Part shown: piece by piece, positions 1 to 64,000 of the stretch
Layout of the letters: the number at the start of each line of letters is the position of its first letter
Position numbering within the stretch: position 1 is the first letter of the stretch
Position numbers and translations under genes: made by a program
From: Saprospiraceae bacterium
Lineage (GTDB): Bacteria > Bacteroidota > Bacteroidia > Chitinophagales > Saprospiraceae
Direction of reading: 5' to 3'
Assembly (NCBI GenBank): GCA_030729925.1
Contig: JANQWK010000060.1
Location: 1 to 64,000 of the forward strand
Length of the DNA stretch: 64,000 nt
The notes under the pieces: generated by a model
What the model saw: the letters and a program-made list of their open reading frames with translations, nothing else
Told to the model about the DNA's origin: nothing
Databases searched by the model: none

Positions 1-46
1 CTAGGGCAAGACCCAAAAAATGGGTAATCAACATAACTTCTCGCAT
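1..46 (-). CDS. Possible N-terminus of a membrane protein (partial)
   Basis: Reading the minus strand from an ATG at 46 gives 15 open codons (MREVMLITHFLGLAL) that run off the left edge. The sequence is hydrophobic and looks like the first residues of an inner-membrane protein. It sits 68 bp downstream of the DMT-family gene in the same orientation, so it could be the next gene of that group. Only 15 residues are visible, so family and even coding status are uncertain. Confidence 0.35.
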   Translation of the reverse strand, partial: MREVMLITHFLGLAL

Positions 47-114
47 GGCGAATTTAATTTTAGGTTTTGGAGGTATGGTTTGTTAGGTAACAGAACAACC
101 GGAAACCGGAAAGT

Positions 115-486
115 TCATTTTTTGAACACAAAATAAACAGCCAGGATCAGAAAGAAAAACCCCAGCAGGTGGTTCCATCGAAAAGTTTCGTTTTTGAACA
201 CCAAAAAGGTGAATATCAAAAAGACCCCAAGTGTGATCACCTCCTGAAGGACTTTAAGTTCGACTAAGGAAAAGGCTCCCCCATTGGCTTTGAACCCGTA
301 TTTGTTGGCTGGTACCTGGAAACAGTATTCGAAAAAGGCGATTCCCCAGCTGATGAGGACAATGGCAAAAAGCCCCAATTTTTGGAAGTTTTTCCATTCG
401 GAAAATTTCAGATGGCCGTACCAGGCCAGGGTCATAAAGGTATTGGATAAAACGAGTAATATAATGGTGGCCAGAGGCTTGTGCAT
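115..486 (-). CDS. DMT family (DUF486-type) small membrane protein
   Basis: A 123-residue, almost wholly hydrophobic protein with about four predicted membrane helices. The order (helix at the N-terminus, a WYGHLKF loop, a conserved EYCFQVPANK segment near residues 53-62, then two C-terminal helices) matches the DUF486/DMT-superfamily proteins. These are four-helix relatives of small multidrug resistance transporters. Substrate is unknown. ATG start at 486; it lies 37 bp downstream of the large hydrolase gene on the same strand and may be co-transcribed with it. Confidence 0.8.
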   Translation of the reverse strand: MHKPLATIILLVLSNTFMTLAWYGHLKFSEWKNFQKLGLFAIVLISWGIAFFEYCFQVPANKYGFKANGGAFSLVELKVLQEVITLGVFLIFTFLVFKNETFRWNHLLGFFFLILAVYFVFKK

Positions 487-523
487 ACGCGTAACGATTA
501 TAAGTGATGGATAGGACAGGTAA

Positions 524-2737
524 TTATTTTTGCGAAAGCATTCTCAGACCCAGGTTGTCTATGACCACTATCCCTGAGGTATCCTGGTCAAAAACCAGAC
601 TAATGGTACTAATGGCAGCGGGATTGAAGTTTGTCTGGTAGCGGAAACGCTCCAGCGGCAAGACAACATCCTGCAATTGCACCTCCCAGTCTTTTCCTAC
701 TCTTTCCCGACTGAGTCCCGGCAGTTTAAGAAATCGGGAAAACAAGGGTGGGGGTAATTGCTGGACATCTGACAAACGCAGCGTGGCTGAAATGCCGGTG
801 GTGTCGGTCAAACGCACGAGGGGATCAGGGCTGGGAGCAGCATGGGGTTGTTGGTGGTCGGCTTGGTCGCCCAGTTCTTTTCGATCGCCGCTGCCCAGGG
901 TCAGTAACAGCGCTTCAGTTTTCTCGATCTGGAGGGCTTGCGGGAAACTCCAGGCATAAACCGCCTGGCTGTCAGCAGGGGGCAGACGGTCGCCATAATC
1001 CCAACCAAGTACTAAAGCGTGGTTCTCCTGAGAATCTGTACTTCGCGTTTTTAGTTTTTCCTCTCGCCATATTTTAAAACCCTTTGCCAGGTTGCCCACA
1101 CCGGATCTTCCGACCCTTGGCTCCAAGTCCTCTTCGAAATCCTGGATCCAGCGATCCCGGGAAGTTTGAAACCGAGAGCGGTAAGCATTTTCCGGCAGCC
1201 AAGCCTTGCCGTAGGCTGGGGACTCAAATAGAGGCATATAAGTATGGTCATTGAGCAGGGCCCCTTTCGCAAACGCGCTGATAAAAACCTGGGCGATCAA
1301 TTGTTGCGACTCCGGACGCAGCAGAGGAGCCGTATTAAGCAGCCAACTGTAAGGTGGGCCAAAATCCCTTCTGCCCCAGGTCGTATTGAATTGCCCATGA
1401 TTGGCCCGGTGGATATACACCCCTGCCTTGACATAATCCGCATCATCCGTAAACTGGAGACGCTGGAAGGCCCGCATGCCCCAGAAGCTCGTTTCATCGG
1501 CATCGTAACTACCCTGAAGCGTGAGGTAGTTCACATTCTCCATGGTCATCTTTCGGCTGTAGCGATAATCCGTTGGAGCCAAAGCCACCACAGCTCGAAT
1601 TCCAAAATTAAAATCAAAGGGAAGCAATGCATTATCGGGAAAAGCAGACAAGCGGTTAAACACAGCCGCGATGGCGACGGCCTCTCCCCCTCTCGAATGG
1701 CCTACCAGCATCACGCGATTTAAGTCAGCTTTTCCCGAAAGGTCATGACTCGGAGAAGCATTCCATTCGCGCCATTGAGCGGCATGTTGAAGTAGTAGCC
1801 AGGCTCTTGCAGGCATCTCTTTGCCCTGGAAATCGCCTGACCAGTGGCCGTTGAGGAAATTTTCATCTACCGAAACAGCAATCACACCCTGACTTGCCAG
1901 CATCCGCCCGAGATAGCCATAGCCGTCATCCGAATAGTCAATCATACCGTGGTTGCCATGAACGATGAACGCAATCGGGAAAGGCCCTTCCCCTACCGGC
2001 AGATAAACCCTGCCGTTTAGCGGAAAATCCTTTACCCCAAATCCCCAATATTGTTCCCGCCACTTTTTCTTTTTACCCTTCCAATCAGGTAACAGCAAAG
2101 AAGCATCCACGGTTGGAGTATTGAACCTGACTCCTGCAGCAAACTCAAACCGGTATTTATCTGTACCACTCCCGTAAGTAAAGGTATCCACCTCGAAAAC
2201 ACCCCTGGCAGCGGGACTTATCAGACCCTCCAGAGGAGGATTCAGACTCGAGCTTGCCTGATCATCCGACCATTCGTCGGCATAGGGATCCGTTCCCTCC
2301 ATGGCCAACCCATACACGCCGATGGTCAACAACAATAGAGGAAGCAACAGCCCGCTCAAGTCCATGAGTGAGAACTTATTTTTCAGGCGAAGCCCAAACC
2401 AGGACATGCCCAATGCCGTCACAAACAAGAGACATACCCCAAGGTAATACACTCCATCAGGAAGGCGGAACCCCGACAATTTTGCCATCCAGGCTGCGCC
2501 CAAAAAAGCAAGTGTGGCATACCACAATGAATGGGGAATTTTCGACAATAGTCCAAAAAGCAAGGGCAGTATCCGCTGTAACATCACAAACACCAGTACT
2601 CCGACAACTGCACCTGCCACAAACATCAACACTTCGGGGACACCGGTTTGCCAAAAATAGCCCACCAGGCCAAATAGAAACCCCGAGAGTGCCAAAAACA
2701 AGCGGGATAAGGTACGCGAAAAAGAAGAATGCGTCAT
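524..2737 (-). CDS. Membrane-anchored alpha/beta hydrolase
   Basis: A 737-residue protein. Residues 1-145 hold about five hydrophobic helices. The rest is an alpha/beta hydrolase domain with an oxyanion loop HGNHG (260-264), nucleophile elbow GHSRGG (Ser348), a likely acid at Asp412 or Asp414 in GSYDADE, and His447 in RANHGQ. This order fits dienelactone-hydrolase or chlorophyllase-like esterases fused to a membrane region. The C-terminal ~200 residues form an unrecognised, probably beta-rich domain. Substrate cannot be inferred. ATG start; 68 bp separate it from the upstream hydroxylase gene, and the gap shows no strong terminator. Confidence 0.75.
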   Translation of the reverse strand: MTHSSFSRTLSRLFLALSGFLFGLVGYFWQTGVPEVLMFVAGAVVGVLVFVMLQRILPLLFGLLSKIPHSLWYATLAFLGAAWMAKLSGFRLPDGVYYLGVCLLFVTALGMSWFGLRLKNKFSLMDLSGLLLPLLLLTIGVYGLAMEGTDPYADEWSDDQASSSLNPPLEGLISPAARGVFEVDTFTYGSGTDKYRFEFAAGVRFNTPTVDASLLLPDWKGKKKKWREQYWGFGVKDFPLNGRVYLPVGEGPFPIAFIVHGNHGMIDYSDDGYGYLGRMLASQGVIAVSVDENFLNGHWSGDFQGKEMPARAWLLLQHAAQWREWNASPSHDLSGKADLNRVMLVGHSRGGEAVAIAAVFNRLSAFPDNALLPFDFNFGIRAVVALAPTDYRYSRKMTMENVNYLTLQGSYDADETSFWGMRAFQRLQFTDDADYVKAGVYIHRANHGQFNTTWGRRDFGPPYSWLLNTAPLLRPESQQLIAQVFISAFAKGALLNDHTYMPLFESPAYGKAWLPENAYRSRFQTSRDRWIQDFEEDLEPRVGRSGVGNLAKGFKIWREEKLKTRSTDSQENHALVLGWDYGDRLPPADSQAVYAWSFPQALQIEKTEALLLTLGSGDRKELGDQADHQQPHAAPSPDPLVRLTDTTGISATLRLSDVQQLPPPLFSRFLKLPGLSRERVGKDWEVQLQDVVLPLERFRYQTNFNPAAISTISLVFDQDTSGIVVIDNLGLRMLSQK

Positions 2738-2805
2738 GTTTTTCGTTTTGTTGCCGTTTCCGGCCGGGTGTATGGCAAATTTGAGACAACAAGGCTATCC
2801 CCCAC

Positions 2806-3687
2806 TCACCGATCAAACGCTTTAGCATCCACAGAGGGGTCATAATCGTTTTTCGTGATCAAGGCATGCAGCTCGCTTTCCGGTTTTTTGGAGCGGAGGA
2901 TGGGAAACAACAATTGTACAAACCAAGGCTCCTTTTCTTGGTTCCAGGCACCAAATTTGGATGGATATTTTCTCGTGATTTTAGCGGTACCGAAAATTAC
3001 ATCCCAAATAAAAAGCAGGTTGCCATAATTCCCGTTGGGATGCGATATCCCATCTTCAGCAGTCAGTCCATGATGCGCAAAATGAGTACTGGGTGTAGAA
3101 ATCACCCTTTCAACCACCCAGGCAATGGGGTGTAGGAATTTGTGCTTGTATAAAAACCTATCCCATTTTGTTTCACTATGTGCAAGCAGGATAACCATTA
3201 ACTTAACAGGCAGGTAGAAAAGATACACTGTACCCATTCCCATAAAAATCAAGCAGGCCGACAACCAGATTCCTGGCATAAAAGCATAATAAAGTATGGC
3301 ATTTCTATAGGTTACCAGCACCCCCATCTCCTCTACCACATGATGCGGTCTGTGTAGTTTCCACATCATCCTATTCGAATGAGAAAACCTATGCCACCAG
3401 TACTGTGTCATATCATCAAAGATCAAAAAAGCAAGCACTTGCCAACCAATGGCTGCCTGGATAAAATAATCCTCGTATTGCGGCAGCCATTGATGGCCTG
3501 CCCAAATGACCAATACAAAAATGGCAGGTTGAATAATGGTAGGTAAGGTAAAAAGGCTTACCAACTCAATGGTCCAATCATTTTTGCTTCTCTTGTCATC
3601 GAAATACAAGCCCCCCATGGCTTCTATCACCCCCAGAATCAGGAGCATCAGGACAGGGATGGACTTGCTGATTAGTTCATGTTCCAT
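2806..3687 (-). CDS. Fatty acid hydroxylase / sterol desaturase family protein
   Basis: A 293-residue integral membrane protein with the diiron histidine boxes of the fatty acid hydroxylase superfamily: HRFSH (His99, His103), HRPHH (His112, His115, His116) and HFAHH (His212, His215, His216), separated by hydrophobic helices. Members use non-haem diiron and O2 to hydroxylate or desaturate lipids. Which lipid is acted on here is not visible. It is preceded six bases away by an alpha/beta hydrolase gene on the same strand, which suggests one operon for lipid modification. Confidence 0.87.
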   Translation of the reverse strand: MEHELISKSIPVLMLLILGVIEAMGGLYFDDKRSKNDWTIELVSLFTLPTIIQPAIFVLVIWAGHQWLPQYEDYFIQAAIGWQVLAFLIFDDMTQYWWHRFSHSNRMMWKLHRPHHVVEEMGVLVTYRNAILYYAFMPGIWLSACLIFMGMGTVYLFYLPVKLMVILLAHSETKWDRFLYKHKFLHPIAWVVERVISTPSTHFAHHGLTAEDGISHPNGNYGNLLFIWDVIFGTAKITRKYPSKFGAWNQEKEPWFVQLLFPILRSKKPESELHALITKNDYDPSVDAKAFDR

Positions 3688-3693
3688 AAAAAT

Positions 3694-4620
3694 TCAATTT
3701 TTTAAAAACTGCAGGGCATCTTGCACGGATTGTTCCGGGATTTCTTCCATTGGGACATGACCTGTATTGGGATAGACAATCAGGGTATCTCGCGACAGGC
3801 GTTCCTGAAACTTACTTGCCGCTGTATGGGGAATCAGGAGATCACTATCGCCCCATTGAAGCAAAACGGGCAAGTCTAGTGTGGCAATTTCATCAAAACG
3901 GGACTTGGGGTTTCGCGACTGCAGCCGAGCCATAAAAGCAGCCCGATTGCCTTCCCTTTTGGCAGCTGTCAGGTAGAGATTTTCCATTCCGGCCGGCATC
4001 CGCGAGGGATCTGCATAAACATCGCGCAAGGTCTTTTTGACAAAAAAGCGCGTGCCGAAATTCTGTAGCAAAGTAGCCAGCCAGTCTATTTTGGCCAACT
4101 TAAACACGGGAGTACTTTTGGCATTGGAAACATACACCCCTGCGGGCGCCAACAAAATCATCTTTTTCACCTGATGCGGGTGTTTGAGGGCGTATTCCCA
4201 TGCTATTTGTCCTCCAAGGGAATTCCCTGCCAGGTAGAAACTATCCAATTGTAAGCTGTCGCAAAAATCTTGGAGTACCTCAGTGTAAAAGTCAATGGAA
4301 TAATCGCCATCCGGAGAAGGGCCGGTAAGCCCAAAACCCGGCAGATCCAGTCGAACTACCCGGTAATGCTGCTTTAATACTGCTGTCCAGGCATCCCAGG
4401 TATGTAGCAGTCCACCGGTACCGTGGATCAATAAAACCGGCTCCCCTCTACCCTCTTCCGTATAATGCAAATCCATGCCCTTGATGGGAACTATGGCAGA
4501 ATTTTCTTTGCGCAGTACCTCAGCCGCTGCTGCAAGCGGTATATCGGGTTCGTAAAGCCAAATAAGTCCCACCATCAGAAACAATAAAGCCAGAATACCT
4601 GATTTCTTCAAGATGGTCAT
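3694..4620 (-). CDS. Alpha/beta hydrolase, membrane-anchored or exported
   Basis: Taking the ATG at 4620 gives 308 residues. A longer open frame to 4713 would run into the preceding dehydrogenase gene, so the internal ATG is preferred. Residues 5-23 form a hydrophobic signal or anchor. The catalytic pattern is complete: oxyanion HGTGG (66-70), nucleophile elbow GNSLGG (Ser134), a late Asp in WGDSD and a C-terminal His in NTGHVP. Such enzymes act as esterases, lipases or C-C hydrolases. The substrate is unknown. It lies 23 bp after the SDR gene, in the same direction. Confidence 0.82.
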   Translation of the reverse strand: MTILKKSGILALLFLMVGLIWLYEPDIPLAAAAEVLRKENSAIVPIKGMDLHYTEEGRGEPVLLIHGTGGLLHTWDAWTAVLKQHYRVVRLDLPGFGLTGPSPDGDYSIDFYTEVLQDFCDSLQLDSFYLAGNSLGGQIAWEYALKHPHQVKKMILLAPAGVYVSNAKSTPVFKLAKIDWLATLLQNFGTRFFVKKTLRDVYADPSRMPAGMENLYLTAAKREGNRAAFMARLQSRNPKSRFDEIATLDLPVLLQWGDSDLLIPHTAASKFQERLSRDTLIVYPNTGHVPMEEIPEQSVQDALQFLKN

Positions 4621-4643
4621 GCCTGTAGCGTTTTTAAGATGTA

Positions 4644-5396
4644 CTATTTGCTCGTCCAGCCCCCATCTACCGCGATGGCCTGCCCCGTGGTAAAGGATGC
4701 CTCTTCGGAACACAAGAACAAAACGGTTTTTGCGATTTCTTCAGGTAGTCCCAATCTCCGCATGGGGCCATCGCCTACAAGGGCTTGCTCCCTTTCAGGA
4801 TCCTCCCCTACAAAGCGCTCTACCATAGGGGTACGGATCACGCCCGGACAAACAGCATTTACGCGAATGCCTTTTCGGGCATTTTCCAGAGCGGCGGCTT
4901 TGGTTAGACCTACAACCCCGTGCTTGGAGGCACCATAAGCAGACAAACCCGCAAAGCCAACCAAACCCGCAATGGACGCGCAATTCACGATTGCCGCGTT
5001 GCCTGTCTTGCGCATAACAGGGATCTGGTGCTTCATGCACAGAAATACCCCCTTCAGATTGACATCTATGATCCGCATCCAGTCTGTTTCCTGAACCGCC
5101 TCCACGAAGGTAGCCTCTCCTTCTATACCGGCATTATTAAAGGCAAAATCCAACCTTCCGTAAGTGTCCACTGCAGCCGCTACCATAGCCGCTACCTGAT
5201 CTTCCCTGGACACATCCGTGTGAACAAAAATTCCCGATCCACCACCAGCCTTAATCAGATCCAGCGTATCCGACTCCTGGATATCCGCAAGCACAACAGA
5301 TGCTCCTTTTTGTGCAAATGCCAACGCTGTAGCCTTTCCAATCCCTGAAGCCGCTCCTGTAACCAGGGCAACTTTACCACTAAATGGGTATTCCAT
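4644..5396 (-). CDS. Short-chain dehydrogenase/reductase (classical SDR)
   Basis: A 250-residue classical SDR. It has the TGAASGIG cofactor loop (13-20), NNAG (87-90), catalytic Ser141, Tyr154 and Lys158, and a C-terminal DGGWTSK ending typical of glucose-1-dehydrogenase-like members. The dinucleotide-binding site is intact, so it should be an NAD(P)-dependent oxidoreductase of an alcohol or ketone. The substrate is undetermined. It heads the minus-strand group running through the two hydrolases and the hydroxylase. ATG at 5396; divergent from hmuT across a 144-bp intergenic region. Confidence 0.88.
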   Translation of the reverse strand: MEYPFSGKVALVTGAASGIGKATALAFAQKGASVVLADIQESDTLDLIKAGGGSGIFVHTDVSREDQVAAMVAAAVDTYGRLDFAFNNAGIEGEATFVEAVQETDWMRIIDVNLKGVFLCMKHQIPVMRKTGNAAIVNCASIAGLVGFAGLSAYGASKHGVVGLTKAAALENARKGIRVNAVCPGVIRTPMVERFVGEDPEREQALVGDGPMRRLGLPEEIAKTVLFLCSEEASFTTGQAIAVDGGWTSK

Positions 5397-5540
5397 GTAC
5401 CTAATTTTTTGAGTTTAACCAATGTTGACTACCCAATATAGACAAAAAATTACCAAGACTCAGGTATTTGAACCCAAATTTAAAACAGGCAATTTTGACC
5501 ATAATTGGATAATTAAAAATAGTCTAAATAAAAATTAAAT

Positions 5541-6413
5541 ATGCGAAATTGGTTTTCCTTTTCCTTCGTATTGTTCGCATTGGCATCCTGCCAGCCGGAT
5601 GCTCCTGCTGCAGCGTCCTCAGTCATTCCCGAGCCCCGCATCATTTCGCTCAGCGGAGCCATCACCGAAACGGTATATGTGTTGGGCTACGGCTCGAAGG
5701 TGGTGGGGGTGGATGTTACGAGTACCTACCCCCCTGAGGCGCAACTCCATCCCAAAGTGGGTCACGTGCGCAGTCTGAACGCGGAAGGCTTGTTAAGTCT
5801 CCAGCCCACCTTGATTTTGGCGGAGCAATCCGAATTTAACAGTCCGGCGCTCAAACAAGTCGAGGCTGCCGGCATACGGGTGGCCTACTTGGAAAAGCCT
5901 TTTTCTCTGGAGGCACCTGATGTTTTGTTTCAGTCTCTGGGGCAACTACTCGGCCTACCTGCGCAGCAATACCAAAGGGAAATGGAACGCATAGCGCTCG
6001 AGCGGGAGCAACTTGCGAGGAGGTCCAAACAGCTTGATAGTCGCCCTAAGGTCGCATTTATCTATTCCCGTGGAAAAGGCCAGATGCTATTGGCAGGGAA
6101 AAATACTGCTGCAGATGCCATGATACAGGCGGTGGGTGGGGTCAATCCACTACAGGATTTCGAAGATTTTCGGGCATTTTCCCAGGAGGGTTTGTTGGCT
6201 GCTGATCCGGATGTCTTGTTGTTGTTCAGTACAGGGCAAGGTACGGAAGCGGATACCCAGTCCCTGGCTCAAATCCAGGGGCTTGAACAAACCAAAGCGG
6301 GAAAAAACAAACATATTGTTTTTATGGATGGCAATTATGTACTCGGATTCGGGCCGCGGAGCATAGCAGCGGCGTTGGAACTCCAACAAAAAATCATTGA
6401 ATTTGGCTACTGA
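5541..6413 (+). CDS. hmuT: Haem ABC transporter substrate-binding lipoprotein (HmuT-like)
   Basis: A 290-residue periplasmic-binding protein of the iron/haem/B12 class. The first 17 residues form a lipoprotein signal ending at Cys17 (LASC), so it is probably tethered to a membrane. The early segment around residues 33-60 (SLSGAITETVY, then VVGVDVTSTYP) and the GHVRSLNAEGLLSLQPTLIL stretch are characteristic of HmuT proteins. It starts an operon: the permease overlaps its end by 17 bp and the ATPase and HmuS-like genes follow. The context makes haem the likely ligand. ATG start. Confidence 0.88.
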   Translation: MRNWFSFSFVLFALASCQPDAPAAASSVIPEPRIISLSGAITETVYVLGYGSKVVGVDVTSTYPPEAQLHPKVGHVRSLNAEGLLSLQPTLILAEQSEFNSPALKQVEAAGIRVAYLEKPFSLEAPDVLFQSLGQLLGLPAQQYQREMERIALEREQLARRSKQLDSRPKVAFIYSRGKGQMLLAGKNTAADAMIQAVGGVNPLQDFEDFRAFSQEGLLAADPDVLLLFSTGQGTEADTQSLAQIQGLEQTKAGKNKHIVFMDGNYVLGFGPRSIAAALELQQKIIEFGY

Positions 6414-7443
6414 TACCCCTTTTCGCAAAACTGTCTTCTCCATTCAGGGTCTTGGAGTGCTGCTCATCCTGGTGTCGGTCAATGCCCTGTTTTGGGGAGC
6501 CTACCCGCTTACTCCGGGCGAACTGCAAGACTTCTTCGCAGGGAAGTTGACAGGAACCCAGGCTTTTCTATTGTGGGAAATCAGAATCCCCAGGATCGTA
6601 TTGGCTTTAAGTACAGGAGCCATTTTGGCGGTATCGGGAGCCGCACTTCAGGCGCTGTTTCGCAACCCGCTGGCAGACCCCATGATCCTTGGGGTAACCT
6701 TTGGAGCCATGCTTTTTGCCGTAGGCGGAATTGTACTTTCCTATACCCTTTTTTCCTGGCTGCCGGTATTGGTGCAGCAAACAGGGATAAGTTTGATGGC
6801 ATTTCTGGGCAGTTTGTTGTTTACCCTATTGGTGTATGCCCTGTCCACTAAGGGCAGGCACACATCAGTTGCTACCCTATTGCTTGCGGGTATAGCTCTG
6901 GGGGCTATTGCCAGTGCTATTACGGGGTTGTTCACTTACTTTTCTACAGAAACCCAGCTTCGAGACATCACCTTTTGGACAATGGGCAGCCTGAGTCAGG
7001 CCACTTGGACCATGCTTGGGGTATTCATACCGGTATGTCTGCTGGTACTTGGCCTTGTCTTTCGACAGGCAAAAGCGCTGAATGTACTGGCCCTCGGAGA
7101 GGAGGAAGCAGCATTAATGGGAGTAGCTACGCAAAAAGTAAAGAAGGTCATCATTATCGCTACCGCGCTGGGAGTGGGAGCCAGTGTAGCCATAACAGGA
7201 GTCATTGGGTTTGTAGGATTGGTCGTTCCACACTTCCTTCGATTGGTTGGCGGATCGGACTATCGTTTTTTGCTTCCGGCAGCTGCCCTTGCAGGAGGCA
7301 CCTTTCTCGTTTTGGCAGACACCCTCGCCAGAACCATTTTAGCTCCGGCAGAGCTCCCTATCGGCATCCTGAGCTCGCTGATTGGCAGTCCTTTTTTCCT
7401 ATGGCTGCTCCTTAAACAAAGAAAACACCATGAAATTTTTTAA
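6397..7443 (+). CDS. hmuU: Haem ABC transporter permease (FecCD family)
   Basis: A 348-residue, very hydrophobic FecCD-type permease. The family hallmarks are visible: the WEIRIPRIVLAL segment near 48-59, SGAALQALFRNPLADP around 80-95, and GFVGLVVPHFLRLVGG near 270-285, which contacts the ATPase. The first open codon chosen is TTG at 6397 inside the hmuT coding end; another TTG at 6403 is possible, and translational coupling to hmuT is likely. The product moves haem across the inner membrane with HmuT and HmuV. Confidence 0.87.
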   Translation: MNLATDTPFRKTVFSIQGLGVLLILVSVNALFWGAYPLTPGELQDFFAGKLTGTQAFLLWEIRIPRIVLALSTGAILAVSGAALQALFRNPLADPMILGVTFGAMLFAVGGIVLSYTLFSWLPVLVQQTGISLMAFLGSLLFTLLVYALSTKGRHTSVATLLLAGIALGAIASAITGLFTYFSTETQLRDITFWTMGSLSQATWTMLGVFIPVCLLVLGLVFRQAKALNVLALGEEEAALMGVATQKVKKVIIIATALGVGASVAITGVIGFVGLVVPHFLRLVGGSDYRFLLPAAALAGGTFLVLADTLARTILAPAELPIGILSSLIGSPFFLWLLLKQRKHHEIF

Positions 7444-7446
7444 GCC

Positions 7447-8244
7447 ATGCTTGTAGCACAAGAAATATCCTATACAAGGCAGCAGCGATTCCTTACCCGG
7501 GAAATCAGCATGCAGATCCCGGAAGGCGCATTCTTCACGCTGGCAGGGCCGAATGGAGCCGGGAAATCTACGCTCTTGAGACAACTTACAGGGGCAATCC
7601 AGCCAACCCACGGTCGTGTTTTACTGAAAGGCAAGGACTTGAGGGAATGGAAAAAATTGGATCTGGCGCTGGTTCGGGGAGTACTTTCCCAATATACCCA
7701 GGTAGCTTTCACGCTATCGGTACTGGATATCGTATTATTGGGGCGATATGCCTACGGGGGAGTTGAAACCAGTGCGAAACAGCTACAGGTCGCAGAATGG
7801 GCATTGGATTTGGTCAATATGACTGCTTTTGCCAACCGCAACATACAGACCCTATCGGGAGGGGAACAGCAGCGGGTACATTTGGCCAGGGTACTGGCTC
7901 AAATCTACCACCCGGAAAGTCTGGAGGGGAGGTATCTGTTTTTAGACGAACCCACTTCAAGTTTGGATATAGCTCAACAGTACCGGATGCTGCAAGTGCT
8001 ACAGCAGCTCTCTGTCAGTCAAGGTCTTACCGTGGGGGTCATTCTACACGACCTGAACCTTGCCGCACGATTTTCCGACTATGTTTTCCTGCTCAAAAAC
8101 GGTCGGATGCATACCTTCGGCACCCCGGAACAAGCCTTGCAACCCGAAACCATAAGCCGAGTATTCGGGATTCCTATTTCGTATGTATCTACAAACATTA
8201 AACAACATAATGATGACCTACAACACCAGCACCGAACTCGCTGA
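7447..8244 (+). CDS. hmuV: Haem ABC transporter ATP-binding protein
   Basis: A 265-residue ABC ATPase. It has Walker A GPNGAGKST (34-42), signature LSGGEQQR (136-143), Walker B with DEPTSSLD (165-174) and the switch His201 (HDLNLA). It starts three bases after the permease stop. The first codons of the HmuS-like gene overlap its end, so the four genes form one tight operon. HmuV-type proteins often have an insertion before the Walker B strand (IYHPESLEGRYLFLDEP), which is present here and supports the haem assignment over siderophore ATPases. Confidence 0.9.
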   Translation: MLVAQEISYTRQQRFLTREISMQIPEGAFFTLAGPNGAGKSTLLRQLTGAIQPTHGRVLLKGKDLREWKKLDLALVRGVLSQYTQVAFTLSVLDIVLLGRYAYGGVETSAKQLQVAEWALDLVNMTAFANRNIQTLSGGEQQRVHLARVLAQIYHPESLEGRYLFLDEPTSSLDIAQQYRMLQVLQQLSVSQGLTVGVILHDLNLAARFSDYVFLLKNGRMHTFGTPEQALQPETISRVFGIPISYVSTNIKQHNDDLQHQHRTR

Positions 8245-9259
8245 AAAATATCAGGCACTCAAGCAGCTTGAGCCCGGCTTGAGGATTTATGATGCTGCTC
8301 AGAGACTGGAAGTTTCAGAAATGGAACTCCTTCAACTTCAATTAGGAAATGGGGTAATCCGGCTTCGAGACAACTTTATGGAAATGTTGCCCGAAGTCAA
8401 GACTTTCGGAACCGTTATGGCCCTCACGCGCAACCATTGGGTCGTCCATGAAAGGAAAGGCGTTTATGACAATGTTTCTTTTGTACATGGCGGAAGCGTG
8501 GGGCTTGCTGTGAACCCTGATATAGACCTTCGGTTGTTTATGAACCGCTGGAAATACGCCTTTGCAGCGGCGATCCCCGGTGGCAAAGACCGCATCCTTT
8601 ACAGCCTCCAGTTTTTTAACCCTGCCGGAGAGGCCATTCATAAAATTTACCTCACAGATACATCCGACAGGGATGCCTACGAGACTTTTGTCGCTAAATA
8701 TACCCATTCCGAGCAAGTAACCCTGGACTTTAAAGCCGCGCCACTGGAAGTTAATCCCGGCAGAAACAGTCTAAACCCGGATGAGATCGCGGCCTTCCAG
8801 GAACACTGGATTCGACTACAGGACACCCATGATTTTTTTCCCCTGCTGAAAAAATTTAATATCAGTCGTACCGCAGCCCTGCGTTTTGCCCCTGAGGGCT
8901 ATACCCGGCAGATCGAAATTGGCAAAATCTCCACCATGCTCGAACAAGCAGCTGCCCAACAAGTCCCCATTATGGTCTTTGTCGAAAACGAAGCCTGCAT
9001 TCAAATTCACACGGGCGAAGTACACAAGATTCTTCCACTCAACTCCTGGATCAATGTAATGGATCCATTATTCAACCTCCATCTTAATCTGGATGGCGTA
9101 GGAGAAGCCTGGATCACCAGGAAACCCACCGTTGACGGAGTGGTAACGGGGGTAGAATTGTTTGATCGAGGCGGCAAACTCTTAGTCTATTTTTTCGGCA
9201 AAAGAAAGCCAGGTTTGCCTGAGCTCGAAACCTGGCGATCTTTGGTTGATGCCCTTTAA
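8210..9259 (+). CDS. hmuS: Haem-degrading/haem-trafficking protein (HmuS/ChuS family)
   Basis: From the ATG at 8210 this is a 349-residue protein, the usual length for HemS/ChuS. The family is a tandem duplication of one fold, and both halves are visible: FGTVMALTRN near 66-75 with HERKGVY, and a second half with FVENEACIQIHTGEV. The DTHDFFPLLKKF segment holds a His (about 207) at the place of the haem-ligand His in HemS. The product likely accepts imported haem in the cytoplasm and stores or degrades it. Its stop overlaps that of the opposing methyltransferase gene (TTAA at 9256-9259). Confidence 0.88.
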   Translation: MMTYNTSTELAEKYQALKQLEPGLRIYDAAQRLEVSEMELLQLQLGNGVIRLRDNFMEMLPEVKTFGTVMALTRNHWVVHERKGVYDNVSFVHGGSVGLAVNPDIDLRLFMNRWKYAFAAAIPGGKDRILYSLQFFNPAGEAIHKIYLTDTSDRDAYETFVAKYTHSEQVTLDFKAAPLEVNPGRNSLNPDEIAAFQEHWIRLQDTHDFFPLLKKFNISRTAALRFAPEGYTRQIEIGKISTMLEQAAAQQVPIMVFVENEACIQIHTGEVHKILPLNSWINVMDPLFNLHLNLDGVGEAWITRKPTVDGVVTGVELFDRGGKLLVYFFGKRKPGLPELETWRSLVDAL

Positions 9260-9969
9260 AATCCAGCCCGGATCAAAAACTGATACGGAAGCAGTGTCGT
9301 ATCCAATGCAAGCGAAGTGTAACCTGCCTGTTGGAGTTCTTCCATTACCTCCTCTTTGCTGATCTTGTGATCAACGGAAGGCCCCACAGGCAGTTCACGC
9401 TTGAAAAAATCAATGACCACTAAGTTGCCGCCCGACTTGATACCTTTGCGAACTTCCTCAAAATAGGCTATCCTATTCTCAATATGGTGATACGTATCCA
9501 CGATGATCACCATATCCACCTCTCCTTCTCCAAGCGTACTGGAATCATAGGGGATTTTACGCGTTTCTATGTCTGCCTCTGGAACTCCCAGACTGTCCCG
9601 CTTTTGGGCAATATAATCCAAAAAGCGCTGATCTACATCGGCACAGATAACCTTGGCACCGGCCTGATGCATCCGAAAACTAAAATATCCGCTTCCGCTA
9701 CCAATGTCCATCACCCGCTTACCTTGCAGGTCACCCAGATAGGCCATTACCTTATCCGGCTGTTGCCACTCATCCCTTTCTGCCGATTCAAAATTGGCCA
9801 CCAGGGACTCAAATGGGCGACTGTTCATTTCCCGATTCGCATGGTTGTGGTCATGCTGATGTCCGGGTTTTATATGTTCATTTTCAGCAGATACTGTATT
9901 TTCTGTCTGCCTATTATCACAGGAAAAAAATCCCCAGGCCAGGAAGATAAAAACCATAAAACGTTTCAT
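9256..9969 (-). CDS. Lipoprotein with SAM-dependent methyltransferase domain
   Basis: A 237-residue protein that starts with a lipoprotein signal ending at Cys17 (GFFSC). A His-rich linker (GHQHDHNHANRE, about 36-48) follows, then a class I methyltransferase domain with motif I VMDIGSGSGYF and an acidic strand-2 end (CADVD). The combination predicts an exported methyltransferase, which is odd because S-adenosylmethionine is cytoplasmic. The fold may be used for another purpose, or the N-terminus may be a membrane anchor facing inward. It overlaps the permease gene by four bases (ATGA), so the two are co-transcribed. Confidence 0.78.
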   Translation of the reverse strand: MKRFMVFIFLAWGFFSCDNRQTENTVSAENEHIKPGHQHDHNHANREMNSRPFESLVANFESAERDEWQQPDKVMAYLGDLQGKRVMDIGSGSGYFSFRMHQAGAKVICADVDQRFLDYIAQKRDSLGVPEADIETRKIPYDSSTLGEGEVDMVIIVDTYHHIENRIAYFEEVRKGIKSGGNLVVIDFFKRELPVGPSVDHKISKEEVMEELQQAGYTSLALDTTLLPYQFLIRAGF

Positions 9970-11249
9970 GAAGGTATGTTTTTGCTTATGAAATAACTAA
10001 TCGCTCCCAGTACAACGATCCCAAATCCAAGGCCTGTTTCGAGGGGTTGTTCGATCAACAGAAAGACGAGGATCCAGGCGCTTGCACCCAAAAAAACCAA
10101 GGTAAGTAAGGGATGAAATGGATTTCGGAAGGGAAGGTCGTACCCTTTTTTCCGTAGGAGAAAGCTCCCTCCTACGGTGAGGGCGCTAAACAATTGCAGG
10201 ATAAATCCCGAAAAAATCAGGATTTGTTCGAAGGTACCGGTCAGGATAAAAGCTGCGCTCAGGGCAGACTGAAACCAAACGGCACGCAGCGGAACACCTG
10301 CTGCCGTTTTGGGTCGTAAAAAACGCCAAATCCGGTAATCTTCTGCCATCATTTGGCTCACTCGGGGCCCCACCCAAACCATCGCACTGATGCTGGAAAA
10401 TAAAAACAAAGCGATTACCAAACTAATCTGATTGCCCAGAGTTGCCCCAAAGAGGTTACCCGCCACGATTTGTCCCACCTCCAACTGACCGGTTAATTGT
10501 GCAAGGGAAGCATTCGCCAGAAAAACGAATTGCAGCAAAATATACAGCAAAGTCACCAGCAAAGTTCCTACGATCAAGCCTTTAGGCAGGTTGCGTTCAG
10601 GTTGGCGGATCTCCTCAACGATGTAGGCTGCCGCATTCCAACCAGTATAGGCATAGGTGACATAAACCAGAGAAACCGCAAACGCGGGTAGCATGATTTC
10701 ATCGGTCCATCCGGCTGACCAGTCCAGTGCGTTGTTTTCTGCCGCCACCCCCAATCCGGCAATAATAAAACCAATGACCAACACCACCTTGAGTAAGGTA
10801 ATCCAGTTTTGCACGCTACTACTCTGCCGGATGGTAAAGGAATGCAACGCGCTTGCCACCAAGATAGCCAAAAGCGCAGGCAAGCGAGCCGGAATGTCCG
10901 TAGCTGCCTGTACATAAGCACCCAACGCCATTGCCGCGAGTGCAACCGGTGCGGCAAACCCAACGGTCAACGATACCCAGCCCGAAAGATAGCCAATCAA
11001 GGGATGATACAACTGGGAAAGAAAATGATACTCCCCCCCTGAGCGCCGAAAAAAGGCTCCCGATTCCGCATAGCTCAATGCACCTGCCAGTGCAATTACC
11101 CCACCAATCGCCCACAGCAGCACAATACTCCAGGAATTTTGGGTGTCTATCAATTGAAAGCCCAGACTGGAAAAAACTCCAGTCCCGATCATGTTGGCTA
11201 CGACCAAAGCCCCCGCACTCCACGCACCTATTTTCGACGAGTCACGCAT
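9966..11249 (-). CDS. APC-family amino acid permease
   Basis: With the ATG at 11249 the product has 427 residues. The preceding 22 codons in the open frame look non-native. It has about 12 hydrophobic helices and the APC signature near the N-terminus (GALVVANMIGTGVFSSLG, an unwound helix-1 glycine motif), plus an EIRQPERNLPKGL loop typical of the family. Predicted role: proton-coupled uptake or exchange of an amino acid or polyamine; the substrate is not defined. It is the first gene of a two-gene unit with the lipoprotein methyltransferase. Confidence 0.85.
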   Translation of the reverse strand: MRDSSKIGAWSAGALVVANMIGTGVFSSLGFQLIDTQNSWSIVLLWAIGGVIALAGALSYAESGAFFRRSGGEYHFLSQLYHPLIGYLSGWVSLTVGFAAPVALAAMALGAYVQAATDIPARLPALLAILVASALHSFTIRQSSSVQNWITLLKVVLVIGFIIAGLGVAAENNALDWSAGWTDEIMLPAFAVSLVYVTYAYTGWNAAAYIVEEIRQPERNLPKGLIVGTLLVTLLYILLQFVFLANASLAQLTGQLEVGQIVAGNLFGATLGNQISLVIALFLFSSISAMVWVGPRVSQMMAEDYRIWRFLRPKTAAGVPLRAVWFQSALSAAFILTGTFEQILIFSGFILQLFSALTVGGSFLLRKKGYDLPFRNPFHPLLTLVFLGASAWILVFLLIEQPLETGLGFGIVVLGAISYFISKNIPS

Positions 11250-11417
11250 ACCGATGATTTCATGGCAAGATAAAAAATAAAACGCAATGTAGTTGCAAAA
11301 AACACAAAAAGTCAATTGTCAAAAGAATGTAATAACTAAAGGAGGGCCGACCTTTTACCCCCTCAACCCGTTTTCTTTGTGCGAGCAATTTAGATTCAAT
11401 CAAAATACCAAACTGTC

Positions 11418-12698
11418 ATGCAAAGAAATCTACCACTTTTCCTTCTTTTCTTCGCACTTCTAAACCATGGATTTGCGCAAGAATTTGCCCAGGTAGCAAC
11501 AGGTGCTGGATATCAAAACCAGGCATTTTACCGCTTATCGGACAACAACGTGGCACAGTTGCCCAATGAAAGTTGGGATTTGGCCTTCAGTATGACCGGG
11601 CAATTCAATGTAGGCATTGCTATTAACGAGTCCACTACTTCAATTACAGGAGCCCCTGCTGCGGAGCTCGTCATTTACCAAACTTCCCTTAGAGACTTTT
11701 CGGTTGCGGTGGACAGTACCCATTTGGCTGGGCGTATCCTCAACGATGAATCGTCCTGGGCAGAGGGTGGTGCATTGAGTTTGGTTGCCAATCCGGCTGA
11801 TCCCTTTGACTTTGGCTGGGGTTCTTATAGTCCTGTGACCCATACCCTATCGGGAACCCGCGTATTTGCTGCAAAATTAAGAGATGGCAGCTTTAAGAAA
11901 TTCATCGTTTCGTCTTTTGCCGGCAACACTTTTACCTTGAAATATGCCAACTTCGATGGTTCTGATGAAAAAACGGTTGCCATTAACCGGGGAGATTATC
12001 CTGAAAACGTATTGGTTTTCTTTTCATTCAGTACAGGCGAAGTATTGGCACCGATTGGTACTTGGGATTTGATGTTTGGCAGGTACCTCACCAAACTGGA
12101 CGACGGAGAAGGCAATATTCTGGACTATCCGGTTACGGGGGTATTGAGTAACGGCATGATAGAAGCGGTAAAACTCCAGGGAGTAAATCCGGCGACGGTC
12201 AACTATACCGAGTACCTGGACAGTTTCAGCACCCGTCTGGATGTCATCGGACACGACTGGAAAGCCTTTAGTTTCACCCAGGGATGGGTCATTCCGCAGG
12301 ATTTGGTCTTTTTTGCCAAGACCCCATCGAACGAGGTATATAAACTCGTTTTTGTGGACTTTGAAGGTTCTTCTACGGGGGTGTCCACCATCGAAAAAAC
12401 TGCGCTTGGGATCCTATCTTCCAGCCGCAACCTACAATCCAGCTTCAAGGAAGCTTCGGTATTTCCCAACCCTGTAGTTGATCAATCCACAGTGGTGTTC
12501 ACCGCCGAACGCAGCTATGCGCAGCTTCCGTTAGTGATCCGGGATCTATCGGGCAGGATCTTATGGCAAGCAGCAGTACGTGCTGACGAAGGACTCAACG
12601 CCATCGCTATTCCGGCTCTGCCTTTGGCACCTGGCATGTATTTCCTGAGTGTAGGTTTGCCGCAGGATCAGTTTACCCTGAAGTTTATCAAGCAATAA
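11418..12698 (+). CDS. HmuY-like T9SS-sorted surface protein
   Basis: A 426-residue secreted protein with a Sec signal (1-20, cut near GFAQ), two similar modules and a C-terminal T9SS type A sorting domain (about 350-426, beginning ASVFPNP and ending LKFIKQ). The modules carry the WDLAF (about 54) and WDLMFGRY patterns and the scattered Tyr/Trp-rich strands expected of HmuY-type haem-binding proteins. HmuY proteins in this phylum take haem from host or environmental haemoproteins. It lies 27 bp before the TonB-dependent receptor, the classical hmuYR order. The HmuY call rests on motifs plus context. Confidence 0.72.
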   Translation: MQRNLPLFLLFFALLNHGFAQEFAQVATGAGYQNQAFYRLSDNNVAQLPNESWDLAFSMTGQFNVGIAINESTTSITGAPAAELVIYQTSLRDFSVAVDSTHLAGRILNDESSWAEGGALSLVANPADPFDFGWGSYSPVTHTLSGTRVFAAKLRDGSFKKFIVSSFAGNTFTLKYANFDGSDEKTVAINRGDYPENVLVFFSFSTGEVLAPIGTWDLMFGRYLTKLDDGEGNILDYPVTGVLSNGMIEAVKLQGVNPATVNYTEYLDSFSTRLDVIGHDWKAFSFTQGWVIPQDLVFFAKTPSNEVYKLVFVDFEGSSTGVSTIEKTALGILSSSRNLQSSFKEASVFPNPVVDQSTVVFTAERSYAQLPLVIRDLSGRILWQAAVRADEGLNAIAIPALPLAPGMYFLSVGLPQDQFTLKFIKQ

Positions 12699-12725
12699 CC
12701 CAACGCCATCCCTAAACATCCGTTC

Positions 12726-14846
12726 ATGCTACATCGAACACTTTTGTTTCGCCTACTGCTGGTCTTGAGCCTTTTTTCCTGCCTGACGGCAAAAAAAAGT
12801 TATGCCCAGCCTAATGCTTTGGACTCTATCGGATTGTACTACAATCTGGAAGACGTGGTCGTTACCGCTCAATATGCCCCAACCGATAGCAGGCAATCGC
12901 TTTATAAGATCCGTAGTATCAAGCGGGATGTGATGGAAACCAGGGGTACGAACACCCTGGAGCAGTTGCTCAACCAAGAACTGAACATCCGGATATCCCA
13001 GGATCTCATTTTAGGGTCGAGCCTGAACCTCCAGGGGGTGAGCGGGCAAAACGTCAAAATCATGATTGACGGAGTGCCGGTCATTGGTCGGGTCGGAGAC
13101 GACATAGACCTCAGCCAGATCAGTCTGAGTAACATTGAGCGGGTAGAAATCATAGAGGGTCCTGTATCGGTCAACTATGGAACCAACGCCTTGGGTGGTG
13201 TCATTAACCTGATTACCAAGAAATCGCAGCTCCACCCGCTGGATCTACGGTTTACCAGTCAGATCGAAAGCATAGGTTCTCGTTTTCTCAACGGACAATA
13301 TGGGTTTAAGCCTTCGGCAAAAATATTACTGCGTGGCGACGCGGGCTACCAGGAATTCGACGGATTCAACCCGGTAGCCCCTGAACCATCGCTGGAACGA
13401 ACTTTTCAGTGGAACCCCAAAACACAGGGGTTCTTCAACCAATTGGTGCGATTTGACCTGGGGCAAGACCGGCAACTGCGCTGGAACACCTCTTTCTTTA
13501 TGGAGGAAATTGAGAATCTGGGGCCGGTTCGCCGGCCTCAATTTAAGCCCTATGCCTTTGACGAGTACTACCTGACCCGGAGATTTGACCAGACCCTCAC
13601 TTATGAAGGGAGTTTCAAAAAAGATTTGTACTGGCACATCACGGGAGCTTGGAATACCTTCCGTCGGGAAAAACAAAGTCTTCGACTGGATCTGGATAGT
13701 GCAGCGCAAACAGAAATTCCGGCTGAGCAGGACACCACCCGGTACCAGGCTTTTGTGTTCAGACCTGTTTTAGCCAGTCGTTTTTCCGAAGGGAAACTCA
13801 ATTTTCAAGCAGGTTTGGACATCAACCACGAGATAGCGATGGGTAAGCGATTCAATGACCCCGGAGCAGATGCTTCGTTCCGCTCCCAAATAGGAGATTA
13901 TGCAGGTTTTCTTACCCTCACCTTTCAGCCCATAGCCGCCCTTGACGTGCAATTAGGCGCCAGAGCGGCCTACAACACGCGGTTTGATGCACCTGTAGTA
14001 CCCTCGTTGCACCTCAAATACGACTTTAGTCCCAACTGGCAATTACGAGCCTCGTATGCCTCCGGCTTCCGCAGTCCCTCTGTCAAAGAATTGTTTTTTT
14101 ACTTTGTAGATGCCAGTCACTTTATTGTGGGGAACCCTGATCTGGGTGCTGAAACTTCCCAAAACATTCAAGGGGTTCTGGATTTCCGCCAAGAGGGGAA
14201 ACAGCAGTTTCAGTTTACCCTGACAGGATTTTTCAACGACATCCAAAACAAGATCCAGTTGTTTGATTTTGTGGAGCAAGACGGGGTAATGATCCCTGCA
14301 GCATCCCTGGGGCAAGCCACTACTCGTTTTGCTTATTTCAACCAAGAGCGGTACAAAACCCTGGGAGTTAATATCCGAGCTGGCTGGAAATGGAAAAACC
14401 TCAGTCTGGATGGTGGTATTGCCCCTACTGGTAGCTACAACCCCCTTTCAGCCACAGTAGCTGAGGTAGCTGATTATACCTTTACCACAGAAATGAGCGG
14501 CCAACTGGGCTATCGCATTCCCGGAATTCAACTTGAAGGACAATTTTTTATTCGTTACAACGACCGCCTGGTTCGTTTTTACCAAAGTACAGATACTGAA
14601 GGTGTACCGGTAACGTTACAGGCTATCCAAGATGGATTTGCGCTGGCAGACCTGGTATTTACCAAGAAGTTTCCTTCTCTGGGACTTACGCTGAGCAGTG
14701 GGGTAAAAAATCTTTTTGATGTAACAAACATCAACACCAATGGTGCAGGCGGAGGCGGTGCACACAGCGGAGGATCCAGTTCTCCGATCGCTACGGGCAT
14801 TAACTATTTTGCCAGGCTCTCCTGGAATTTAGAGAAAAAGCCATAA
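12726..14846 (+). CDS. TonB-dependent outer-membrane receptor (haem receptor, HmuR-like)
   Basis: A 706-residue receptor: signal peptide (1-27), TonB box and plug beginning LEDVVVTAQ (about 41-49), plug motif IDGVPV, then NYGTNALGGVINLITK closing the plug, and a 22-strand-type barrel ending in an aromatic-rich strand (FARLSWNLEKKP). The haem-receptor style signature is present: FRSP (448-451), His465 and NPDL (470-473). It follows the HmuY-like gene and most likely passes haem to the HmuTUV system encoded 4 kb upstream. A Gly-rich stretch near 680 is unusual for the barrel end. A perfect hairpin begins at its stop codon. Confidence 0.88.
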   Translation: MLHRTLLFRLLLVLSLFSCLTAKKSYAQPNALDSIGLYYNLEDVVVTAQYAPTDSRQSLYKIRSIKRDVMETRGTNTLEQLLNQELNIRISQDLILGSSLNLQGVSGQNVKIMIDGVPVIGRVGDDIDLSQISLSNIERVEIIEGPVSVNYGTNALGGVINLITKKSQLHPLDLRFTSQIESIGSRFLNGQYGFKPSAKILLRGDAGYQEFDGFNPVAPEPSLERTFQWNPKTQGFFNQLVRFDLGQDRQLRWNTSFFMEEIENLGPVRRPQFKPYAFDEYYLTRRFDQTLTYEGSFKKDLYWHITGAWNTFRREKQSLRLDLDSAAQTEIPAEQDTTRYQAFVFRPVLASRFSEGKLNFQAGLDINHEIAMGKRFNDPGADASFRSQIGDYAGFLTLTFQPIAALDVQLGARAAYNTRFDAPVVPSLHLKYDFSPNWQLRASYASGFRSPSVKELFFYFVDASHFIVGNPDLGAETSQNIQGVLDFRQEGKQQFQFTLTGFFNDIQNKIQLFDFVEQDGVMIPAASLGQATTRFAYFNQERYKTLGVNIRAGWKWKNLSLDGGIAPTGSYNPLSATVAEVADYTFTTEMSGQLGYRIPGIQLEGQFFIRYNDRLVRFYQSTDTEGVPVTLQAIQDGFALADLVFTKKFPSLGLTLSSGVKNLFDVTNINTNGAGGGGAHSGGSSSPIATGINYFARLSWNLEKKP

Positions 14847-14893
14847 AATGGAGAAAGGCTTTCGGATGTTATCCGAAAGCCTTTCTCCATTTT
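14845..14893. terminator. Perfect 23-bp hairpin, bidirectional terminator
   Basis: Bases 14845-14867 and 14871-14893 are exact reverse complements with a GTT loop. The outer ends are A-rich on the left and T-rich on the right, so each strand ends its stem with a short T run. It lies between two convergent genes (TonB receptor and the large surface protein) and starts within the receptor stop codon. Confidence 0.88.
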
Positions 14894-14914
14894 AAGCACT
14901 TATGCTTTCTTCCA

Positions 14915-17900
14915 TCAATTCACCACAATTCGCTGTACCGTTCTCACCTGATTATTTTGCACAATCAGCAGATATACACCTGGATTCAGGGTACTGATAT
15001 TGAGGTTGAGAGACGCTGTACCATCGGATAATTTTTGGCTCATCAGTTCGACCCCCGACAGATCGCGGACACTCAGTACGAGGTCTCGCTGATCAGGATA
15101 AGCTACTTCCACATTAATAGATCCGCTGCTTGTCGGATTGGGGAAAGCCACTACTGATCCTTGAAGACTGCCACTTGCCGGAGTTTTGGAAGCATTATCA
15201 CAACTACCGCTATTGGCATCCCCTCCTGTGAAAGTACAGGACTTCGACCAAGCCGTAAAGGTACCATCACTGCACAGGGCACGCACACTCCATTCGTAGG
15301 TTACCCCTGGCAACACTCCTCTCAGTCCAACCGTAGAAATTCCGGTATTGTAGTTAATCCAGGTATTGCTACCCAGGCGGCGGAACCGCACATAATACCG
15401 CTGGGTTGTCGGCACAGCAGTCCAGTTAAGTCGAACGGAAAACCGGGTAATATCATCGGCATACAAGCCTGTTGGAGTCGTACAGGCATCCACCTCCGGG
15501 CAAGGCACACAAGGACCACCGCAGTCCACACCTGCTTCCCCTTGGTTTTGAATACCGTCGAAGCAAGTAGGGCAAGGGGTACAGGGGCCACCGCAATCTA
15601 CTCCGGTCTCGCCTTGGTTCTGAATACCATCAAAGCAGGTGGCGCATGCGGTACAAGGACCACCGCAGTCTATTCCCGTCTCGCCCTGATTTCGGATACC
15701 ATCGAAACAGTTAGGCGATTGTCCCTCCGGAATACCGTTGTTGCAATTTCCGCTCGTGGTGATACCTCCGATAAAGGTACACATATCCGACCAATTGCTT
15801 GGATCTTCACTACATTGGGCATACACCCTCCAATCGTAATCGTATCCATAAGCGATACCTCTGATTTTCAAAAAGGTATTAGCTGTTGTAAAAGTAAACC
15901 ACTGGCTGGAATTGGACAATCGGATTTGAAGCACATACACATCTGCCCCGGAGACGCCGTTCCAATTCATTTGAGCACTACTTCGGGTAAGGTCGCTGAC
16001 AAAAAGTCCGGTAGGTGCCGCGCAACTCTCCACGGTAGGACAAGGTATGCAGGGGCCACCGCAATCAATCCCGGTCTCGCCCTGATTTTGGATCCCATCG
16101 AAGCAACTCACGCATGCAGCACAGGGCCCTCCACAATCCACGCCTGTCTCGCCCTGGTTTTGGATCCGGTCGAAACAAGTGGCGGGAGTAGATTCCGGGC
16201 CAAAGCAGCTACTGCTGGTTGGATTGCCGGCCACGAAAGTACAAATCGAAGACCAATCGCTGTAGCCCGTACCACAGTACGACCTCACCCGCCACTCATA
16301 CACCACTCGGTTGGCCAATCCCCGGATAGAGATATTGATATTACTGGTATTAAAGGTGTACCAGCTCACCGAGCTGGAAATTTTGATTTGAACTTGGTAT
16401 TGGCTTGCGTAACCTACGGTTGACCAATTGAGCGTAGCCCTATCGGTGCTGATTTCGCTGGTAAACATACCGGCCGGAGCCTCACAAGATAGTTCCGGAC
16501 ATGGGCCGCAAGGGCCACCGCAGTCAACCCCGGTCTCACCCTGGTTTTGGATGCCATCAAAGCAAGTAGCTCCCCCTTCTGGCTGTGTGCCGGTGCCGGT
16601 ACAAGTGCTACTAGACCCAGCATTCCCTGTAAACGTGCAAAGCACAGACCATTCACTGGTACCGGATCCACAAACAGTACGCACCTTCCATTGGTACAAT
16701 TGACCGGGAACAATACCGCTGAGTTCCATGCGGGTTTGACCGGTTGTAAAGGTGTACCAGCTGCTGTTGGTGCTCAGCCTGATTTGGATTTCGTAGTTGC
16801 TGGCACTTGAAGCCGCTGACCAGTTAAGTGTCACTCGGTTAGAGGCGATATCTGTCGCTGACAAGGTCAAAGGAGGTGCACAATTGTATTCCGGGCAAGC
16901 GGTGCAAGGTCCGCCGCAATCTATACCCGTTTCGCCTTGATTTCGGATCCCATCGAAACAGGAAGGCTGTGCGCCGGCTGTATTCAGACAACTGCTGCTG
17001 GATCCGTCGCCGGCCACAAAAGTGCAAACCACCGACCAGTCGCTATAGCCAGCGCCGCAATAAGTACGCACGCGCCACTCATAGAGAGATCCACTGCTCA
17101 GATTGGTTGCCACCAAGGTCGTAGCCGAGGCATTTAGTGTATTCCAGGTAGTCGAAGAACGCAATTTAACCTGAACCTGATAAAGCGTTGCGCCCGAAAC
17201 GGCGGTCCAATTGAACCGAGCCTGACTGCCAATGATGTTATCTGCGTAAATCCTCACAGGGGTATCGCAGGTGAACTCTGGACAAGCCGTGCACGGTCCA
17301 CCACAATCTATGCCTGTTTCGCCCTGGTTTTGCACCCCATCCACACAAGAAGGCTGCGGTCCGCTGGTATTCAGACAGCTGCTGCTACTTGCATTGCCGG
17401 CCACAAAGGTACAAGAAGCAGACCACTGGCTAAATGATCCCCCACAAAAAGAACGCACCCGCCACTCGTACAGGGAACCATTGACCAAACTCGGCACTAC
17501 TAGTGATGTGGACGTCGTATTGGTAGAATTCCACGTACTGGCACTGCGCAATTTGATCTGTACTTCGTATAAAGTAGCATCAGACACAGAAAACCAATTC
17601 AATCGGGCCTGGGTAGATAAAATATTATCTGCATACAAACGAGCAGGAGCCGAACAAATAAACTCCGGGCAAGGACTGCATGATCCCCCACAGTCTGTAC
17701 CGGTCTCATCTCCGTTTTGTATCCCATCATTACAAGAGGTACAATCTGTCGTCACATTCACCCCCGTGGACCAGGTCGGACTCGGGCCGGTGTTGGTACC
17801 ATCGCATACCTGAAACACAAAAGCCTGGAAGCAGGTACAGTTTTGGAGGTTTAGGCCGATGGCACCGAGATCTAGTGAAAAACTATCCGTCAGATAAACA

Positions 17901-19144
17901 ATACTACCAACGGTATCCCTGACAGAAAATTTGGTTAGAAAAGCATTATTGGCATTAATTAGAATCTCTTGAATATGTGAATTGTCACCATTCGGACGAG
18001 TAGAAGCCGTATCCGGGTTGGCCATAGTCATGTTGCAAGTACCACCCTGATAAATCCGAATTTTGAAACGGTGGTTGGTGGTTTGCATATTGGCTCTCCA
18101 ACCGATTTTAAACTTATTGAAAGCCGTAGCTGCCGTATCTACGGTTACCCCTGTTACCGTTTGACAGCTATTGCCAATCGCTTCTGCTGTTATTTTGGTG
18201 TTCATCAAGGGATTGATGACCCCATCTCCATCAAAGGAGTACGTGATTTTATAGCAGACCTGTCCGTTTACTTCCTCCGTCGCAACCTGAATAGCATCGC
18301 CTGTTTCTGTCCAGGTATTGGCTACTGCCTGTGTAAACGGAATTCCTCCGCCGTAAGTAAGGGCCAGTTCGTAGTTTTCAGTAACGGCAATAGGATCCCA
18401 GTCTTGGACACAAACATACACGAATTGACTGATCTGTTTGAGATCTTGGTACCAAACCAGGTTAAAGGTTTCCTCTTCCCCCTGAAGCCCATCCACATAG
18501 ATGGTGTTGTTGTTAGAACAGAACCCATAGAACGAACTATCCAAAGGACTTTCCAAATTGGATTGGGAAACGACCAGGTCGTAGGAATAAGGAATAGCCT
18601 CTCCCAAAACTGCAGAAAAAGTAGAACAACCCGCATCAGGGCTATCGCAGCGCTGCTGCAAAGAGACAAATACCGAATCCAGTCCACCTAATACGGTAGG
18701 CGAGCTTGTGGTGCCACAATTTGTTCCGCCCGTCACAAAAATCAAATCTTCAGGCGCCACACTCACTACAATACTATTACCCGTAGTACTAATGTAGGTA
18801 GGGCCAGAGGTGGATCCTTGGGTGAAGGGATTGGTTTGATAGACACAGCTATCCTTGGTAATCACCTGCATAACCCAATAATGGTTAAGAAATGCACTGG
18901 GATCGGTGGTAGTACCGCCTGCTACAAACTCTACCCGCAAGTTGTAATCGCGGGTATTTGCACAAGTAGGTGCAATTTCATCAATAGCAGTTACCGTAGG
19001 AACGGCACAAGTGACAACGGTACCAGGACAAGCCCCTCCTGCAGGAAAAGTCTGCGCAGCGACCTGTATCGACATAGATAGAAAAATAACAAATAGGGGT
19101 ACCACCGACTGGAGCAGTCGGAAGAGAGGTTTTCCTTGTTTCAT
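14915..19144 (-). CDS. Large T9SS-exported surface protein with Cys-rich repeats and FN3 modules
   Basis: A 1409-residue exported protein. Order: Sec signal (1-31); a Cys-containing N-terminal domain of about 460 residues; six fibronectin-III-like domains (each with the YEVQIKLR-like strand and YEWRVR strand); nine copies of a 22-residue four-cysteine repeat (C-x-DG-x2-N-x2-E-T-G-x-D-C-GG-x-C-x2-C); and a C-terminal T9SS type A sorting domain (VAFPNPTS to IVVN). Repeat copies before successive FN3 domains number 1, 1, 1, 1, 2, 3. The order suggests an adhesin or stalk built by module duplication. No enzymatic motif is seen. It is paralogous to the next gene. Confidence 0.85.
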   Translation of the reverse strand: MKQGKPLFRLLQSVVPLFVIFLSMSIQVAAQTFPAGGACPGTVVTCAVPTVTAIDEIAPTCANTRDYNLRVEFVAGGTTTDPSAFLNHYWVMQVITKDSCVYQTNPFTQGSTSGPTYISTTGNSIVVSVAPEDLIFVTGGTNCGTTSSPTVLGGLDSVFVSLQQRCDSPDAGCSTFSAVLGEAIPYSYDLVVSQSNLESPLDSSFYGFCSNNNTIYVDGLQGEEETFNLVWYQDLKQISQFVYVCVQDWDPIAVTENYELALTYGGGIPFTQAVANTWTETGDAIQVATEEVNGQVCYKITYSFDGDGVINPLMNTKITAEAIGNSCQTVTGVTVDTAATAFNKFKIGWRANMQTTNHRFKIRIYQGGTCNMTMANPDTASTRPNGDNSHIQEILINANNAFLTKFSVRDTVGSIVYLTDSFSLDLGAIGLNLQNCTCFQAFVFQVCDGTNTGPSPTWSTGVNVTTDCTSCNDGIQNGDETGTDCGGSCSPCPEFICSAPARLYADNILSTQARLNWFSVSDATLYEVQIKLRSASTWNSTNTTSTSLVVPSLVNGSLYEWRVRSFCGGSFSQWSASCTFVAGNASSSSCLNTSGPQPSCVDGVQNQGETGIDCGGPCTACPEFTCDTPVRIYADNIIGSQARFNWTAVSGATLYQVQVKLRSSTTWNTLNASATTLVATNLSSGSLYEWRVRTYCGAGYSDWSVVCTFVAGDGSSSSCLNTAGAQPSCFDGIRNQGETGIDCGGPCTACPEYNCAPPLTLSATDIASNRVTLNWSAASSASNYEIQIRLSTNSSWYTFTTGQTRMELSGIVPGQLYQWKVRTVCGSGTSEWSVLCTFTGNAGSSSTCTGTGTQPEGGATCFDGIQNQGETGVDCGGPCGPCPELSCEAPAGMFTSEISTDRATLNWSTVGYASQYQVQIKISSSVSWYTFNTSNINISIRGLANRVVYEWRVRSYCGTGYSDWSSICTFVAGNPTSSSCFGPESTPATCFDRIQNQGETGVDCGGPCAACVSCFDGIQNQGETGIDCGGPCIPCPTVESCAAPTGLFVSDLTRSSAQMNWNGVSGADVYVLQIRLSNSSQWFTFTTANTFLKIRGIAYGYDYDWRVYAQCSEDPSNWSDMCTFIGGITTSGNCNNGIPEGQSPNCFDGIRNQGETGIDCGGPCTACATCFDGIQNQGETGVDCGGPCTPCPTCFDGIQNQGEAGVDCGGPCVPCPEVDACTTPTGLYADDITRFSVRLNWTAVPTTQRYYVRFRRLGSNTWINYNTGISTVGLRGVLPGVTYEWSVRALCSDGTFTAWSKSCTFTGGDANSGSCDNASKTPASGSLQGSVVAFPNPTSSGSINVEVAYPDQRDLVLSVRDLSGVELMSQKLSDGTASLNLNISTLNPGVYLLIVQNNQVRTVQRIVVN

Positions 19145-19187
19145 GAGTGTCCGATTTGATTTAAATTAATGCTGGGTAACTCTTGCA

Positions 19188-19207
19188 GGACAAAACATGA
19201 TTAGGTT
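19188..19207 (-). promoter_or_regulatory. Conserved leader element upstream of the 1409-residue surface gene
   Basis: The 20-bp sequence GGACAAAACATGATTAGGTT (plus strand) lies 44 bp before the ATG. It recurs with one change at 22295-22314 before the paralogous gene, at nearly the same distance. It falls in the presumed 5' untranslated region of both genes, so it may be an operator or a translational element. Confidence 0.6.
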
Positions 19208-19219
19208 GTTACACTTCCA

Positions 19220-19249
19220 CAAATGTAACAAAAACCCGTGTGATTCAAA
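19220..19249 (-). promoter_or_regulatory. Bacteroidota-type promoter of the 1409-residue surface gene
   Basis: On the minus strand TACATTTG (plus 19220-19227) fits the TAnnTTTG -7 box. A TTTG -33 box (plus CAAA, 19246-19249) lies 18 bp upstream. The start of transcription would be near 19213, giving a leader of about 70 nt. A matching arrangement precedes the paralogue. Confidence 0.68.
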
Positions 19250-19328
19250 GGAAAAAGTTAAAAAAGCCGTCGGAAAGGGAATATGGGGCAACAACCCAAC
19301 CCGGTTACTGCCCCATGTATTGAATATT

Positions 19329-22250
19329 TTATTGCATAATTACCCGTTGCAGCGTCACTTGCTCTTGATTTTCATGTCTGAGCAAGTATATCCCCTTAGG
19401 TAGATTTGACACATTAATTTGCAGCGTACTGCTTCCGTCAGTTATACTTTGACTAAGCCAGCGTTTGCCACTTAGGTCGAGGATGCTGATTTGAGACACA
19501 CCGGAAACTGTAGTAGGCACAACCACATTCAGAATTTCGCTGGCCGGGTTCGGGTAAACCTGGATCGTAGTCGCGGTAGCAGTAGGATTTACGTTCACCC
19601 CAGATGCACTGCCCGGTCTGCCTGCAACAAACAAAGCTGCGGGGGACCAGTCTGAAGAAGTCTCCCCACAAACGGATTGCACCTGCCACTCATAGACTTG
19701 TCCCCTTTGCAAGCGAGAAACCATGTAGCGGTTAATGTTTGTTCGGTAAGTTGTCCAAGTTTCTGTTCCCTGAAGTCGGATTTGCAGGATATACTGGCTA
19801 GCCTCTCTGGCACTGATCCAGCTTAGTATAGCACTGGAACCCAGTGCAAGTTGTCTAAGATCGGATGGAACAGGACATCCATTGTCCTCTTGGCAAGGTG
19901 CGCAAGAACCACCGCAATCCACGCCGGTCTCATCCCCATTTTGCGTACCATCCTCACAGGTTGGCGCCGGCTCCTGTGTGCAAGACGTGCAGGAACCGCC
20001 ACAATCTACCCCGGTCTCGTCTCCATTCTGAATGCCATCTTCGCAGGTAGGTGCCGGTTCGCAAGGAACACAAGAACCACCACAATCCACGCCGGTCTCG
20101 TCGCCGTTCTGTATGCCATCCTCACAAGTTGGAACTACTGCTGCCCCACACTGTCCGGTTGCAGGATCATTGCTGTTAAAGGTACAAATATCTGTCCAGC
20201 TGCCCGTCTGTTCAGAACACATTGTCCCAATGCGCCATTCGTAATTTGCACTTCTGGCCAAGCCGCGAATCGTCTGGGACGTTTGTCGGGTTCGGAAATC
20301 ATACCAGGTTGAAGCTCCTTCCAAACGAATTTGTATGTTGTACATGGTAGCATCTTCCACAGGCTCCCAATTAAGGGTAACCCTTCCCCTGGCAAAATTG
20401 GTAACCCGCAAACCCTCCGTGGCGGGACAAACGAAACAAGGAGCGCAGGAACCCCCGCAATCCACGCCTGTCTCATCCCCATTTTGCGTACCATCTTCGC
20501 AGGTAGGCGCGGGTACTTCCACACAAGGAGCGCAAGAACCACCACAATCTATGCCAGTCTCATCGCCATTCTGGATTCCATCTTCACAGGTAGGTGCCGG
20601 TTCGCAAGGAATACAAGAACCACCGCAATCCACACCGGTCTCATCCCCGTTTTGGAGTCCATCTTCACAAGTAGGTGCCGGTTCGCAAGGAGCGCAAGAA
20701 CCACCGCAATCCACGCCTGTCTCATCCCCGTTTTGGAGTCCATCCTCACAAGTAGAAGTCCCTCCTAGGCCTCCGCAAGGCTCGCAATAACCGCCACAAT
20801 CAATACCCGTTTCGAAGCCATTTTGAATACCATCTTCGCAGGAATTACAGTCTGTCGTAGCATTCACTCCGGTTGACCATCTTGGACTGGTTCCGGTATT
20901 CGTGCCATCGCAAACCTGGAAAACGAACGCTTGGAAGCAGGTACAGCCTTCGAGACTAATACCGAGGGAACTGAGATCAAGGGTAAAACTATCGGTCATA
21001 TAAATATTACCGGCAATGGTATCCTGAACGGTAAACTTACTAAGTCGGTCGTTATTTGACCCGATCAGGATTTCGTGGATATAGGAATTATCTATATTCG
21101 GACGGGTGGAAGCCGTATCCGGGTTCATCATTGTCATGTTGCAACTTCCTCCCTGGTAAATGCGCAATTTGAACTGGTGGTTGGTCGTCTGCATATTGGC
21201 TCTCCAGCCAATTTTGATCTTATTATAAGCGGTAGCAGCGGTATCCACGGCAACGGCTGTCACCGTTTCACAATTGCTGCCTATGGCTTTTGCAGTGATT
21301 TTGGAATTCATTGAGGTATTGATCATGCCATCCCCATCGAAAGAATAGGTGATTTTATGGCAGGTCTGGCCATTGACCTCCTCTGTGGTCACTTTGATCG
21401 AATCACCGGTTTCGACCCAACCATTAGCAACAGTCTGATTAAACGCCAAATTGGTGCTGTACGTCAGCTCCAATTCATAATTTTCTGCCACTGCGATAGG
21501 TGCCCAATCCTGCAAACAAACATACACGAACTGGCTGGTTTGCTGATAATCTTTATACCAACTCAGGTTAAAGGTCTCCTCTTCCCCTTGCAGCGCATCC
21601 ACATAAATAATTCGGTTGTCGGTGCAATATCCGTGCATGGAACTATCCTGAACACTTTGGAAATTGGACTTGGAAGTGATCATATCAAATGAAAAAGGAA
21701 TAGCCTCTCCAAAGCGGGTCGAAAAAGGAGAACAGCCGGATCCCGGATCATCGCAGCGCTGTTGGATAGACACATACACCGAATCCAGTCCACCGAATAA
21801 GGTAGGAGGATCTGTCGTCATGCAGTTTGTTCCACCTGTCACATAGGTCAGATCGCCGGGAGCTACATCCACTATCAGGCTATTGCCGGTAGTCCGCACA
21901 TAAGTTGGTCCACTGGTCGTACCTACGGTAAAGGGATCCGTCAAATAAACACAACTATCCTTAGTAATCACCTGCATCACCCAATAGTGATCGCGAAAAG
22001 CGCTTGGATCGGAAGTCGTTCCACCCGCTGCAAACTCAATCCTAAGCTTGTAGTCTCTTGCATTGGCACAGGAAGGTGGTACTTCAGTAATAGAAGTAAT
22101 TGCAGGACTCGCGCAGCCAGATGCTATGGATGGGCAGGATCCCCCTTCGGGAAAACTTTGGGCCACGAGGGGCTGTCCGAGGGATATCAAAAGCGCAAAA
22201 AAAAGAAAGAAGCACCTTGGTGTTTTGAATAAAACTTTGACAGGCATCAT
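19329..22250 (-). CDS. T9SS-exported surface protein with Cys-rich repeats, paralogue of 14915-19144
   Basis: A 973-residue exported protein. It has a signal peptide ending near LVAQ (about 31), an N-terminal domain closely similar to that of the 1409-residue neighbour (shared stretches such as DHYWVMQVITKDSCVY against NHYWVMQVITKDSCVY), five consecutive four-cysteine repeats, an FN3-like domain, three more repeats, a second FN3-like domain, and a T9SS sorting domain (VYPNPASE to RVIMQ). Its repeats are of the NGDETGVDCGGSC type, whereas the neighbour mostly has NQGETG. Likely a cell-surface structural or adhesive protein arising from a tandem gene duplication; no catalytic motif is seen. Confidence 0.85.
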   Translation of the reverse strand: MMPVKVLFKTPRCFFLFFALLISLGQPLVAQSFPEGGSCPSIASGCASPAITSITEVPPSCANARDYKLRIEFAAGGTTSDPSAFRDHYWVMQVITKDSCVYLTDPFTVGTTSGPTYVRTTGNSLIVDVAPGDLTYVTGGTNCMTTDPPTLFGGLDSVYVSIQQRCDDPGSGCSPFSTRFGEAIPFSFDMITSKSNFQSVQDSSMHGYCTDNRIIYVDALQGEEETFNLSWYKDYQQTSQFVYVCLQDWAPIAVAENYELELTYSTNLAFNQTVANGWVETGDSIKVTTEEVNGQTCHKITYSFDGDGMINTSMNSKITAKAIGSNCETVTAVAVDTAATAYNKIKIGWRANMQTTNHQFKLRIYQGGSCNMTMMNPDTASTRPNIDNSYIHEILIGSNNDRLSKFTVQDTIAGNIYMTDSFTLDLSSLGISLEGCTCFQAFVFQVCDGTNTGTSPRWSTGVNATTDCNSCEDGIQNGFETGIDCGGYCEPCGGLGGTSTCEDGLQNGDETGVDCGGSCAPCEPAPTCEDGLQNGDETGVDCGGSCIPCEPAPTCEDGIQNGDETGIDCGGSCAPCVEVPAPTCEDGTQNGDETGVDCGGSCAPCFVCPATEGLRVTNFARGRVTLNWEPVEDATMYNIQIRLEGASTWYDFRTRQTSQTIRGLARSANYEWRIGTMCSEQTGSWTDICTFNSNDPATGQCGAAVVPTCEDGIQNGDETGVDCGGSCVPCEPAPTCEDGIQNGDETGVDCGGSCTSCTQEPAPTCEDGTQNGDETGVDCGGSCAPCQEDNGCPVPSDLRQLALGSSAILSWISAREASQYILQIRLQGTETWTTYRTNINRYMVSRLQRGQVYEWQVQSVCGETSSDWSPAALFVAGRPGSASGVNVNPTATATTIQVYPNPASEILNVVVPTTVSGVSQISILDLSGKRWLSQSITDGSSTLQINVSNLPKGIYLLRHENQEQVTLQRVIMQ
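19945..20840. repeat. DNA repeats encoding the four-cysteine modules (973-residue protein)
   Basis: Within the 973-residue gene, eight near-identical repeat units occur in two blocks (about 19.89-20.13 kb with three units, and 20.44-20.84 kb with five). Typical spacing is 81 to 87 bp (27-29 codons), with units such as the GGTGCCGGTTCGCAAGGA linker repeated almost unchanged. The high nucleotide identity between units indicates recent duplication or gene conversion and makes unit loss or gain likely. Block edges are approximate. Confidence 0.75.
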
Positions 22251-22294
22251 GAATGTCCGGTTTAGTGTTATGTGATAGTGAAGTGATCCCAGAG

Positions 22295-22314
22295 GGACGA
22301 AACATGATTAGGTT
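22295..22314 (-). promoter_or_regulatory. Conserved leader element upstream of the 973-residue surface gene
   Basis: GGACGAAACATGATTAGGTT (plus strand), 45 bp before the ATG, is identical at 19 of 20 positions to the element before the paralogue (19188-19207). The surrounding leader is much less similar, so conservation is local. Confidence 0.6.
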
Positions 22315-22332
22315 ATAGGAAACTAAGCCCTA

Positions 22333-22362
22333 CAAATGTAGAAAAAACCTGTTGGTTTCGAA
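22333..22362 (-). promoter_or_regulatory. Promoter of the 973-residue surface gene
   Basis: TACATTTG on the minus strand (plus 22333-22340) matches the TAnnTTTG -7 box and is identical to the paralogue's box. A TTCG sequence (plus CGAA, 22359-22362) stands at the -33 position with the same 18-bp spacing, one base off TTTG. Confidence 0.6.
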
Positions 22363-22378
22363 AAGTTATCGGCATAAA

Positions 22379-23527
22379 TTAGAAAGGTTCATAAAAAGGT
22401 CGTTCTGTATCTGAAATCGAAGACTCGGGAATAGGTTGACCGAGATGATACCTGGAATAAAAATAATTGGGGGATTTGACCTCATTGTTCCATTCCTGGT
22501 GAAATGCTTCCATGGTTGATCCGGCGGTAGGAGGAATTAACCAACTCCAGTCACCTGTAACCGCTCTACCCTCGGTACTTTCCCGTTCGGTGAACTTCAT
22601 AAACTGTTTGGCTGCATTATGATGATCAATGAGGGTAACCCCGGCTTTCCGGAAACTAAACCAAACAGCCTCTTGCAAGACCACTAAAGCTTTGTCCTTC
22701 CAGACCTGGAAATGGGGATCCTGGTCGAGGTGTAGTTTTTCCGCGATCAGCGGCAACAAATTATAGCGATGGGTGTCGCCCAGGTTGCGCACTGCAATCT
22801 CTGTAAGCATGTACCACCCATTAAAAGGAGCAGCAGGATATAAAATTCCGCCAATCTCCAGCACCATATTAGAAATCAGGGGAACTGCATACCAGCGGAT
22901 ACCCAGATCGGCAAACCACGCGTAGTCAGGGTGTTCGATATATACCTCAGGAACTTCCTTTTCCCAGGTAAACAGCTTCGGCACCCCATCTGAACCGCTG
23001 ATGACGGTAGGCAGCAAATCGAAAGCTGTCTTCTTACCCTTCCAACCCTGTCGCACGCAAAACTCCGTAAATGCCAGCATAGCGGGATCTCCCAAAACCG
23101 CCCCCTCTGCTGTTGTCCAAGCTGCATAGCGAAACAATTGGGGATTCCATATTCGCAACGCAGCTGCTGCACCTGGAAATGCGGGACGGTACACCGAAAT
23201 AGCTGATCTGATCTTACCGTCGTTCCAGGCATAATCCAGGTGTTCCTGAAGGTCTTTGAACACCAATTCGGGATCAGACAAGTGCCGCATATCCCGAACC
23301 TTTAGCGTTTTCCAAAACAAACGCCCTATACACCGATTGCTGTTGCGCCATGCGACCTTTGCCCCAAACTCCAGTTCCTCCGGAGTATGGGTATAAGTTT
23401 CGGTCAGTTCGATCTCTCGTGCTATCTCTGCCAAGCGTTCCTCCTTTCCAGGAAGTCCCTCCTCGTCAAAAAATAAGTTTATAAAATCGGTCGCCGACGC
23501 CAACAAACTCACCTGTACCTCCTCCAT
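22379..23527 (-). CDS. nos: Nitric oxide synthase oxygenase (bacterial NOS)
   Basis: A 382-residue stand-alone NOS oxygenase domain. It has the haem-thiolate motif WRNSNRCIGR (Cys66), the substrate-arginine region FNGWYMLTEI with Glu243, the pterin-side segment DHHNAA (311-316), and the WSW aromatic pair (Trp337, Trp339). It is slightly longer than the Bacillus enzymes (about 360). There is no fused reductase, so it must borrow electrons from a cellular flavodoxin/ferredoxin reductase. It would oxidise arginine to NO and citrulline via N-hydroxyarginine. It lies alone between the surface-protein gene and a divergent lipoprotein gene. Confidence 0.95.
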   Translation of the reverse strand: MEEVQVSLLASATDFINLFFDEEGLPGKEERLAEIAREIELTETYTHTPEELEFGAKVAWRNSNRCIGRLFWKTLKVRDMRHLSDPELVFKDLQEHLDYAWNDGKIRSAISVYRPAFPGAAAALRIWNPQLFRYAAWTTAEGAVLGDPAMLAFTEFCVRQGWKGKKTAFDLLPTVISGSDGVPKLFTWEKEVPEVYIEHPDYAWFADLGIRWYAVPLISNMVLEIGGILYPAAPFNGWYMLTEIAVRNLGDTHRYNLLPLIAEKLHLDQDPHFQVWKDKALVVLQEAVWFSFRKAGVTLIDHHNAAKQFMKFTERESTEGRAVTGDWSWLIPPTAGSTMEAFHQEWNNEVKSPNYFYSRYHLGQPIPESSISDTERPFYEPF

Positions 23528-23587
23528 GTTGCTATTATTAGATTGCTAAGGTAACAACAAGAAAGGGATGGGGTTTAGGAGCTATCT

Positions 23588-23595
23588 CAAAATTA
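23588..23595 (-). promoter_or_regulatory. nos: Candidate -7 box for the NOS gene
   Basis: The minus strand reads TAATTTTG here, a match to TAnnTTTG, about 60 bp before the NOS start codon. No clear TTTG -33 element is found at the right spacing, so support is moderate. Confidence 0.4.
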
Positions 23596-23734
23596 TACCC
23601 AGTGCTAAAAAATACGGAATAGTGCATTTTAATAATTTTGAGGTGGGTGAAACCGGGTACATTATGCAAGATTTTTTTCTAATAATTTTTAAAAAATGAT
23701 TTTTATTTATATTTTAGACCAAATAAAAATTATT

Positions 23735-24637
23735 ATGAACAAATTTCATAAATATTTTTGGAGTCTGCTATTGGGGGCAAGCTTACAAAGCTGTTTTGAT
23801 CCACCCGTAATTGAGTCCCAGGTAGCCTCGGTGCAAATACCTAAGGACACTATAACCGTCGCTAAAAAAGAACCACAGGTAACCCCGTTACAAACACCTA
23901 AGGACTCTGTAACCATCGCTAAAAAAGATATTATACTCAAATTCAGAGTATTAGAACCTAAAACACTACTGGAAGCGCACTATCCTGGCATGAAAATAAA
24001 GGATTCTCGTACCCGATACCAAATAGACCTGGAGGACAATTTCGGAGAAGAAGTGGTCTATCACAATACTTATTACATCACCCAATATGACTCAATACTT
24101 GCACTTGTTGTTTTTGAAAATTACGTGCTTGAGGATGGAAAGCGGGGTAGCTGCAGTTTTTGTTCGGGAGGTTACACAATAGCCAAATATGTCAAACAAA
24201 AGAATTTTTGGGTATTCCAACAATTTGAATCTTGCGAGTGCGGATCAGCTGACTACGGGAATGTAAGTCCATTCGAGCTGATTGAAGTAGGAAACGAAAC
24301 CTTCTTTGTGTCCCAACTGGACGGCAGCCGGCAGGGATATGGAAGATATTTCATTGAAGTTTGTAACACCCGGAATTTTAGTAATTCCCTGCAGTTGATG
24401 ATGATAGGAAATGACAATTTAGGAACTGGTATGGATCCACAATGGGGCTTCACCAGTAGTTATCGCTTTTACGAAAGTCGAGGGACGATCTACCTTGAAA
24501 TCATATCAAAAGGGACTTATGATCCTCAAAACCAACGTCAACCAAAAGATCAAATTAGTGATTATTTTAGGGGAACATTGTTTGAGTATAATCCCGAAAC
24601 CCTGCTATTCAAAGAAATTCCAAAAATTGACGAATAA
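23735..24637 (+). CDS. Unknown lipoprotein with a 19-residue tandem duplication
   Basis: With the ATG at 23735 the product has 300 residues. The open frame extends 13 codons upstream, but the lipoprotein signal (LQSC, Cys20) starts properly at the internal ATG. After the signal, two 19-residue units (QVASVQIPKDTITVAKKEP and QVTPLQTPKDSVTIAKKDI) repeat in tandem, encoded by two 57-bp copies at 23819-23875 and 23876-23932. The rest has Cys-rich SCSFCSGG and SCECGS segments and no recognised fold. Base composition is more AT-rich than the neighbours, which hints at transfer. Function unknown. Confidence 0.7.
   Translation: MNKFHKYFWSLLLGASLQSCFDPPVIESQVASVQIPKDTITVAKKEPQVTPLQTPKDSVTIAKKDIILKFRVLEPKTLLEAHYPGMKIKDSRTRYQIDLEDNFGEEVVYHNTYYITQYDSILALVVFENYVLEDGKRGSCSFCSGGYTIAKYVKQKNFWVFQQFESCECGSADYGNVSPFELIEVGNETFFVSQLDGSRQGYGRYFIEVCNTRNFSNSLQLMMIGNDNLGTGMDPQWGFTSSYRFYESRGTIYLEIISKGTYDPQNQRQPKDQISDYFRGTLFEYNPETLLFKEIPKIDE
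23819..23932 (+). repeat. Two tandem 57-bp repeats inside the unknown lipoprotein gene
   Basis: Copy 1 (23819-23875) and copy 2 (23876-23932) share a core CTAAGGAC and CGCTAAAAAAG in register. The period is 57 bp and keeps the frame, duplicating 19 residues directly after the lipid-attachment region, where it would lengthen a flexible linker. Confidence 0.8.
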
Positions 24638-24646
24638 CCCCACCCA

Positions 24647-25102
24647 ATGGCAATCAGTTTCAACAAAATCGTACCTTTTATTACCGAAAAACTGCCTCTC
24701 AGTACAGTAGCTACCCTTATTTTAGACTGTCTGATCATTGATCAAAAGCTGGCGCATCCGGAGGAGCAGTCGTGGTATTTCAAAGCTGGCATACAGGGAC
24801 AACAGCAGCGTTTAAAAAAACTGGAAGCGCACTATGAAGAAATGCGCGAGCATTTTAATACGACAAACAGGGATGGGTGGATGGAGTATATTGCAATACA
24901 CAAAGAGAAAGCCTTGAATATCCGAAAGGCAAGTAATGGATACCTGTCACAAATCCAGCTAATAGCCATCGAAATGAGTGAAGGGCTAGTGCGCTATGGG
25001 GAAGAAATGTTGGCTTTAAAAGCAAGACTCCAGGAGTTGCGGCCGTTTCGAGCATACAAAGATTACCCACAAGAACTGGAACTAATTCTTGAGGTGGGTT
25101 AG
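24647..25102 (+). CDS. Hypothetical protein, helical
   Basis: A 151-residue, mostly helical protein of charged and hydrophobic residues (QQRLKKLEAHYEEMREHF near 45-62). No signal peptide and no recognised family. It begins nine bases after the lipoprotein stop, suggesting co-transcription. The convergent exonuclease gene ends 18 bp beyond it. Not recognised; it could be an immunity-type or cytoplasmic partner of the lipoprotein, but nothing in the sequence shows this. Confidence 0.6.
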   Translation: MAISFNKIVPFITEKLPLSTVATLILDCLIIDQKLAHPEEQSWYFKAGIQGQQQRLKKLEAHYEEMREHFNTTNRDGWMEYIAIHKEKALNIRKASNGYLSQIQLIAIEMSEGLVRYGEEMLALKARLQELRPFRAYKDYPQELELILEVG

Positions 25103-25120
25103 AAACGACACTTCACATTC

Positions 25121-25663
25121 CTAATACTGCCACACATCCAGGTATTTGCCAAAAATTTTCGCCAGATTTTCGGCATCGGAGATGGCGCGATGGTGAATGC
25201 CGGTAAATTCGAATCCTTCCCTTTCTACGGCCGATTTAAGTCCAATCGGGTGGCGGTGGCGGCGCATTTCCTGGTATTGATGTTTGATATTCATGTGAGG
25301 ATCAACCCAATCGGAATCCATTTCGTGCAAGTCACAGTTTTCGATAAGCAGTTTACGGTCGAAAGACCCCCAGGAGCAAAGCACAAAATCGTCATCGAAG
25401 GACTCTGCCCAATCGAGAAACATCTCGGAAGCTTCGGGAAAGCGGGGAGCTCTGGCTACGTTCTTTTGTTCAATGGAAGTCAATTTTTGGCAATAGAACG
25501 AGAGGTAGGGATGCACCACCGGTTGCACGAAGGTGCTGAATACGTCTTCTACCTCACCGTAAGGATTGAGCAGGTAGGCACCGATTTCGATGATTTCCTG
25601 CTTCATTAATGCAGGTTTTCCTTCCCAGCAGGTAGCCTCGAGGTCGTAAATGACAAAATTCAC
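25121..25663 (-). CDS. 3'-5' exonuclease, ERI1/KapD-like (DEDDh)
   Basis: A 180-residue DEDDh exonuclease. The first motif is DLEATC (Asp7, Glu9); the third region ends HHRAISDAENLAKI (His and Asp of the DEDDh box near 162-167). The DLEATCW form points to the ERI1/KapD-like branch that trims RNA 3' ends, although DNA activity cannot be excluded. The start codon is GTG at 25663; no in-frame ATG fits. It sits 53 bp downstream of the acyltransferase gene on the same strand. Confidence 0.85.
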   Translation of the reverse strand: MNFVIYDLEATCWEGKPALMKQEIIEIGAYLLNPYGEVEDVFSTFVQPVVHPYLSFYCQKLTSIEQKNVARAPRFPEASEMFLDWAESFDDDFVLCSWGSFDRKLLIENCDLHEMDSDWVDPHMNIKHQYQEMRRHRHPIGLKSAVEREGFEFTGIHHRAISDAENLAKIFGKYLDVWQY

Positions 25664-25716
25664 GGGCGATAACTTCTGTTTGTAGTAAAGTTACCTGTTT
25701 TCACAGGGTTTTCCAA

Positions 25717-27429
25717 TTATTCTTCAAACAAGGGGATGCTTTTATTCCCTTCGACTGGGGGAATGACACCCTCCAAGTTGTAATAATCAAGTCTATTATG
25801 GTAGAAGAACAAAGTTTTGAGGTTTTGGCTCACCACTTTGCCCTGTTTGTTGAATTTAAGGGGTTTGAAATAGTGATAAGACCCCAAATGCCGGATACCG
25901 TCTTTAAGGATGACCTCGGGATCTTGTCGGAGTATGGGTGACAATTTGACCTTACCTGCGGCCTCCTGAGCCAGGAGGGACGCGCGCACACTGGAGATGA
26001 TTTGCATCAGTCCCGACTTTGAAAAAACAATATCTTCCGGGGGAAGGCGGAGAATGCCGTACAGATCCAGTTTGGGATCCTGCATTTTCAGCCATTCAAA
26101 AGCGGCGTAAGCGGTAAGGTGGCTGCTAAGTACAATATTGTACCGAAAATAGCTCTCCACTACCTTATCGGCCAAAATCCGGGTATATTCCCCATCACGT
26201 TGAGGATCGGTCACTAATTTGCCATCTCGCATAAAGTACTCGGCAATATCAATCTGCTTACCGTATTGGTCGAAGCTCTCCCCGGCAGCGTTTACCACAT
26301 TACCCATGACATCCATTGGTTCCCCGAAGGAGATCATGACATCATTTTTTTGCGAAAAAGAATGCCAAGAGTAGGTTAGAATTTGATACAACTGGTTGGA
26401 GCGATCCTTTTCCCGCAGGTATTTTTCGCGTCCCATGCGGCGAAGGTGTTGTTCGATCAGGAAGCGCGCTTCCAGGACGAAGTGATAACTCAGGATCATG
26501 GGCACCACAAAAATCTTTTCGCCTTTTCCGCTCTCCATGTTGCTCCGCTGGGCTTCGACAAGCGTACTTAACAGCCCCAGCTTAAGTTTTGTCTCCAGGG
26601 AACCACTCCTGGATCGGGTTCCTCCGGGAAAAAACACACTGTTGGTGCCGCGTTGTAAAGCGAGGCTCGACATATTTTTCAGCGTCTCGAGGTAAATCGC
26701 ATTCTTTTTCCGGCGATCTACCCGGTATGCTCCCAGGCGGTTCATAAAATAAGCGGCGATTCCGGAATTGTATAAATTTAGCCCGGCTCCGTAAATAGGT
26801 GCAGGTATGCCTACAAAAGTATCGATAGCAAAGCCCACCAGGATCGAATCCAGGTTGCTGAAATGCGTAGGTAAAAATACCAGGGTGCCTTTAGACATCA
26901 GCTCGCGAATTTTGTCGAGCGGCCCATCCACGATCATTCGGTCTGACAGACGCATCTTGTTCCCCCAGATATCGAACAAGTTTTTCGCGGCAGCGGTATT
27001 AAGCAGACGGGTAAAAAACAGGGTAAGGAATTTACGGGCAAAGCGAAAGGTACCGATTTTAAATGTACCCACAATCTCTTCTGCGTAACGTTGAATGAGG
27101 CTCTCGAAAATCTCCCGATTGATTACTCTGGTTTGATCCGCTGTTTGCCCGATCGAACTTTTGATCAATTTTTGCTGCAGGCGCTTAAAAAACTGCTCTT
27201 CTTTTGCCGGATCTACCTTCCAGGGTTCCTCTTTCACGCGGATGCGCTCGAGATAAATGGTTTTATTGATGACATCAGTCTGTTTCTCCAGGGGAAGTTC
27301 CAGGAAGTAGGCCAAGGTTTGATCTTGTATTTCACGGACAAACCGCTTTCGATCTTCACTGAGCAAGTAAATAGGCCACTCCGAAATATTGGGCATCACG
27401 TGTGGAAGCAGCGAACTCTTTGGACTCAT
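25717..27429 (-). CDS. PlsB-like glycerol-phosphate acyltransferase
   Basis: A 570-residue acyltransferase. The PlsC/LPLAT motif I appears as TH-FSNL-D (His189, Asp194), with a Thr in place of the usual Asn before the His. Motif III appears as FPGGTRS (267-273). The long N- and C-terminal regions fit glycerol-3-phosphate rather than lysophosphatidate acyltransferases. Predicted to acylate a glycerol phosphate at the inner membrane. ATG at 27429; upstream lies engB (61 bp), same direction. Confidence 0.8.
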   Translation of the reverse strand: MSPKSSLLPHVMPNISEWPIYLLSEDRKRFVREIQDQTLAYFLELPLEKQTDVINKTIYLERIRVKEEPWKVDPAKEEQFFKRLQQKLIKSSIGQTADQTRVINREIFESLIQRYAEEIVGTFKIGTFRFARKFLTLFFTRLLNTAAAKNLFDIWGNKMRLSDRMIVDGPLDKIRELMSKGTLVFLPTHFSNLDSILVGFAIDTFVGIPAPIYGAGLNLYNSGIAAYFMNRLGAYRVDRRKKNAIYLETLKNMSSLALQRGTNSVFFPGGTRSRSGSLETKLKLGLLSTLVEAQRSNMESGKGEKIFVVPMILSYHFVLEARFLIEQHLRRMGREKYLREKDRSNQLYQILTYSWHSFSQKNDVMISFGEPMDVMGNVVNAAGESFDQYGKQIDIAEYFMRDGKLVTDPQRDGEYTRILADKVVESYFRYNIVLSSHLTAYAAFEWLKMQDPKLDLYGILRLPPEDIVFSKSGLMQIISSVRASLLAQEAAGKVKLSPILRQDPEVILKDGIRHLGSYHYFKPLKFNKQGKVVSQNLKTLFFYHNRLDYYNLEGVIPPVEGNKSIPLFEE

Positions 27430-27490
27430 TTAAAGCTGGTTTTTATCAGGCGGGAAAGTTAGACAAAAAACTCCAATAGAGCCGGACAAA

Positions 27491-28114
27491 TCAAATCCCT
27501 TCTTCATCGAAGCGGGCATTCACTTCCAGGATAAAATCCAGGATAGCCTCGCGACCGGTGGACTGATTGGCGGAAGTGATAAACTCCCTGGGAAGGGTTT
27601 CCCAGTATTCCAGGAGTTTTTCCCGGAAGGCTGCGATATTTGCGTTTATCTCATCTGGTTTAGACTTATCGGTTTTGGTATAAACCAGGACATACGGAAC
27701 CCGCATCTCGCCCAGTCTGTTGATGAAATCAATATCTATTTTTTGGGGAGGAATATTCGCATCAATCAACGCAAAAGCCACCTGCAGGTTCCAGCGCTTG
27801 GCCAAGTAGTTTTCGATCATCGTCTTCCACTGCTGCCGCTTCGCCTTAGAAATTTTGGCATACCCGTAGCCTGGAAGATCTACGAGGTACCAGTTGTTGT
27901 TGATGTGAAAGTAATTGATCATTTGGGTTTTGCCCGGCTGGCGAGAAGTCAAAGCCAAACTCTGTCGTTGGCATAACATATTGATCAGGGAGGACTTGCC
28001 TACGTTAGATCGTCCGATAAATGCATATTCAGGTTGCTGAATACCCGGGCATTTTTCCTCTGAAGGATAACTGCCTATGTAGTTTGCGTGAATTATCTGA
28101 TATTTTGCCCCCAT
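27491..28114 (-). CDS. engB: Ribosome biogenesis GTPase EngB (YihA/YsxC)
   Basis: A 207-residue EngB GTPase with G1 GRSNVGKSS, G3 DLPGYGYAK, G4 TKTD and G5 SA in TSANQ. It acts in large-subunit ribosome assembly. The length is normal. It opens the minus-strand group with the acyltransferase and exonuclease genes and is divergent from the OMP gene at 28261. Confidence 0.94.
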   Translation of the reverse strand: MGAKYQIIHANYIGSYPSEEKCPGIQQPEYAFIGRSNVGKSSLINMLCQRQSLALTSRQPGKTQMINYFHINNNWYLVDLPGYGYAKISKAKRQQWKTMIENYLAKRWNLQVAFALIDANIPPQKIDIDFINRLGEMRVPYVLVYTKTDKSKPDEINANIAAFREKLLEYWETLPREFITSANQSTGREAILDFILEVNARFDEEGI

Positions 28115-28260
28115 AACCTAAAGTCGCTTAATGACCTGCAATTTAACATAAAGTTATGATATTAAGTTAATTTCAGGTTTTTCTGTCCATAATATAGGGG
28201 TAAACCTGTCGTTTTAGCATCCTGGGTACATTCAAATTTCATCATTTTAACGTTTTTCCT

Positions 28261-28899
28261 ATGAAAAAGTCCATCTTGTTTTTGTTGGTCAGTTTTTTTG
28301 CGCTCACCTCACTTCCCGCACAGATCAAATTGGGGGTAAAAGTCGGCGGAAGCACGACCAGTCTGAATGCCAGTCAAATTAACTTGTTCAATCAAGGCGG
28401 GTTAAAAGAATTGCAGCTTGCGTTGGCCGATGCCAACTATGGGATCCATGGCGGATTCTTAGTGCAGGTAAAACTGGGTGGTTTGTTGATCCAGCCGGAG
28501 TTTTTGTTCAACTCCAATAGTGTGGACTATGAAGTAACAGACCTCAATACCCTGATTACCCAAATCAAAACAGAAAAGTACCAGTACCTCGACATTCCCG
28601 TATTGCTGGGTTTCAAACTGGGGCCCCTCCGACTCATGGCAGGACCTGAAGCACATGTTTATCTGGACAACACTTCCGGTTTGCTCGATTTTGACGGCTA
28701 CCGGCAGGACTTCGACGAGTTGACTTTGGCTTGGATGGGCGGCGTAGGGCTTGATCTTTGGAATATCATGCTGGACTTGCGCTATGAAGGCAACCTCACC
28801 AACTTTGGAAGCCATATCAACTTTAAGGGAAATTCTTACAGCTTCGATGAGCGTCCCTCTCGCTGGCTCTTTTCTGTCAGCTTCCTGCTCGGCAAATAA
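28261..28899 (+). CDS. Outer-membrane beta-barrel protein (PorT-like)
   Basis: A 212-residue protein with a Sec signal (1-20, TSLPAQ) followed by amphipathic strands typical of the small PorT/OmpX-like barrels of Bacteroidota (KLGVKVGGSTTS, then GGLLIQPEFLFNS, ending WLFSVSFLLGK). The final Phe-rich strand agrees with an outer-membrane insertion signal. No catalytic motif. It precedes an ECF sigma gene by 68 bp, possibly as one transcript. Confidence 0.8.
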   Translation: MKKSILFLLVSFFALTSLPAQIKLGVKVGGSTTSLNASQINLFNQGGLKELQLALADANYGIHGGFLVQVKLGGLLIQPEFLFNSNSVDYEVTDLNTLITQIKTEKYQYLDIPVLLGFKLGPLRLMAGPEAHVYLDNTSGLLDFDGYRQDFDELTLAWMGGVGLDLWNIMLDLRYEGNLTNFGSHINFKGNSYSFDERPSRWLFSVSFLLGK

Positions 28900-28967
28900 A
28901 TTTCCGGCAAAGCATACAACCCCATACTGTCTATCCCCCTCCTTCAGGTATTAAGTCAGGGCAAACT

Positions 28968-29501
28968 ATGACCACAGCAACCCGTATGACAGAATCAGAA
29001 CTGATTGATGCCTGCCTGGCTCAGGACAGGCTGGCGCAAAAAATGCTGTACGACAGGTATAGCGCTGCCATGTTTACCCTGGCTTATCGCATGACCAATG
29101 ACTTTGAATTGGCCAATGATGCCTTGCAAGAAGCCTTCGTGAAAATATTTCGCTCCTTGCACCAGTTTCGAAGAGAGTCAACCCTCGGCGCCTGGATCAA
29201 AACCATCGTTACCCGCACCACCCTGGGCCTGATCAAAAAACAAATCCAGTTCAGTCCCCTACCCGATGACATCAACCACCACATTGTGGACTGGGGACAT
29301 GCTTTAGATGTCGAGTACCTCGAAAAAGCCATTCAAGGCCTTCCATCCGGCTACCGAACCGTGTTTGTGCTCATCGAAGTCGAAGGTTTTTCGCACAAAG
29401 AAGTCGCTGAATTGTTGAATATTTCTGTAGGCACAACGAAATCACAGCTTTTTCATGCCCGGAAAAAGTTGAAGGAGTATTTGGAAACTATGGAAAAGTA
29501 A
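28968..29501 (+). CDS. ECF RNA polymerase sigma factor
   Basis: A 177-residue sigma-70 family ECF factor. Region 2 shows DRYSAAMFTLAYRMTNDFELANDALQ with the ALQEAFVKIFRS helix. Region 4 has LPSGYRTVFVLIEVEGFSHKEVAELL followed by GTTKSQLFHARKKL, the -35 recognition helix. ATG at 28968; a second in-frame ATG at 28986 is possible. The next gene encodes a one-TM protein probably acting as its anti-sigma. Confidence 0.92.
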   Translation: MTTATRMTESELIDACLAQDRLAQKMLYDRYSAAMFTLAYRMTNDFELANDALQEAFVKIFRSLHQFRRESTLGAWIKTIVTRTTLGLIKKQIQFSPLPDDINHHIVDWGHALDVEYLEKAIQGLPSGYRTVFVLIEVEGFSHKEVAELLNISVGTTKSQLFHARKKLKEYLETMEK

Positions 29502-29519
29502 AAAAATAAACCTTTGGTT

Positions 29520-30128
29520 ATGAAGGAACTAAACAACAAAACCTTGCAAGAAGGCCTTAAGCAGCTTCCTATCTATGATGCTCCTGCTGCGGCCTGGGAT
29601 GGGATAAGCGGCCGGCTTTCGTCTGACCAGCTATTGAGGGAAGCCTTGCAACAGTTGCCGGAATACCAAGCGCCAGCGGAATCCTGGCAGGGGGTATATC
29701 GGCGGCTTCAGCTTGTGCGAAGGACTCGGTTGGTCTATCAGGGACTCTCTGCCGCAGCGACTATTGCGCTTTTGGTAACCCTGGGCATATTGTTGGGAAA
29801 CAGAGAACCCTATCAACAGGTTACCCTAAGTTATGGGACAGAATACATGCAGATTCCTGTAACAGCAGATCCACAACTTCCCGAGGATGAAGTATTGATC
29901 GAAAACTTACTGGCCAATTTCGATCAAACCGCTTTTTTAGGGGATGATCCGGAGATTGCGCAGTTGAGGGAAGAATATTCAGAACTGAAATCAGCCAATG
30001 AGCTACTGCGATCCTTGATTGGCCAATATGGCGCGGATCCCTCTTTGGAATACCAATTAAAAAGCGTAGAGTTTCAGCGAAGTGACCTGGTTAAAGAATT
30101 GAGTATGCGGCTGTTTTATTTTAATTAA
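29520..30128 (+). CDS. Putative anti-sigma factor (single TM)
   Basis: A 202-residue protein from the ATG at 29520 (a TTG two codons earlier also fits). The N-terminal cytoplasmic part holds two copies of a helix motif (LPIYDAPAAAWDGI near 18-31, LPEYQAPAESWQGV near 45-58), then one membrane helix (about 75-95), then an extracytoplasmic helical tail. The position 18 bp after the ECF sigma gene suggests an anti-sigma factor. It has no zinc-finger HxxxCxxC motif, so binding would be by another mode. Confidence 0.68.
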   Translation: MKELNNKTLQEGLKQLPIYDAPAAAWDGISGRLSSDQLLREALQQLPEYQAPAESWQGVYRRLQLVRRTRLVYQGLSAAATIALLVTLGILLGNREPYQQVTLSYGTEYMQIPVTADPQLPEDEVLIENLLANFDQTAFLGDDPEIAQLREEYSELKSANELLRSLIGQYGADPSLEYQLKSVEFQRSDLVKELSMRLFYFN

Positions 30129-30146
30129 GTGCTTAAGTTGCTAATT

Positions 30147-31055
30147 ATGGACACAAGGATGACTTTCTTATCCCTTTGCCGGGGGCTGGTGTTGCTACTG
30201 GCTGTTTTGGATGGGGTTTCGCTCCAGGGACAACAAGTGCAGTTGGTGAGCAAAAAGATTGAAACTTCCTATCCTTACCGAGCGGGGTACGAACTCAATC
30301 TGGAGGGGGAAAAAGCGGAAATTCGGGTTGAGGCATGGGACAAGCAAGAGGTTGGCATTCAGATTGAAATGATTTCCAGGCACCCGGATAAGACGATAGC
30401 GGAAAAAGCACTATCGCATATCCAATACAAAATCGAGCGGGTGGACAACCGGATTTATATCCGCAATTACCTGTCAGAAAACCCCGATCCGGCACAGAAC
30501 GCTCAATTGCATGTCAAGTATTTTATCCGGGTTCCCGCGCAGTGTCCGGTCTATGTAAAAAACATCTATGGAATTGCTACCTTCCAGGATCTGGCCAGTA
30601 GTCTTCGCATTTTTTCTCAATTCACCCGACTGGGGCTGGATAATATTCGGGGAGAACTCGAAGTATCTACCCGATTTGGGGATCTCGAAGGCCGGCACCT
30701 GGAAGGCAATCTGAGCATTGAGTCGCGCAGGTCTGATCTCAGGTTGAGCCATGTATCGGGCAATTTAGACCTGGACACTTACTATGGAAAAATCTTTCTA
30801 AGTGAGCTGGAAGGCTTGCTCGACCTCAACATTACTGCAGAAAAATCAGATATCTTTTTGGAAAAAATGGACAGTCGGCTGTTTGGTTACCAGATCAATG
30901 CCACCAATGCGCAACTCAACCTACCCAGTGACCTGCCTTTCGTTTTTGCCGAAGGCAGTGAAGGTACCCGAAAAGCTACTTACAAACCGGCAAAAGAGAT
31001 TTACCCGAGTATATCCATCACCATTCGACTGGGAAGTCTGACCATGAACCGCTAA
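30147..31055 (+). CDS. DUF4097-like exported beta-helix/adhesin domain protein
   Basis: From the ATG at 30147 this is a 302-residue protein (a GTG at 30129 would give 308). It has a signal peptide (1-28) and a repetitive beta-strand body with the periodic pattern of DUF4097-type proteins, such as LRIFSQFTRLGLDNIRGEL, LEVSTRFGDLEGRHLEGNL and LDTYYGKIFLSELEG. Such proteins are often found next to ECF sigma/anti-sigma pairs in Bacteroidota. It may be part of the envelope-stress response. It lies 18 bp after the anti-sigma gene. Confidence 0.7.
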   Translation: MDTRMTFLSLCRGLVLLLAVLDGVSLQGQQVQLVSKKIETSYPYRAGYELNLEGEKAEIRVEAWDKQEVGIQIEMISRHPDKTIAEKALSHIQYKIERVDNRIYIRNYLSENPDPAQNAQLHVKYFIRVPAQCPVYVKNIYGIATFQDLASSLRIFSQFTRLGLDNIRGELEVSTRFGDLEGRHLEGNLSIESRRSDLRLSHVSGNLDLDTYYGKIFLSELEGLLDLNITAEKSDIFLEKMDSRLFGYQINATNAQLNLPSDLPFVFAEGSEGTRKATYKPAKEIYPSISITIRLGSLTMNR

Positions 31056-31157
31056 AGAAATTTGGCACCTTTTTGCGATTAGCATGCTGTTTTTTAAACC
31101 GGGTGTGCTAAAATTGCATTCTATTTGATTTAATGCCTAACCAAAGCGATTTTCCAC

Positions 31158-32750
31158 ATGGAGGTTCAATGTATTCCCTTTCAACAGGTCCCCCAGTTTT
31201 CCGGCAAAGATGTTGCTTACGCCACAGGTCATCCAGCACTTCGCCCCTTTTTTAAGTACGATGTTAGCCTGGAAAGTTTTGCGGATGTAATCCGCGACAA
31301 ACAGCAAGCTTCGACAGACCGGGATCTGCTGGTGCGGGTACTCGAATCGCAATACGCCACGATCCCTACGAAGGATGCCGTTCGGGAAAATATTAGGGCT
31401 TTGGCTTCTGAGCATACTTTCACGCTGGTCACCGCTCACCAGCCCAGTCTGCTAACCGGACCGCTATATTATATTTACAAGATCATCTCCACGATCAATT
31501 TGGCCAAAAGTCTCCAAAATCGCTACCCCGATTATCGCTTTGTGCCTGTATTTGTAAGTGGAGGGGAAGACCACGACTTTGAGGAGGTCAACCATGCCCA
31601 TTTGTTTGGTAAAAAACTGGTATGGGAAAACAGCGAAAGCGGAGCTGTCGGGATGATGCACACAAAATCCCTTCAACCCGTTCTGGAGGCACTTCAGGAA
31701 ATCCTGGGCGACGGGGAATCTTCACAAGTCCTGTTTGAACGCATTAAAACTGCCTATACCCGTCACGAAATCTATTCCCAGGCGACCATCGAACTGGTGG
31801 ACAGCCTTTTTGCAGACAAAGGCCTCATCGTACTCAACATGAACCATCCGGAGCTAAAGCGACGCTTTATCCCGATTATGGAAGCAGAATTGTTCCAGCA
31901 ATCTTCCCGGGCTTTGGTGGAAGCCACCCAGCAGGAACTGCAGGCTGCAGGTTTTTCAGGGCAGGCTTATGTGCGCGAAATCAACCTTTTTTATCTCAAG
32001 GAACAGCTGCGGGAGCGCATTATTCCCGAGGGGGAAACCTTCCGCGTTCACCAGACCGACATTCAATTTACTGCTGCTCAATTGCGCGAGGAACTCTACC
32101 AACATCCGGAACATTTCAGTCCAAATGTGGTCCTCCGCCCTTTGTACCAGGAGTATATCCTTCCCAACCTTGCCTATATTGGTGGCGGAGGAGAAATTGC
32201 CTACTGGTTGGAGCGCAAGCGTCAATTCGAACACTTTGGCATCAACTTCCCCATGCTCGTTCGTAGAAATTCCGTACTCTGGCTCGATAAAAGTACCACT
32301 CAGCGCATGGAAAAGCTCGGATTGAGTACGCTCGATATTTTGGGCGACACAGAAGAGCTGATCAAATCTTATGTGGAAAAAAACTCAGGCAGCGAGCTGG
32401 ATCTGAGTCAGGAAAAGGATACCATGAGTAGTATTTTCGACCAGGTCTTGGCAAAAGGATTAGAAATTGATCCCACCCTGGAAAAATCAATCCTGGGTGA
32501 GCGCACCAAGCTCATCAACAGTTTTGAACAACTCGAAGGAAAATTGATGCGGGCGGAGAAGAAAAAATTTGAAACGGCCATCAACCAGATCCGCAGCCTT
32601 AAGGAAAAACTCTTTCCGGACAATGGTTTACAGGAGCGGCACGACAACTTGTTGCCATATTACCTTAAATACGGAGCTACCTTCTTTGAAATATTGCAGG
32701 ACAACCTCGATCCCTTACAGGAAGGTCTCGTGGTTGTCCTGGACAAATAA
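31158..32750 (+). CDS. bshC: Bacillithiol biosynthesis cysteine-adding enzyme BshC
   Basis: A 530-residue BshC. Family features seen: TAHQPSLLTGPLYYIYK near 95-111 (ligand-binding loop), FVSGGEDHDFEEVNH near 132-146, and GGGGEIAYWLERK near 338-350 in the nucleotidyl-like fold. It adds cysteine to glucosaminyl-malate in the last step of bacillithiol synthesis. No other bsh gene lies in the window. Its stop is one base from that of the convergent cupin gene. Confidence 0.93.
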   Translation: MEVQCIPFQQVPQFSGKDVAYATGHPALRPFFKYDVSLESFADVIRDKQQASTDRDLLVRVLESQYATIPTKDAVRENIRALASEHTFTLVTAHQPSLLTGPLYYIYKIISTINLAKSLQNRYPDYRFVPVFVSGGEDHDFEEVNHAHLFGKKLVWENSESGAVGMMHTKSLQPVLEALQEILGDGESSQVLFERIKTAYTRHEIYSQATIELVDSLFADKGLIVLNMNHPELKRRFIPIMEAELFQQSSRALVEATQQELQAAGFSGQAYVREINLFYLKEQLRERIIPEGETFRVHQTDIQFTAAQLREELYQHPEHFSPNVVLRPLYQEYILPNLAYIGGGGEIAYWLERKRQFEHFGINFPMLVRRNSVLWLDKSTTQRMEKLGLSTLDILGDTEELIKSYVEKNSGSELDLSQEKDTMSSIFDQVLAKGLEIDPTLEKSILGERTKLINSFEQLEGKLMRAEKKKFETAINQIRSLKEKLFPDNGLQERHDNLLPYYLKYGATFFEILQDNLDPLQEGLVVVLDK

Positions 32751-32751
32751 G

Positions 32752-33084
32752 CTATCGGTAATCGTCCCTCGCGGGCTGAAACACATCCATTACCCGACAA
32801 TCTTCCAAAGCCACTGCAGAATGGGGCACTCCGGAAGGAATGACCACGTAATCGCCAGCCCGGCAGACTTTCGTCTCGCCGTTGACAGTCATTTGCAAAG
32901 CTCCGGAAAGCACATTGGTGACTTGCTCGTGGGGATGGTGGTGTTCCGGCAATACACTATTGGCCAGAATATCAAAATAAGCCACTGTAAGTTTGTCGGT
33001 ATGCACCATGCGCCCGAAAAAACCGGGGAGCAACTCTTTCACCGGAAGATCTCCAGAATGTCCAAAAGTATGTTCCATGTCCAT
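32752..33084 (-). CDS. Cupin domain protein
   Basis: A 110-residue single-domain cupin with metal-binding motif 1 residues PEHHHPHEQV (three consecutive His plus a distal His/Glu) and motif 2 GVPHSAVA. The fold binds a metal and could be an isomerase, dioxygenase or sensor. It is the last gene of the RidA/acylase/M28 operon, five bases after the peptidase stop. Substrate not shown. Confidence 0.88.
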   Translation of the reverse strand: MDMEHTFGHSGDLPVKELLPGFFGRMVHTDKLTVAYFDILANSVLPEHHHPHEQVTNVLSGALQMTVNGETKVCRAGDYVVIPSGVPHSAVALEDCRVMDVFQPARDDYR

Positions 33085-33089
33085 AATAA

Positions 33090-34475
33090 TTAATTGCGTC
33101 TGATTAATCCGCCCGGAAACACTACCAAGCTTTCGTTGCCATCTCGTCCAACCGCTGCCACACCAAACAAATAATTGTCAATGACGATATTTTCCAGGGT
33201 AACATCGGTAGTATTTTTATCTACGTATCGGAATTTTTCCCATTGCGGGGAAGTCGTATCACGCCAATACACTTTATAAGCTATCAGATTGGGATCCTCT
33301 ACCGCATCCCATTGTAAGCGGGTAGAAGGCTGTACCGCTCCTCCGATTTTTACATTTTTCGGAGCGGCGGGTGCCGAGGCCAATCCTGCCAGGGTAATTG
33401 CATTGACGGCAGTCAGTTTGGCTGCATACTCGAAGTTCACCCCTTCGATCACATCCCCGTACTTGATGCCATTTTCCTCCCGGATGTTTTGGTGTTGGCG
33501 ATCGTAATGTTCGTGGGTTTCCATAATGCGCACTCCTGCGAAGCCAAAATCGTTGAAGGGACGGTGGTGTCCTCCTCGGCCGAAGCGATCCAATCGGTAA
33601 ATCATCAGGGCGCGCATATTGGTCATGTACAGGTCGGTCATTTTATGAACATACCTGGCCAGTTGTCGCGACACGCCATCCACCTCTCCCCCATAAAAGC
33701 GGCGGCTACTTCGCTGCTGCTCGGTTTCGGTAACGGGCGTCGGTTCAGAAAATACCCGGAAAGTGGTATTGTCAATCACTCCATCAATTCCCTCAATATT
33801 GCCGATCATATCGTTGTTCAGAACCCCAACGATATCCCAGCCTTCGGCCACTGCCACCTCGGCCATGTATCTGCCGCCGTGCAACCCCTGTTCTTCTCCG
33901 GATAGACCGGCATATACAATAGAACTTGGAAACTTATATTGACTCAGTACCCGGGCAGCCTCGATAGCCCCTGCCATACCTGAAGCATTATCATTTGCCC
34001 CCGGGGCATCTGATTCGCCGTCCATGGTATTGGAAGCTCTTGAATCAATATCACCGGACATGATCACGTAGCGGTTGGGAAACTGGGTACCGCGTTGAAT
34101 CGCAACCACATTTACCACCCAGGTATCTTGTGGGATGCGATTATTATCTGCTGCTTTCACCAAATTTCGTTGGTAATACACCTCCAGACAACCGCCGCAG
34201 GCTGCCGAAATCTTATCAAACTCGGCCTTGATCCACCTCCGAGCAGCGCCAATACCGCGAGTATCCGAAAGGGTATCCGAAAAAGTATTGCGGGTTCCGA
34301 AGCCTGCAAGCATCCGGATATCTGCCTCCAGGCGCTCCGGTGAAGGACTTTCTGCGATTGCGCTGATCCGGGGATCAACCGGGGACGGCCATGCTTGCGC
34401 ATGCAGCCAAGGAGCAGCAAGAAAGGCCATCAAAATTACGGAAAACGTCTTACGGAACAATTTGGTCCACATCAT
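33090..34475 (-). CDS. M28 family zinc peptidase with C-terminal FN3-like domain
   Basis: A 461-residue exported peptidase starting at ATG 34475 (a second ATG follows directly; a TTG at 34481 is less likely). Signal 1-27. Metal ligands visible: the bridging Asp in GANDNASG (about 162), the catalytic Glu pair in SGEEQGLHGG, Asp in LNNDMIG and His in THEHYDRQH. The first ligand motif, normally HxD, reads GDIDSR with Asp142 in place of His. An FN3-like domain occupies the last ~100 residues. It likely cleaves amino acids or peptides outside the inner membrane. Confidence 0.82.
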   Translation of the reverse strand: MMWTKLFRKTFSVILMAFLAAPWLHAQAWPSPVDPRISAIAESPSPERLEADIRMLAGFGTRNTFSDTLSDTRGIGAARRWIKAEFDKISAACGGCLEVYYQRNLVKAADNNRIPQDTWVVNVVAIQRGTQFPNRYVIMSGDIDSRASNTMDGESDAPGANDNASGMAGAIEAARVLSQYKFPSSIVYAGLSGEEQGLHGGRYMAEVAVAEGWDIVGVLNNDMIGNIEGIDGVIDNTTFRVFSEPTPVTETEQQRSSRRFYGGEVDGVSRQLARYVHKMTDLYMTNMRALMIYRLDRFGRGGHHRPFNDFGFAGVRIMETHEHYDRQHQNIREENGIKYGDVIEGVNFEYAAKLTAVNAITLAGLASAPAAPKNVKIGGAVQPSTRLQWDAVEDPNLIAYKVYWRDTTSPQWEKFRYVDKNTTDVTLENIVIDNYLFGVAAVGRDGNESLVVFPGGLIRRN

Positions 34476-34481
34476 TTGCAA

Positions 34482-36905
34482 TTATTGTTTTACAGGTTTA
34501 AGGATCATCACTTCATCAGCCACTGACTGGATCTTTGATTTGGAATAAAAAACGGGGAAATACTGATCGCTTGCCCAAATGGGGAAGAGATTTCGGTAAT
34601 GCGGATCGTCGGGATTTCCGGCTTGTCCGGGTGAATTGGTACCCAAGCTCATATCCCAATCGCCTGTATCCACAATCAGCTTGAAGGTAGCTCCGTGGGT
34701 TTGCACATCACCACCACCGGTATTGTTGACAGTCAGACTATTGCCGCCCCGAGGTACGGGTGCGATATCCAATTTTTCCCGAATATCAGGTTTCACGGCG
34801 TTGCTCAGCGGATGTTTCATCCCCACTACTTTATATCCGGGTTGGCCATACTGCCATTTGCCCATATCCGTACCCAACTTTAGCATCAGCCGTTCCTTTG
34901 CAGTTTTGAGCGCCTCCAGCAAAAACGCATTCCTTCCTGCGATAGGATCTTCGCCGAACCTGCGATCGGGAAGGGTTAGCCAATTCACCACGAGGGTCAT
35001 TTGCAGGCTGATAAAGGGTCGAATCGCTTCGGGAACCATGAGCTCGGTCATCCTGTCGCGAAGAGCGCGCTCCCATTCGTTATAGATACCTGCGGCGATG
35101 GAATTCTTTTTCAGTTCGTAGTCCCAATCCAGCAAATGATGGATCATCTGTTGGAGTGTAGGATCTTCTGTTTGAACATTTTCCAGCATGGGCGACAATA
35201 GCCGTGCGGGTAGAGACAGGTAGCTGGTTTGCAAGCGCGCCATATCCATCAGCGTATTTTTGCGACCGCTTGACAGGAACTCGGCGATGCGGTCAGAGCG
35301 GAAGGGATCCGACCAATTGTAACCAATCGCATCCATGTACAAGTAATCGTTGGGGGTAACATTTTCATTAGCTGTCGCAAAAAAGCCAGATGCGGGATTA
35401 TAGGTATGCGGTTTCGCTTTCATCGGCAAATACCCGTCCCATTCGTATCGGCCATCCCCTGGCACGGGCACCATGCCACTAAAATTCCTTCTGATTGGGG
35501 CAATACCCACGGACTGCCAACCAATATTGCCCTCTTTATCTGCCCAGATCATGTTTTCACCGGGGATATTGCTATAGGTGCAAGCCTCCCGAAACTCTTC
35601 CCAAGTTTTGGCCTGATCCATGCGCAAGCTTGCCATGTAAGGTGCGCCCCCTGGTTCCAACCACCCGCAACGCATGGCTGCTGCCTGTGTTTTATCGTCG
35701 CTCACAAACAATACGGGACCGTGGCGGGTATATTTCAGCTCCACCACTTCATCTTTTTGTCCCTTTACTTTAATGGTTTCGCGGATCACGCGCATGGTTT
35801 CCCAGGCCCCCTGATACCAATATTGATCGGGATTCTTTGGATTTAGTTTATAGATATACAAGTCCTCTGCATCGGTAGAAAAGATCGTCAGTCCCCAGGC
35901 TCCATATTCGTTATGGCCGATAGAAATACCCGGAATCGTGGGTTCACCCCCACCGATTACGTTCCATCCCGGGCCGACGAGGTGGGCCATGTAACGAAGG
36001 GAAGGTGCGGCTACTGCCCTGTGCGGATCATTAGCCATGATGGGATAACCACTCTGCGTCAATTGTCCCGACACAATCCAGTTGTTGCTCCCGATGGTAG
36101 AAATATCCTCTTTCTGCGCCAGGTTGTAGCGCTCCTCATCGGCCTGTGCAAGCGACTCAAAAGCCTTCACATCGGAGTTTTTTAACTGTGAGAGCACAAT
36201 ATCATCGGGTTGAAAGCGGATAGGTCTTCGAAAGGCGGAGTACAGCTCCAGGATATCCTCTTGGAAAATCGCGGGATCAATAGCGGGATCCAGGCTCAAA
36301 TCTGGTTGCCGGGGGTGAAAAAAAGACAGCTCGCGCACTTTTTCCTCCCCTGCCAGTAACACAGCTTTGGCCACATCCAGTTCGTCCCGAATATTACCCA
36401 ACAGTCCCTGATGTCGGGAAATCACCACATCCGGTGTCCATTTACCCGGAAGCATGCCGAGCAATTTGAACTCGGTGGGCAAGTCATCTGGATTTTGCAA
36501 AGCCTCCTCTACGGCTGCATTCACGCCATTCACAAAAGCATGGATGATCAGGGAACCTCGGGGGTGGTATCGGTTAAAATCCTGTTCCAAGTCGCCCCGG
36601 TATCGGAACAAACGGGTGCCGATATCCCGTTTCAATTCGCGGGGTCCCATTATTTCCGCAACCGTACCGGTCGCCTGGCGACGCCACACCTCAAACTGAA
36701 ACAAACGGTCTTTAGCAGCATAATAGCCTTGGGCAAAAAACAAATCGGCCTCAGTTTGCGCATAGATATGAGGAATTCCCCACTCATCTACGATAATTTC
36801 CACCTCCTGTTCCAGCCCCTTCACTTGGAGGGTAGTACTTTGCTGACCCCATAAAGGGGAAAAGGCCAATGCGCTAAGCAAGGCCAGGCATAAAAAATTC
36901 TTCAT
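34482..36905 (-). CDS. Penicillin acylase family Ntn-hydrolase
   Basis: An 807-residue secreted Ntn-hydrolase precursor. Signal 1-20; an alpha-subunit region; then the autocleavage site IGSNNW, where Ser273 becomes the N-terminal nucleophile of the beta subunit; then oxyanion residues and a conserved NDPHRA segment. The family deacylates amide-linked acyl groups: penicillins, N-acyl homoserine lactones, aculeacin-like peptides and N-acyl amino acids. Which one applies here cannot be told. It lies between the RidA-like lipoprotein (34 bp upstream) and the M28 peptidase (6 bp downstream) in an operon. Confidence 0.88.
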   Translation of the reverse strand: MKNFLCLALLSALAFSPLWGQQSTTLQVKGLEQEVEIIVDEWGIPHIYAQTEADLFFAQGYYAAKDRLFQFEVWRRQATGTVAEIMGPRELKRDIGTRLFRYRGDLEQDFNRYHPRGSLIIHAFVNGVNAAVEEALQNPDDLPTEFKLLGMLPGKWTPDVVISRHQGLLGNIRDELDVAKAVLLAGEEKVRELSFFHPRQPDLSLDPAIDPAIFQEDILELYSAFRRPIRFQPDDIVLSQLKNSDVKAFESLAQADEERYNLAQKEDISTIGSNNWIVSGQLTQSGYPIMANDPHRAVAAPSLRYMAHLVGPGWNVIGGGEPTIPGISIGHNEYGAWGLTIFSTDAEDLYIYKLNPKNPDQYWYQGAWETMRVIRETIKVKGQKDEVVELKYTRHGPVLFVSDDKTQAAAMRCGWLEPGGAPYMASLRMDQAKTWEEFREACTYSNIPGENMIWADKEGNIGWQSVGIAPIRRNFSGMVPVPGDGRYEWDGYLPMKAKPHTYNPASGFFATANENVTPNDYLYMDAIGYNWSDPFRSDRIAEFLSSGRKNTLMDMARLQTSYLSLPARLLSPMLENVQTEDPTLQQMIHHLLDWDYELKKNSIAAGIYNEWERALRDRMTELMVPEAIRPFISLQMTLVVNWLTLPDRRFGEDPIAGRNAFLLEALKTAKERLMLKLGTDMGKWQYGQPGYKVVGMKHPLSNAVKPDIREKLDIAPVPRGGNSLTVNNTGGGDVQTHGATFKLIVDTGDWDMSLGTNSPGQAGNPDDPHYRNLFPIWASDQYFPVFYSKSKIQSVADEVMILKPVKQ

Positions 36906-36939
36906 GGTTTAAGTTGGTTTTCGTCGTGAAAAAAAGCGC

Positions 36940-37521
36940 TTATTCCTCAATCTCTACAATAAGTTCGACTTCTACCGTAATTCCTCTGGGCAGGCTCCCC
37001 ATACCTACGGCGCTCCGAGCGTGTTTGCCGCGGTCACCAAACACCTCCACCATCAAATCAGAAAAGCCGTTGATCACCTCGGGCTGATTGGTGAAATCAT
37101 CTACAGCATTAACCATCCCCAATACCTTAACGATTCTTTTCACCTTATCGAGGCTACCCAATTCAGCCTTAAGCACGGCCAACTGATTGATCGCAGTAAG
37201 TCTGGCTGCCTCATACCCTTCCTCAATCGTTCGCTCTGATCCAACTTTTCCGGTAATATAAGTTCCATCGGGCTTTTGTGGCCCTTTCCCGGCCAAGAAA
37301 AGCAGATTACCTGTTCGGACGACATTCACATAATTGGCCACCGGGTTGGATGCATTGGGCAATTCTATGCCCAGTTCAGCTAAGCGCGCGTCGGCAGAAG
37401 GCTCGGAAGCAACTGCTGCTGTTACGGGAGGCTCCGGCTGTGGATCGGGGTCTTTTGCGGGTGCGTTGCACGAAAACAATCCCAGTAAAACGGGGAAAAA
37501 AAACAGCATTACATACCTCAT
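36940..37521 (-). CDS. RidA/YjgF family lipoprotein
   Basis: A 193-residue RidA-fold protein with an N-terminal lipoprotein signal (FSC, Cys18) and a short Pro-rich linker. RidA proteins are usually cytoplasmic, so the lipid anchor is uncommon. The active-site Arg region RSAVGMGSLPRG with GITVEVELIVEIEE is present, and GNLLFLAGKGP matches the first RidA block. Expected role: imine/enamine deaminase, here probably in the periplasm. First gene of the four-gene operon. Confidence 0.82.
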   Translation of the reverse strand: MRYVMLFFFPVLLGLFSCNAPAKDPDPQPEPPVTAAVASEPSADARLAELGIELPNASNPVANYVNVVRTGNLLFLAGKGPQKPDGTYITGKVGSERTIEEGYEAARLTAINQLAVLKAELGSLDKVKRIVKVLGMVNAVDDFTNQPEVINGFSDLMVEVFGDRGKHARSAVGMGSLPRGITVEVELIVEIEE

Positions 37522-37555
37522 AGCTTGGTTGGTTTTGGTGAACCATCAAGTTACG

Positions 37556-37563
37556 CAAAATTA
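37556..37563 (-). promoter_or_regulatory. Candidate -7 box of the RidA/acylase operon
   Basis: Minus strand TAATTTTG matches TAnnTTTG and is 35 bp before the RidA start codon, in the 65-bp gap after accD. A -33 box is not clear. Confidence 0.4.
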
Positions 37564-37586
37564 CCAAATGCCTATACTTAAGCTGA

Positions 37587-38432
37587 TCAGCTCAGGTGAA
37601 AAAAGCCCAGCAGATCGCCCAGGCGTTCTTTCAGATCCTTTCGATCCACAATAAAATCGAGGAAGCCGTGTTCCAGCAAAAATTCGGACGTTTGGAATCC
37701 ATCGGGCAAGTCCCGCTTGATCGTCTCCTTGATCACCCGAGGACCTGCAAAACCAATAAGCGCTTCGGGTTCTGCAATATTAAGATCGCCCAGCATAGCG
37801 AAGGAAGCAGTAACCCCACCCGTGGTAGGATCCGTCATCAGGGAAATATATGGAATGCCGGCTTTCGCCATCAGAGACAATTTGGCCGAAGTCTTGGCCA
37901 TTTGCATCAAGGAATATGCCGACTCCATCATGCGGGCTCCCCCGGAGCGGGAAATAATCAGTAAAGGGATGCGGTGCTGCAGACAATGATCTATCGCGCG
38001 GGAAATCTTCTCGCCCACGACGGTTCCCATGGAACCACCAATAAACTGAAAGTCCATGGCAGCAATCACCAAAGGCTTGCGATGCACCTTTCCCACGCCC
38101 ACTGCCATAGCATCATTGAGATCTGTTTTCGTTTTCGCTTCGATCAAGCGCTGGGAATAAGGTTTGAGGTCTGAAAAATCCAGCGCATCCATTGCAATAA
38201 GATCATCGAAAAGCACCTCGTACTGACCATCGAAGATGATCTCGAAGTACTCTGCTGATCCGATACGAACGTGATAATTACACTTGGGGCACTTATGAAA
38301 ATTCTCTTTTAATTCTTTGCGGGTACTCGTCTGTTTGCACTTTTCACACTTGTACCAAAGGCCTTCGGGCGCTTCTTTCTTATTTCTGGTAGCAGTTTGA
38401 ATCCCGTCTTTCAATCGTTTGAACCAACCCAT
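37587..38432 (-). CDS. accD: Acetyl-CoA carboxylase carboxyltransferase subunit beta
   Basis: A 281-residue AccD. It has the N-terminal zinc ribbon CEKCKQ ... CPKCNY, then the crotonase-fold carboxyltransferase with GGSMGTVVGEK and SGGARMMES loops. It works with AccA, AccB and AccC (not in the window) to make malonyl-CoA for fatty acid synthesis. Monocistronic in appearance. Confidence 0.96.
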   Translation of the reverse strand: MGWFKRLKDGIQTATRNKKEAPEGLWYKCEKCKQTSTRKELKENFHKCPKCNYHVRIGSAEYFEIIFDGQYEVLFDDLIAMDALDFSDLKPYSQRLIEAKTKTDLNDAMAVGVGKVHRKPLVIAAMDFQFIGGSMGTVVGEKISRAIDHCLQHRIPLLIISRSGGARMMESAYSLMQMAKTSAKLSLMAKAGIPYISLMTDPTTGGVTASFAMLGDLNIAEPEALIGFAGPRVIKETIKRDLPDGFQTSEFLLEHGFLDFIVDRKDLKERLGDLLGFFHLS

Positions 38433-38458
38433 ACAATTAGTTTAACTTTTTGTGGCCT

Positions 38459-38466
38459 CAAAAATA
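38459..38466 (-). promoter_or_regulatory. Candidate -7 box of accD
   Basis: Minus strand TATTTTTG agrees with TAnnTTTG. It is 27 bp upstream of the accD ATG. No -33 element at the usual distance was found. Confidence 0.35.
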
Positions 38467-38624
38467 CACAAACAAAGCTCAAATTTAAAATTAGGGATTA
38501 TAATCGGAAAACTAATTATCTGCTTTCAAAGAAAAGCCATGCATGCCAAAATCTATGCCCTGCCGGCAAATTTTTATGAATTTTCTCTATTTTGTGCCTT
38601 GAGCAATTAAATAGACAAACCAAC

Positions 38625-40049
38625 ATGACAAAGAAAATCCCCTTACACTGGAAGATCATCATCGGGTTGATCCTGGGAATTATATATTCGTTGATTTCGA
38701 GCAATTTTGGCTGGAACAGCTTTACCATTAATTGGATAGATCCCTTTGGAACCATATTTATCCGCTTGCTTAAGTTCATCGCCATACCTTTAGTCTTGTT
38801 TTCGATCATTTCGGGAGTCGCAAGTCTGCCGGATCCTTCCAAGCTGGGGCGTATGGGCGCAAAAACCCTTGGTGCTTATCTAATTACGACGGTTTTTGCG
38901 GTAAGTGTGGGTCTGCTCTTGGTTAATGTATTCAAGCCGGGGGAATATGTAGCGGAGGAGCAGCGCATCAAGAACAGGATAAAGTATGAGGTTTGGGTAA
39001 AACAAACCACAGGTGTAGAACTGTTGGACGGCGTTAATTATTCGGCTGATCCCCAATACGCTGGCTATTTGGATGATGCTGCCACGGAACTGGACAGGGA
39101 AGCGGGCAACCAGACTGTTGAATCGCGGATGGAGGCTGCTCAGGATTTGAAATCTACCACTCCACTGCAGTTTATCGTCGATTTTGTACCGGATAATATT
39201 TTTGCAGCCCTTAGCGATGGGGGAAAAATGCTGCAAGTCATCTTTTTTGGGATCTTCTTTGGAATAGTCATGATTTTATTGCCCCGCGAGACCACCCAAC
39301 CTGTGCTGGCGGTCATCAATGGCGCCAATGAAGTATTCCTCAAAATGGTAGAGCTCATCATGAATGCGGCGCCTTTTTTTGTCTTTGCGCTCATGGCTGG
39401 AGTCATTGCCAAGATGGCCAATACCCCGGGGGAAGTGTTGGAAATATTCAAAGGACTCCTCTCCTACTCCGTAACCGTGTTACTCGGATTATTGATCATG
39501 ATATTTGTCGTTTACCCGGCCATTTTGCTTTTCATGGTGCGCAAAATTGGTTATTTGGAATTCTTCAAACGGTTCAGTCCCGCACAATTTTTAGCCTTTT
39601 CTACCAGTTCCAGTGCGGCCACACTACCGGTCACCATGGAATGTGTTCGCGACAATCTGGGGGTTTCCAAAAATGTCACCAACTTCGTTTTGCCGATAGG
39701 CGCCACCGTCAATATGGACGGAACCAGTTTGTACCAGGCTGTAGCGGTAGTTTTCCTGGCGCAGATGCACCTTGTTGACTTGACCTTTGACCAGCAGCTG
39801 ACCATCGTCCTGACGGCTACGCTGGCATCCATAGGATCGGCAGCAGTACCCAGTGCCGGATTGGTCATGCTCATTGTGGTATTACAATCTGTGGGCCTGA
39901 ATCCAGCCTGGATTGCCATCATATTTCCTGTGGATCGCATTCTGGACATGTTTCGCACCGTGGTCAACGTTACTGGAGACGCGACGGTTTCGACCCTTAT
40001 TGCCCAAACCGAGGGTGAACTCAGCTATGATCCTGAACTAAAAATTTAA
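38625..40049 (+). CDS. Dicarboxylate/amino acid:cation symporter (DAACS)
   Basis: From the ATG at 38625, 474 residues. The DAACS family signature is present: SSSAATLPVTMECV hairpin loop (SSSxATLP) and the GATVNMDGT motif in the following transmembrane segment. The protein has eight to nine membrane helices and an unusually long soluble loop near residues 120-190 that holds VESRMEAAQDLKST. It probably carries glutamate, aspartate or C4-dicarboxylates with Na+ or H+. The start upstream at 38592 would add 11 unlikely residues. Confidence 0.92.
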   Translation: MTKKIPLHWKIIIGLILGIIYSLISSNFGWNSFTINWIDPFGTIFIRLLKFIAIPLVLFSIISGVASLPDPSKLGRMGAKTLGAYLITTVFAVSVGLLLVNVFKPGEYVAEEQRIKNRIKYEVWVKQTTGVELLDGVNYSADPQYAGYLDDAATELDREAGNQTVESRMEAAQDLKSTTPLQFIVDFVPDNIFAALSDGGKMLQVIFFGIFFGIVMILLPRETTQPVLAVINGANEVFLKMVELIMNAAPFFVFALMAGVIAKMANTPGEVLEIFKGLLSYSVTVLLGLLIMIFVVYPAILLFMVRKIGYLEFFKRFSPAQFLAFSTSSSAATLPVTMECVRDNLGVSKNVTNFVLPIGATVNMDGTSLYQAVAVVFLAQMHLVDLTFDQQLTIVLTATLASIGSAAVPSAGLVMLIVVLQSVGLNPAWIAIIFPVDRILDMFRTVVNVTGDATVSTLIAQTEGELSYDPELKI

Positions 40050-40063
40050 CCTGAACAACCGAT

Positions 40064-40600
40064 ATGGAAGACAAGCTATCTTTGGGTCCGGGTTCCCGTG
40101 TAAGGCACCCGGCCTTTGGGGACGGCGTGGTTATTGCCCTACACCCTGCTGCGTATGATGTTTCTTTTATGCTGTATGGCATAAAGAGCGTTGGAAGGGA
40201 TTATGACAAATGGGAAATCATAGAAGCTGTCCCTGCGCAGGAAGCAGTGACCTTCTCTGACATGGAAAAATCCCTGATCCGCATCCTGCGGTATTACAGT
40301 GATTTTAGTGAGGTTACCCCACTGGGCGACAAATGGATCGGTGGAGTCCTCGTACTCCGCCCGGGGTCGGATGAATACCAGGCCAAAGAAATCCCCATGG
40401 AGACCTTCTTTCACAAGATAGTGATGGTTCGAGATCGCCTGCGGGTAATGGAACAACGCATCAATAGCAGCAACCTGGAAGATGAAGAAAAAGTCAACTT
40501 GCAGCAATATATTACACGCATTTATGGCAGCCTAACCTCCTTCAACGTCCTTTTTAAACACAAAGAAGATCAATTTGTTGGAGAAAAGAAAACAACATGA
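40064..40600 (+). CDS. Hypothetical protein with N-terminal Tudor/SH3-like segment
   Basis: A 178-residue protein. Residues 10-45 (GSRVRHPAFGDGVVIAL, ending in DKWEI) resemble the Tudor-like tail of UvrD/PcrA helicases, which contacts RNA polymerase. No other motif is recognised. It overlaps the next gene by four bases (ATGA) and is therefore co-translated with the TlpA-like lipoprotein. The link to transcription or repair is only inferred. Confidence 0.62.
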   Translation: MEDKLSLGPGSRVRHPAFGDGVVIALHPAAYDVSFMLYGIKSVGRDYDKWEIIEAVPAQEAVTFSDMEKSLIRILRYYSDFSEVTPLGDKWIGGVLVLRPGSDEYQAKEIPMETFFHKIVMVRDRLRVMEQRINSSNLEDEEKVNLQQYITRIYGSLTSFNVLFKHKEDQFVGEKKTT

Positions 40601-41946
40601 AATCACCTGGACTACCTGTTTTTTTGCTGATCGCACTGGCTATGGCAGCCACCAGCTGCTTTAAAATTGACAACACCTTCACCGGGCTGGCTCCGGGTTC
40701 TTGGCGGGCTACGCTGGAATTGGAAGAACAGTTTATCACCCATAACCCCAAAGGGAAACCCCTGCCTGAAAAACTCAACTGGGAGTTTGAGGAAGTCACC
40801 AAGGGGGAGTTGCCCTTCGTATTTGAGGTCATCTATACCGACGATAGTACCTTCCACCTCGAAATCATCAACGGACCTGAGCGGATCAAAGTTGAGGACA
40901 TCCATTTGGGAAGGGACTTGCAGCTAGCCCGAGATACCATTTATATCAATTTTCCAATATTTGACAGCCATATCCAGGCATTCGTAGAGGAGAACCTGAT
41001 CGAGGGAGAATGGGTCGTTCGCAACCGGACTATGGAAAACGGCGCTCCGTATGTAGTCCCTTTTTTAGCCCGGCACGGGCAAAACCACCGATTTACCACC
41101 CTCAAAAAACCACCGGTGGCGGATATTAGCGGAAAATGGGAAGTTGACTTTGAAGTAGAAACCGACCATCCTTTCAAGGGAATAGCAGAGTTTCAGCAGG
41201 ACGGCAATGAACTGACAGGGACTTTCCTTACAGAAACCGGCGATTACCGATACCTGGAGGGCACTGTACAAGCCAATAAAATCTATCTTTCCTGTTTCGA
41301 CGGCAGTCATGCCTATCTGTTTGAAGGCAAAATACAGGAAGACGGCAGTCTCATAGGATCTTACGCAGCGGGTATTCATTACCAGACCCTTTGGACTGGC
41401 AAAAAAAATGAAAACTTCGAATTGCGTCACCCTGATAGCCTGACTTTTCTCAAGCCGGGTTACGACAAATTCGCTTTTTCTTTTGAAGATGCAAACGGTC
41501 AGGTAGTCTCTTTGGAAGACGAGCGCTTCCGCGGAAAAGTGACTTTGGTGCAGCTGATGGGAACCTGGTGTCCTAATTGTCGCGATGAAACTACTTTTTT
41601 GGTGGATTATATCCAAAAAAACCCCGAACTTGAATTCGAAGTAGTCGCATTGGCTTTTGAGCGACAGCGGGAAAAGGAAAAAGCCATCCGAGCTATTAAT
41701 ATTTACCGGGAAAAATTCCAAATGGACTACCCCATCCTGCTGGCCGGAAATGAAGACAAAAACGATGCTTCGGAAGTTTTACCCATGCTCAACACAGTGG
41801 TAGCCTTCCCCACCTTGATCATTATGGACAAAAAAGGAGCCATACGACGCATTCATACCGGTTTTTCGGGTCCTGCAACCAGTACTTATGAAAGCTTTAC
41901 CCGAGAATTTGACCAGATGCTCCGTGACCTCATTGCAGAACCCTGA
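40597..41946 (+). CDS. TlpA-family thioredoxin-like lipoprotein
   Basis: A 449-residue exported protein. A lipoprotein signal ends at Cys21-Phe (TSCF). The middle region is beta-rich with repeated EFQQDGNELTGTF-like segments. The C-terminal redoxin domain has the active-site pair in GTWCPNC (about 325-331). It probably reduces disulphides in the periplasm, for cytochrome maturation or repair. Its start overlaps the stop of the preceding gene. Confidence 0.88.
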   Translation: MKSPGLPVFLLIALAMAATSCFKIDNTFTGLAPGSWRATLELEEQFITHNPKGKPLPEKLNWEFEEVTKGELPFVFEVIYTDDSTFHLEIINGPERIKVEDIHLGRDLQLARDTIYINFPIFDSHIQAFVEENLIEGEWVVRNRTMENGAPYVVPFLARHGQNHRFTTLKKPPVADISGKWEVDFEVETDHPFKGIAEFQQDGNELTGTFLTETGDYRYLEGTVQANKIYLSCFDGSHAYLFEGKIQEDGSLIGSYAAGIHYQTLWTGKKNENFELRHPDSLTFLKPGYDKFAFSFEDANGQVVSLEDERFRGKVTLVQLMGTWCPNCRDETTFLVDYIQKNPELEFEVVALAFERQREKEKAIRAINIYREKFQMDYPILLAGNEDKNDASEVLPMLNTVVAFPTLIIMDKKGAIRRIHTGFSGPATSTYESFTREFDQMLRDLIAEP

Positions 41947-41999
41947 ACTTTCTTATATCTTAGCTGCTAATCCCATTATTAACCAGTTTACCGTCCAAC

Positions 42000-44390
42000 A
42001 TGAATCCGAATGAAGTAATTTTAGCCTGCCATGAGGCAAACAGCGATATAGCTGATTCTCTGTCCCGTACACTGGCAGGCTCCGGCTACACCCTCAAACA
42101 AATGCGGGCAGCTGGCAATGAGTTGGAGCATACACTGGCTGAACAGCTTGGTGCTACGAACTTACCCACCCTAATGTTGATTAGCGACAACTTCCTGAAA
42201 TCGGCCAATTGCCTCGAAGGCATGTTGCCTTTAGCCAATGATGCCTCCCGAAAAATAACCTATATTTTTACCGAAGGCAAAGCTTCCGATCCGGAGACCG
42301 GGGAAACTTATGCAGTGCCCACCGTAATTGACCGGATTGGTGACATGATCCGATACATTACCTTCTGGCACGACCAAACCCTGGAAATTCGGAACACCAA
42401 AAGCAGCGTTTCGGGAAGTGACATGGAAGATTTTCAGGAATATTTCAGAAGAATACGAGAAATTGCCAATGATGCAGGGGAGTTTTTGCGCCTCCTGCGC
42501 AGCAGTGCCCCCCTCACTTTGGATGAATTTACCGCCAATGACTTCCAGGCTTTTTTTGTGTTCCTGGACGACCAAGAGGCATGGCAAAAGTTCCAGGAAA
42601 GCCCTCCTGTCGAAATGCCGGTGGAAGCAGAAGCAGATCTCACCCTTGCAGAATCTGCCCCCCCGGAAACCGGTCTTGCTATGGATACGCCGCATATCCA
42701 TCCAGAAGCAGCCGAAAACGACCTTACCCTCATCGCCGAACCAGTTGATTTGGAACCAAGCGATATGGAGCAAAACGATGCGATGGGGCAGGACTCTCAG
42801 CAACTGATTAAACAAGGTATTAAAGCCTTTGATGAGGGCAGGTTTGAGGAAGGAATTTCCATTATCGGACAGGTTGTAGAACTCAATCCGGGAGACAATG
42901 ACCTGCGTTATCATTACGCCATGATGCTGGCTCATAATGACCAGCACTTGGATGAAGCCGTTGATCAATTGAAGCTCGTACTGGAGGTCAATCCTTCCAA
43001 AGAAGAGGCGCTCATGCTTTCCGGTAGATTGGCCGAACAGCAACAACGGTTTTCTGATGCCAAAGGCTTTTTCCAGCGGGTGCTGGAACTGAACCCTCAA
43101 CATCCCGAAGTACATTACAAGTTGGCTAATATCATGCTGAACCACTTTGAAGATCAGGCAGATGAAGCCGCCAGGCACCTGCTCGAGGGAGCAGAGCAGC
43201 ATACTGATAACGCCGAAAAACTTTTCCGGTATGCGCGTATGATAGCTAATCTTGAAGGGTACACAGAAAATGCAGAAGCTTTGTTCCGACAAGTTTTGGA
43301 TCTTCAACCCGATCATGCCCCCAGCTATCTCGAACTGGCACATTTGCTAAAACATCAGCATGCCCACGAAGCAGCTTGGGAGGCTTATCAACAAGCTGTC
43401 CAATTCAAACCGGAACTGGCAACGTCTGAATGGGATATCTTTTTTGCGCTACCAGAACCAGAACCAATCCAGGAGCCGCCCGTGGAAAGTCCTACCATTA
43501 TTCCTACACCAAAAGTTGCACCCATGTCCGAACAGGAAGCCATCAAGGCCTTGATAGATAATATTCACCAATTGCAGTCCCTGCTTGAAGAGAAGCAAAA
43601 ACAAGCGCAAAGCAAGGAAGTCAACCATGCAAAGATTGTATTGATCACAGGTGCCAGTTCGGGAATTGGCAAAGCTACCGCCAACGCTTTTGCCGCTGAA
43701 GGCTACCGACTTATCCTGAATGCCAGAAGGGGCGATAAACTAGCAGCTTTGAAAGCGGAGCTTGAAGCCGCTCACCAGGCTGATATCATCCTGATGCCTT
43801 TTGATATCACACAGTATGCATCGGTTGCCCAGGCCTGGGAAGCCTTGCCGGAGGAGTGGAAATCCGTAGATGTACTGGTCAATAACGCAGGTAAAGCAAA
43901 GGGTCTGGCTCCCATCCATGAGGGAGAGCTTCGGCATTGGGAAGAAATGATTGATACCAACCTAAAAGGGTTGCTGTACATTACCCGATTGGTTACCCCA
44001 CAAATGGTCGCGCGCAAAACCGGACACATCGTCAATGTGAGTTCGACTGCAGGCAAAGACGCTTACCCCAACGGCAATGTTTACTGTGCTACAAAGTTTG
44101 CTGTTGAGGCGCTCACCAAAACCATGCGGCTCGACTTACACAAATACGGCATCAGGGTTAGTCAGGTGGCTCCCGGACATGTAGAAGAAACAGAATTTGC
44201 CTTAGTCAGGTTCGACGGCAACGCCGAACGGGCAAAAATATACGAAGATTTTAAGCCACTTAGTGCTCAGGATGTAGCCGATGCCATCTTATACATGGTC
44301 AATCGGCCTCCACATGTAAACGTACAGGACATCCTGCTGATGAGTACCCAGCAGGCCAGTGCGACAGTCGTAGATCGAAGTGGCCGCTAA
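42000..44390 (+). CDS. TIR-like / TPR / short-chain dehydrogenase fusion protein
   Basis: A 796-residue protein with no signal peptide. (1) Residues 1-145 look TIR-like: VILACHEANSDIADSLSRTL (box 1, near 7-26) and a SANCLEGML stretch with Glu73 near the usual catalytic Glu. (2) An acidic, low-complexity linker covers about 180-260. (3) About four or five TPRs occupy 265-470 (for example EGISIIGQVVELNPGDNDLRYHYA). (4) A Pro-rich linker. (5) Residues ~545-790 form a classical SDR with TGASSGIG (550-557), Ser681/682, Tyr695 and Lys699, most like YdfG/serine dehydrogenase types. Function unknown. It converges with the thioesterase gene (3-bp gap). Confidence 0.82.
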   Translation: MNPNEVILACHEANSDIADSLSRTLAGSGYTLKQMRAAGNELEHTLAEQLGATNLPTLMLISDNFLKSANCLEGMLPLANDASRKITYIFTEGKASDPETGETYAVPTVIDRIGDMIRYITFWHDQTLEIRNTKSSVSGSDMEDFQEYFRRIREIANDAGEFLRLLRSSAPLTLDEFTANDFQAFFVFLDDQEAWQKFQESPPVEMPVEAEADLTLAESAPPETGLAMDTPHIHPEAAENDLTLIAEPVDLEPSDMEQNDAMGQDSQQLIKQGIKAFDEGRFEEGISIIGQVVELNPGDNDLRYHYAMMLAHNDQHLDEAVDQLKLVLEVNPSKEEALMLSGRLAEQQQRFSDAKGFFQRVLELNPQHPEVHYKLANIMLNHFEDQADEAARHLLEGAEQHTDNAEKLFRYARMIANLEGYTENAEALFRQVLDLQPDHAPSYLELAHLLKHQHAHEAAWEAYQQAVQFKPELATSEWDIFFALPEPEPIQEPPVESPTIIPTPKVAPMSEQEAIKALIDNIHQLQSLLEEKQKQAQSKEVNHAKIVLITGASSGIGKATANAFAAEGYRLILNARRGDKLAALKAELEAAHQADIILMPFDITQYASVAQAWEALPEEWKSVDVLVNNAGKAKGLAPIHEGELRHWEEMIDTNLKGLLYITRLVTPQMVARKTGHIVNVSSTAGKDAYPNGNVYCATKFAVEALTKTMRLDLHKYGIRVSQVAPGHVEETEFALVRFDGNAERAKIYEDFKPLSAQDVADAILYMVNRPPHVNVQDILLMSTQQASATVVDRSGR

Positions 44391-44393
44391 GGT

Positions 44394-44930
44394 TTAATCC
44401 GGCATGGAGCCGAAAAAGCTTTTAAGATACTTGGCATTTTCGGCTTTCATGCGACCACTCAGAATCAGTCTCACCTCCCGCCGACGTGGCGCAGACTCAT
44501 ACCGGGTTTGTTCTATTTCGGTAAGCGGAATGACATCCGGTATCGGAATGGGCTTGCCCGTAGTCTCGTTAATCCCTACGAAAGTATAATAGGCATGGTT
44601 GCATCTCCTGGGATTCTTTCCTTTGATATCGGCTGCGAACACCTCGACATATACCTCTACAGAACTGTTGAACGCGCGGGTAACCGTAGCCTCGAGTGTA
44701 ACGATCTCCCCTACTTTAATGGGCTTTTGAAAAGAAACGTGGTCAACTGAAGCTGTCACTACATGTGCTTCGCAATGTTTTCCTGCACAGATACCGCTCA
44801 CGATATCCATCCATCGAAGCAGGTTGCCCCCCATCAGATTGCCCATGGGGTTGGTATCATTGGGCATCACCATCTCGGTCATCACCGAACGGGAATCGCT
44901 TACGCGTTTGGGGTGAAGGGTCTCACTCAT
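44394..44930 (-). CDS. Acyl-CoA thioesterase (hotdog fold)
   Basis: A 178-residue hotdog thioesterase. The family pattern NPMGNLMGGNLLRWMD (about 25-40) holds the Asp of the active site, and HVSFQKPIKVGEIVTLEATV fits YciA/BACH-type enzymes. It hydrolyses acyl-CoA, likely medium or long chain. Last gene of the lipB operon (20 bp after the preceding gene). Confidence 0.88.
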   Translation of the reverse strand: MSETLHPKRVSDSRSVMTEMVMPNDTNPMGNLMGGNLLRWMDIVSGICAGKHCEAHVVTASVDHVSFQKPIKVGEIVTLEATVTRAFNSSVEVYVEVFAADIKGKNPRRCNHAYYTFVGINETTGKPIPIPDVIPLTEIEQTRYESAPRRREVRLILSGRMKAENAKYLKSFFGSMPD

Positions 44931-44949
44931 TTTTTAGGGACATTTTTTA

Positions 44950-45348
44950 TCAACGAATCATCACTCCCCTGCGTTGCAGGAAAGGGATTGGGGTAAAATA
45001 ATCTTCGTGCATCGTTCCGTGGACAAACACATACTTTTTGTCGTAGAGGTACTGTTCAAACAAAAAACTGACCCAAAACTCATGGGTCAAGTCAAACAAT
45101 TCAATGTGAATAGGCTCCACCTGAACCACCTGCATGGGGCCAATTTCTTCAAAAAAATGTCTGAGTGTTGTCGTTTTACGGGACTCCCCTTCCAGTTCTC
45201 CGTATCCCCTTGCACTTACCAGTACAAACCGAATAGGCACCTCTTTCAGGTTAATCAGAAAAACATCCCAAAATTCTTTTTCATCAGGGCGTGGCACAAC
45301 CGCAACCACAAGGTCTTCCACCTTTTTTATCGGAATATCCTTTTTCAT
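44950..45348 (-). CDS. Conserved-looking hypothetical protein in the lipB operon
   Basis: A 132-residue protein of mixed beta and alpha content with no signal peptide (starts KKDIPIKKVEDLVVAVVPRPDEKEFWDV). A Phe/Trp/Asp-rich centre (HIELFDLTHEFWVSFLFEQYLYDKKYVF) stands out. It is four bases downstream of lipB and 20 bp before the thioesterase gene. No family recognised. Confidence 0.72.
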   Translation of the reverse strand: MKKDIPIKKVEDLVVAVVPRPDEKEFWDVFLINLKEVPIRFVLVSARGYGELEGESRKTTTLRHFFEEIGPMQVVQVEPIHIELFDLTHEFWVSFLFEQYLYDKKYVFVHGTMHEDYFTPIPFLQRRGVMIR

Positions 45349-45352
45349 TTAT

Positions 45353-46093
45353 TCAACTGTTTTGAGCCGCTTCTGCCCAGGCAAAGCCAAAAACTTCCTG
45401 GAAATGCCGCTTAACTTCTGCTTTAACCTCATCCATTGCCACCTCGTGCCCCAATTCAGCTTGCAAAGAGGTCACCGTTTTGTTCGGATCAGCTATGCCA
45501 CACGGTACAATGTAATCGAAGTGCATCAAGTTGGTATTGACGTTGAAAGCAAACCCATGCATGGTAACCCAGCGGCTCAAGTGCACCCCAATCGCACAAA
45601 TCTTTCGCATGGGGCGATTTCCATCCGGCTCCAGCCATACCCCGGTAAAGCCATCGGATCGCACACCGGCCAGACCATAAGTACTCAGGGTGCGAATCAC
45701 TACCTCCTCCAGGTAGCGTACATACCGATGCACATCCGAAAAGAAACCATCCAGGTCAAAAATAGGGTAAGCCACCAACTGACCCGGTCCGTGGTAAGTA
45801 ATATCACCGCCACGATTGATCTTAAAAAACTCAAAACCAAGTTCTTCCAGCGCAGGCGCACTCATCAGCAAGTGATCTGCCGAACCGCTCTTTCCAAGCG
45901 TAAATACCGGACGATGCTCACAAAACAGCAACTGATGGTTGCGAACCGGCGTCATTTCCGGCAATGTGCCTGCTTTAGCCAGTTGCCTAAGCTCCAGCTT
46001 GTCCCGAATCAAGCCGTCCATCAACGACTGTTGAAGATCCCAGGCATCCCGGTAAGAAATACAGCCTAAATCTTTAAAGGTTATTTTTTCCAT
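45353..46093 (-). CDS. lipB: Lipoyl(octanoyl) transferase
   Basis: From the ATG at 46093, 246 residues. LipB motifs: RGGDITYHGPGQLVAYPIF, the catalytic-Lys segment KICAIGVHLSRWVTMHGFA and IVPCGI with the acyl-enzyme Cys. It transfers octanoyl from ACP to lipoate-dependent enzymes. The in-frame codons upstream of the ATG do not look like LipB, so that start is preferred. It opens the operon with a hypothetical protein and a thioesterase. Confidence 0.95.
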   Translation of the reverse strand: MEKITFKDLGCISYRDAWDLQQSLMDGLIRDKLELRQLAKAGTLPEMTPVRNHQLLFCEHRPVFTLGKSGSADHLLMSAPALEELGFEFFKINRGGDITYHGPGQLVAYPIFDLDGFFSDVHRYVRYLEEVVIRTLSTYGLAGVRSDGFTGVWLEPDGNRPMRKICAIGVHLSRWVTMHGFAFNVNTNLMHFDYIVPCGIADPNKTVTSLQAELGHEVAMDEVKAEVKRHFQEVFGFAWAEAAQNS

Positions 46094-46197
46094 GGCAAAT
46101 TGTTGCGAAAATACGTAAAATTCAGGTCTATCCCCTAAAAAACAAAAACATGACAATCAAATGATACTTACCTCACTTCATTTTTGATCAATGGGTT

Positions 46198-46205
46198 TAT
46201 CTTTG
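46198..46205 (+). promoter_or_regulatory. -7 box of the beta-propeller lipoprotein gene
   Basis: TATCTTTG matches TAnnTTTG exactly and lies 19 bp before the ATG at 46225. A -33 TTTG is not at standard distance. Confidence 0.45.
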
Positions 46206-46224
46206 CGGCAACAAAAAAACAGGC

Positions 46225-47322
46225 ATGAAAGATTTATTGATTGTTACCTTACTTACCCTAATGCTGGGCGGATTTTCCGCTTGCGGCAATTCAAATCCTC
46301 AAGGAGAGGAAACGACTTCTGAAATGGCACAGGATACCCTCCGCAAAGCAGAAGAAATCCATCTGGCCAATATTCAGCAACTCACCTTTGGCGGAGACAA
46401 CGCTGAGGCGTACTTTAGTTTCAGTGGCCAGCAACTTGTTTTCCAGGCTACTAATCCCGACTGGGGAGTTCCCTGCGACCAAATATTTTATATGTCGGTC
46501 AACGGATCTGAAGAACGCCCTGCGATGATCAGCAATGGAAAAGGCAGAACCACTTGTTCTTACTTTCTACCCGGCGACACTACGGTTGTCTTTGCTTCCA
46601 CGCATTTGGCAAGTGATGCCTGTCCTGAATCTCCACGCACAGCGGATGGCAAGTACGTTTGGCCTATTTTCGAAAGCTTCGATATTTTTGTGGCTGACCT
46701 AAATGGCAACATTATAAAGCAATTAACAGACAACCCCGGGTACGATGCAGAAGCCACTGTTTCGCCGGATGGGCAAAAGATTGTCTTTACTTCCACCCGC
46801 TCGGGCGATCTTGAGCTTTACACGATGAACATTGATGGTTCAGACGTCAAACAAATCACGAACGGATTGGGCTACGACGGAGGTGCATTTTTCTCTCCTG
46901 ACAGCAAAAAAATTGTATTCCGAGCATCCAGGCCTAAGACTCCTGAAGAGGTGGTAACTTATACCTCTTTGCTGGATCAGGGGCTGGTTCAGCCTACCAA
47001 CCTGGAAATTTTCGTCTGCGATGTGGATGGCAACAACCTCAAACAGATCACCAATCTGGGCAAAGCCAATTGGGCTCCCTTTTTCCACCCCTCCGGTGAA
47101 AAGATTTTGTTTGCCAGTAACCACCACACCGAAAGCGGAAGGGTTTTCAATATCTTTTCCATTGGTTTAGATGGACAAGGACTTCAACAGATCACCTTCG
47201 ACGAGACTTTCGACTCTTTCCCAATGTTTTCGCCTGACGGCAAAAAGTTGGTCTTCTCCTCCAACCGCAACAATGGCGGTACCCGTTCGACCAATGTCTT
47301 TACTGCCGATTGGGTGGACTAA
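46225..47322 (+). CDS. TolB-like beta-propeller lipoprotein
   Basis: A 365-residue lipoprotein (signal to Cys20, FSACGN). The body consists of six or so PD40/TolB-like blades, each with the pattern ATVSPDGQKIVFTSTRSGDLELYTMNIDG. These propellers bind peptides or sugars and assist envelope complexes; no catalytic residues are expected. Possibly paired with the outer-membrane protein gene 74 bp downstream. Confidence 0.87.
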   Translation: MKDLLIVTLLTLMLGGFSACGNSNPQGEETTSEMAQDTLRKAEEIHLANIQQLTFGGDNAEAYFSFSGQQLVFQATNPDWGVPCDQIFYMSVNGSEERPAMISNGKGRTTCSYFLPGDTTVVFASTHLASDACPESPRTADGKYVWPIFESFDIFVADLNGNIIKQLTDNPGYDAEATVSPDGQKIVFTSTRSGDLELYTMNIDGSDVKQITNGLGYDGGAFFSPDSKKIVFRASRPKTPEEVVTYTSLLDQGLVQPTNLEIFVCDVDGNNLKQITNLGKANWAPFFHPSGEKILFASNHHTESGRVFNIFSIGLDGQGLQQITFDETFDSFPMFSPDGKKLVFSSNRNNGGTRSTNVFTADWVD

Positions 47323-47396
47323 TTTGGACACTTTTGGACAACATATTGACCATCAATGGTTTTTAGCTTATTTTGAAGCAAAACTTACAGGTCATT

Positions 47397-48254
47397 ATGT
47401 TGTCCAAAACGCTTTTTGGTTTCCCCTTTTTGATTTATTGTTGTTGTTCAGAGCTTTCCGGGCAAGTTGCCTTTCCGGAACCCAGTACAGCGAGCATGCT
47501 GGGAATGGCCAACAATGGGCTACACAGCACCCAAGCTGATGCGCTGATGTACAACCCGGCCGGATTGTCTTTTCTTACCCAAACTACCCTTATTTTCAGT
47601 GGAGTCAACTATTGGGGGCTGGAAGATTTCAACATCTGGCATACCGGACTGGCAGCACCACTTCGCGCCAAAGATGCCATAGGTATTCAGTTCATGGGCT
47701 TTACGCCCGGAAACTTCTCCTACCTTGTATCTGGTATTGCTTATGCCAGGCAGTTGTCTGGCAGTCTGGCGATGGGCATACAGGGGCACTTTCACCAGAT
47801 CGCACCAGGGACAAATTATTCGCGGGTTCGGAGCGTGGGGGCAACGCTGGGGCTACAGGTTCAACCTACAACGGGAATCAGGATTTCAGCGCTCCTCAGC
47901 CGTGCTTACCCTTTCCAAGAGTACGGTTCATTGCCCGCTTATTACCCGGACACCTATAAACTTGGCATCTTAGTTCACCCGGTCGAAGCTGCAGATATGA
48001 CCCTTGAAATTCGGCACAGCCTGTACACCGACCCGGAAATCAGCTGGGGTATTGCCTATCGCTTTTTTCGGGAAAAAGCACTGTGGCGAATGGGTATCAA
48101 CTGGACGAAGCAGGTATTTACTACCGGGTTTGGTTGGAACTTCTTGGGTTTATCTATGGATATCAGTACCTTGTACCAGGCTCAACTGGGCTTTACCCAA
48201 GCCCTTAGTTTAACGTATAAGATCGGAAAAAAAGATGGAAATTCTGCTGATTAG
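47397..48254 (+). CDS. Outer-membrane barrel protein, PorV/PorQ-type
   Basis: A 285-residue protein from the ATG at 47397. Signal peptide to about residue 25 (ELSGQ). The N-terminal segment STASMLGMANNGLHSTQADALMYNPAGL resembles the hatch of FadL-type PorV/PorQ barrels, where the NPAGL motif is common. Alternating strands follow. Its end overlaps the futalosine hydrolase start by 20 bp. T9SS or lipid-transport role inferred only. Confidence 0.75.
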   Translation: MLSKTLFGFPFLIYCCCSELSGQVAFPEPSTASMLGMANNGLHSTQADALMYNPAGLSFLTQTTLIFSGVNYWGLEDFNIWHTGLAAPLRAKDAIGIQFMGFTPGNFSYLVSGIAYARQLSGSLAMGIQGHFHQIAPGTNYSRVRSVGATLGLQVQPTTGIRISALLSRAYPFQEYGSLPAYYPDTYKLGILVHPVEAADMTLEIRHSLYTDPEISWGIAYRFFREKALWRMGINWTKQVFTTGFGWNFLGLSMDISTLYQAQLGFTQALSLTYKIGKKDGNSAD

Positions 48255-48888
48255 TGCAACCAGCGGGGAAATCGCTCCCTTGCTCGAACGTTTGCCGCTC
48301 AACACCCCTCACATCCGGATATCATCGCTGATTACGGGTGCGGGAATGATTCCCACGACCTGGCAACTCGCTGGCCGCTTGCATACAGCCAGACCTGATT
48401 TGGTCATACATGCCGGAATAGGAGGATCCTTTAAGCAGGAATACCCCCTGGGAAGCGTGGTCGAGTTAACGCGGGATTGTTTTGCCGATACGGGAGCAAA
48501 AGACAAAGATGGTCGGTTTTTGAGCATGTTTGAACTCGGTCTTTGGCAAAAAGACGAATTTCCTTTTCAGGGCGGATGGCTACCTATCCCTATCATTTCG
48601 GGGATCCCCGAAACAGGCTTACCACGGGTCAGCGGCATCACCGTCAACACCGTAAATGGATTGCAGGCAGACATAGACGCGGCAATCCAAGCCTACAATC
48701 CCGATATCGAAACGATGGAAGCTGCTGCGGTAATATATGCTTGTCTGTTAGCGGGCATCCCCGTGCGCTCCATTCGGTCTGTTTCAAATTATGTTGAACC
48801 CCGAAACCGGGCTGCTTGGAACATTCCGCTGGCCGTAGGTCGGTTGAACGATTTTTTGATCCAATACCTAGAGCGTTTTTCGCCTTAA
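48235..48888 (+). CDS. mqnB: Futalosine hydrolase
   Basis: A 217-residue nucleosidase of the PNP/MTAN fold: GAGMIPTTWQLAGRL, GIGGSFKQEYPLGSVVEL, and the ETMEAAAVIYACLLAGIPVRSIRSVSNYVEPRNRAAW stretch diagnostic of MqnB. It splits futalosine to hypoxanthine and dehypoxanthine futalosine in the menaquinone pathway. Its stop overlaps that of convergent prmC (TTAA). Confidence 0.9.
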   Translation: MEILLISATSGEIAPLLERLPLNTPHIRISSLITGAGMIPTTWQLAGRLHTARPDLVIHAGIGGSFKQEYPLGSVVELTRDCFADTGAKDKDGRFLSMFELGLWQKDEFPFQGGWLPIPIISGIPETGLPRVSGITVNTVNGLQADIDAAIQAYNPDIETMEAAAVIYACLLAGIPVRSIRSVSNYVEPRNRAAWNIPLAVGRLNDFLIQYLERFSP

Positions 48889-49739
48889 GGCATGCGGGCG
48901 CGCAACATGCGCTCAAAGCCCTGCATATCGCGCTGGATCTCAACCTCAACGAACCCTTCGGCTGCAACAAGCGCTGCCACCTGACGGGCGTAGGCGTCGT
49001 TGAGCTCAAAAAACAAATACCCCCTTTGGCGGAGCGCTGTTTTGGCGTAAGCCGCAATAACCCGATAAAACAAAAGTGGATCCTCCTCTGGCACGAACAA
49101 AGCCAATGCTGGCTCGTACAGACGAACCCCCTCGTCCATGCGGGAGCGCTCGGAAGGAGGAATATAAGGTGGATTGCTCACTACGGCCCATAAATCTGAG
49201 CATGCAGGCCATACTGTCTTGTCGAGGATATCAGCTTGTATCCAATTGACTGTCGCTTGCAATCGCTGACCATTTTCCTTGGCGATTGCCAATGCGGCAG
49301 CACTCACATCCTGCCCCCACAACTCCCAGGAATCGGATAATTTTTTCCTCAAGACGATCGGAATACAGCCGCTCCCCGTACCGATATCCAATATTTTTCC
49401 GGCACCATGTCCCCCCTCCCGGATCGTTTCCAGCATCCAGAACACCAACTCCTCCGTTTCGGGTCGGGGAATCAGTACAGCATCGCTGACCTTGAAAACA
49501 TAACCATAGAAATCAGCTGTTCCAAGAATATATTGGATCGGCTGATGCTCGGATAATGCCTGTAAAATCTGATGGAATCGCATCTGTTCGGGCTCGGACA
49601 ACAGGCGATTTGGCCTTGTGGGGATCCAGTTGAACACGTCTTCAAAAACCATACTCAGCACCCGATCCAGTTCCCTTTGCTCCAGTAGCCCCTCTAATCG
49701 GTCGAGCGCCATTGCCCTTGCAGACCGGATATCCATCAA
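48885..49739 (-). CDS. prmC: Peptide chain release factor N5-glutamine methyltransferase
   Basis: A 284-residue PrmC. It has a helical N-terminal domain, then a class I methyltransferase with ILDIGTGSGCIPI and the catalytic NPPYIP motif near 190. It methylates the GGQ glutamine of release factors. Overlaps nspC by four bases (ATGA), so it is translated after the decarboxylase in one transcript. Confidence 0.94.
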   Translation of the reverse strand: MMDIRSARAMALDRLEGLLEQRELDRVLSMVFEDVFNWIPTRPNRLLSEPEQMRFHQILQALSEHQPIQYILGTADFYGYVFKVSDAVLIPRPETEELVFWMLETIREGGHGAGKILDIGTGSGCIPIVLRKKLSDSWELWGQDVSAAALAIAKENGQRLQATVNWIQADILDKTVWPACSDLWAVVSNPPYIPPSERSRMDEGVRLYEPALALFVPEEDPLLFYRVIAAYAKTALRQRGYLFFELNDAYARQVAALVAAEGFVEVEIQRDMQGFERMLRARMP

Positions 49740-50875
49740 GAAAGCCGACCCTTAAAATCCTCGAAAACAAACTCCCTGATCACCTCTAAGGTTCCATCGG
49801 GGCGCCAAACTGCGATGCGGGGATGTTCCACGCCGTTGAACATCGTCGTTTTGACCATCGTATAGTGCATCATATCCTCGAAGATCAACTTTTGTCCGAC
49901 CTGCAGCGGCTCCTCGAAACTATACTCATACATAAAATCGCCCGCCAGGCAACTCACGCCACCAATACGGTAGCTGGGTTTTCCCGGGACGGGATCAGTA
50001 GCACCGGTAATCCGTGGACGATAGGGCATTTCGAGGGTATCCGGCATGTGGGCAGTAAACGACACATCCACAATAGCCGTACGAATCCCCTTATTCTCCA
50101 CGATATCCAAGACCTCTGATACCAGCACCCCGGTCTGCCAGGCCACCGCGCTTCCCGGTTCGAGAATCACCTCCAAATCGTAGCGCGCCTTAAAATTCCG
50201 GATAATCCGAATCAAGTGCTCCACATCATACCCTTCCCGGGTCATCAGGTGTCCTCCGCCAAAATTCACCCATTTCAGTTGCCCCAGATACTTTCCGAAT
50301 CGGGTCTCAAAAGACTCCAGGGTTTTTTCAAGAGCGAGCGCCGACGACTCGCACAGGGTGTGGAAATGCAAGCCTTCCACTACCTCGGGCAGTCCCCCTG
50401 TCAAATCCGTATCCAAAATCCCCAATCGCGAACCTGCCGCACAAGGATTGTACATCTCTGTCGTCACATCAGAATACTCAGGATTTACCCGCAAACCCAC
50501 CGACACTTTTTCGGGTGCCGCCTGAATATCCGGCAGGAAGCGGTTCAATTGACTTAAAGAATTGAAAGTCAGATGACTGGAATACTTGAGTAACTCCTTG
50601 AAACGTTCATTTTTATAAGCTGGCGCATAAGTGTGTGCCTTCACGCCCATCTCTTCCCTGATCAAGCGCGCCTCAAACAGTGAGCTTGCGGTAGCACCTT
50701 TTAGGTACTGGCCGACCAGTGGAAACACATGCCACATGGAAAAGCCCTTCAAAGCCAGTATAATAGAAGCTCCAGAAGCCTCCTGTACATAGCGCATCAA
50801 CTCGAGGTTTTTGCGCAGCAGTGCCTCCTCCAGCACGAAAGCAGGAGAAGGCACGTGATCGTAATTAATTGCCAT
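49736..50875 (-). CDS. nspC: Carboxynorspermidine/carboxyspermidine decarboxylase
   Basis: A 379-residue PLP-dependent alanine-racemase-fold decarboxylase. The PLP Lys is in ALKGFSMWHVFP (about 43), and PCAAGSRLG plus CESSALALEKTLESFETRFG are NspC-typical. It makes spermidine (or norspermidine) from the carboxy form. It lies directly after the dehydrogenase gene (11 bp) and overlaps prmC. Confidence 0.93.
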   Translation of the reverse strand: MAINYDHVPSPAFVLEEALLRKNLELMRYVQEASGASIILALKGFSMWHVFPLVGQYLKGATASSLFEARLIREEMGVKAHTYAPAYKNERFKELLKYSSHLTFNSLSQLNRFLPDIQAAPEKVSVGLRVNPEYSDVTTEMYNPCAAGSRLGILDTDLTGGLPEVVEGLHFHTLCESSALALEKTLESFETRFGKYLGQLKWVNFGGGHLMTREGYDVEHLIRIIRNFKARYDLEVILEPGSAVAWQTGVLVSEVLDIVENKGIRTAIVDVSFTAHMPDTLEMPYRPRITGATDPVPGKPSYRIGGVSCLAGDFMYEYSFEEPLQVGQKLIFEDMMHYTMVKTTMFNGVEHPRIAVWRPDGTLEVIREFVFEDFKGRLS

Positions 50876-50886
50876 TATGCTTAAAA

Positions 50887-52092
50887 TTAAAGCTCCAGAT
50901 CACCATCAAATTGTTCTTCCCAGGGGAGGCCTACCGCTCCCAATTTTGCCAGGAAAGGATCCGGATTGAACTGTTCCACATTGAACACCCCTTTACCTGT
51001 CCACTCGCCGGTCAACATCATCATAGCCCCCAACATAGCCGGAACGCCTGTCGTGTAGGACACACCTTGAGTTCCCGTTTCATCAAAAGCATCCTGGTGC
51101 TTGCAGTTGTTCCAGATATAATACGTACGTTCCTCACCATCTTTGACCCCTCGGATGCGGCAACCGATGGAAGTTTCGCCGGTATAATTTTCGCCCAGGT
51201 CTCCGGGATCAGGCAGGACGGCCTTCAGGAACTGTAGCGGTACGATATCCATACCTTGGTAATGGATAGGCTCGATACTTGCCATCCCGATATTTTGAAT
51301 CACCCGAAGGTGCGTCAGGTACTCATCGCCGAAGGTCATCCAGAACCGCGCTCTTTTAATAGTTGGATAATGTTTTACCAGCGATTCCAGTTCTTCGTGA
51401 TATATCAGATAAGACTTTTTAGGCCCTATATTTGGATAACTCACCATCTGGGCAATCTCATGGGGCTCCGTTTCCACCCATTGCCCATTTTCGTAGTACC
51501 TACCTTTCTGGGTAATCTCCCGGATATTAATTTCGGGATTAAAATTAGTCGCAAACGCCTTTCCATGGTCTCCGGCATTGCAGTCCACGATATCCAGATA
51601 ATGGATCTCGTCGAAATGATGTTTTGCTGCTCTTGCGGTAAACACGCCCGTCACGCCGGGGTCAAAACCACAACCCAGCACGGCAAGCAATCCTTTTTCC
51701 GCGAAGCGCTCGTGGTAAGCCCATTGCCAGCTGTATTCGAACTTCGCCTCATCTTTGGGTTCGTAATTGGCCGTATCCAGATAGTGTACGCCTGTTTCCA
51801 GGCAAGCCTCCATAATAGTCAGATCCTGATAAGGCAAAGCCACATGGATCACCATTACGGGATTGAAATTTCTGATCAACTGTACCAATTCGGGTACATT
51901 CTCCGCATCCACTGCAGCGGTCTGAATATCGGGATGCCCCGTAGCTTTTTTTGCATCTGCGGCAATCACATCACATTTGCTCTTCGTGCGGCTGGCCAAC
52001 ATAATGCTGCTGAATACCTCCGGGTGCTGCGCGCATTTGAAGGCAACCACCCTTCCTACGCCACCCGCACCGATGATTAAAACTTTAGACAT
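50887..52092 (-). CDS. Carboxyspermidine dehydrogenase (saccharopine-dehydrogenase family)
   Basis: From the ATG at 52092, 401 residues. The Rossmann motif GAGGVGRV is at 8-15; GCGFDPGVTGVFTA and the CNAGDHGKAFATNFNPEINIRE block are characteristic of carboxynorspermidine/carboxyspermidine synthase. It condenses putrescine (or diaminopropane) with aspartate semialdehyde, using NADPH, to the substrate of NspC. A CAAAAGTA sequence (52126-52133) may be its -7 box. Confidence 0.92.
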   Translation of the reverse strand: MSKVLIIGAGGVGRVVAFKCAQHPEVFSSIMLASRTKSKCDVIAADAKKATGHPDIQTAAVDAENVPELVQLIRNFNPVMVIHVALPYQDLTIMEACLETGVHYLDTANYEPKDEAKFEYSWQWAYHERFAEKGLLAVLGCGFDPGVTGVFTARAAKHHFDEIHYLDIVDCNAGDHGKAFATNFNPEINIREITQKGRYYENGQWVETEPHEIAQMVSYPNIGPKKSYLIYHEELESLVKHYPTIKRARFWMTFGDEYLTHLRVIQNIGMASIEPIHYQGMDIVPLQFLKAVLPDPGDLGENYTGETSIGCRIRGVKDGEERTYYIWNNCKHQDAFDETGTQGVSYTTGVPAMLGAMMMLTGEWTGKGVFNVEQFNPDPFLAKLGAVGLPWEEQFDGDLEL

Positions 52093-52125
52093 ACGGTTAG
52101 TTTTTTGATGATCAGAAAATAGCTG

Positions 52126-52133
52126 CAAAAGTA
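52126..52133 (-). promoter_or_regulatory. Candidate -7 box of the carboxyspermidine operon
   Basis: Minus strand TACTTTTG matches TAnnTTTG, 34 bp before the dehydrogenase ATG. It lies in the 80-bp divergent region shared with the agmatinase-family gene, so both directions may be regulated together. Confidence 0.45.
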
Positions 52134-52172
52134 CTTATTTTGTGGCACATATACACCAAAACAATAGCACGC

Positions 52173-53213
52173 ATGTCCATCGAAAATTTTGATCCCAACG
52201 GGGTCGGTTTAAAAAACGGAAACTTTATTGGATTGCCCTTTACGGCCGCCACAGCCAACCTCATCCTCTATCCTGTCCCCTGGGATGTGACGGTTTCTTT
52301 TGCCGAAGGAACCTCGAGCGGCCCGGAAAACATCCTGTCTTGTTCCTCTCAGCTCGACCTTTATGACCCCGACATTCTGGATGCCTGGAAGCTGGGCGTT
52401 TATTTTGCACCAATCCCGGAAAAGTGGAAGGTCGCAAGCCGCGAGTTGCGACCTGAGGCAAAGCAATACATTGATTTCCTGGAAAGCGGTGCAGTAATCG
52501 CCAACCGACCCGATATGCAGGAGCGGCTCGACCACATCAATCGCAGCTGCTTTCAATTGAAAGAGGAGGTAAAAAAAGAAATACGAAGCTACCTGGATCA
52601 GGGCAAAATCGTGGGCCTCGTAGGAGGCGATCACTCAACTCCTCTTGGCTATCTGGAAGCCCTGGCCGAGCGTTACCCGGAATTTTCCGTCTTACAGATT
52701 GATGCGCACCACGACCTGCGCGAGGCCTATGAAGGCTTTACCTACTCTCATGCCTCTATTTCCTGGAATGCCTTGAAAATTCCAAATATTGGCCAATTGG
52801 TGCAAGCAGGGATCCGGGATTATTGTGAATCAGAAGCCAAATATGCCCAAGAACATCCCAGGGTAAAGGTTTTTTACGACCGTGACATCAAAGAACAACA
52901 ATTTAGAGGACAGACCTTTCACCAAACCTGTCTGAATATTATTGCGTCCCTGGGAAAAGAAGTCTATATCAGCTTTGACATAGACGGACTACAACCCGCC
53001 TATTGCCCCAACACGGGAACCCCGGTTCCCGGAGGATTTCAATATGAGGAAGCCATATATCTCCTGAAGTTATTGGTCGAAAGCGGCAGAAAAATAATCG
53101 GGTTCGATCTCAACGAGGTAGCAGGAACCGGCAATGACTGGGATGGAAACGTCGGAGCCAGAGTGTTGTGGCAATTGAGCATCTGGGCAGGGCGATCGCA
53201 GGGACTAATTTGA
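52173..53213 (+). CDS. Agmatinase/arginase (ureohydrolase) family protein
   Basis: From the ATG at 52173, 346 residues. All Mn-site motifs are present: GGDHS (His), DAHHDLR (Asp, His, Asp) and the DIDG pair, followed by GTPVPGG. The N-terminal ~120 residues are longer than in simple agmatinases. The divergent carboxyspermidine genes support agmatinase (putrescine supply) over arginase or formiminoglutamase, but the sequence alone does not decide. Confidence 0.87.
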   Translation: MSIENFDPNGVGLKNGNFIGLPFTAATANLILYPVPWDVTVSFAEGTSSGPENILSCSSQLDLYDPDILDAWKLGVYFAPIPEKWKVASRELRPEAKQYIDFLESGAVIANRPDMQERLDHINRSCFQLKEEVKKEIRSYLDQGKIVGLVGGDHSTPLGYLEALAERYPEFSVLQIDAHHDLREAYEGFTYSHASISWNALKIPNIGQLVQAGIRDYCESEAKYAQEHPRVKVFYDRDIKEQQFRGQTFHQTCLNIIASLGKEVYISFDIDGLQPAYCPNTGTPVPGGFQYEEAIYLLKLLVESGRKIIGFDLNEVAGTGNDWDGNVGARVLWQLSIWAGRSQGLI

Positions 53214-53283
53214 CAAGGGGTAGTTTTGGGAGTAGAACTGTAGAATTTTATTCCAAAATATTGATTTTCTGAGTATTAAGACA

Positions 53284-53317
53284 CAGGTGCAAGGCACCTT
53301 AAAGTGCCTTGCACCTG
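53284..53317. terminator. 14-bp perfect hairpin between convergent genes
   Basis: CAGGTGCAAGGCAC (53284-53297) and its exact reverse complement (53304-53317) flank a CTTAAA loop. Neither side has a strong T-run, so it may be a weak terminator or a short palindromic element. The surrounding 182-bp gap (53214-53395) shows nothing else. Confidence 0.6.
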
Positions 53318-53395
53318 AATTACCCTTATTAATACCTCGACCTTCAAAAAAGTAACCTCGATGTGGATCTAAAGTGAGATTCTATTGTTGGCGCG

Positions 53396-54691
53396 TCAGG
53401 AAATGCGCCAGGCATACACAGCCAAAAGGATCAGACTATAGCATATCCAAAGCTGTAAGTTGTGGTAAGCTCCTGGCTTGATGCCAAATTTCAGGTACAA
53501 TATGCCCATGTAAACCAGTTTTTCAAACAAATAGGCGATCAGCGTAGCCGCGATAATTCCCTGTAAGCCCCATAGCTGCACCAATGACAAGCTCAATACC
53601 ACATTGAGCAACAATTCTGCAAGCGATACCCACAACATAATTTTTTGCTGCCCCAGCGCAATCATCAATGATTGGGGAAAAACAACCCGGCTGATGACCA
53701 CCAGGAGGAGGGTATTGAACAAGGGAATAGAGGGAGAAAAAGTTTCGCTGAAAAGCAAGGTAAACCACGCTTCGCTTGACATCAGGAGTAGGATGGTAAT
53801 CGGAAACAACAAGTGCATAAGTCTGACAGACCGCTGTCGCAACAAGTCGTAAGCGTCCGTTGTGTTTTGAACCAACACAGGGATCATAGCGGTACTCAGA
53901 GCCGTACTCAGGACAAGAGAAAGTGGAAGTTCCCGCGAACCATACCGGTACACTGCAAAAATACCCGGATCGCCTGCAAAGCGATAATTAACCAGCCAAT
54001 TGTCAAAACTTTCGTGCATACCCCCTATCAGGGCGTAACCCACAAGCGGAAGCGCAACTTTCAACCAATGGATTGTGCTGCGTTTGTCCGGAACCGGCCA
54101 TCCATCCCGAAAAAAAAGTACCCACAACAAAATATGTTTGCCTAAAGACCAGCAAACAAGTGCCCCGAACAACTCGGCAAGCCCCATACCTGCATAGGCT
54201 GGAAGACCTATAGCTGCCAAGTAGCCCAGGGACTGATAAACCCCATAACGTCGGAGCACCAGACTGGACTTCTCCACGAGCAAAACGTGCTCCAATATAA
54301 ATGCCGGGCCATTCAAAAACAGAAATAGCGCATACAACGGAAGTAACGGAAGCAAAACAGGAATGCCCAACAGATCGGCAAGCGCTTGTCCCCGGAAGAC
54401 CATAAACAGCGCCAGGATGCCTGAAAACAGCAAGAGTACCAGATAAGCCCCGGCCAAAAACCTCCTGCGATAGATCTCATCCAAGCTCGCGCTTACCCGT
54501 AGGAATGCCTGAATTAGTCCGTTGACCCAAAATGCACTTAGGCTGGTTCCCAAAAAAAGGTACAATTCAAACGAACCGATAAGCTGAGCGCCAAGCGGGC
54601 TGTTGGCCAGCAGAATCGCCCCCAGCAACACTGCGCTCTGCCGCAGCACCTGAAACAGTTGAAAACTGCTGCTCTCAGTCCATTGCAACAC
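53396..54691 (-). CDS. Polysaccharide/lipid-linked oligosaccharide flippase (MOP superfamily)
   Basis: A 431-residue polytopic protein with 12 or more membrane helices and the loose Wzx/MurJ-like pattern of the MOP superfamily. The start codon is GTG: an in-frame stop lies just upstream, and no in-frame ATG occurs near. It follows the saccharopine-dehydrogenase gene by six bases. Substrate unknown; surface polysaccharide is likely. Confidence 0.78.
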   Translation of the reverse strand: MLQWTESSSFQLFQVLRQSAVLLGAILLANSPLGAQLIGSFELYLFLGTSLSAFWVNGLIQAFLRVSASLDEIYRRRFLAGAYLVLLLFSGILALFMVFRGQALADLLGIPVLLPLLPLYALFLFLNGPAFILEHVLLVEKSSLVLRRYGVYQSLGYLAAIGLPAYAGMGLAELFGALVCWSLGKHILLWVLFFRDGWPVPDKRSTIHWLKVALPLVGYALIGGMHESFDNWLVNYRFAGDPGIFAVYRYGSRELPLSLVLSTALSTAMIPVLVQNTTDAYDLLRQRSVRLMHLLFPITILLLMSSEAWFTLLFSETFSPSIPLFNTLLLVVISRVVFPQSLMIALGQQKIMLWVSLAELLLNVVLSLSLVQLWGLQGIIAATLIAYLFEKLVYMGILYLKFGIKPGAYHNLQLWICYSLILLAVYAWRIS

Positions 54692-54697
54692 CGGCCA

Positions 54698-56035
54698 TTA
54701 CTTGATTAAGGTTTCTGTTTCCCGAAATACCACTCCAAACGACTCCAACTCCTTCATCACAGGTTCATAAATACTCTTTTTCACCGGGATCTGCACCCCG
54801 CTCTCCCGGATGCCCCCGGTAACGAGGTATTTCACAAAAATCCCCAGAGGCAAGCCCACCAACTTGGCCATCGCAGTATAAACAGGATTATCCCCCTCGA
54901 GTGTCATAACTGACTTTTTCAGGTATTTTTTACCCCCCAGTTTGTACTCAAATTCGTGGTACATGACAATCCAGTCGCGATCCTGTTTACCCAACTTCCA
55001 TTTATCCACAATCAGGTGCTCCAGGATAGTTGCCGGACTAGAAGGTTTCAAACCAATTTTTTTACGCTGAAACAAACCCAACCATTCCAATTGCTGCATC
55101 ACCTGACTCTCCAATTCCTCCTCCAACAAATTTGCCACCTTTTCGCGCACGTTTTTCCCTGGAGCATCTCCCACAAAAGCCTCCATCAATTCGAGATAGG
55201 TCAGTTCGGCACAATCCGTAATCGGAAAAGAATCATCTGTAAGCCCAATTTGCACCAAAGCATGCCAAGCATCACAAAAACCGGGATACCTCAGGGTTCC
55301 CCTAATGAGGTTGGGGATCCCGTCCAGGCCGTACACCTCCTTGTACAGCAGCGAATCCCTGTTGGGGTACACCTCCATTGGGCCGACGCCTGGTATATCT
55401 ATAATTCTGTGTTCCTTGAACAAGCGGTGGTAAGGCACGTATTTGTGCTTGCCGTCCTCCAGATACTGAGCCGTTCCGCGGCCTGCCAGTACCACATTGC
55501 GGGGATTCCAGCTGATCTTATAATGCCAGGGGTTTGTATCACAATCTGGAGACACCAAGCCTCCGGCAAAAGAAGAAAAAGCAGTAAGCACACCTCCTCT
55601 ATCCTTAATTTCGTCAATCACGCGCATCGCAGACATGTGATCAATCCCTGGATCCAGCCCCATTTCTCCCATGAAAACCAGATCACTGTTGCGCACCTGT
55701 TCACTCAACCGATACAATTCCTGCGAAACATAAGACGCTGTTACCAGATGTTTTTTCAATAAAATACATTCCTGGGCAACTTCGTAATGCAAAGAAGCCG
55801 GTAGCAAAGAAACCACCACGTCCGCCCGCTCAATGATGGCTTTCCGGTCATTTGGCTTGGTTGCGTCCAACCAAATAGCCCTGCCGTAAGGATGATTACC
55901 TACCTTTTCGTTGGCAAGCGCCGGATCGGCATCTGCAACCGTTACAAACCAGCCGACCTTCTCAGCGTTATCGAGCACATACTTAATCAATGCCGTAGCG
56001 GACCTTCCGGCACCAATAATCAGAATATTTTTCAT
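54698..56035 (-). CDS. Saccharopine dehydrogenase family protein (Lys9-like)
   Basis: A 445-residue NAD(P)-dependent enzyme. The Rossmann motif is GAGRSATALIKYV (7-19); GEMGLDPGIDHMSAM and the FSSFAGGLVSPDCDTNPWHYKISWNP block match saccharopine dehydrogenase (glutamate-forming). It likely acts in lysine breakdown through saccharopine. It is a different branch from the carboxyspermidine enzyme at 50887-52092. Translationally adjacent to the flippase. Confidence 0.87.
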   Translation of the reverse strand: MKNILIIGAGRSATALIKYVLDNAEKVGWFVTVADADPALANEKVGNHPYGRAIWLDATKPNDRKAIIERADVVVSLLPASLHYEVAQECILLKKHLVTASYVSQELYRLSEQVRNSDLVFMGEMGLDPGIDHMSAMRVIDEIKDRGGVLTAFSSFAGGLVSPDCDTNPWHYKISWNPRNVVLAGRGTAQYLEDGKHKYVPYHRLFKEHRIIDIPGVGPMEVYPNRDSLLYKEVYGLDGIPNLIRGTLRYPGFCDAWHALVQIGLTDDSFPITDCAELTYLELMEAFVGDAPGKNVREKVANLLEEELESQVMQQLEWLGLFQRKKIGLKPSSPATILEHLIVDKWKLGKQDRDWIVMYHEFEYKLGGKKYLKKSVMTLEGDNPVYTAMAKLVGLPLGIFVKYLVTGGIRESGVQIPVKKSIYEPVMKELESFGVVFRETETLIK

Positions 56036-56190
56036 GCAGGTTTTTTTTGGAATTTGCGACCAATATAGGGCAAAAAGCCCTTACTTTCCAGGCATTTTAA
56101 ACAATTAATGTATTGTTCAAAACAAAACAACCTGTCTTAATAATTTGAAATTCAATATATTAAAAATCAATCCTCCCGGTATTCAAAGCC

Positions 56191-56934
56191 TTAACCTCTC
56201 AACAGGCTCCGCACCTTTTCGGCATCTTCGGGGGTATCCACGCCAATAGTATCGAAGTTGGTAATCGCCATTTGGATACGCCAGCCCTGTTGCAGCCATC
56301 GCAACTGTTCCAACTGTTCGAGTTTTTCGTAAGGACTTTGAGGCAAACGGCTGATCTTCAGCAGTACTTCCCTTCGGAATCCGTACATGCCGATATGTTT
56401 ATAAAAAGTTCCCATGGTCAACCAGGCGTCTGGGTCGGCTCCCCGTACAAAGGGGATAGCCTGTCGAGAAAAATACAGCGCGAAGCCCTGGTAATCGAGG
56501 ACAACTTTTACCACATTGGGGTTTTGGAGATCGGTCGAATCTGCCAACTGCTGAGCCAGACTGCCGATCGACAAATCGGGCATTTGTTCAAACAGCTGGG
56601 CAAGGGCTGCTATCTGTTGCGGCTCGAGCAAGGGCTCATCGCCTTGTATATTAATTACCACATCTGTATCTGTAAGTTCTGTTGCCACTGCTGCGCAACG
56701 ATCTGTTCCACTTGCGAGATCGGGGGAAGTCATCGCAACCGTTCCACCGAATCTTTTTACGGCATCGGCAACACGGGTATCATCGGTAGCTACAATGAGT
56801 TCGCTAAAAACCCCGGAAGCTGCGGCCTGTTCGTACACCCGTTGAATCATAGTTTTTCCCTCCAGGTCAATCAACGGTTTACCAGGAAACCTGGAGGAGG
56901 CAAAACGTGCGGGAATGATGCCTGAAATTCTCAT
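56191..56934 (-). CDS. kdsB: 3-deoxy-manno-octulosonate cytidylyltransferase
   Basis: A 247-residue KdsB. It begins IPARFASSRFPGKPLIDLEGKTMI, with the nucleotide-binding PARxxSxRxPGKxL motif, followed by VIINIQGDEPLL-type residues (VVINIQGDEPLLEP). It activates Kdo for lipopolysaccharide core synthesis, so the organism makes Kdo-containing LPS. The upstream gene is divergent. Confidence 0.96.
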   Translation of the reverse strand: MRISGIIPARFASSRFPGKPLIDLEGKTMIQRVYEQAAASGVFSELIVATDDTRVADAVKRFGGTVAMTSPDLASGTDRCAAVATELTDTDVVINIQGDEPLLEPQQIAALAQLFEQMPDLSIGSLAQQLADSTDLQNPNVVKVVLDYQGFALYFSRQAIPFVRGADPDAWLTMGTFYKHIGMYGFRREVLLKISRLPQSPYEKLEQLEQLRWLQQGWRIQMAITNFDTIGVDTPEDAEKVRSLLRG

Positions 56935-56975
56935 TTTTACTTATTTTTAGATTTTTTAGGTAACTGACCTCCTTC

Positions 56976-57842
56976 ATGCAAGTAAATATCCATACTCTTT
57001 TGATTGCTTTGTTCTTGTTGTTTGGCCATGCCCTTCGGGGCGACACAGGCAATCACGAGCGCTATTTGTTGCCGGAAGATACTGTTTTTATTCGCATGGG
57101 ACTTTTCCAGGAACGCATTTTTCAGCATACCCTGGAGCCGGGACAAACGCTATATTCATTGGCAAAATTCTATGCCCTTTCCATGTCTGAACTTGTGTTG
57201 CTCAATCCGGGTCTGAATCCAAATGCAACAAGACCAGGGCAGCGCATTCAGGTCAGGATCCCGCTGTCTGCTATTATAACGCAAGAAAATGCTCCGAGAA
57301 ACAACAAAGCATACGTGCCGGTCTATTACCGAGTCCGGGTCGAAGATACCCTTTACAAGATTTGTCGTTTTTATTTCAATATTCCCCAAAAAAACCTGGT
57401 GCAAATCAACAAACTCGTATCAATTGACTTAAAACCAGGGCAAATGCTACACCTGGGGTGGATGAGTACAGATGGGATAAGTCCGACCATGGTAGGCAGC
57501 GAAGAAAAAGATTTGCTGGACAACATCAACGCTCCGCTAAGAAGTAGTTTCGAAAATAGTTGTGCCTATACATCCAGCGTCCTGCAAAAAGGACCGGCTC
57601 AGTGGGTAGCTCAAGGTAAGGGTTCGGAAGACCTGATTGCCCTGCACAATGAAGCCCCGCCCAATACGGTCATCATGGTGCAAAACCCCATGAACAAACG
57701 CACCATTTACGTTAGGGTCGTAGAAAAAATACCTGCTACCCGATACGATCAAAATATTGTCGTAGTACTTTCACCAATGGCCGCGCACCTGCTCAACCTG
57801 AAAAACAAAAAATCCTACGTGTACGTTACTTATTGTAAGTAA
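56976..57842 (+). CDS. Exported LysM protein with C-terminal double-psi barrel-like domain
   Basis: A 288-residue protein with a signal peptide (1-22) and two LysM modules: HTLEPGQTLYSLAKFYALSM with the PGQRIQV end, and YRVRVEDTLYKICRFYF with the PGQMLHL end. The C-terminal ~90 residues (APPNTVIMVQNPMNKRTIYVRVVEK, VVLSPMAAHLLNL) look like an RlpA-type double-psi barrel. It binds peptidoglycan in the periplasm; whether it cleaves is not shown. Precedes cysM/cbs by 38 bp. Confidence 0.85.
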   Translation: MQVNIHTLLIALFLLFGHALRGDTGNHERYLLPEDTVFIRMGLFQERIFQHTLEPGQTLYSLAKFYALSMSELVLLNPGLNPNATRPGQRIQVRIPLSAIITQENAPRNNKAYVPVYYRVRVEDTLYKICRFYFNIPQKNLVQINKLVSIDLKPGQMLHLGWMSTDGISPTMVGSEEKDLLDNINAPLRSSFENSCAYTSSVLQKGPAQWVAQGKGSEDLIALHNEAPPNTVIMVQNPMNKRTIYVRVVEKIPATRYDQNIVVVLSPMAAHLLNLKNKKSYVYVTYCK

Positions 57843-57880
57843 TTCAAATAGTCGTACTTTCGCAAGTAAAAACAACCCCC

Positions 57881-59242
57881 ATGCATTATTGTGAAACCAT
57901 CCTGGAAACCATCGGAAACACCCCTCTGGTGCGTATCAACAAAGTCATTGAAGATATTCCCGCGCTGGTGCTCATGAAAGTAGAAACCTTCAATCCAGGG
58001 CACTCCATCAAAGACCGGATGGCACTCAAAATGATTGAGGATGCAGAGGCCAGAGGCGATATTAAGGCGGGAGGAACCATCATCGAATGTACTTCCGGAA
58101 ATACAGGTATGGGACTTGCCATCGCTGCTGCTGTCAAAGGGTACAAGTGCATTTTCACCACTACAGACAAACAATCCAAAGAAAAAATAGACCTCCTCAA
58201 GGCCTTGGGCGCAGAAGTCATCGTTTGCCCGACAAATGTGACTCCAGAGGACAGCCGCTCCTATTATTCCGTTGCAGCCAGACTCAGCCAAGAGATCCCC
58301 AATTCCTACTGGTGCAATCAGTACGACAATCTTTCTAACAGACAAGCTCATTTTGAAAGTACCGGCCCTGAGATATGGGAACAAACCGACGGAAAAGTTA
58401 CCCATCTTGTCGTTGGCGTGGGTACAGGCGGTACCATCTCCGGCACAGGTATGTTTTTAAAATCCAAAAATCCTAACATAAAAATCTGGGGAATAGATAC
58501 TTATGGCTCCGTCTTTAAAAAATACCACGAAACGGGCATTTTTGACGAAAAAGAGATCTATCCTTATATCACGGAAGGCATTGGAGAGGATATTCTTCCC
58601 AAAAATGTCAACTTCGACATTATTGACTTGTTCGAAAAAGTTACGGATAAGGATGCAGCATTAATGGCACGCCGGCTCGCTCGCGAAGAAGGCATCTTGC
58701 TGGGCTATTCGGCGGGTTCTGCTATGGCTGGATTGCTGCAGCTCAAAGACAAACTGACCCCGGACGACGTTGTGGTGGTGGTTATACACGATCACGGAAG
58801 CCGCTATATCGGCAAAATCTACAACGACGACTGGATGCGGGAGCGTGGATTCTTGAAGGATATGCCAACCATAAAGGACATCATTGGTCGAAGGGGGAAA
58901 GTTCCCTTCATCAGCGTAGGGGTAAGTGAAAAGGTTCGACATGCCTTTGAATTGATGAAAGATCACGACATTTCCCAGATGCCGGTAGTAGATGAATCGG
59001 GCACTATTGTGGGTTCCCTGACTGAAATTGCCGTTTTGTCTTACTTGCTCGAAAATCCTTTGAATCACACCGAAAAGCAGGTGCGTCATATCATGGGAGA
59101 GCCCTTTCCCATCGTAACAGAAGACATGGAGCTAGGGCAGCTACGCCATTACATCAACAAAAAAATACCCGCCATACTGGCTAAAGACAGAAGTGGGCAA
59201 CTACACATCATCACCAAGTACGATATCATCCAAACCGTGTAA
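57881..59242 (+). CDS. Cystathionine beta-synthase with CBS-domain pair
   Basis: A 453-residue PLP enzyme of the cysteine synthase family. The PLP Lys44 lies in GHSIKDRMA; the glycine loop is SGNTGMGLAIA and the phosphate loop GTGGTISGTG. A C-terminal pair of CBS domains (about 335-450) follows. There is no N-terminal haem domain as in mammalian enzymes. It condenses serine and homocysteine, or makes cysteine by a related route. A TACTTTCG (57855-57862) close to TAnnTTTG may be the -7 box. Confidence 0.9.
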   Translation: MHYCETILETIGNTPLVRINKVIEDIPALVLMKVETFNPGHSIKDRMALKMIEDAEARGDIKAGGTIIECTSGNTGMGLAIAAAVKGYKCIFTTTDKQSKEKIDLLKALGAEVIVCPTNVTPEDSRSYYSVAARLSQEIPNSYWCNQYDNLSNRQAHFESTGPEIWEQTDGKVTHLVVGVGTGGTISGTGMFLKSKNPNIKIWGIDTYGSVFKKYHETGIFDEKEIYPYITEGIGEDILPKNVNFDIIDLFEKVTDKDAALMARRLAREEGILLGYSAGSAMAGLLQLKDKLTPDDVVVVVIHDHGSRYIGKIYNDDWMRERGFLKDMPTIKDIIGRRGKVPFISVGVSEKVRHAFELMKDHDISQMPVVDESGTIVGSLTEIAVLSYLLENPLNHTEKQVRHIMGEPFPIVTEDMELGQLRHYINKKIPAILAKDRSGQLHIITKYDIIQTV

Positions 59243-59294
59243 GGGTAAAATAAGTGTGCTGCTCTGGCGTTATCCCAGATAATACAACCTGCCG

Positions 59295-60347
59295 ATGAAA
59301 TACCGTTTTACGCTGCTTATTTGTTGTTTTGCCAGTCTGAGTCTGTGGAGCCAGGATCAGCATTTCTCCCAGTTTTTTGCCTCCCCGCTCACCCTTAACC
59401 CTGCGCTGACCGGTGCTTTTGATGGCAAATACCGGCTGGCAACCATTTATCGCGATCAATGGGGCAATATTACAGATGTACCCTTTCGCACCTTCGGATC
59501 GGCTATTGACCTGCGTTTTCCCGTCACGCTCGGAGAGCGTTCGGGTAGCGATGCATTTGGTGGGGGCATCCAGTTTTTTAGCGACAAGGTTCCTTCTTTT
59601 GATTTTTCGACTACCCAAATGCAATTGTCCCTTGCGTATCACAAAGCCTTGAGCCGAAGCAATGATCAATTCCTGAGTGTAGGTTTTCAGGCCGGTATTG
59701 TTCAGAAAAACCTGAACTACGAAAACCTGAATTTTGACGATCAATTCAATGGCACGAATGCTTTTGCAGAACCTACAGAGGAGGTGCTGCCCGGTAATAA
59801 TTTTTCTTATCTCGATTTTGCGGCGGGTATCAATTACACGTATGCCCCTGCGGGAAAACCGGGGATATTTGCGGGTGTGGCCATCAGTCACTTTTCCCAA
59901 CCCCAGCTGAGTTTTTTTTACGACAAGCGCAACACCACCCAGCGAGGATTTGACGAGTTGCACATCAAATATACCGCATACCTGAGTGGCCAGGTGCCCA
60001 TTGGCGAGCGTGTAGCTATCCATCCACGGGCGATGGCGCATCTTCAGGGGCCACACGTAGCGGCTCACGTCGGGACTAATTTCCGCTTTTTGCTGGACGG
60101 ATCCAAAGGTACGGCTATTCATCTGGGAGCCTGGGGAAGATCTGTTCGGGATGAAGCCTGGCGGGTAGGGTTAGAGTCTGTCGTAGGCATGCTTGGACTG
60201 GAATTCTCCAACGTCCTTCTGGGGTTAAGCTACGATGCCAATGTCAACCCATTGGTGTTCAACGGACGACAACAATCGGCTTTCGAAATATCACTGGCCT
60301 ACCTGGGGAGCTTTGTCAACGAATCGGTGCTATGTCCGCGTTTTTGA
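59295..60347 (+). CDS. PorP/SprF-type outer-membrane protein (T9SS-associated)
   Basis: A 350-residue PorP/SprF family barrel protein. Signal 1-20; the family start DQHFSQFFASPLTLNPALTGAFDGKYRLATIYRDQW is diagnostic. The last strands run SAFEISLAYLGSF. PorP-like proteins assist the T9SS or anchor secreted adhesins such as SprB-like proteins. No partner adhesin is adjacent here, so a solitary copy is notable given the large T9SS-exported proteins at 15-22 kb. Confidence 0.93.
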   Translation: MKYRFTLLICCFASLSLWSQDQHFSQFFASPLTLNPALTGAFDGKYRLATIYRDQWGNITDVPFRTFGSAIDLRFPVTLGERSGSDAFGGGIQFFSDKVPSFDFSTTQMQLSLAYHKALSRSNDQFLSVGFQAGIVQKNLNYENLNFDDQFNGTNAFAEPTEEVLPGNNFSYLDFAAGINYTYAPAGKPGIFAGVAISHFSQPQLSFFYDKRNTTQRGFDELHIKYTAYLSGQVPIGERVAIHPRAMAHLQGPHVAAHVGTNFRFLLDGSKGTAIHLGAWGRSVRDEAWRVGLESVVGMLGLEFSNVLLGLSYDANVNPLVFNGRQQSAFEISLAYLGSFVNESVLCPRF

Positions 60348-60373
60348 CAAGTGGCAGGCCAGTGTAAGCGCAC

Positions 60374-61540
60374 TTACAATTCTATATTTTCCACGATTTC
60401 CAAGCCATATCCGATCAGGCCGATCCTTTTTTTCGGGCTACTTGTGATCAGGCGAATTTTCTGTACCCCTAGATCATTCAAGATCTGTGCACCGACCCCA
60501 TAATCTCTCGGATCCATTTCGAGCTGTTTGTGGAGATCGGGTTTTTCACCTCGGGACAATTTGTCTTTGATGGTTTGAATCTGGTTAAGCACGTTCATTT
60601 CCTTTTCTGCGTGTCGCATAAACACCGCCACGCCACTGCCTTGTTCCGCTATGAATGATAGTGCTTGATGCCCCGGAATTCCGCAGCCATCAATCAGGAT
60701 GCTGAGGATTTCGGTAATTTCGGTCTCTGAATGCATCCGAACCAGTACAGGGTCATCATTTTCCCAGGATCCGAATTTAATGGCGATGTGTACATCATCG
60801 GTAGTCAGTTGCCGGAAGGCAAAAATTTCTGCCTGTCCGAAAGACGTTTCCAGCTCGAAGGCGGTTTCCAGCTTGATTAGTCGCTCATTGCGCATCCGAT
60901 ACGCTACCAGATCCTTGATAGCCACTATTTTCAACCCAAATTTGCGCGCAATTTCCAGCAACTGAGGAAGCCTTGCCATACTGCCATCCTCGTTGAGGAT
61001 TTCCACCAACACACCAACCGGGGGGTAGCCTGCCAAACGAGCCAGGTCTATACTCGCCTCGGTGTGACCTGTTCGGCGCAGCACACCACCTGTTTTGGCG
61101 CGCAGCGGAAAAATATGCCCTGGTCTGGCATAATCGGAAGGTTTGGTTTCTGGATCAATAAGTGCCCGGATCCCTGTAGCGCGATCGTAAGCAGAAATCC
61201 CTGTTGTACACCCCTTTCCGATAAGGTCAATAGAAACCGTAAACGCCGTTTCGTGCAACGCAGTATTGGAAGACACCATAAGGGGCAGCTCCAGGGCATC
61301 GGCACGCTTCTCATCAATAGGCGTACAGATTAGTCCTCTGCCGTGAGTAGCCATAAAATTGATAATTTCAGGAGTCACACTGGCTGCAGCACAAATAAAA
61401 TCCCCCTCATTTTCCCGGTCTTCATCGTCCACAACAATGATCACTTCGCCATTGCGAATTGCCTCGATTGCCTCCTCAATACTATTGAGTTGGGTGCTGG
61501 TCGCGCCGGGTTGGCTTCCAGACGTTTGATTTGATTCCAT
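60374..61540 (-). CDS. ribB: RibBA-type protein with degenerate GTP cyclohydrolase II half
   Basis: A 388-residue protein. Residues 1-220 are an intact 3,4-dihydroxy-2-butanone-4-phosphate synthase: DDEDRENEGD (38-47), RPGHIFPLRA (139-148), RRTGHTEA (155-162). The C-terminal half is homologous to GTP cyclohydrolase II, but two of three zinc Cys are replaced (Thr273 and Asp284 by alignment; Cys286 retained), and the QEGRxIGL catalytic loop reads AEKEMNVL. So the second half is probably inactive. The start overlaps the upstream glycosyltransferase gene by 59 bp; no closer in-frame start exists. Confidence 0.9.
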   Translation of the reverse strand: MESNQTSGSQPGATSTQLNSIEEAIEAIRNGEVIIVVDDEDRENEGDFICAAASVTPEIINFMATHGRGLICTPIDEKRADALELPLMVSSNTALHETAFTVSIDLIGKGCTTGISAYDRATGIRALIDPETKPSDYARPGHIFPLRAKTGGVLRRTGHTEASIDLARLAGYPPVGVLVEILNEDGSMARLPQLLEIARKFGLKIVAIKDLVAYRMRNERLIKLETAFELETSFGQAEIFAFRQLTTDDVHIAIKFGSWENDDPVLVRMHSETEITEILSILIDGCGIPGHQALSFIAEQGSGVAVFMRHAEKEMNVLNQIQTIKDKLSRGEKPDLHKQLEMDPRDYGVGAQILNDLGVQKIRLITSSPKKRIGLIGYGLEIVENIEL

Positions 61541-62696
61541 AGAGATATTTTAAAAAACCTTTCAACAATGCCAAATGCATCCATAAAAAATAGTGCATAT
61601 CTGCAAGCAATTTCAGGTGCCAGCCAAAATACCGAAGTATCCTATGCAGCAACGGGATGCCAAAAAAAACAAACAGACCGAAGAAAAACAACCCTTGGTA
61701 AAAGTTGTTGCTCCCTGTACCCATTAAAATTGTCCCCAAAAGCATCCCAGCCAGCCAAAATGGCCCTAGCCAGCGTAGGATTTTATGAGAGAGTAATACA
61801 AATGCGCGGGTAGTAATTGGGGGCCACCACAAGTCTTTAAAGAAAAACATATTTTGAAAGTTCCCAGCGGATATCCTTGCTTTTCGGCGAAATTCTTCCC
61901 CCAGCTCATGGGATACCCCTTCTCGGCAGACGGCCTCCAGGTCACTGATTGCACCCGCTCCCTGGCGCAGGACTTGCATACACAGAAAAAAGTCATCTAC
62001 CAGGAAATTGGAGGGGACACGGGTAAACAAACCGGCGCGTATGGCGAAAAATCCACCGAAAGGCCCCATCATCAGTTGCCAGAGCCGACCTTCCAAATAT
62101 TTAGTCCATACTTCGGAGGTGATATAGGTGTTTTCCGACCTGGATATCCCTGCCTTCCGCATTCCCGTATGAACCAAATGAGCATCTACAAGACCTATCC
62201 GGGAATCGCCAAAATGCCTTGCCAAGCGAGAGATGGTTTCGGGTTCGGGCATCACGCTGGCATCGGTCAGGATAAAAATATGGTCTGCTCCTCGACCTCG
62301 CCGCCGGATAGCCATATCGGCCAGGCGGTCAATCATACCCGGCTTACCCATTCTCCCTTCCGACAAATAAATATGTCGGTTGGAATCACCAGCCGACCAT
62401 TCCTGTAAGATTGCGTTAGACTGGTCGGTAGATGCATCCGAACCAATGTATATGTCCAAGAATTCTCCACTGTAATCCTGCGCCTCGAGTGCTAACAATT
62501 TTTGGGGCAACACCAGCGCCTCATTATACACCGACATCAATACCGACACCCTCGGCATATCATCTTGTGAAGGGCTTTCCTGGAGTCGGGATTTTCGGTG
62601 TTTGTAAAGCTGCTGCAGCAAAAAAGGATACAGCGCATAAGTGTAGCACATTAAAAGGGCAGCCAACGAAAATAAAAAGAAGCCGACATTATCCAT
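61482..62696 (-). CDS. Glycosyltransferase family 2, membrane-bound
   Basis: A 404-residue GT2. An N-terminal helix (5-25) precedes the GT-A domain with SVLMSVYNEALVLPQKL, an SDASTDQS nucleotide-binding region, a DASVMPEP DxD-like site and a FLVDDFFLCMQ acceptor loop. Three C-terminal hydrophobic helices follow. It likely adds sugars to an extracellular or lipid-linked glycan. Overlaps the GT4 gene by eight bases and ribB by 59. Confidence 0.86.
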   Translation of the reverse strand: MDNVGFFLFSLAALLMCYTYALYPFLLQQLYKHRKSRLQESPSQDDMPRVSVLMSVYNEALVLPQKLLALEAQDYSGEFLDIYIGSDASTDQSNAILQEWSAGDSNRHIYLSEGRMGKPGMIDRLADMAIRRRGRGADHIFILTDASVMPEPETISRLARHFGDSRIGLVDAHLVHTGMRKAGISRSENTYITSEVWTKYLEGRLWQLMMGPFGGFFAIRAGLFTRVPSNFLVDDFFLCMQVLRQGAGAISDLEAVCREGVSHELGEEFRRKARISAGNFQNMFFFKDLWWPPITTRAFVLLSHKILRWLGPFWLAGMLLGTILMGTGSNNFYQGLFFFGLFVFFGIPLLHRILRYFGWHLKLLADMHYFLWMHLALLKGFLKYLYGIKSNVWKPTRRDQHPTQ

Positions 62697-63924
62697 GTAC
62701 CTGGGGCATTTGCGGGGTTAAGCGACCCTCCAGCCATGAACGATAGGCATCCAAGAGCGATTTGGCTATTGCATCGGCCCTAAAGTGATCCAGTACCAGG
62801 GATCTGCCCGCTTGGCCAATTTGTACCGCCCGTTGGGGATCCCGCAGGAGTCTTTCTAGTTGTACGACAAACTCCTCGGCCGTTGAAGCCAGACAAACAG
62901 ACACCCCATCCTGCCCTGGAATCCCCTCCAATCCCAGTGGAGTGGTCACCACCGTTCGTCCAAGTGCCATGGCTTCAATAATTTTAGCACGCATTCCACT
63001 GCCTGAAAAAAGCGGTACAACCATTACCGCATACTGGTTCATGTATTCAATTGCGTCCGGTACTTCTCCATGCACGCGGATCCCTTTTCCCGACAGGGAG
63101 AACATCCACTCTGGCATATTTCTGCCTGCCAGATGAAGGACAGCTCCGTGATGTCTTTGCCAAAAGATCGGCCAGACCGCTGACACAAACCACTGGATCC
63201 CCTCCAGGTTGGGAAGCCAGTCCAGTGATCCCAAAAAATAAACTGAAAACGTGTCACGCTTTTGTGGTGCCGGTAGGTATTCACCCGGATCTATCCCAAT
63301 CGGACAAAGGCAATGTTTGCCCTCGTACCCCAATGACACAAACTGTTCGAAATCCTGGCTGGAAATGGGAACCAAAAAATCTGTCGCCTGCAAACAGGCA
63401 ACTTCATACGCCTTGAGCTTTTTTGTCAAATAACGAATATACCAACGCTTAAGTCCAGGCTTGGTTCTGGCAGCAATCCGTTCCCAGATTTGGAACTCTA
63501 AGTTATGTGTTCGCAAGGCTACTTCGGCGGATGAATACTGTCTAATTATCGGGGCATAACCAGCAAGATGCACCCCTTCGATTTGTACAAGGTCAAATTC
63601 CTCCTGCTCCAATAATTTTCTTAGTGCGGTGGACACTTTTTCCGACTGGAAGCGTTCGACATGGTATGATTTTTTGGAAAACAAATTGAGCAGAGCACCT
63701 GTCCAGGTAACCCTGGTATCTAAGGTCACACTGGTAATGCTGGAGTAAGGATTATAGGCAGAAGGAAGCTCAGCAGGATCAAAAAAATGTTTGAGGGTAT
63801 TGACGCAAAAGAGATGTATTTCGGCGCCGGCGGCAGACAACCCCTTTGCCATATTGTAGATGGCAACGGACTCCCCGTCTTTGAGGGGATAAGGAAATTT
63901 TTTGCAGAGCTGTAAAATCTTCAT
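62689..63924 (-). CDS. Glycosyltransferase family 4
   Basis: From the ATG at 63924, 411 residues. GT-B fold: N-terminal MKILQLCKKFPYPLKDGESVAIYNMAKGLSAAG; C-terminal nucleotide-sugar site with VVPLFSGSGMRAKIIEAMALGRTVVTT, the EX7E region. The open frame extends 21 codons into the terminator, so the ATG at 63924 is chosen. First gene of the GT4-GT2-ribB operon. Confidence 0.87.
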   Translation of the reverse strand: MKILQLCKKFPYPLKDGESVAIYNMAKGLSAAGAEIHLFCVNTLKHFFDPAELPSAYNPYSSITSVTLDTRVTWTGALLNLFSKKSYHVERFQSEKVSTALRKLLEQEEFDLVQIEGVHLAGYAPIIRQYSSAEVALRTHNLEFQIWERIAARTKPGLKRWYIRYLTKKLKAYEVACLQATDFLVPISSQDFEQFVSLGYEGKHCLCPIGIDPGEYLPAPQKRDTFSVYFLGSLDWLPNLEGIQWFVSAVWPIFWQRHHGAVLHLAGRNMPEWMFSLSGKGIRVHGEVPDAIEYMNQYAVMVVPLFSGSGMRAKIIEAMALGRTVVTTPLGLEGIPGQDGVSVCLASTAEEFVVQLERLLRDPQRAVQIGQAGRSLVLDHFRADAIAKSLLDAYRSWLEGRLTPQMPQVHG

Positions 63925-63940
63925 ACCTAAAACGCTTGCC

Positions 63941-63948
63941 CAAAAGTA
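63941..63948 (-). promoter_or_regulatory. Candidate -7 box of the GT4-GT2-ribB operon
   Basis: Minus strand TACTTTTG fits TAnnTTTG, 17 bp before the GT4 ATG. It sits right after a terminator hairpin of the gene off the right edge. No -33 match is convincing. Confidence 0.4.
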
Positions 63949-63950
63949 CC

Positions 63951-63986
63951 AAAAAATTTGCCCCTTAGGGTAAAACCCAAGGGGCA
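63951..63986 (-). terminator. Rho-independent terminator of a gene beyond the right edge
   Basis: The stem ATTTGCCCCTT pairs with AAGGGGCAAAT, extended by AGGG/CCC with one bulged A and a TAAAA loop (about 63957-63986). On the minus strand it ends in a six-T run (plus AAAAAA, 63951-63956), the normal orientation for a minus-strand gene entering from the right. No other part of that gene is visible. Confidence 0.75.
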
Positions 63987-64000
63987 AATCTTGAACTGGC

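Follow-up and report, generated by a model that had tools for sequence, protein, structure and literature searches.

A TIR domain without its catalytic glutamate, a TPR superhelix and a short-chain dehydrogenase/reductase (SDR) are joined in one protein encoded within the 64,000-nucleotide stretch of Saprospiraceae DNA analyzed here (contig JANQWK010000060.1; hereafter, the window). Each of these parts is known; what appears new is their conserved combination with a TIR domain that lacks the glutamate. In bacteria, TIR domains have chiefly been described as immune enzymes that consume NAD. The explanation that we hold to be reasonably probable is that an immune-type TIR-TPR module, once joined to a housekeeping dehydrogenase, turned into an arm that serves for scaffolding or docking and has no catalytic role.

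The gene lies on the forward strand (42000..44390) and encodes 796 amino acids from an ATG start in a single frame. From N- to C-terminus the protein comprises a predicted TIR fold (residues 1 to about 200; 42000..42599), assigned by model, structure alignment and profile match; an acidic disordered linker (residues 207-263; 42618..42788) with 15 Asp or Glu residues, no Lys or Arg, and pLDDT below 50; a TPR superhelix of about six repeats (residues 266-481; 42795..43442); a long modeled helix ahead of the SDR (residues 511-542; 43530..43625); and an SDR of the YdfG type (residues 545-796; 43632..44387), assigned by Pfam, PDB and NCBIfam matches. In Pfam, residues 545-733 of the window protein matched adh_short (E 1.9e-59), and the stretch from about residue 278 to 460 matched several TPR models, TPR_19 among them (E 5.1e-16). 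A whole-chain AlphaFold model, built on an alignment of 57 full-length sequences (the window protein and 56 of the 66 fused loci described below), reached a mean pLDDT of 88.0 and a pTM of 0.44, so that the domains are confidently predicted and their relative placement is loose; its low-confidence stretches were residues 207-263 and 491-506, and six helix pairs, plus a short cap, were modeled at residues 266-469. An earlier note, made from the letters of this DNA, had described a three-part protein with a TIR-like region, an acidic linker, four to five TPRs and a complete SDR. Pfam, the model and structure alignment bear out the three parts, and the linker is as acidic as described; the repeats are present but number about six by the model.

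By fold, the N-terminus is a TIR domain, as judged from profiles and modeling. Residues 1-146 of the window protein matched Pfam TIR_2 with 15.4 bits (E 0.027), below the curated cut-off of 28, and 37 of 39 homologous N-termini matched the same model at E ≤ 0.1 (best 3.5e-7). These 39 were the window protein and 38 of 45 other N-terminal references, L006, L010, L011, L012 (a duplicate of the same gene), L019, L044 and L051 having been dropped; the short matches L018, L023 and L025 were skipped when the references were collected. A profile of the 39 N-termini matched the TIR domain of MyD88 (E 4.8e-6, profile positions 6-91), whereas a single-sequence search of the window N-terminus against the PDB returned no TIR (best E 0.81); the MyD88 match thus came from the homolog profile only. 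Modeled alone from 76 sequences (the window protein and 75 of the 77 named loci, without L082 and L087), the domain reached a mean AlphaFold pLDDT of 93.4. Foldseek alone was weak, with two matches at E ≤ 0.001, one to a plant TIR and one to a 400-residue ‘resistance protein’ chain. VIA-align, which was run on Foldseek’s matches, placed PdTIR first (3h16; Z 10.6, rmsd 2.5 over 125 residues), with TcpB (Z 10.4), BtTir (10.3), RPS4 (10.1) and AbTir (9.2) as further matches. Ranks 1-25 were TIR proteins, and rank 29 was an IL-17 receptor/ACT1 entry. The first response regulators appeared at rank 37 with Z 7.3. Scores of about 7 for response regulators indicate that the general fold is common, and the verdict rests on the TIR entries ranking above them.

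Profile and structure prediction together thus uphold the TIR fold that the earlier note had proposed for residues 1-145. The extent has to be revised, because a long helical hairpin (about residues 113-168; 42336..42503) carries the domain to about residue 200. In two models, the hairpin helices run from residue 113 to 132 or 136 and then from 139 to 168, ahead of the last helices, and two hairpin residues, Tyr119 and Trp123, are each invariant across the 76 family sequences.

The hairpin also ties the domain to six relatives outside the fusion family (L207-L210, L216 and L217), which come from other Bacteroidota families and share the same domain type over its full length, hairpin Trp included. 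The architectures of the four scanned with Pfam are TIR-TPR (twice), Schlafen AlbA_2-TIR and TIR-NB-ARC; none of the six showed an SDR in the frames that were read. Together they resemble a separate subgroup of TIR domains, which may be of defense type. Only sequences whose match spans the hairpin entered this comparison, which excluded G403, G464, G544 and G573 because their matches stop short of it. When the class around G663 was searched, G663 was the only one of 244 genomes with a match, so that no outside relative was added.

These relatives bear directly on whether the TIR domain of the fusion can cleave NAD. In plant TIRs, the catalytic glutamate of helix C neighbors a conserved cysteine (PMC9153377). 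In the fusion family the alignment places the glutamate position three residues after Cys71, at residue 74 (codon 42219..42221), which is Gly in the window protein and Glu in 3 of the 76 sequences (L117, L128 and L130). All six outside relatives have Glu at this position within a Cys-x-x-Glu motif. Glu73 of the window protein, which the earlier note had correctly described as one position off the usual spacing, recurs in only 9 of the 76. The loss extends beyond the glutamate. When the six were merged with the 76 family sequences, at least five of the six agreed at 27 positions, of which 11 (9, 12, 26, 34, 35, 39, 41, 46, 47, 74 and 185) keep the agreed residue in fewer than 10% of the family, for instance Ser9, Trp12 and Tyr41 in none, Arg34 in one, Asp35 in two and Glu74 in the three named above. 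At 8 others (10, 62, 66, 68, 71, 72, 123 and 155) the residue is kept in at least 60 of the 76, for instance Tyr10 (68), Leu66 (75), Cys71 (71), Trp123 (76) and Ile155 (63). Positions 9, 12, 34, 35 and 41 presumably belong to the first strand and the BB-loop region, the parts of catalytic TIRs that accommodate NAD; positions 26 and 185 are probably outside the pocket, so that part of the residue loss may be general divergence between the two groups. Moreover, the BB-loop region of the family is shorter than that of the Glu-bearing relatives, and residues shared there have been lost. Judged from these residues, the TIR domain of the fusion probably does not cleave NAD, although activity may persist in the few members that carry Glu74.

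Two readings in which the TIR domain still handles nucleotides were weighed against these data. In one, the TIR domain would remain an NAD(P)+ hydrolase or cyclase, acting through Glu73 or another acid, with the SDR sensing or using the product in a defense or stress sensor. The presence of the fold, the retention of Cys71 and the three sequences with Glu74 are in keeping with this; the scarcity of glutamate at both 73 and 74 and the loss of the other residues common to the Glu-bearing relatives tell against it. With the first-strand and BB-loop residues of those relatives nearly absent, the nucleotide-consuming sensor that the earlier note had envisaged is likewise not supported. Further, the TIR region (residues 1-207) had no PADLOC match at E ≤ 0.1, and each of the 52 genomes that bear the domain has a single match, within a conserved gene row. 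The hydrolase or cyclase reading is considered quite improbable. In the other reading, a TIR that no longer cleaves would bind a dinucleotide or an ADP-ribose-like ligand and, in the manner of an allosteric NAD(P) sensor, relay this to the SDR. Such a sensor would fit the retained fold, a partner enzyme that uses NAD(P) and the strong conservation in the hairpin with Tyr119 and Trp123, but the shortened BB-loop region and its lost residues speak against it, and Trp123, being present in all six outside relatives, is no site peculiar to the fusion. An allosteric role is considered unlikely. The preferred explanation remains a non-catalytic arm, and we infer from the residues lost at and near its presumed active site that it would have no NADase activity.

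Some individual sequences differ from the family in this region. L117 reads Cys-Met-Tyr-Glu at the catalytic position, as the outside relatives do. The window’s own genome additionally encodes two other TIR proteins that score above the Pfam cut-off (L001 on contig C61 and L002 on contig C11); by eye, both show the Glu motif and one has pentapeptide-like repeats in front.

A defense system was also considered as an identity for the whole protein and was rejected: PADLOC gave only a weak PrimPol match (E 5.2e-4), located inside the TPRs. The nearest genes encode an oxidoreductase, a 178-residue protein, a thioesterase, a putative symporter and a putative AccD. Judged by these assignments, no defense gene lies next to the fusion, as the earlier note had stated.

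The C-terminal part appears to be a functional dehydrogenase of a familiar kind. Its two closest solved structures were YMR226C of yeast (3rku; E 4.3e-57) and 3asu (E 2.3e-56), which we take to be E. coli YdfG, and the best of the 230 NCBIfam models matched was that of the NADP-dependent 3-hydroxy acid dehydrogenase YdfG (NF007829), with 223.9 bits. This score falls well short of the model’s cut-off of 411, and the fusion protein differs from YdfG further in carrying about 540 extra N-terminal residues; the likeness lies in the best-matching model and structures, the catalytic tetrad and an Arg-Arg pair after the second strand. The tetrad Asn654-Ser682-Tyr695-Lys699 is intact in 54 of 57 fused sequences, the window protein included; the exceptions are L077, L123 and L113, whose frame breaks off close to the end of its contig. 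In the 20 homologs from family genomes without the TIR domain, all four residues are likewise intact throughout. The earlier note was right to call the SDR complete, with its glycine motif TGASSGIG, Tyr695 and Lys699, to which Asn654 and Ser682 are now added. The arginines, Arg576 (56 of 57 sequences) and Arg577 (55 of 57), occupy an SDR position at which an Arg pair points to NADP, and this suggests NADP as the cofactor. The fusion is probably a YdfG-like, NADP-using dehydrogenase, which may, like YdfG, oxidize 3-hydroxy acids or reduce malonic semialdehyde. L077 (6001-8439) has an SDR that has diverged to 35% identity and whose tetrad is broken; in this member TIR and SDR may both be inactive.

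A scan of genome contigs returned 77 named loci. TIR and SDR share one frame in 66 of them (65 whole and 1 that reaches the edge of its contig), 8 are truncated by the contig end, and in the remaining 3 (L117, L137 and L139) the TIR frame adjoins or overlaps a separate SDR frame, which may represent sequencing error, a frameshift or a real split. Because 66 loci are fused alike, the assembly error that had been raised as an alternative is ruled out. By title, 65 loci belong to Saprospiraceae, Saprospirales, Phaeodactylibacter, Lewinella or Flavilitoribacter, the last three being placed in the order Saprospirales by NCBI; the other 12 carry only Chitinophagales, a Bacteroidota-level name or ‘bacterium’. 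Among 298 genomes of the order, 52 contained the N-terminal domain, with one match each and all within the window’s own family grouping. An SDR could be placed in 55 of the 61 family genomes, the other 6 (G009, G011, G022, G039, G050 and G055) having no clear SDR ortholog. Of these 55, 33 are fused, 2 are split (G049, and G060, which has a stop codon) and 20 lack the TIR domain; G023 was counted as fused by hand, its gene being cut by contig ends, and G006 was counted as fused although no TPR was detected in it. It should be noted that some named loci and family genomes represent the same gene (L113 and G001, for example, on a 6277-base contig), so that these counts are not independent. In one genus, TIR-TPR and SDR are encoded by separate neighboring frames, in that order (566 aa in G049 and 550 aa in G290), as would be expected for parts that work together.

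The fusion gene belongs to a recurrent gene row. The first gene upstream in the window (40597..41946, forward strand) encodes a ResA/TlpA-like thiol-disulfide oxidoreductase that contains a WCPNC motif and whose N-terminus, read by eye, resembles that of a lipoprotein; it overlaps by 4 bases the gene of the 178-residue protein (40064..40600, forward strand), which had no Pfam match. The oxidoreductase gene precedes the fusion gene in 69 of the 77 loci (68 by clustering), and 59 of the 70 gaps measured between the two genes are at most 150 bases, the longest being 506. Of the eight loci without it, L115, L116 and L126 start so close to a contig end that the gene would not be visible, and L098, L104, L111, L127 and L138 have room for it upstream yet lack it. 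WCPNC was found in 40 of 45 oxidoreductase sequences read, with close variants in 2 more. A rough lipoprotein-signal pattern matched 13 of 25 and 9 of 17 sequences, and export of the oxidoreductase is accordingly suggested as putative. A member of the 178-residue protein family occurs in 38 of the 77 loci; residues 9-47 of this protein bear a weak likeness to a short chain of a UvrD helicase (7egt, E 0.054). Other recurrent neighbors are a putative dicarboxylate-type symporter (31 of 77) and putative AccD and HemE (21 of 77 each). The thiol oxidoreductase as neighbor hints at redox or aldehyde handling.

The same row exists without the arm. In 17 of the 20 TIR-less genomes, the oxidoreductase lies directly upstream of a plain SDR, so that it is the TIR-TPR arm that varies within a row that these genomes otherwise share. 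Whether the arm was gained or lost was examined with two trees. In an operon tree of 44 rows, combining the SDR, the oxidoreductase and the 178-residue protein, the presence of the arm requires 2 changes, as against a mean of 13.8 with shuffled labels; this tree was built by a quick method without bootstrap and leaves 21 of its 41 inner branches open. It counts the split G049 and G060 among its TIR rows; G046, because of its divergent SDR, the outgroups and all rows lacking a nearby oxidoreductase were excluded. One of the two changes is a loss in G045, whose odd letter make-up had drawn a flag. In an SDR-only tree, the fused label requires 8 changes, and two fused sequences (G006 and G037) lie nearest the outgroups; with 9 of its 58 inner branches starred and 28 open, this poorly resolved tree does not settle the direction of change. 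We tentatively infer that the arm was gained rather than anciently lost. The plain SDR of G045 (L194) falls within the TIR-fused rows of the operon tree and may therefore have lost its arm secondarily.

A further reading takes the arm for a passive remnant: two neighboring genes would have fused by chance, with the SDR working alone and the arm no more than tolerated. The 17 relatives with a plain SDR in the same row, and the one row that seems to have lost its arm, agree with such a history, but the hairpin and core residues are conserved although the domains share only about 21-51% identity with that of the window, and conservation at such distances indicates that the arm is under selection. 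A passive remnant is considered very improbable.

The scaffold explanation would then run as follows. The TIR domain would derive from the hairpin-TIR group of Bacteroidota, which elsewhere sits on TPR, NB-ARC or Schlafen-type proteins with its NADase glutamate kept. In Saprospirales, the TIR-TPR arm would have been placed before the SDR in an oxidoreductase-SDR gene row, and its NAD-cleaving site would have decayed while the TIR fold and hairpin were retained. Because the catalytic glutamate is gone but the fold, the hairpin and the TPRs are kept, the arm is taken to act by contacts: association of TIR with TIR, or of TIR with a partner, together with docking by the TPRs, may cluster or position the dehydrogenase. 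SDRs of this kind are tetramers, and one enzyme would thus display four arms. The earlier note had offered two options, a signaling or defense protein and a metabolic enzyme with a TIR scaffold; the latter is the better of the two, its scaffold part being suggested by analogy.

That analogy is with the animal scaffold TIRs MyD88 and MAL, which likewise lack the catalytic glutamate. The fusion TIR resembles them in its fold and its profile match to MyD88; it differs in being bacterial, in carrying the helical hairpin and in being joined to TPRs and an enzyme. Scaffold TIR domains assemble into open-ended two-stranded complexes (PMC8635717). Likeness to the catalytic TIRs (plant TIRs, AbTir and BtTir) is confined to the fold (Z 9.2-10.3), and the catalytic glutamate is absent in 73 of the 76 fusion-family sequences. 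The outside hairpin-TIR relatives, two of which are TIR-TPR proteins, keep Cys-x-x-Glu and the first-strand and BB-loop residues, unlike the fusion family. It is a tentative proposal that an immune NADase-type TIR-TPR module, its catalytic site decayed, has here become the assembly or signaling arm of a metabolic dehydrogenase. It would then be a bacterial counterpart of the MyD88-type scaffold TIRs and would govern an enzyme of redox or central metabolism, perhaps by bringing copies of the dehydrogenase together through its TIR domains. Within the open-access literature, no paper was found that names Saprospiraceae together with a TIR domain, and a TIR-TPR-SDR fusion was not found described in titles and the beginnings of abstracts; it may still have been published.

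If the scaffold explanation is true, a lineage-wide, glutamate-less TIR domain tied to a metabolic enzyme would represent an immune part reused as a scaffold. Related species that share the gene row, some having the arm and others lacking it, offer a ready comparison for what a non-catalytic TIR domain contributes to its enzyme.
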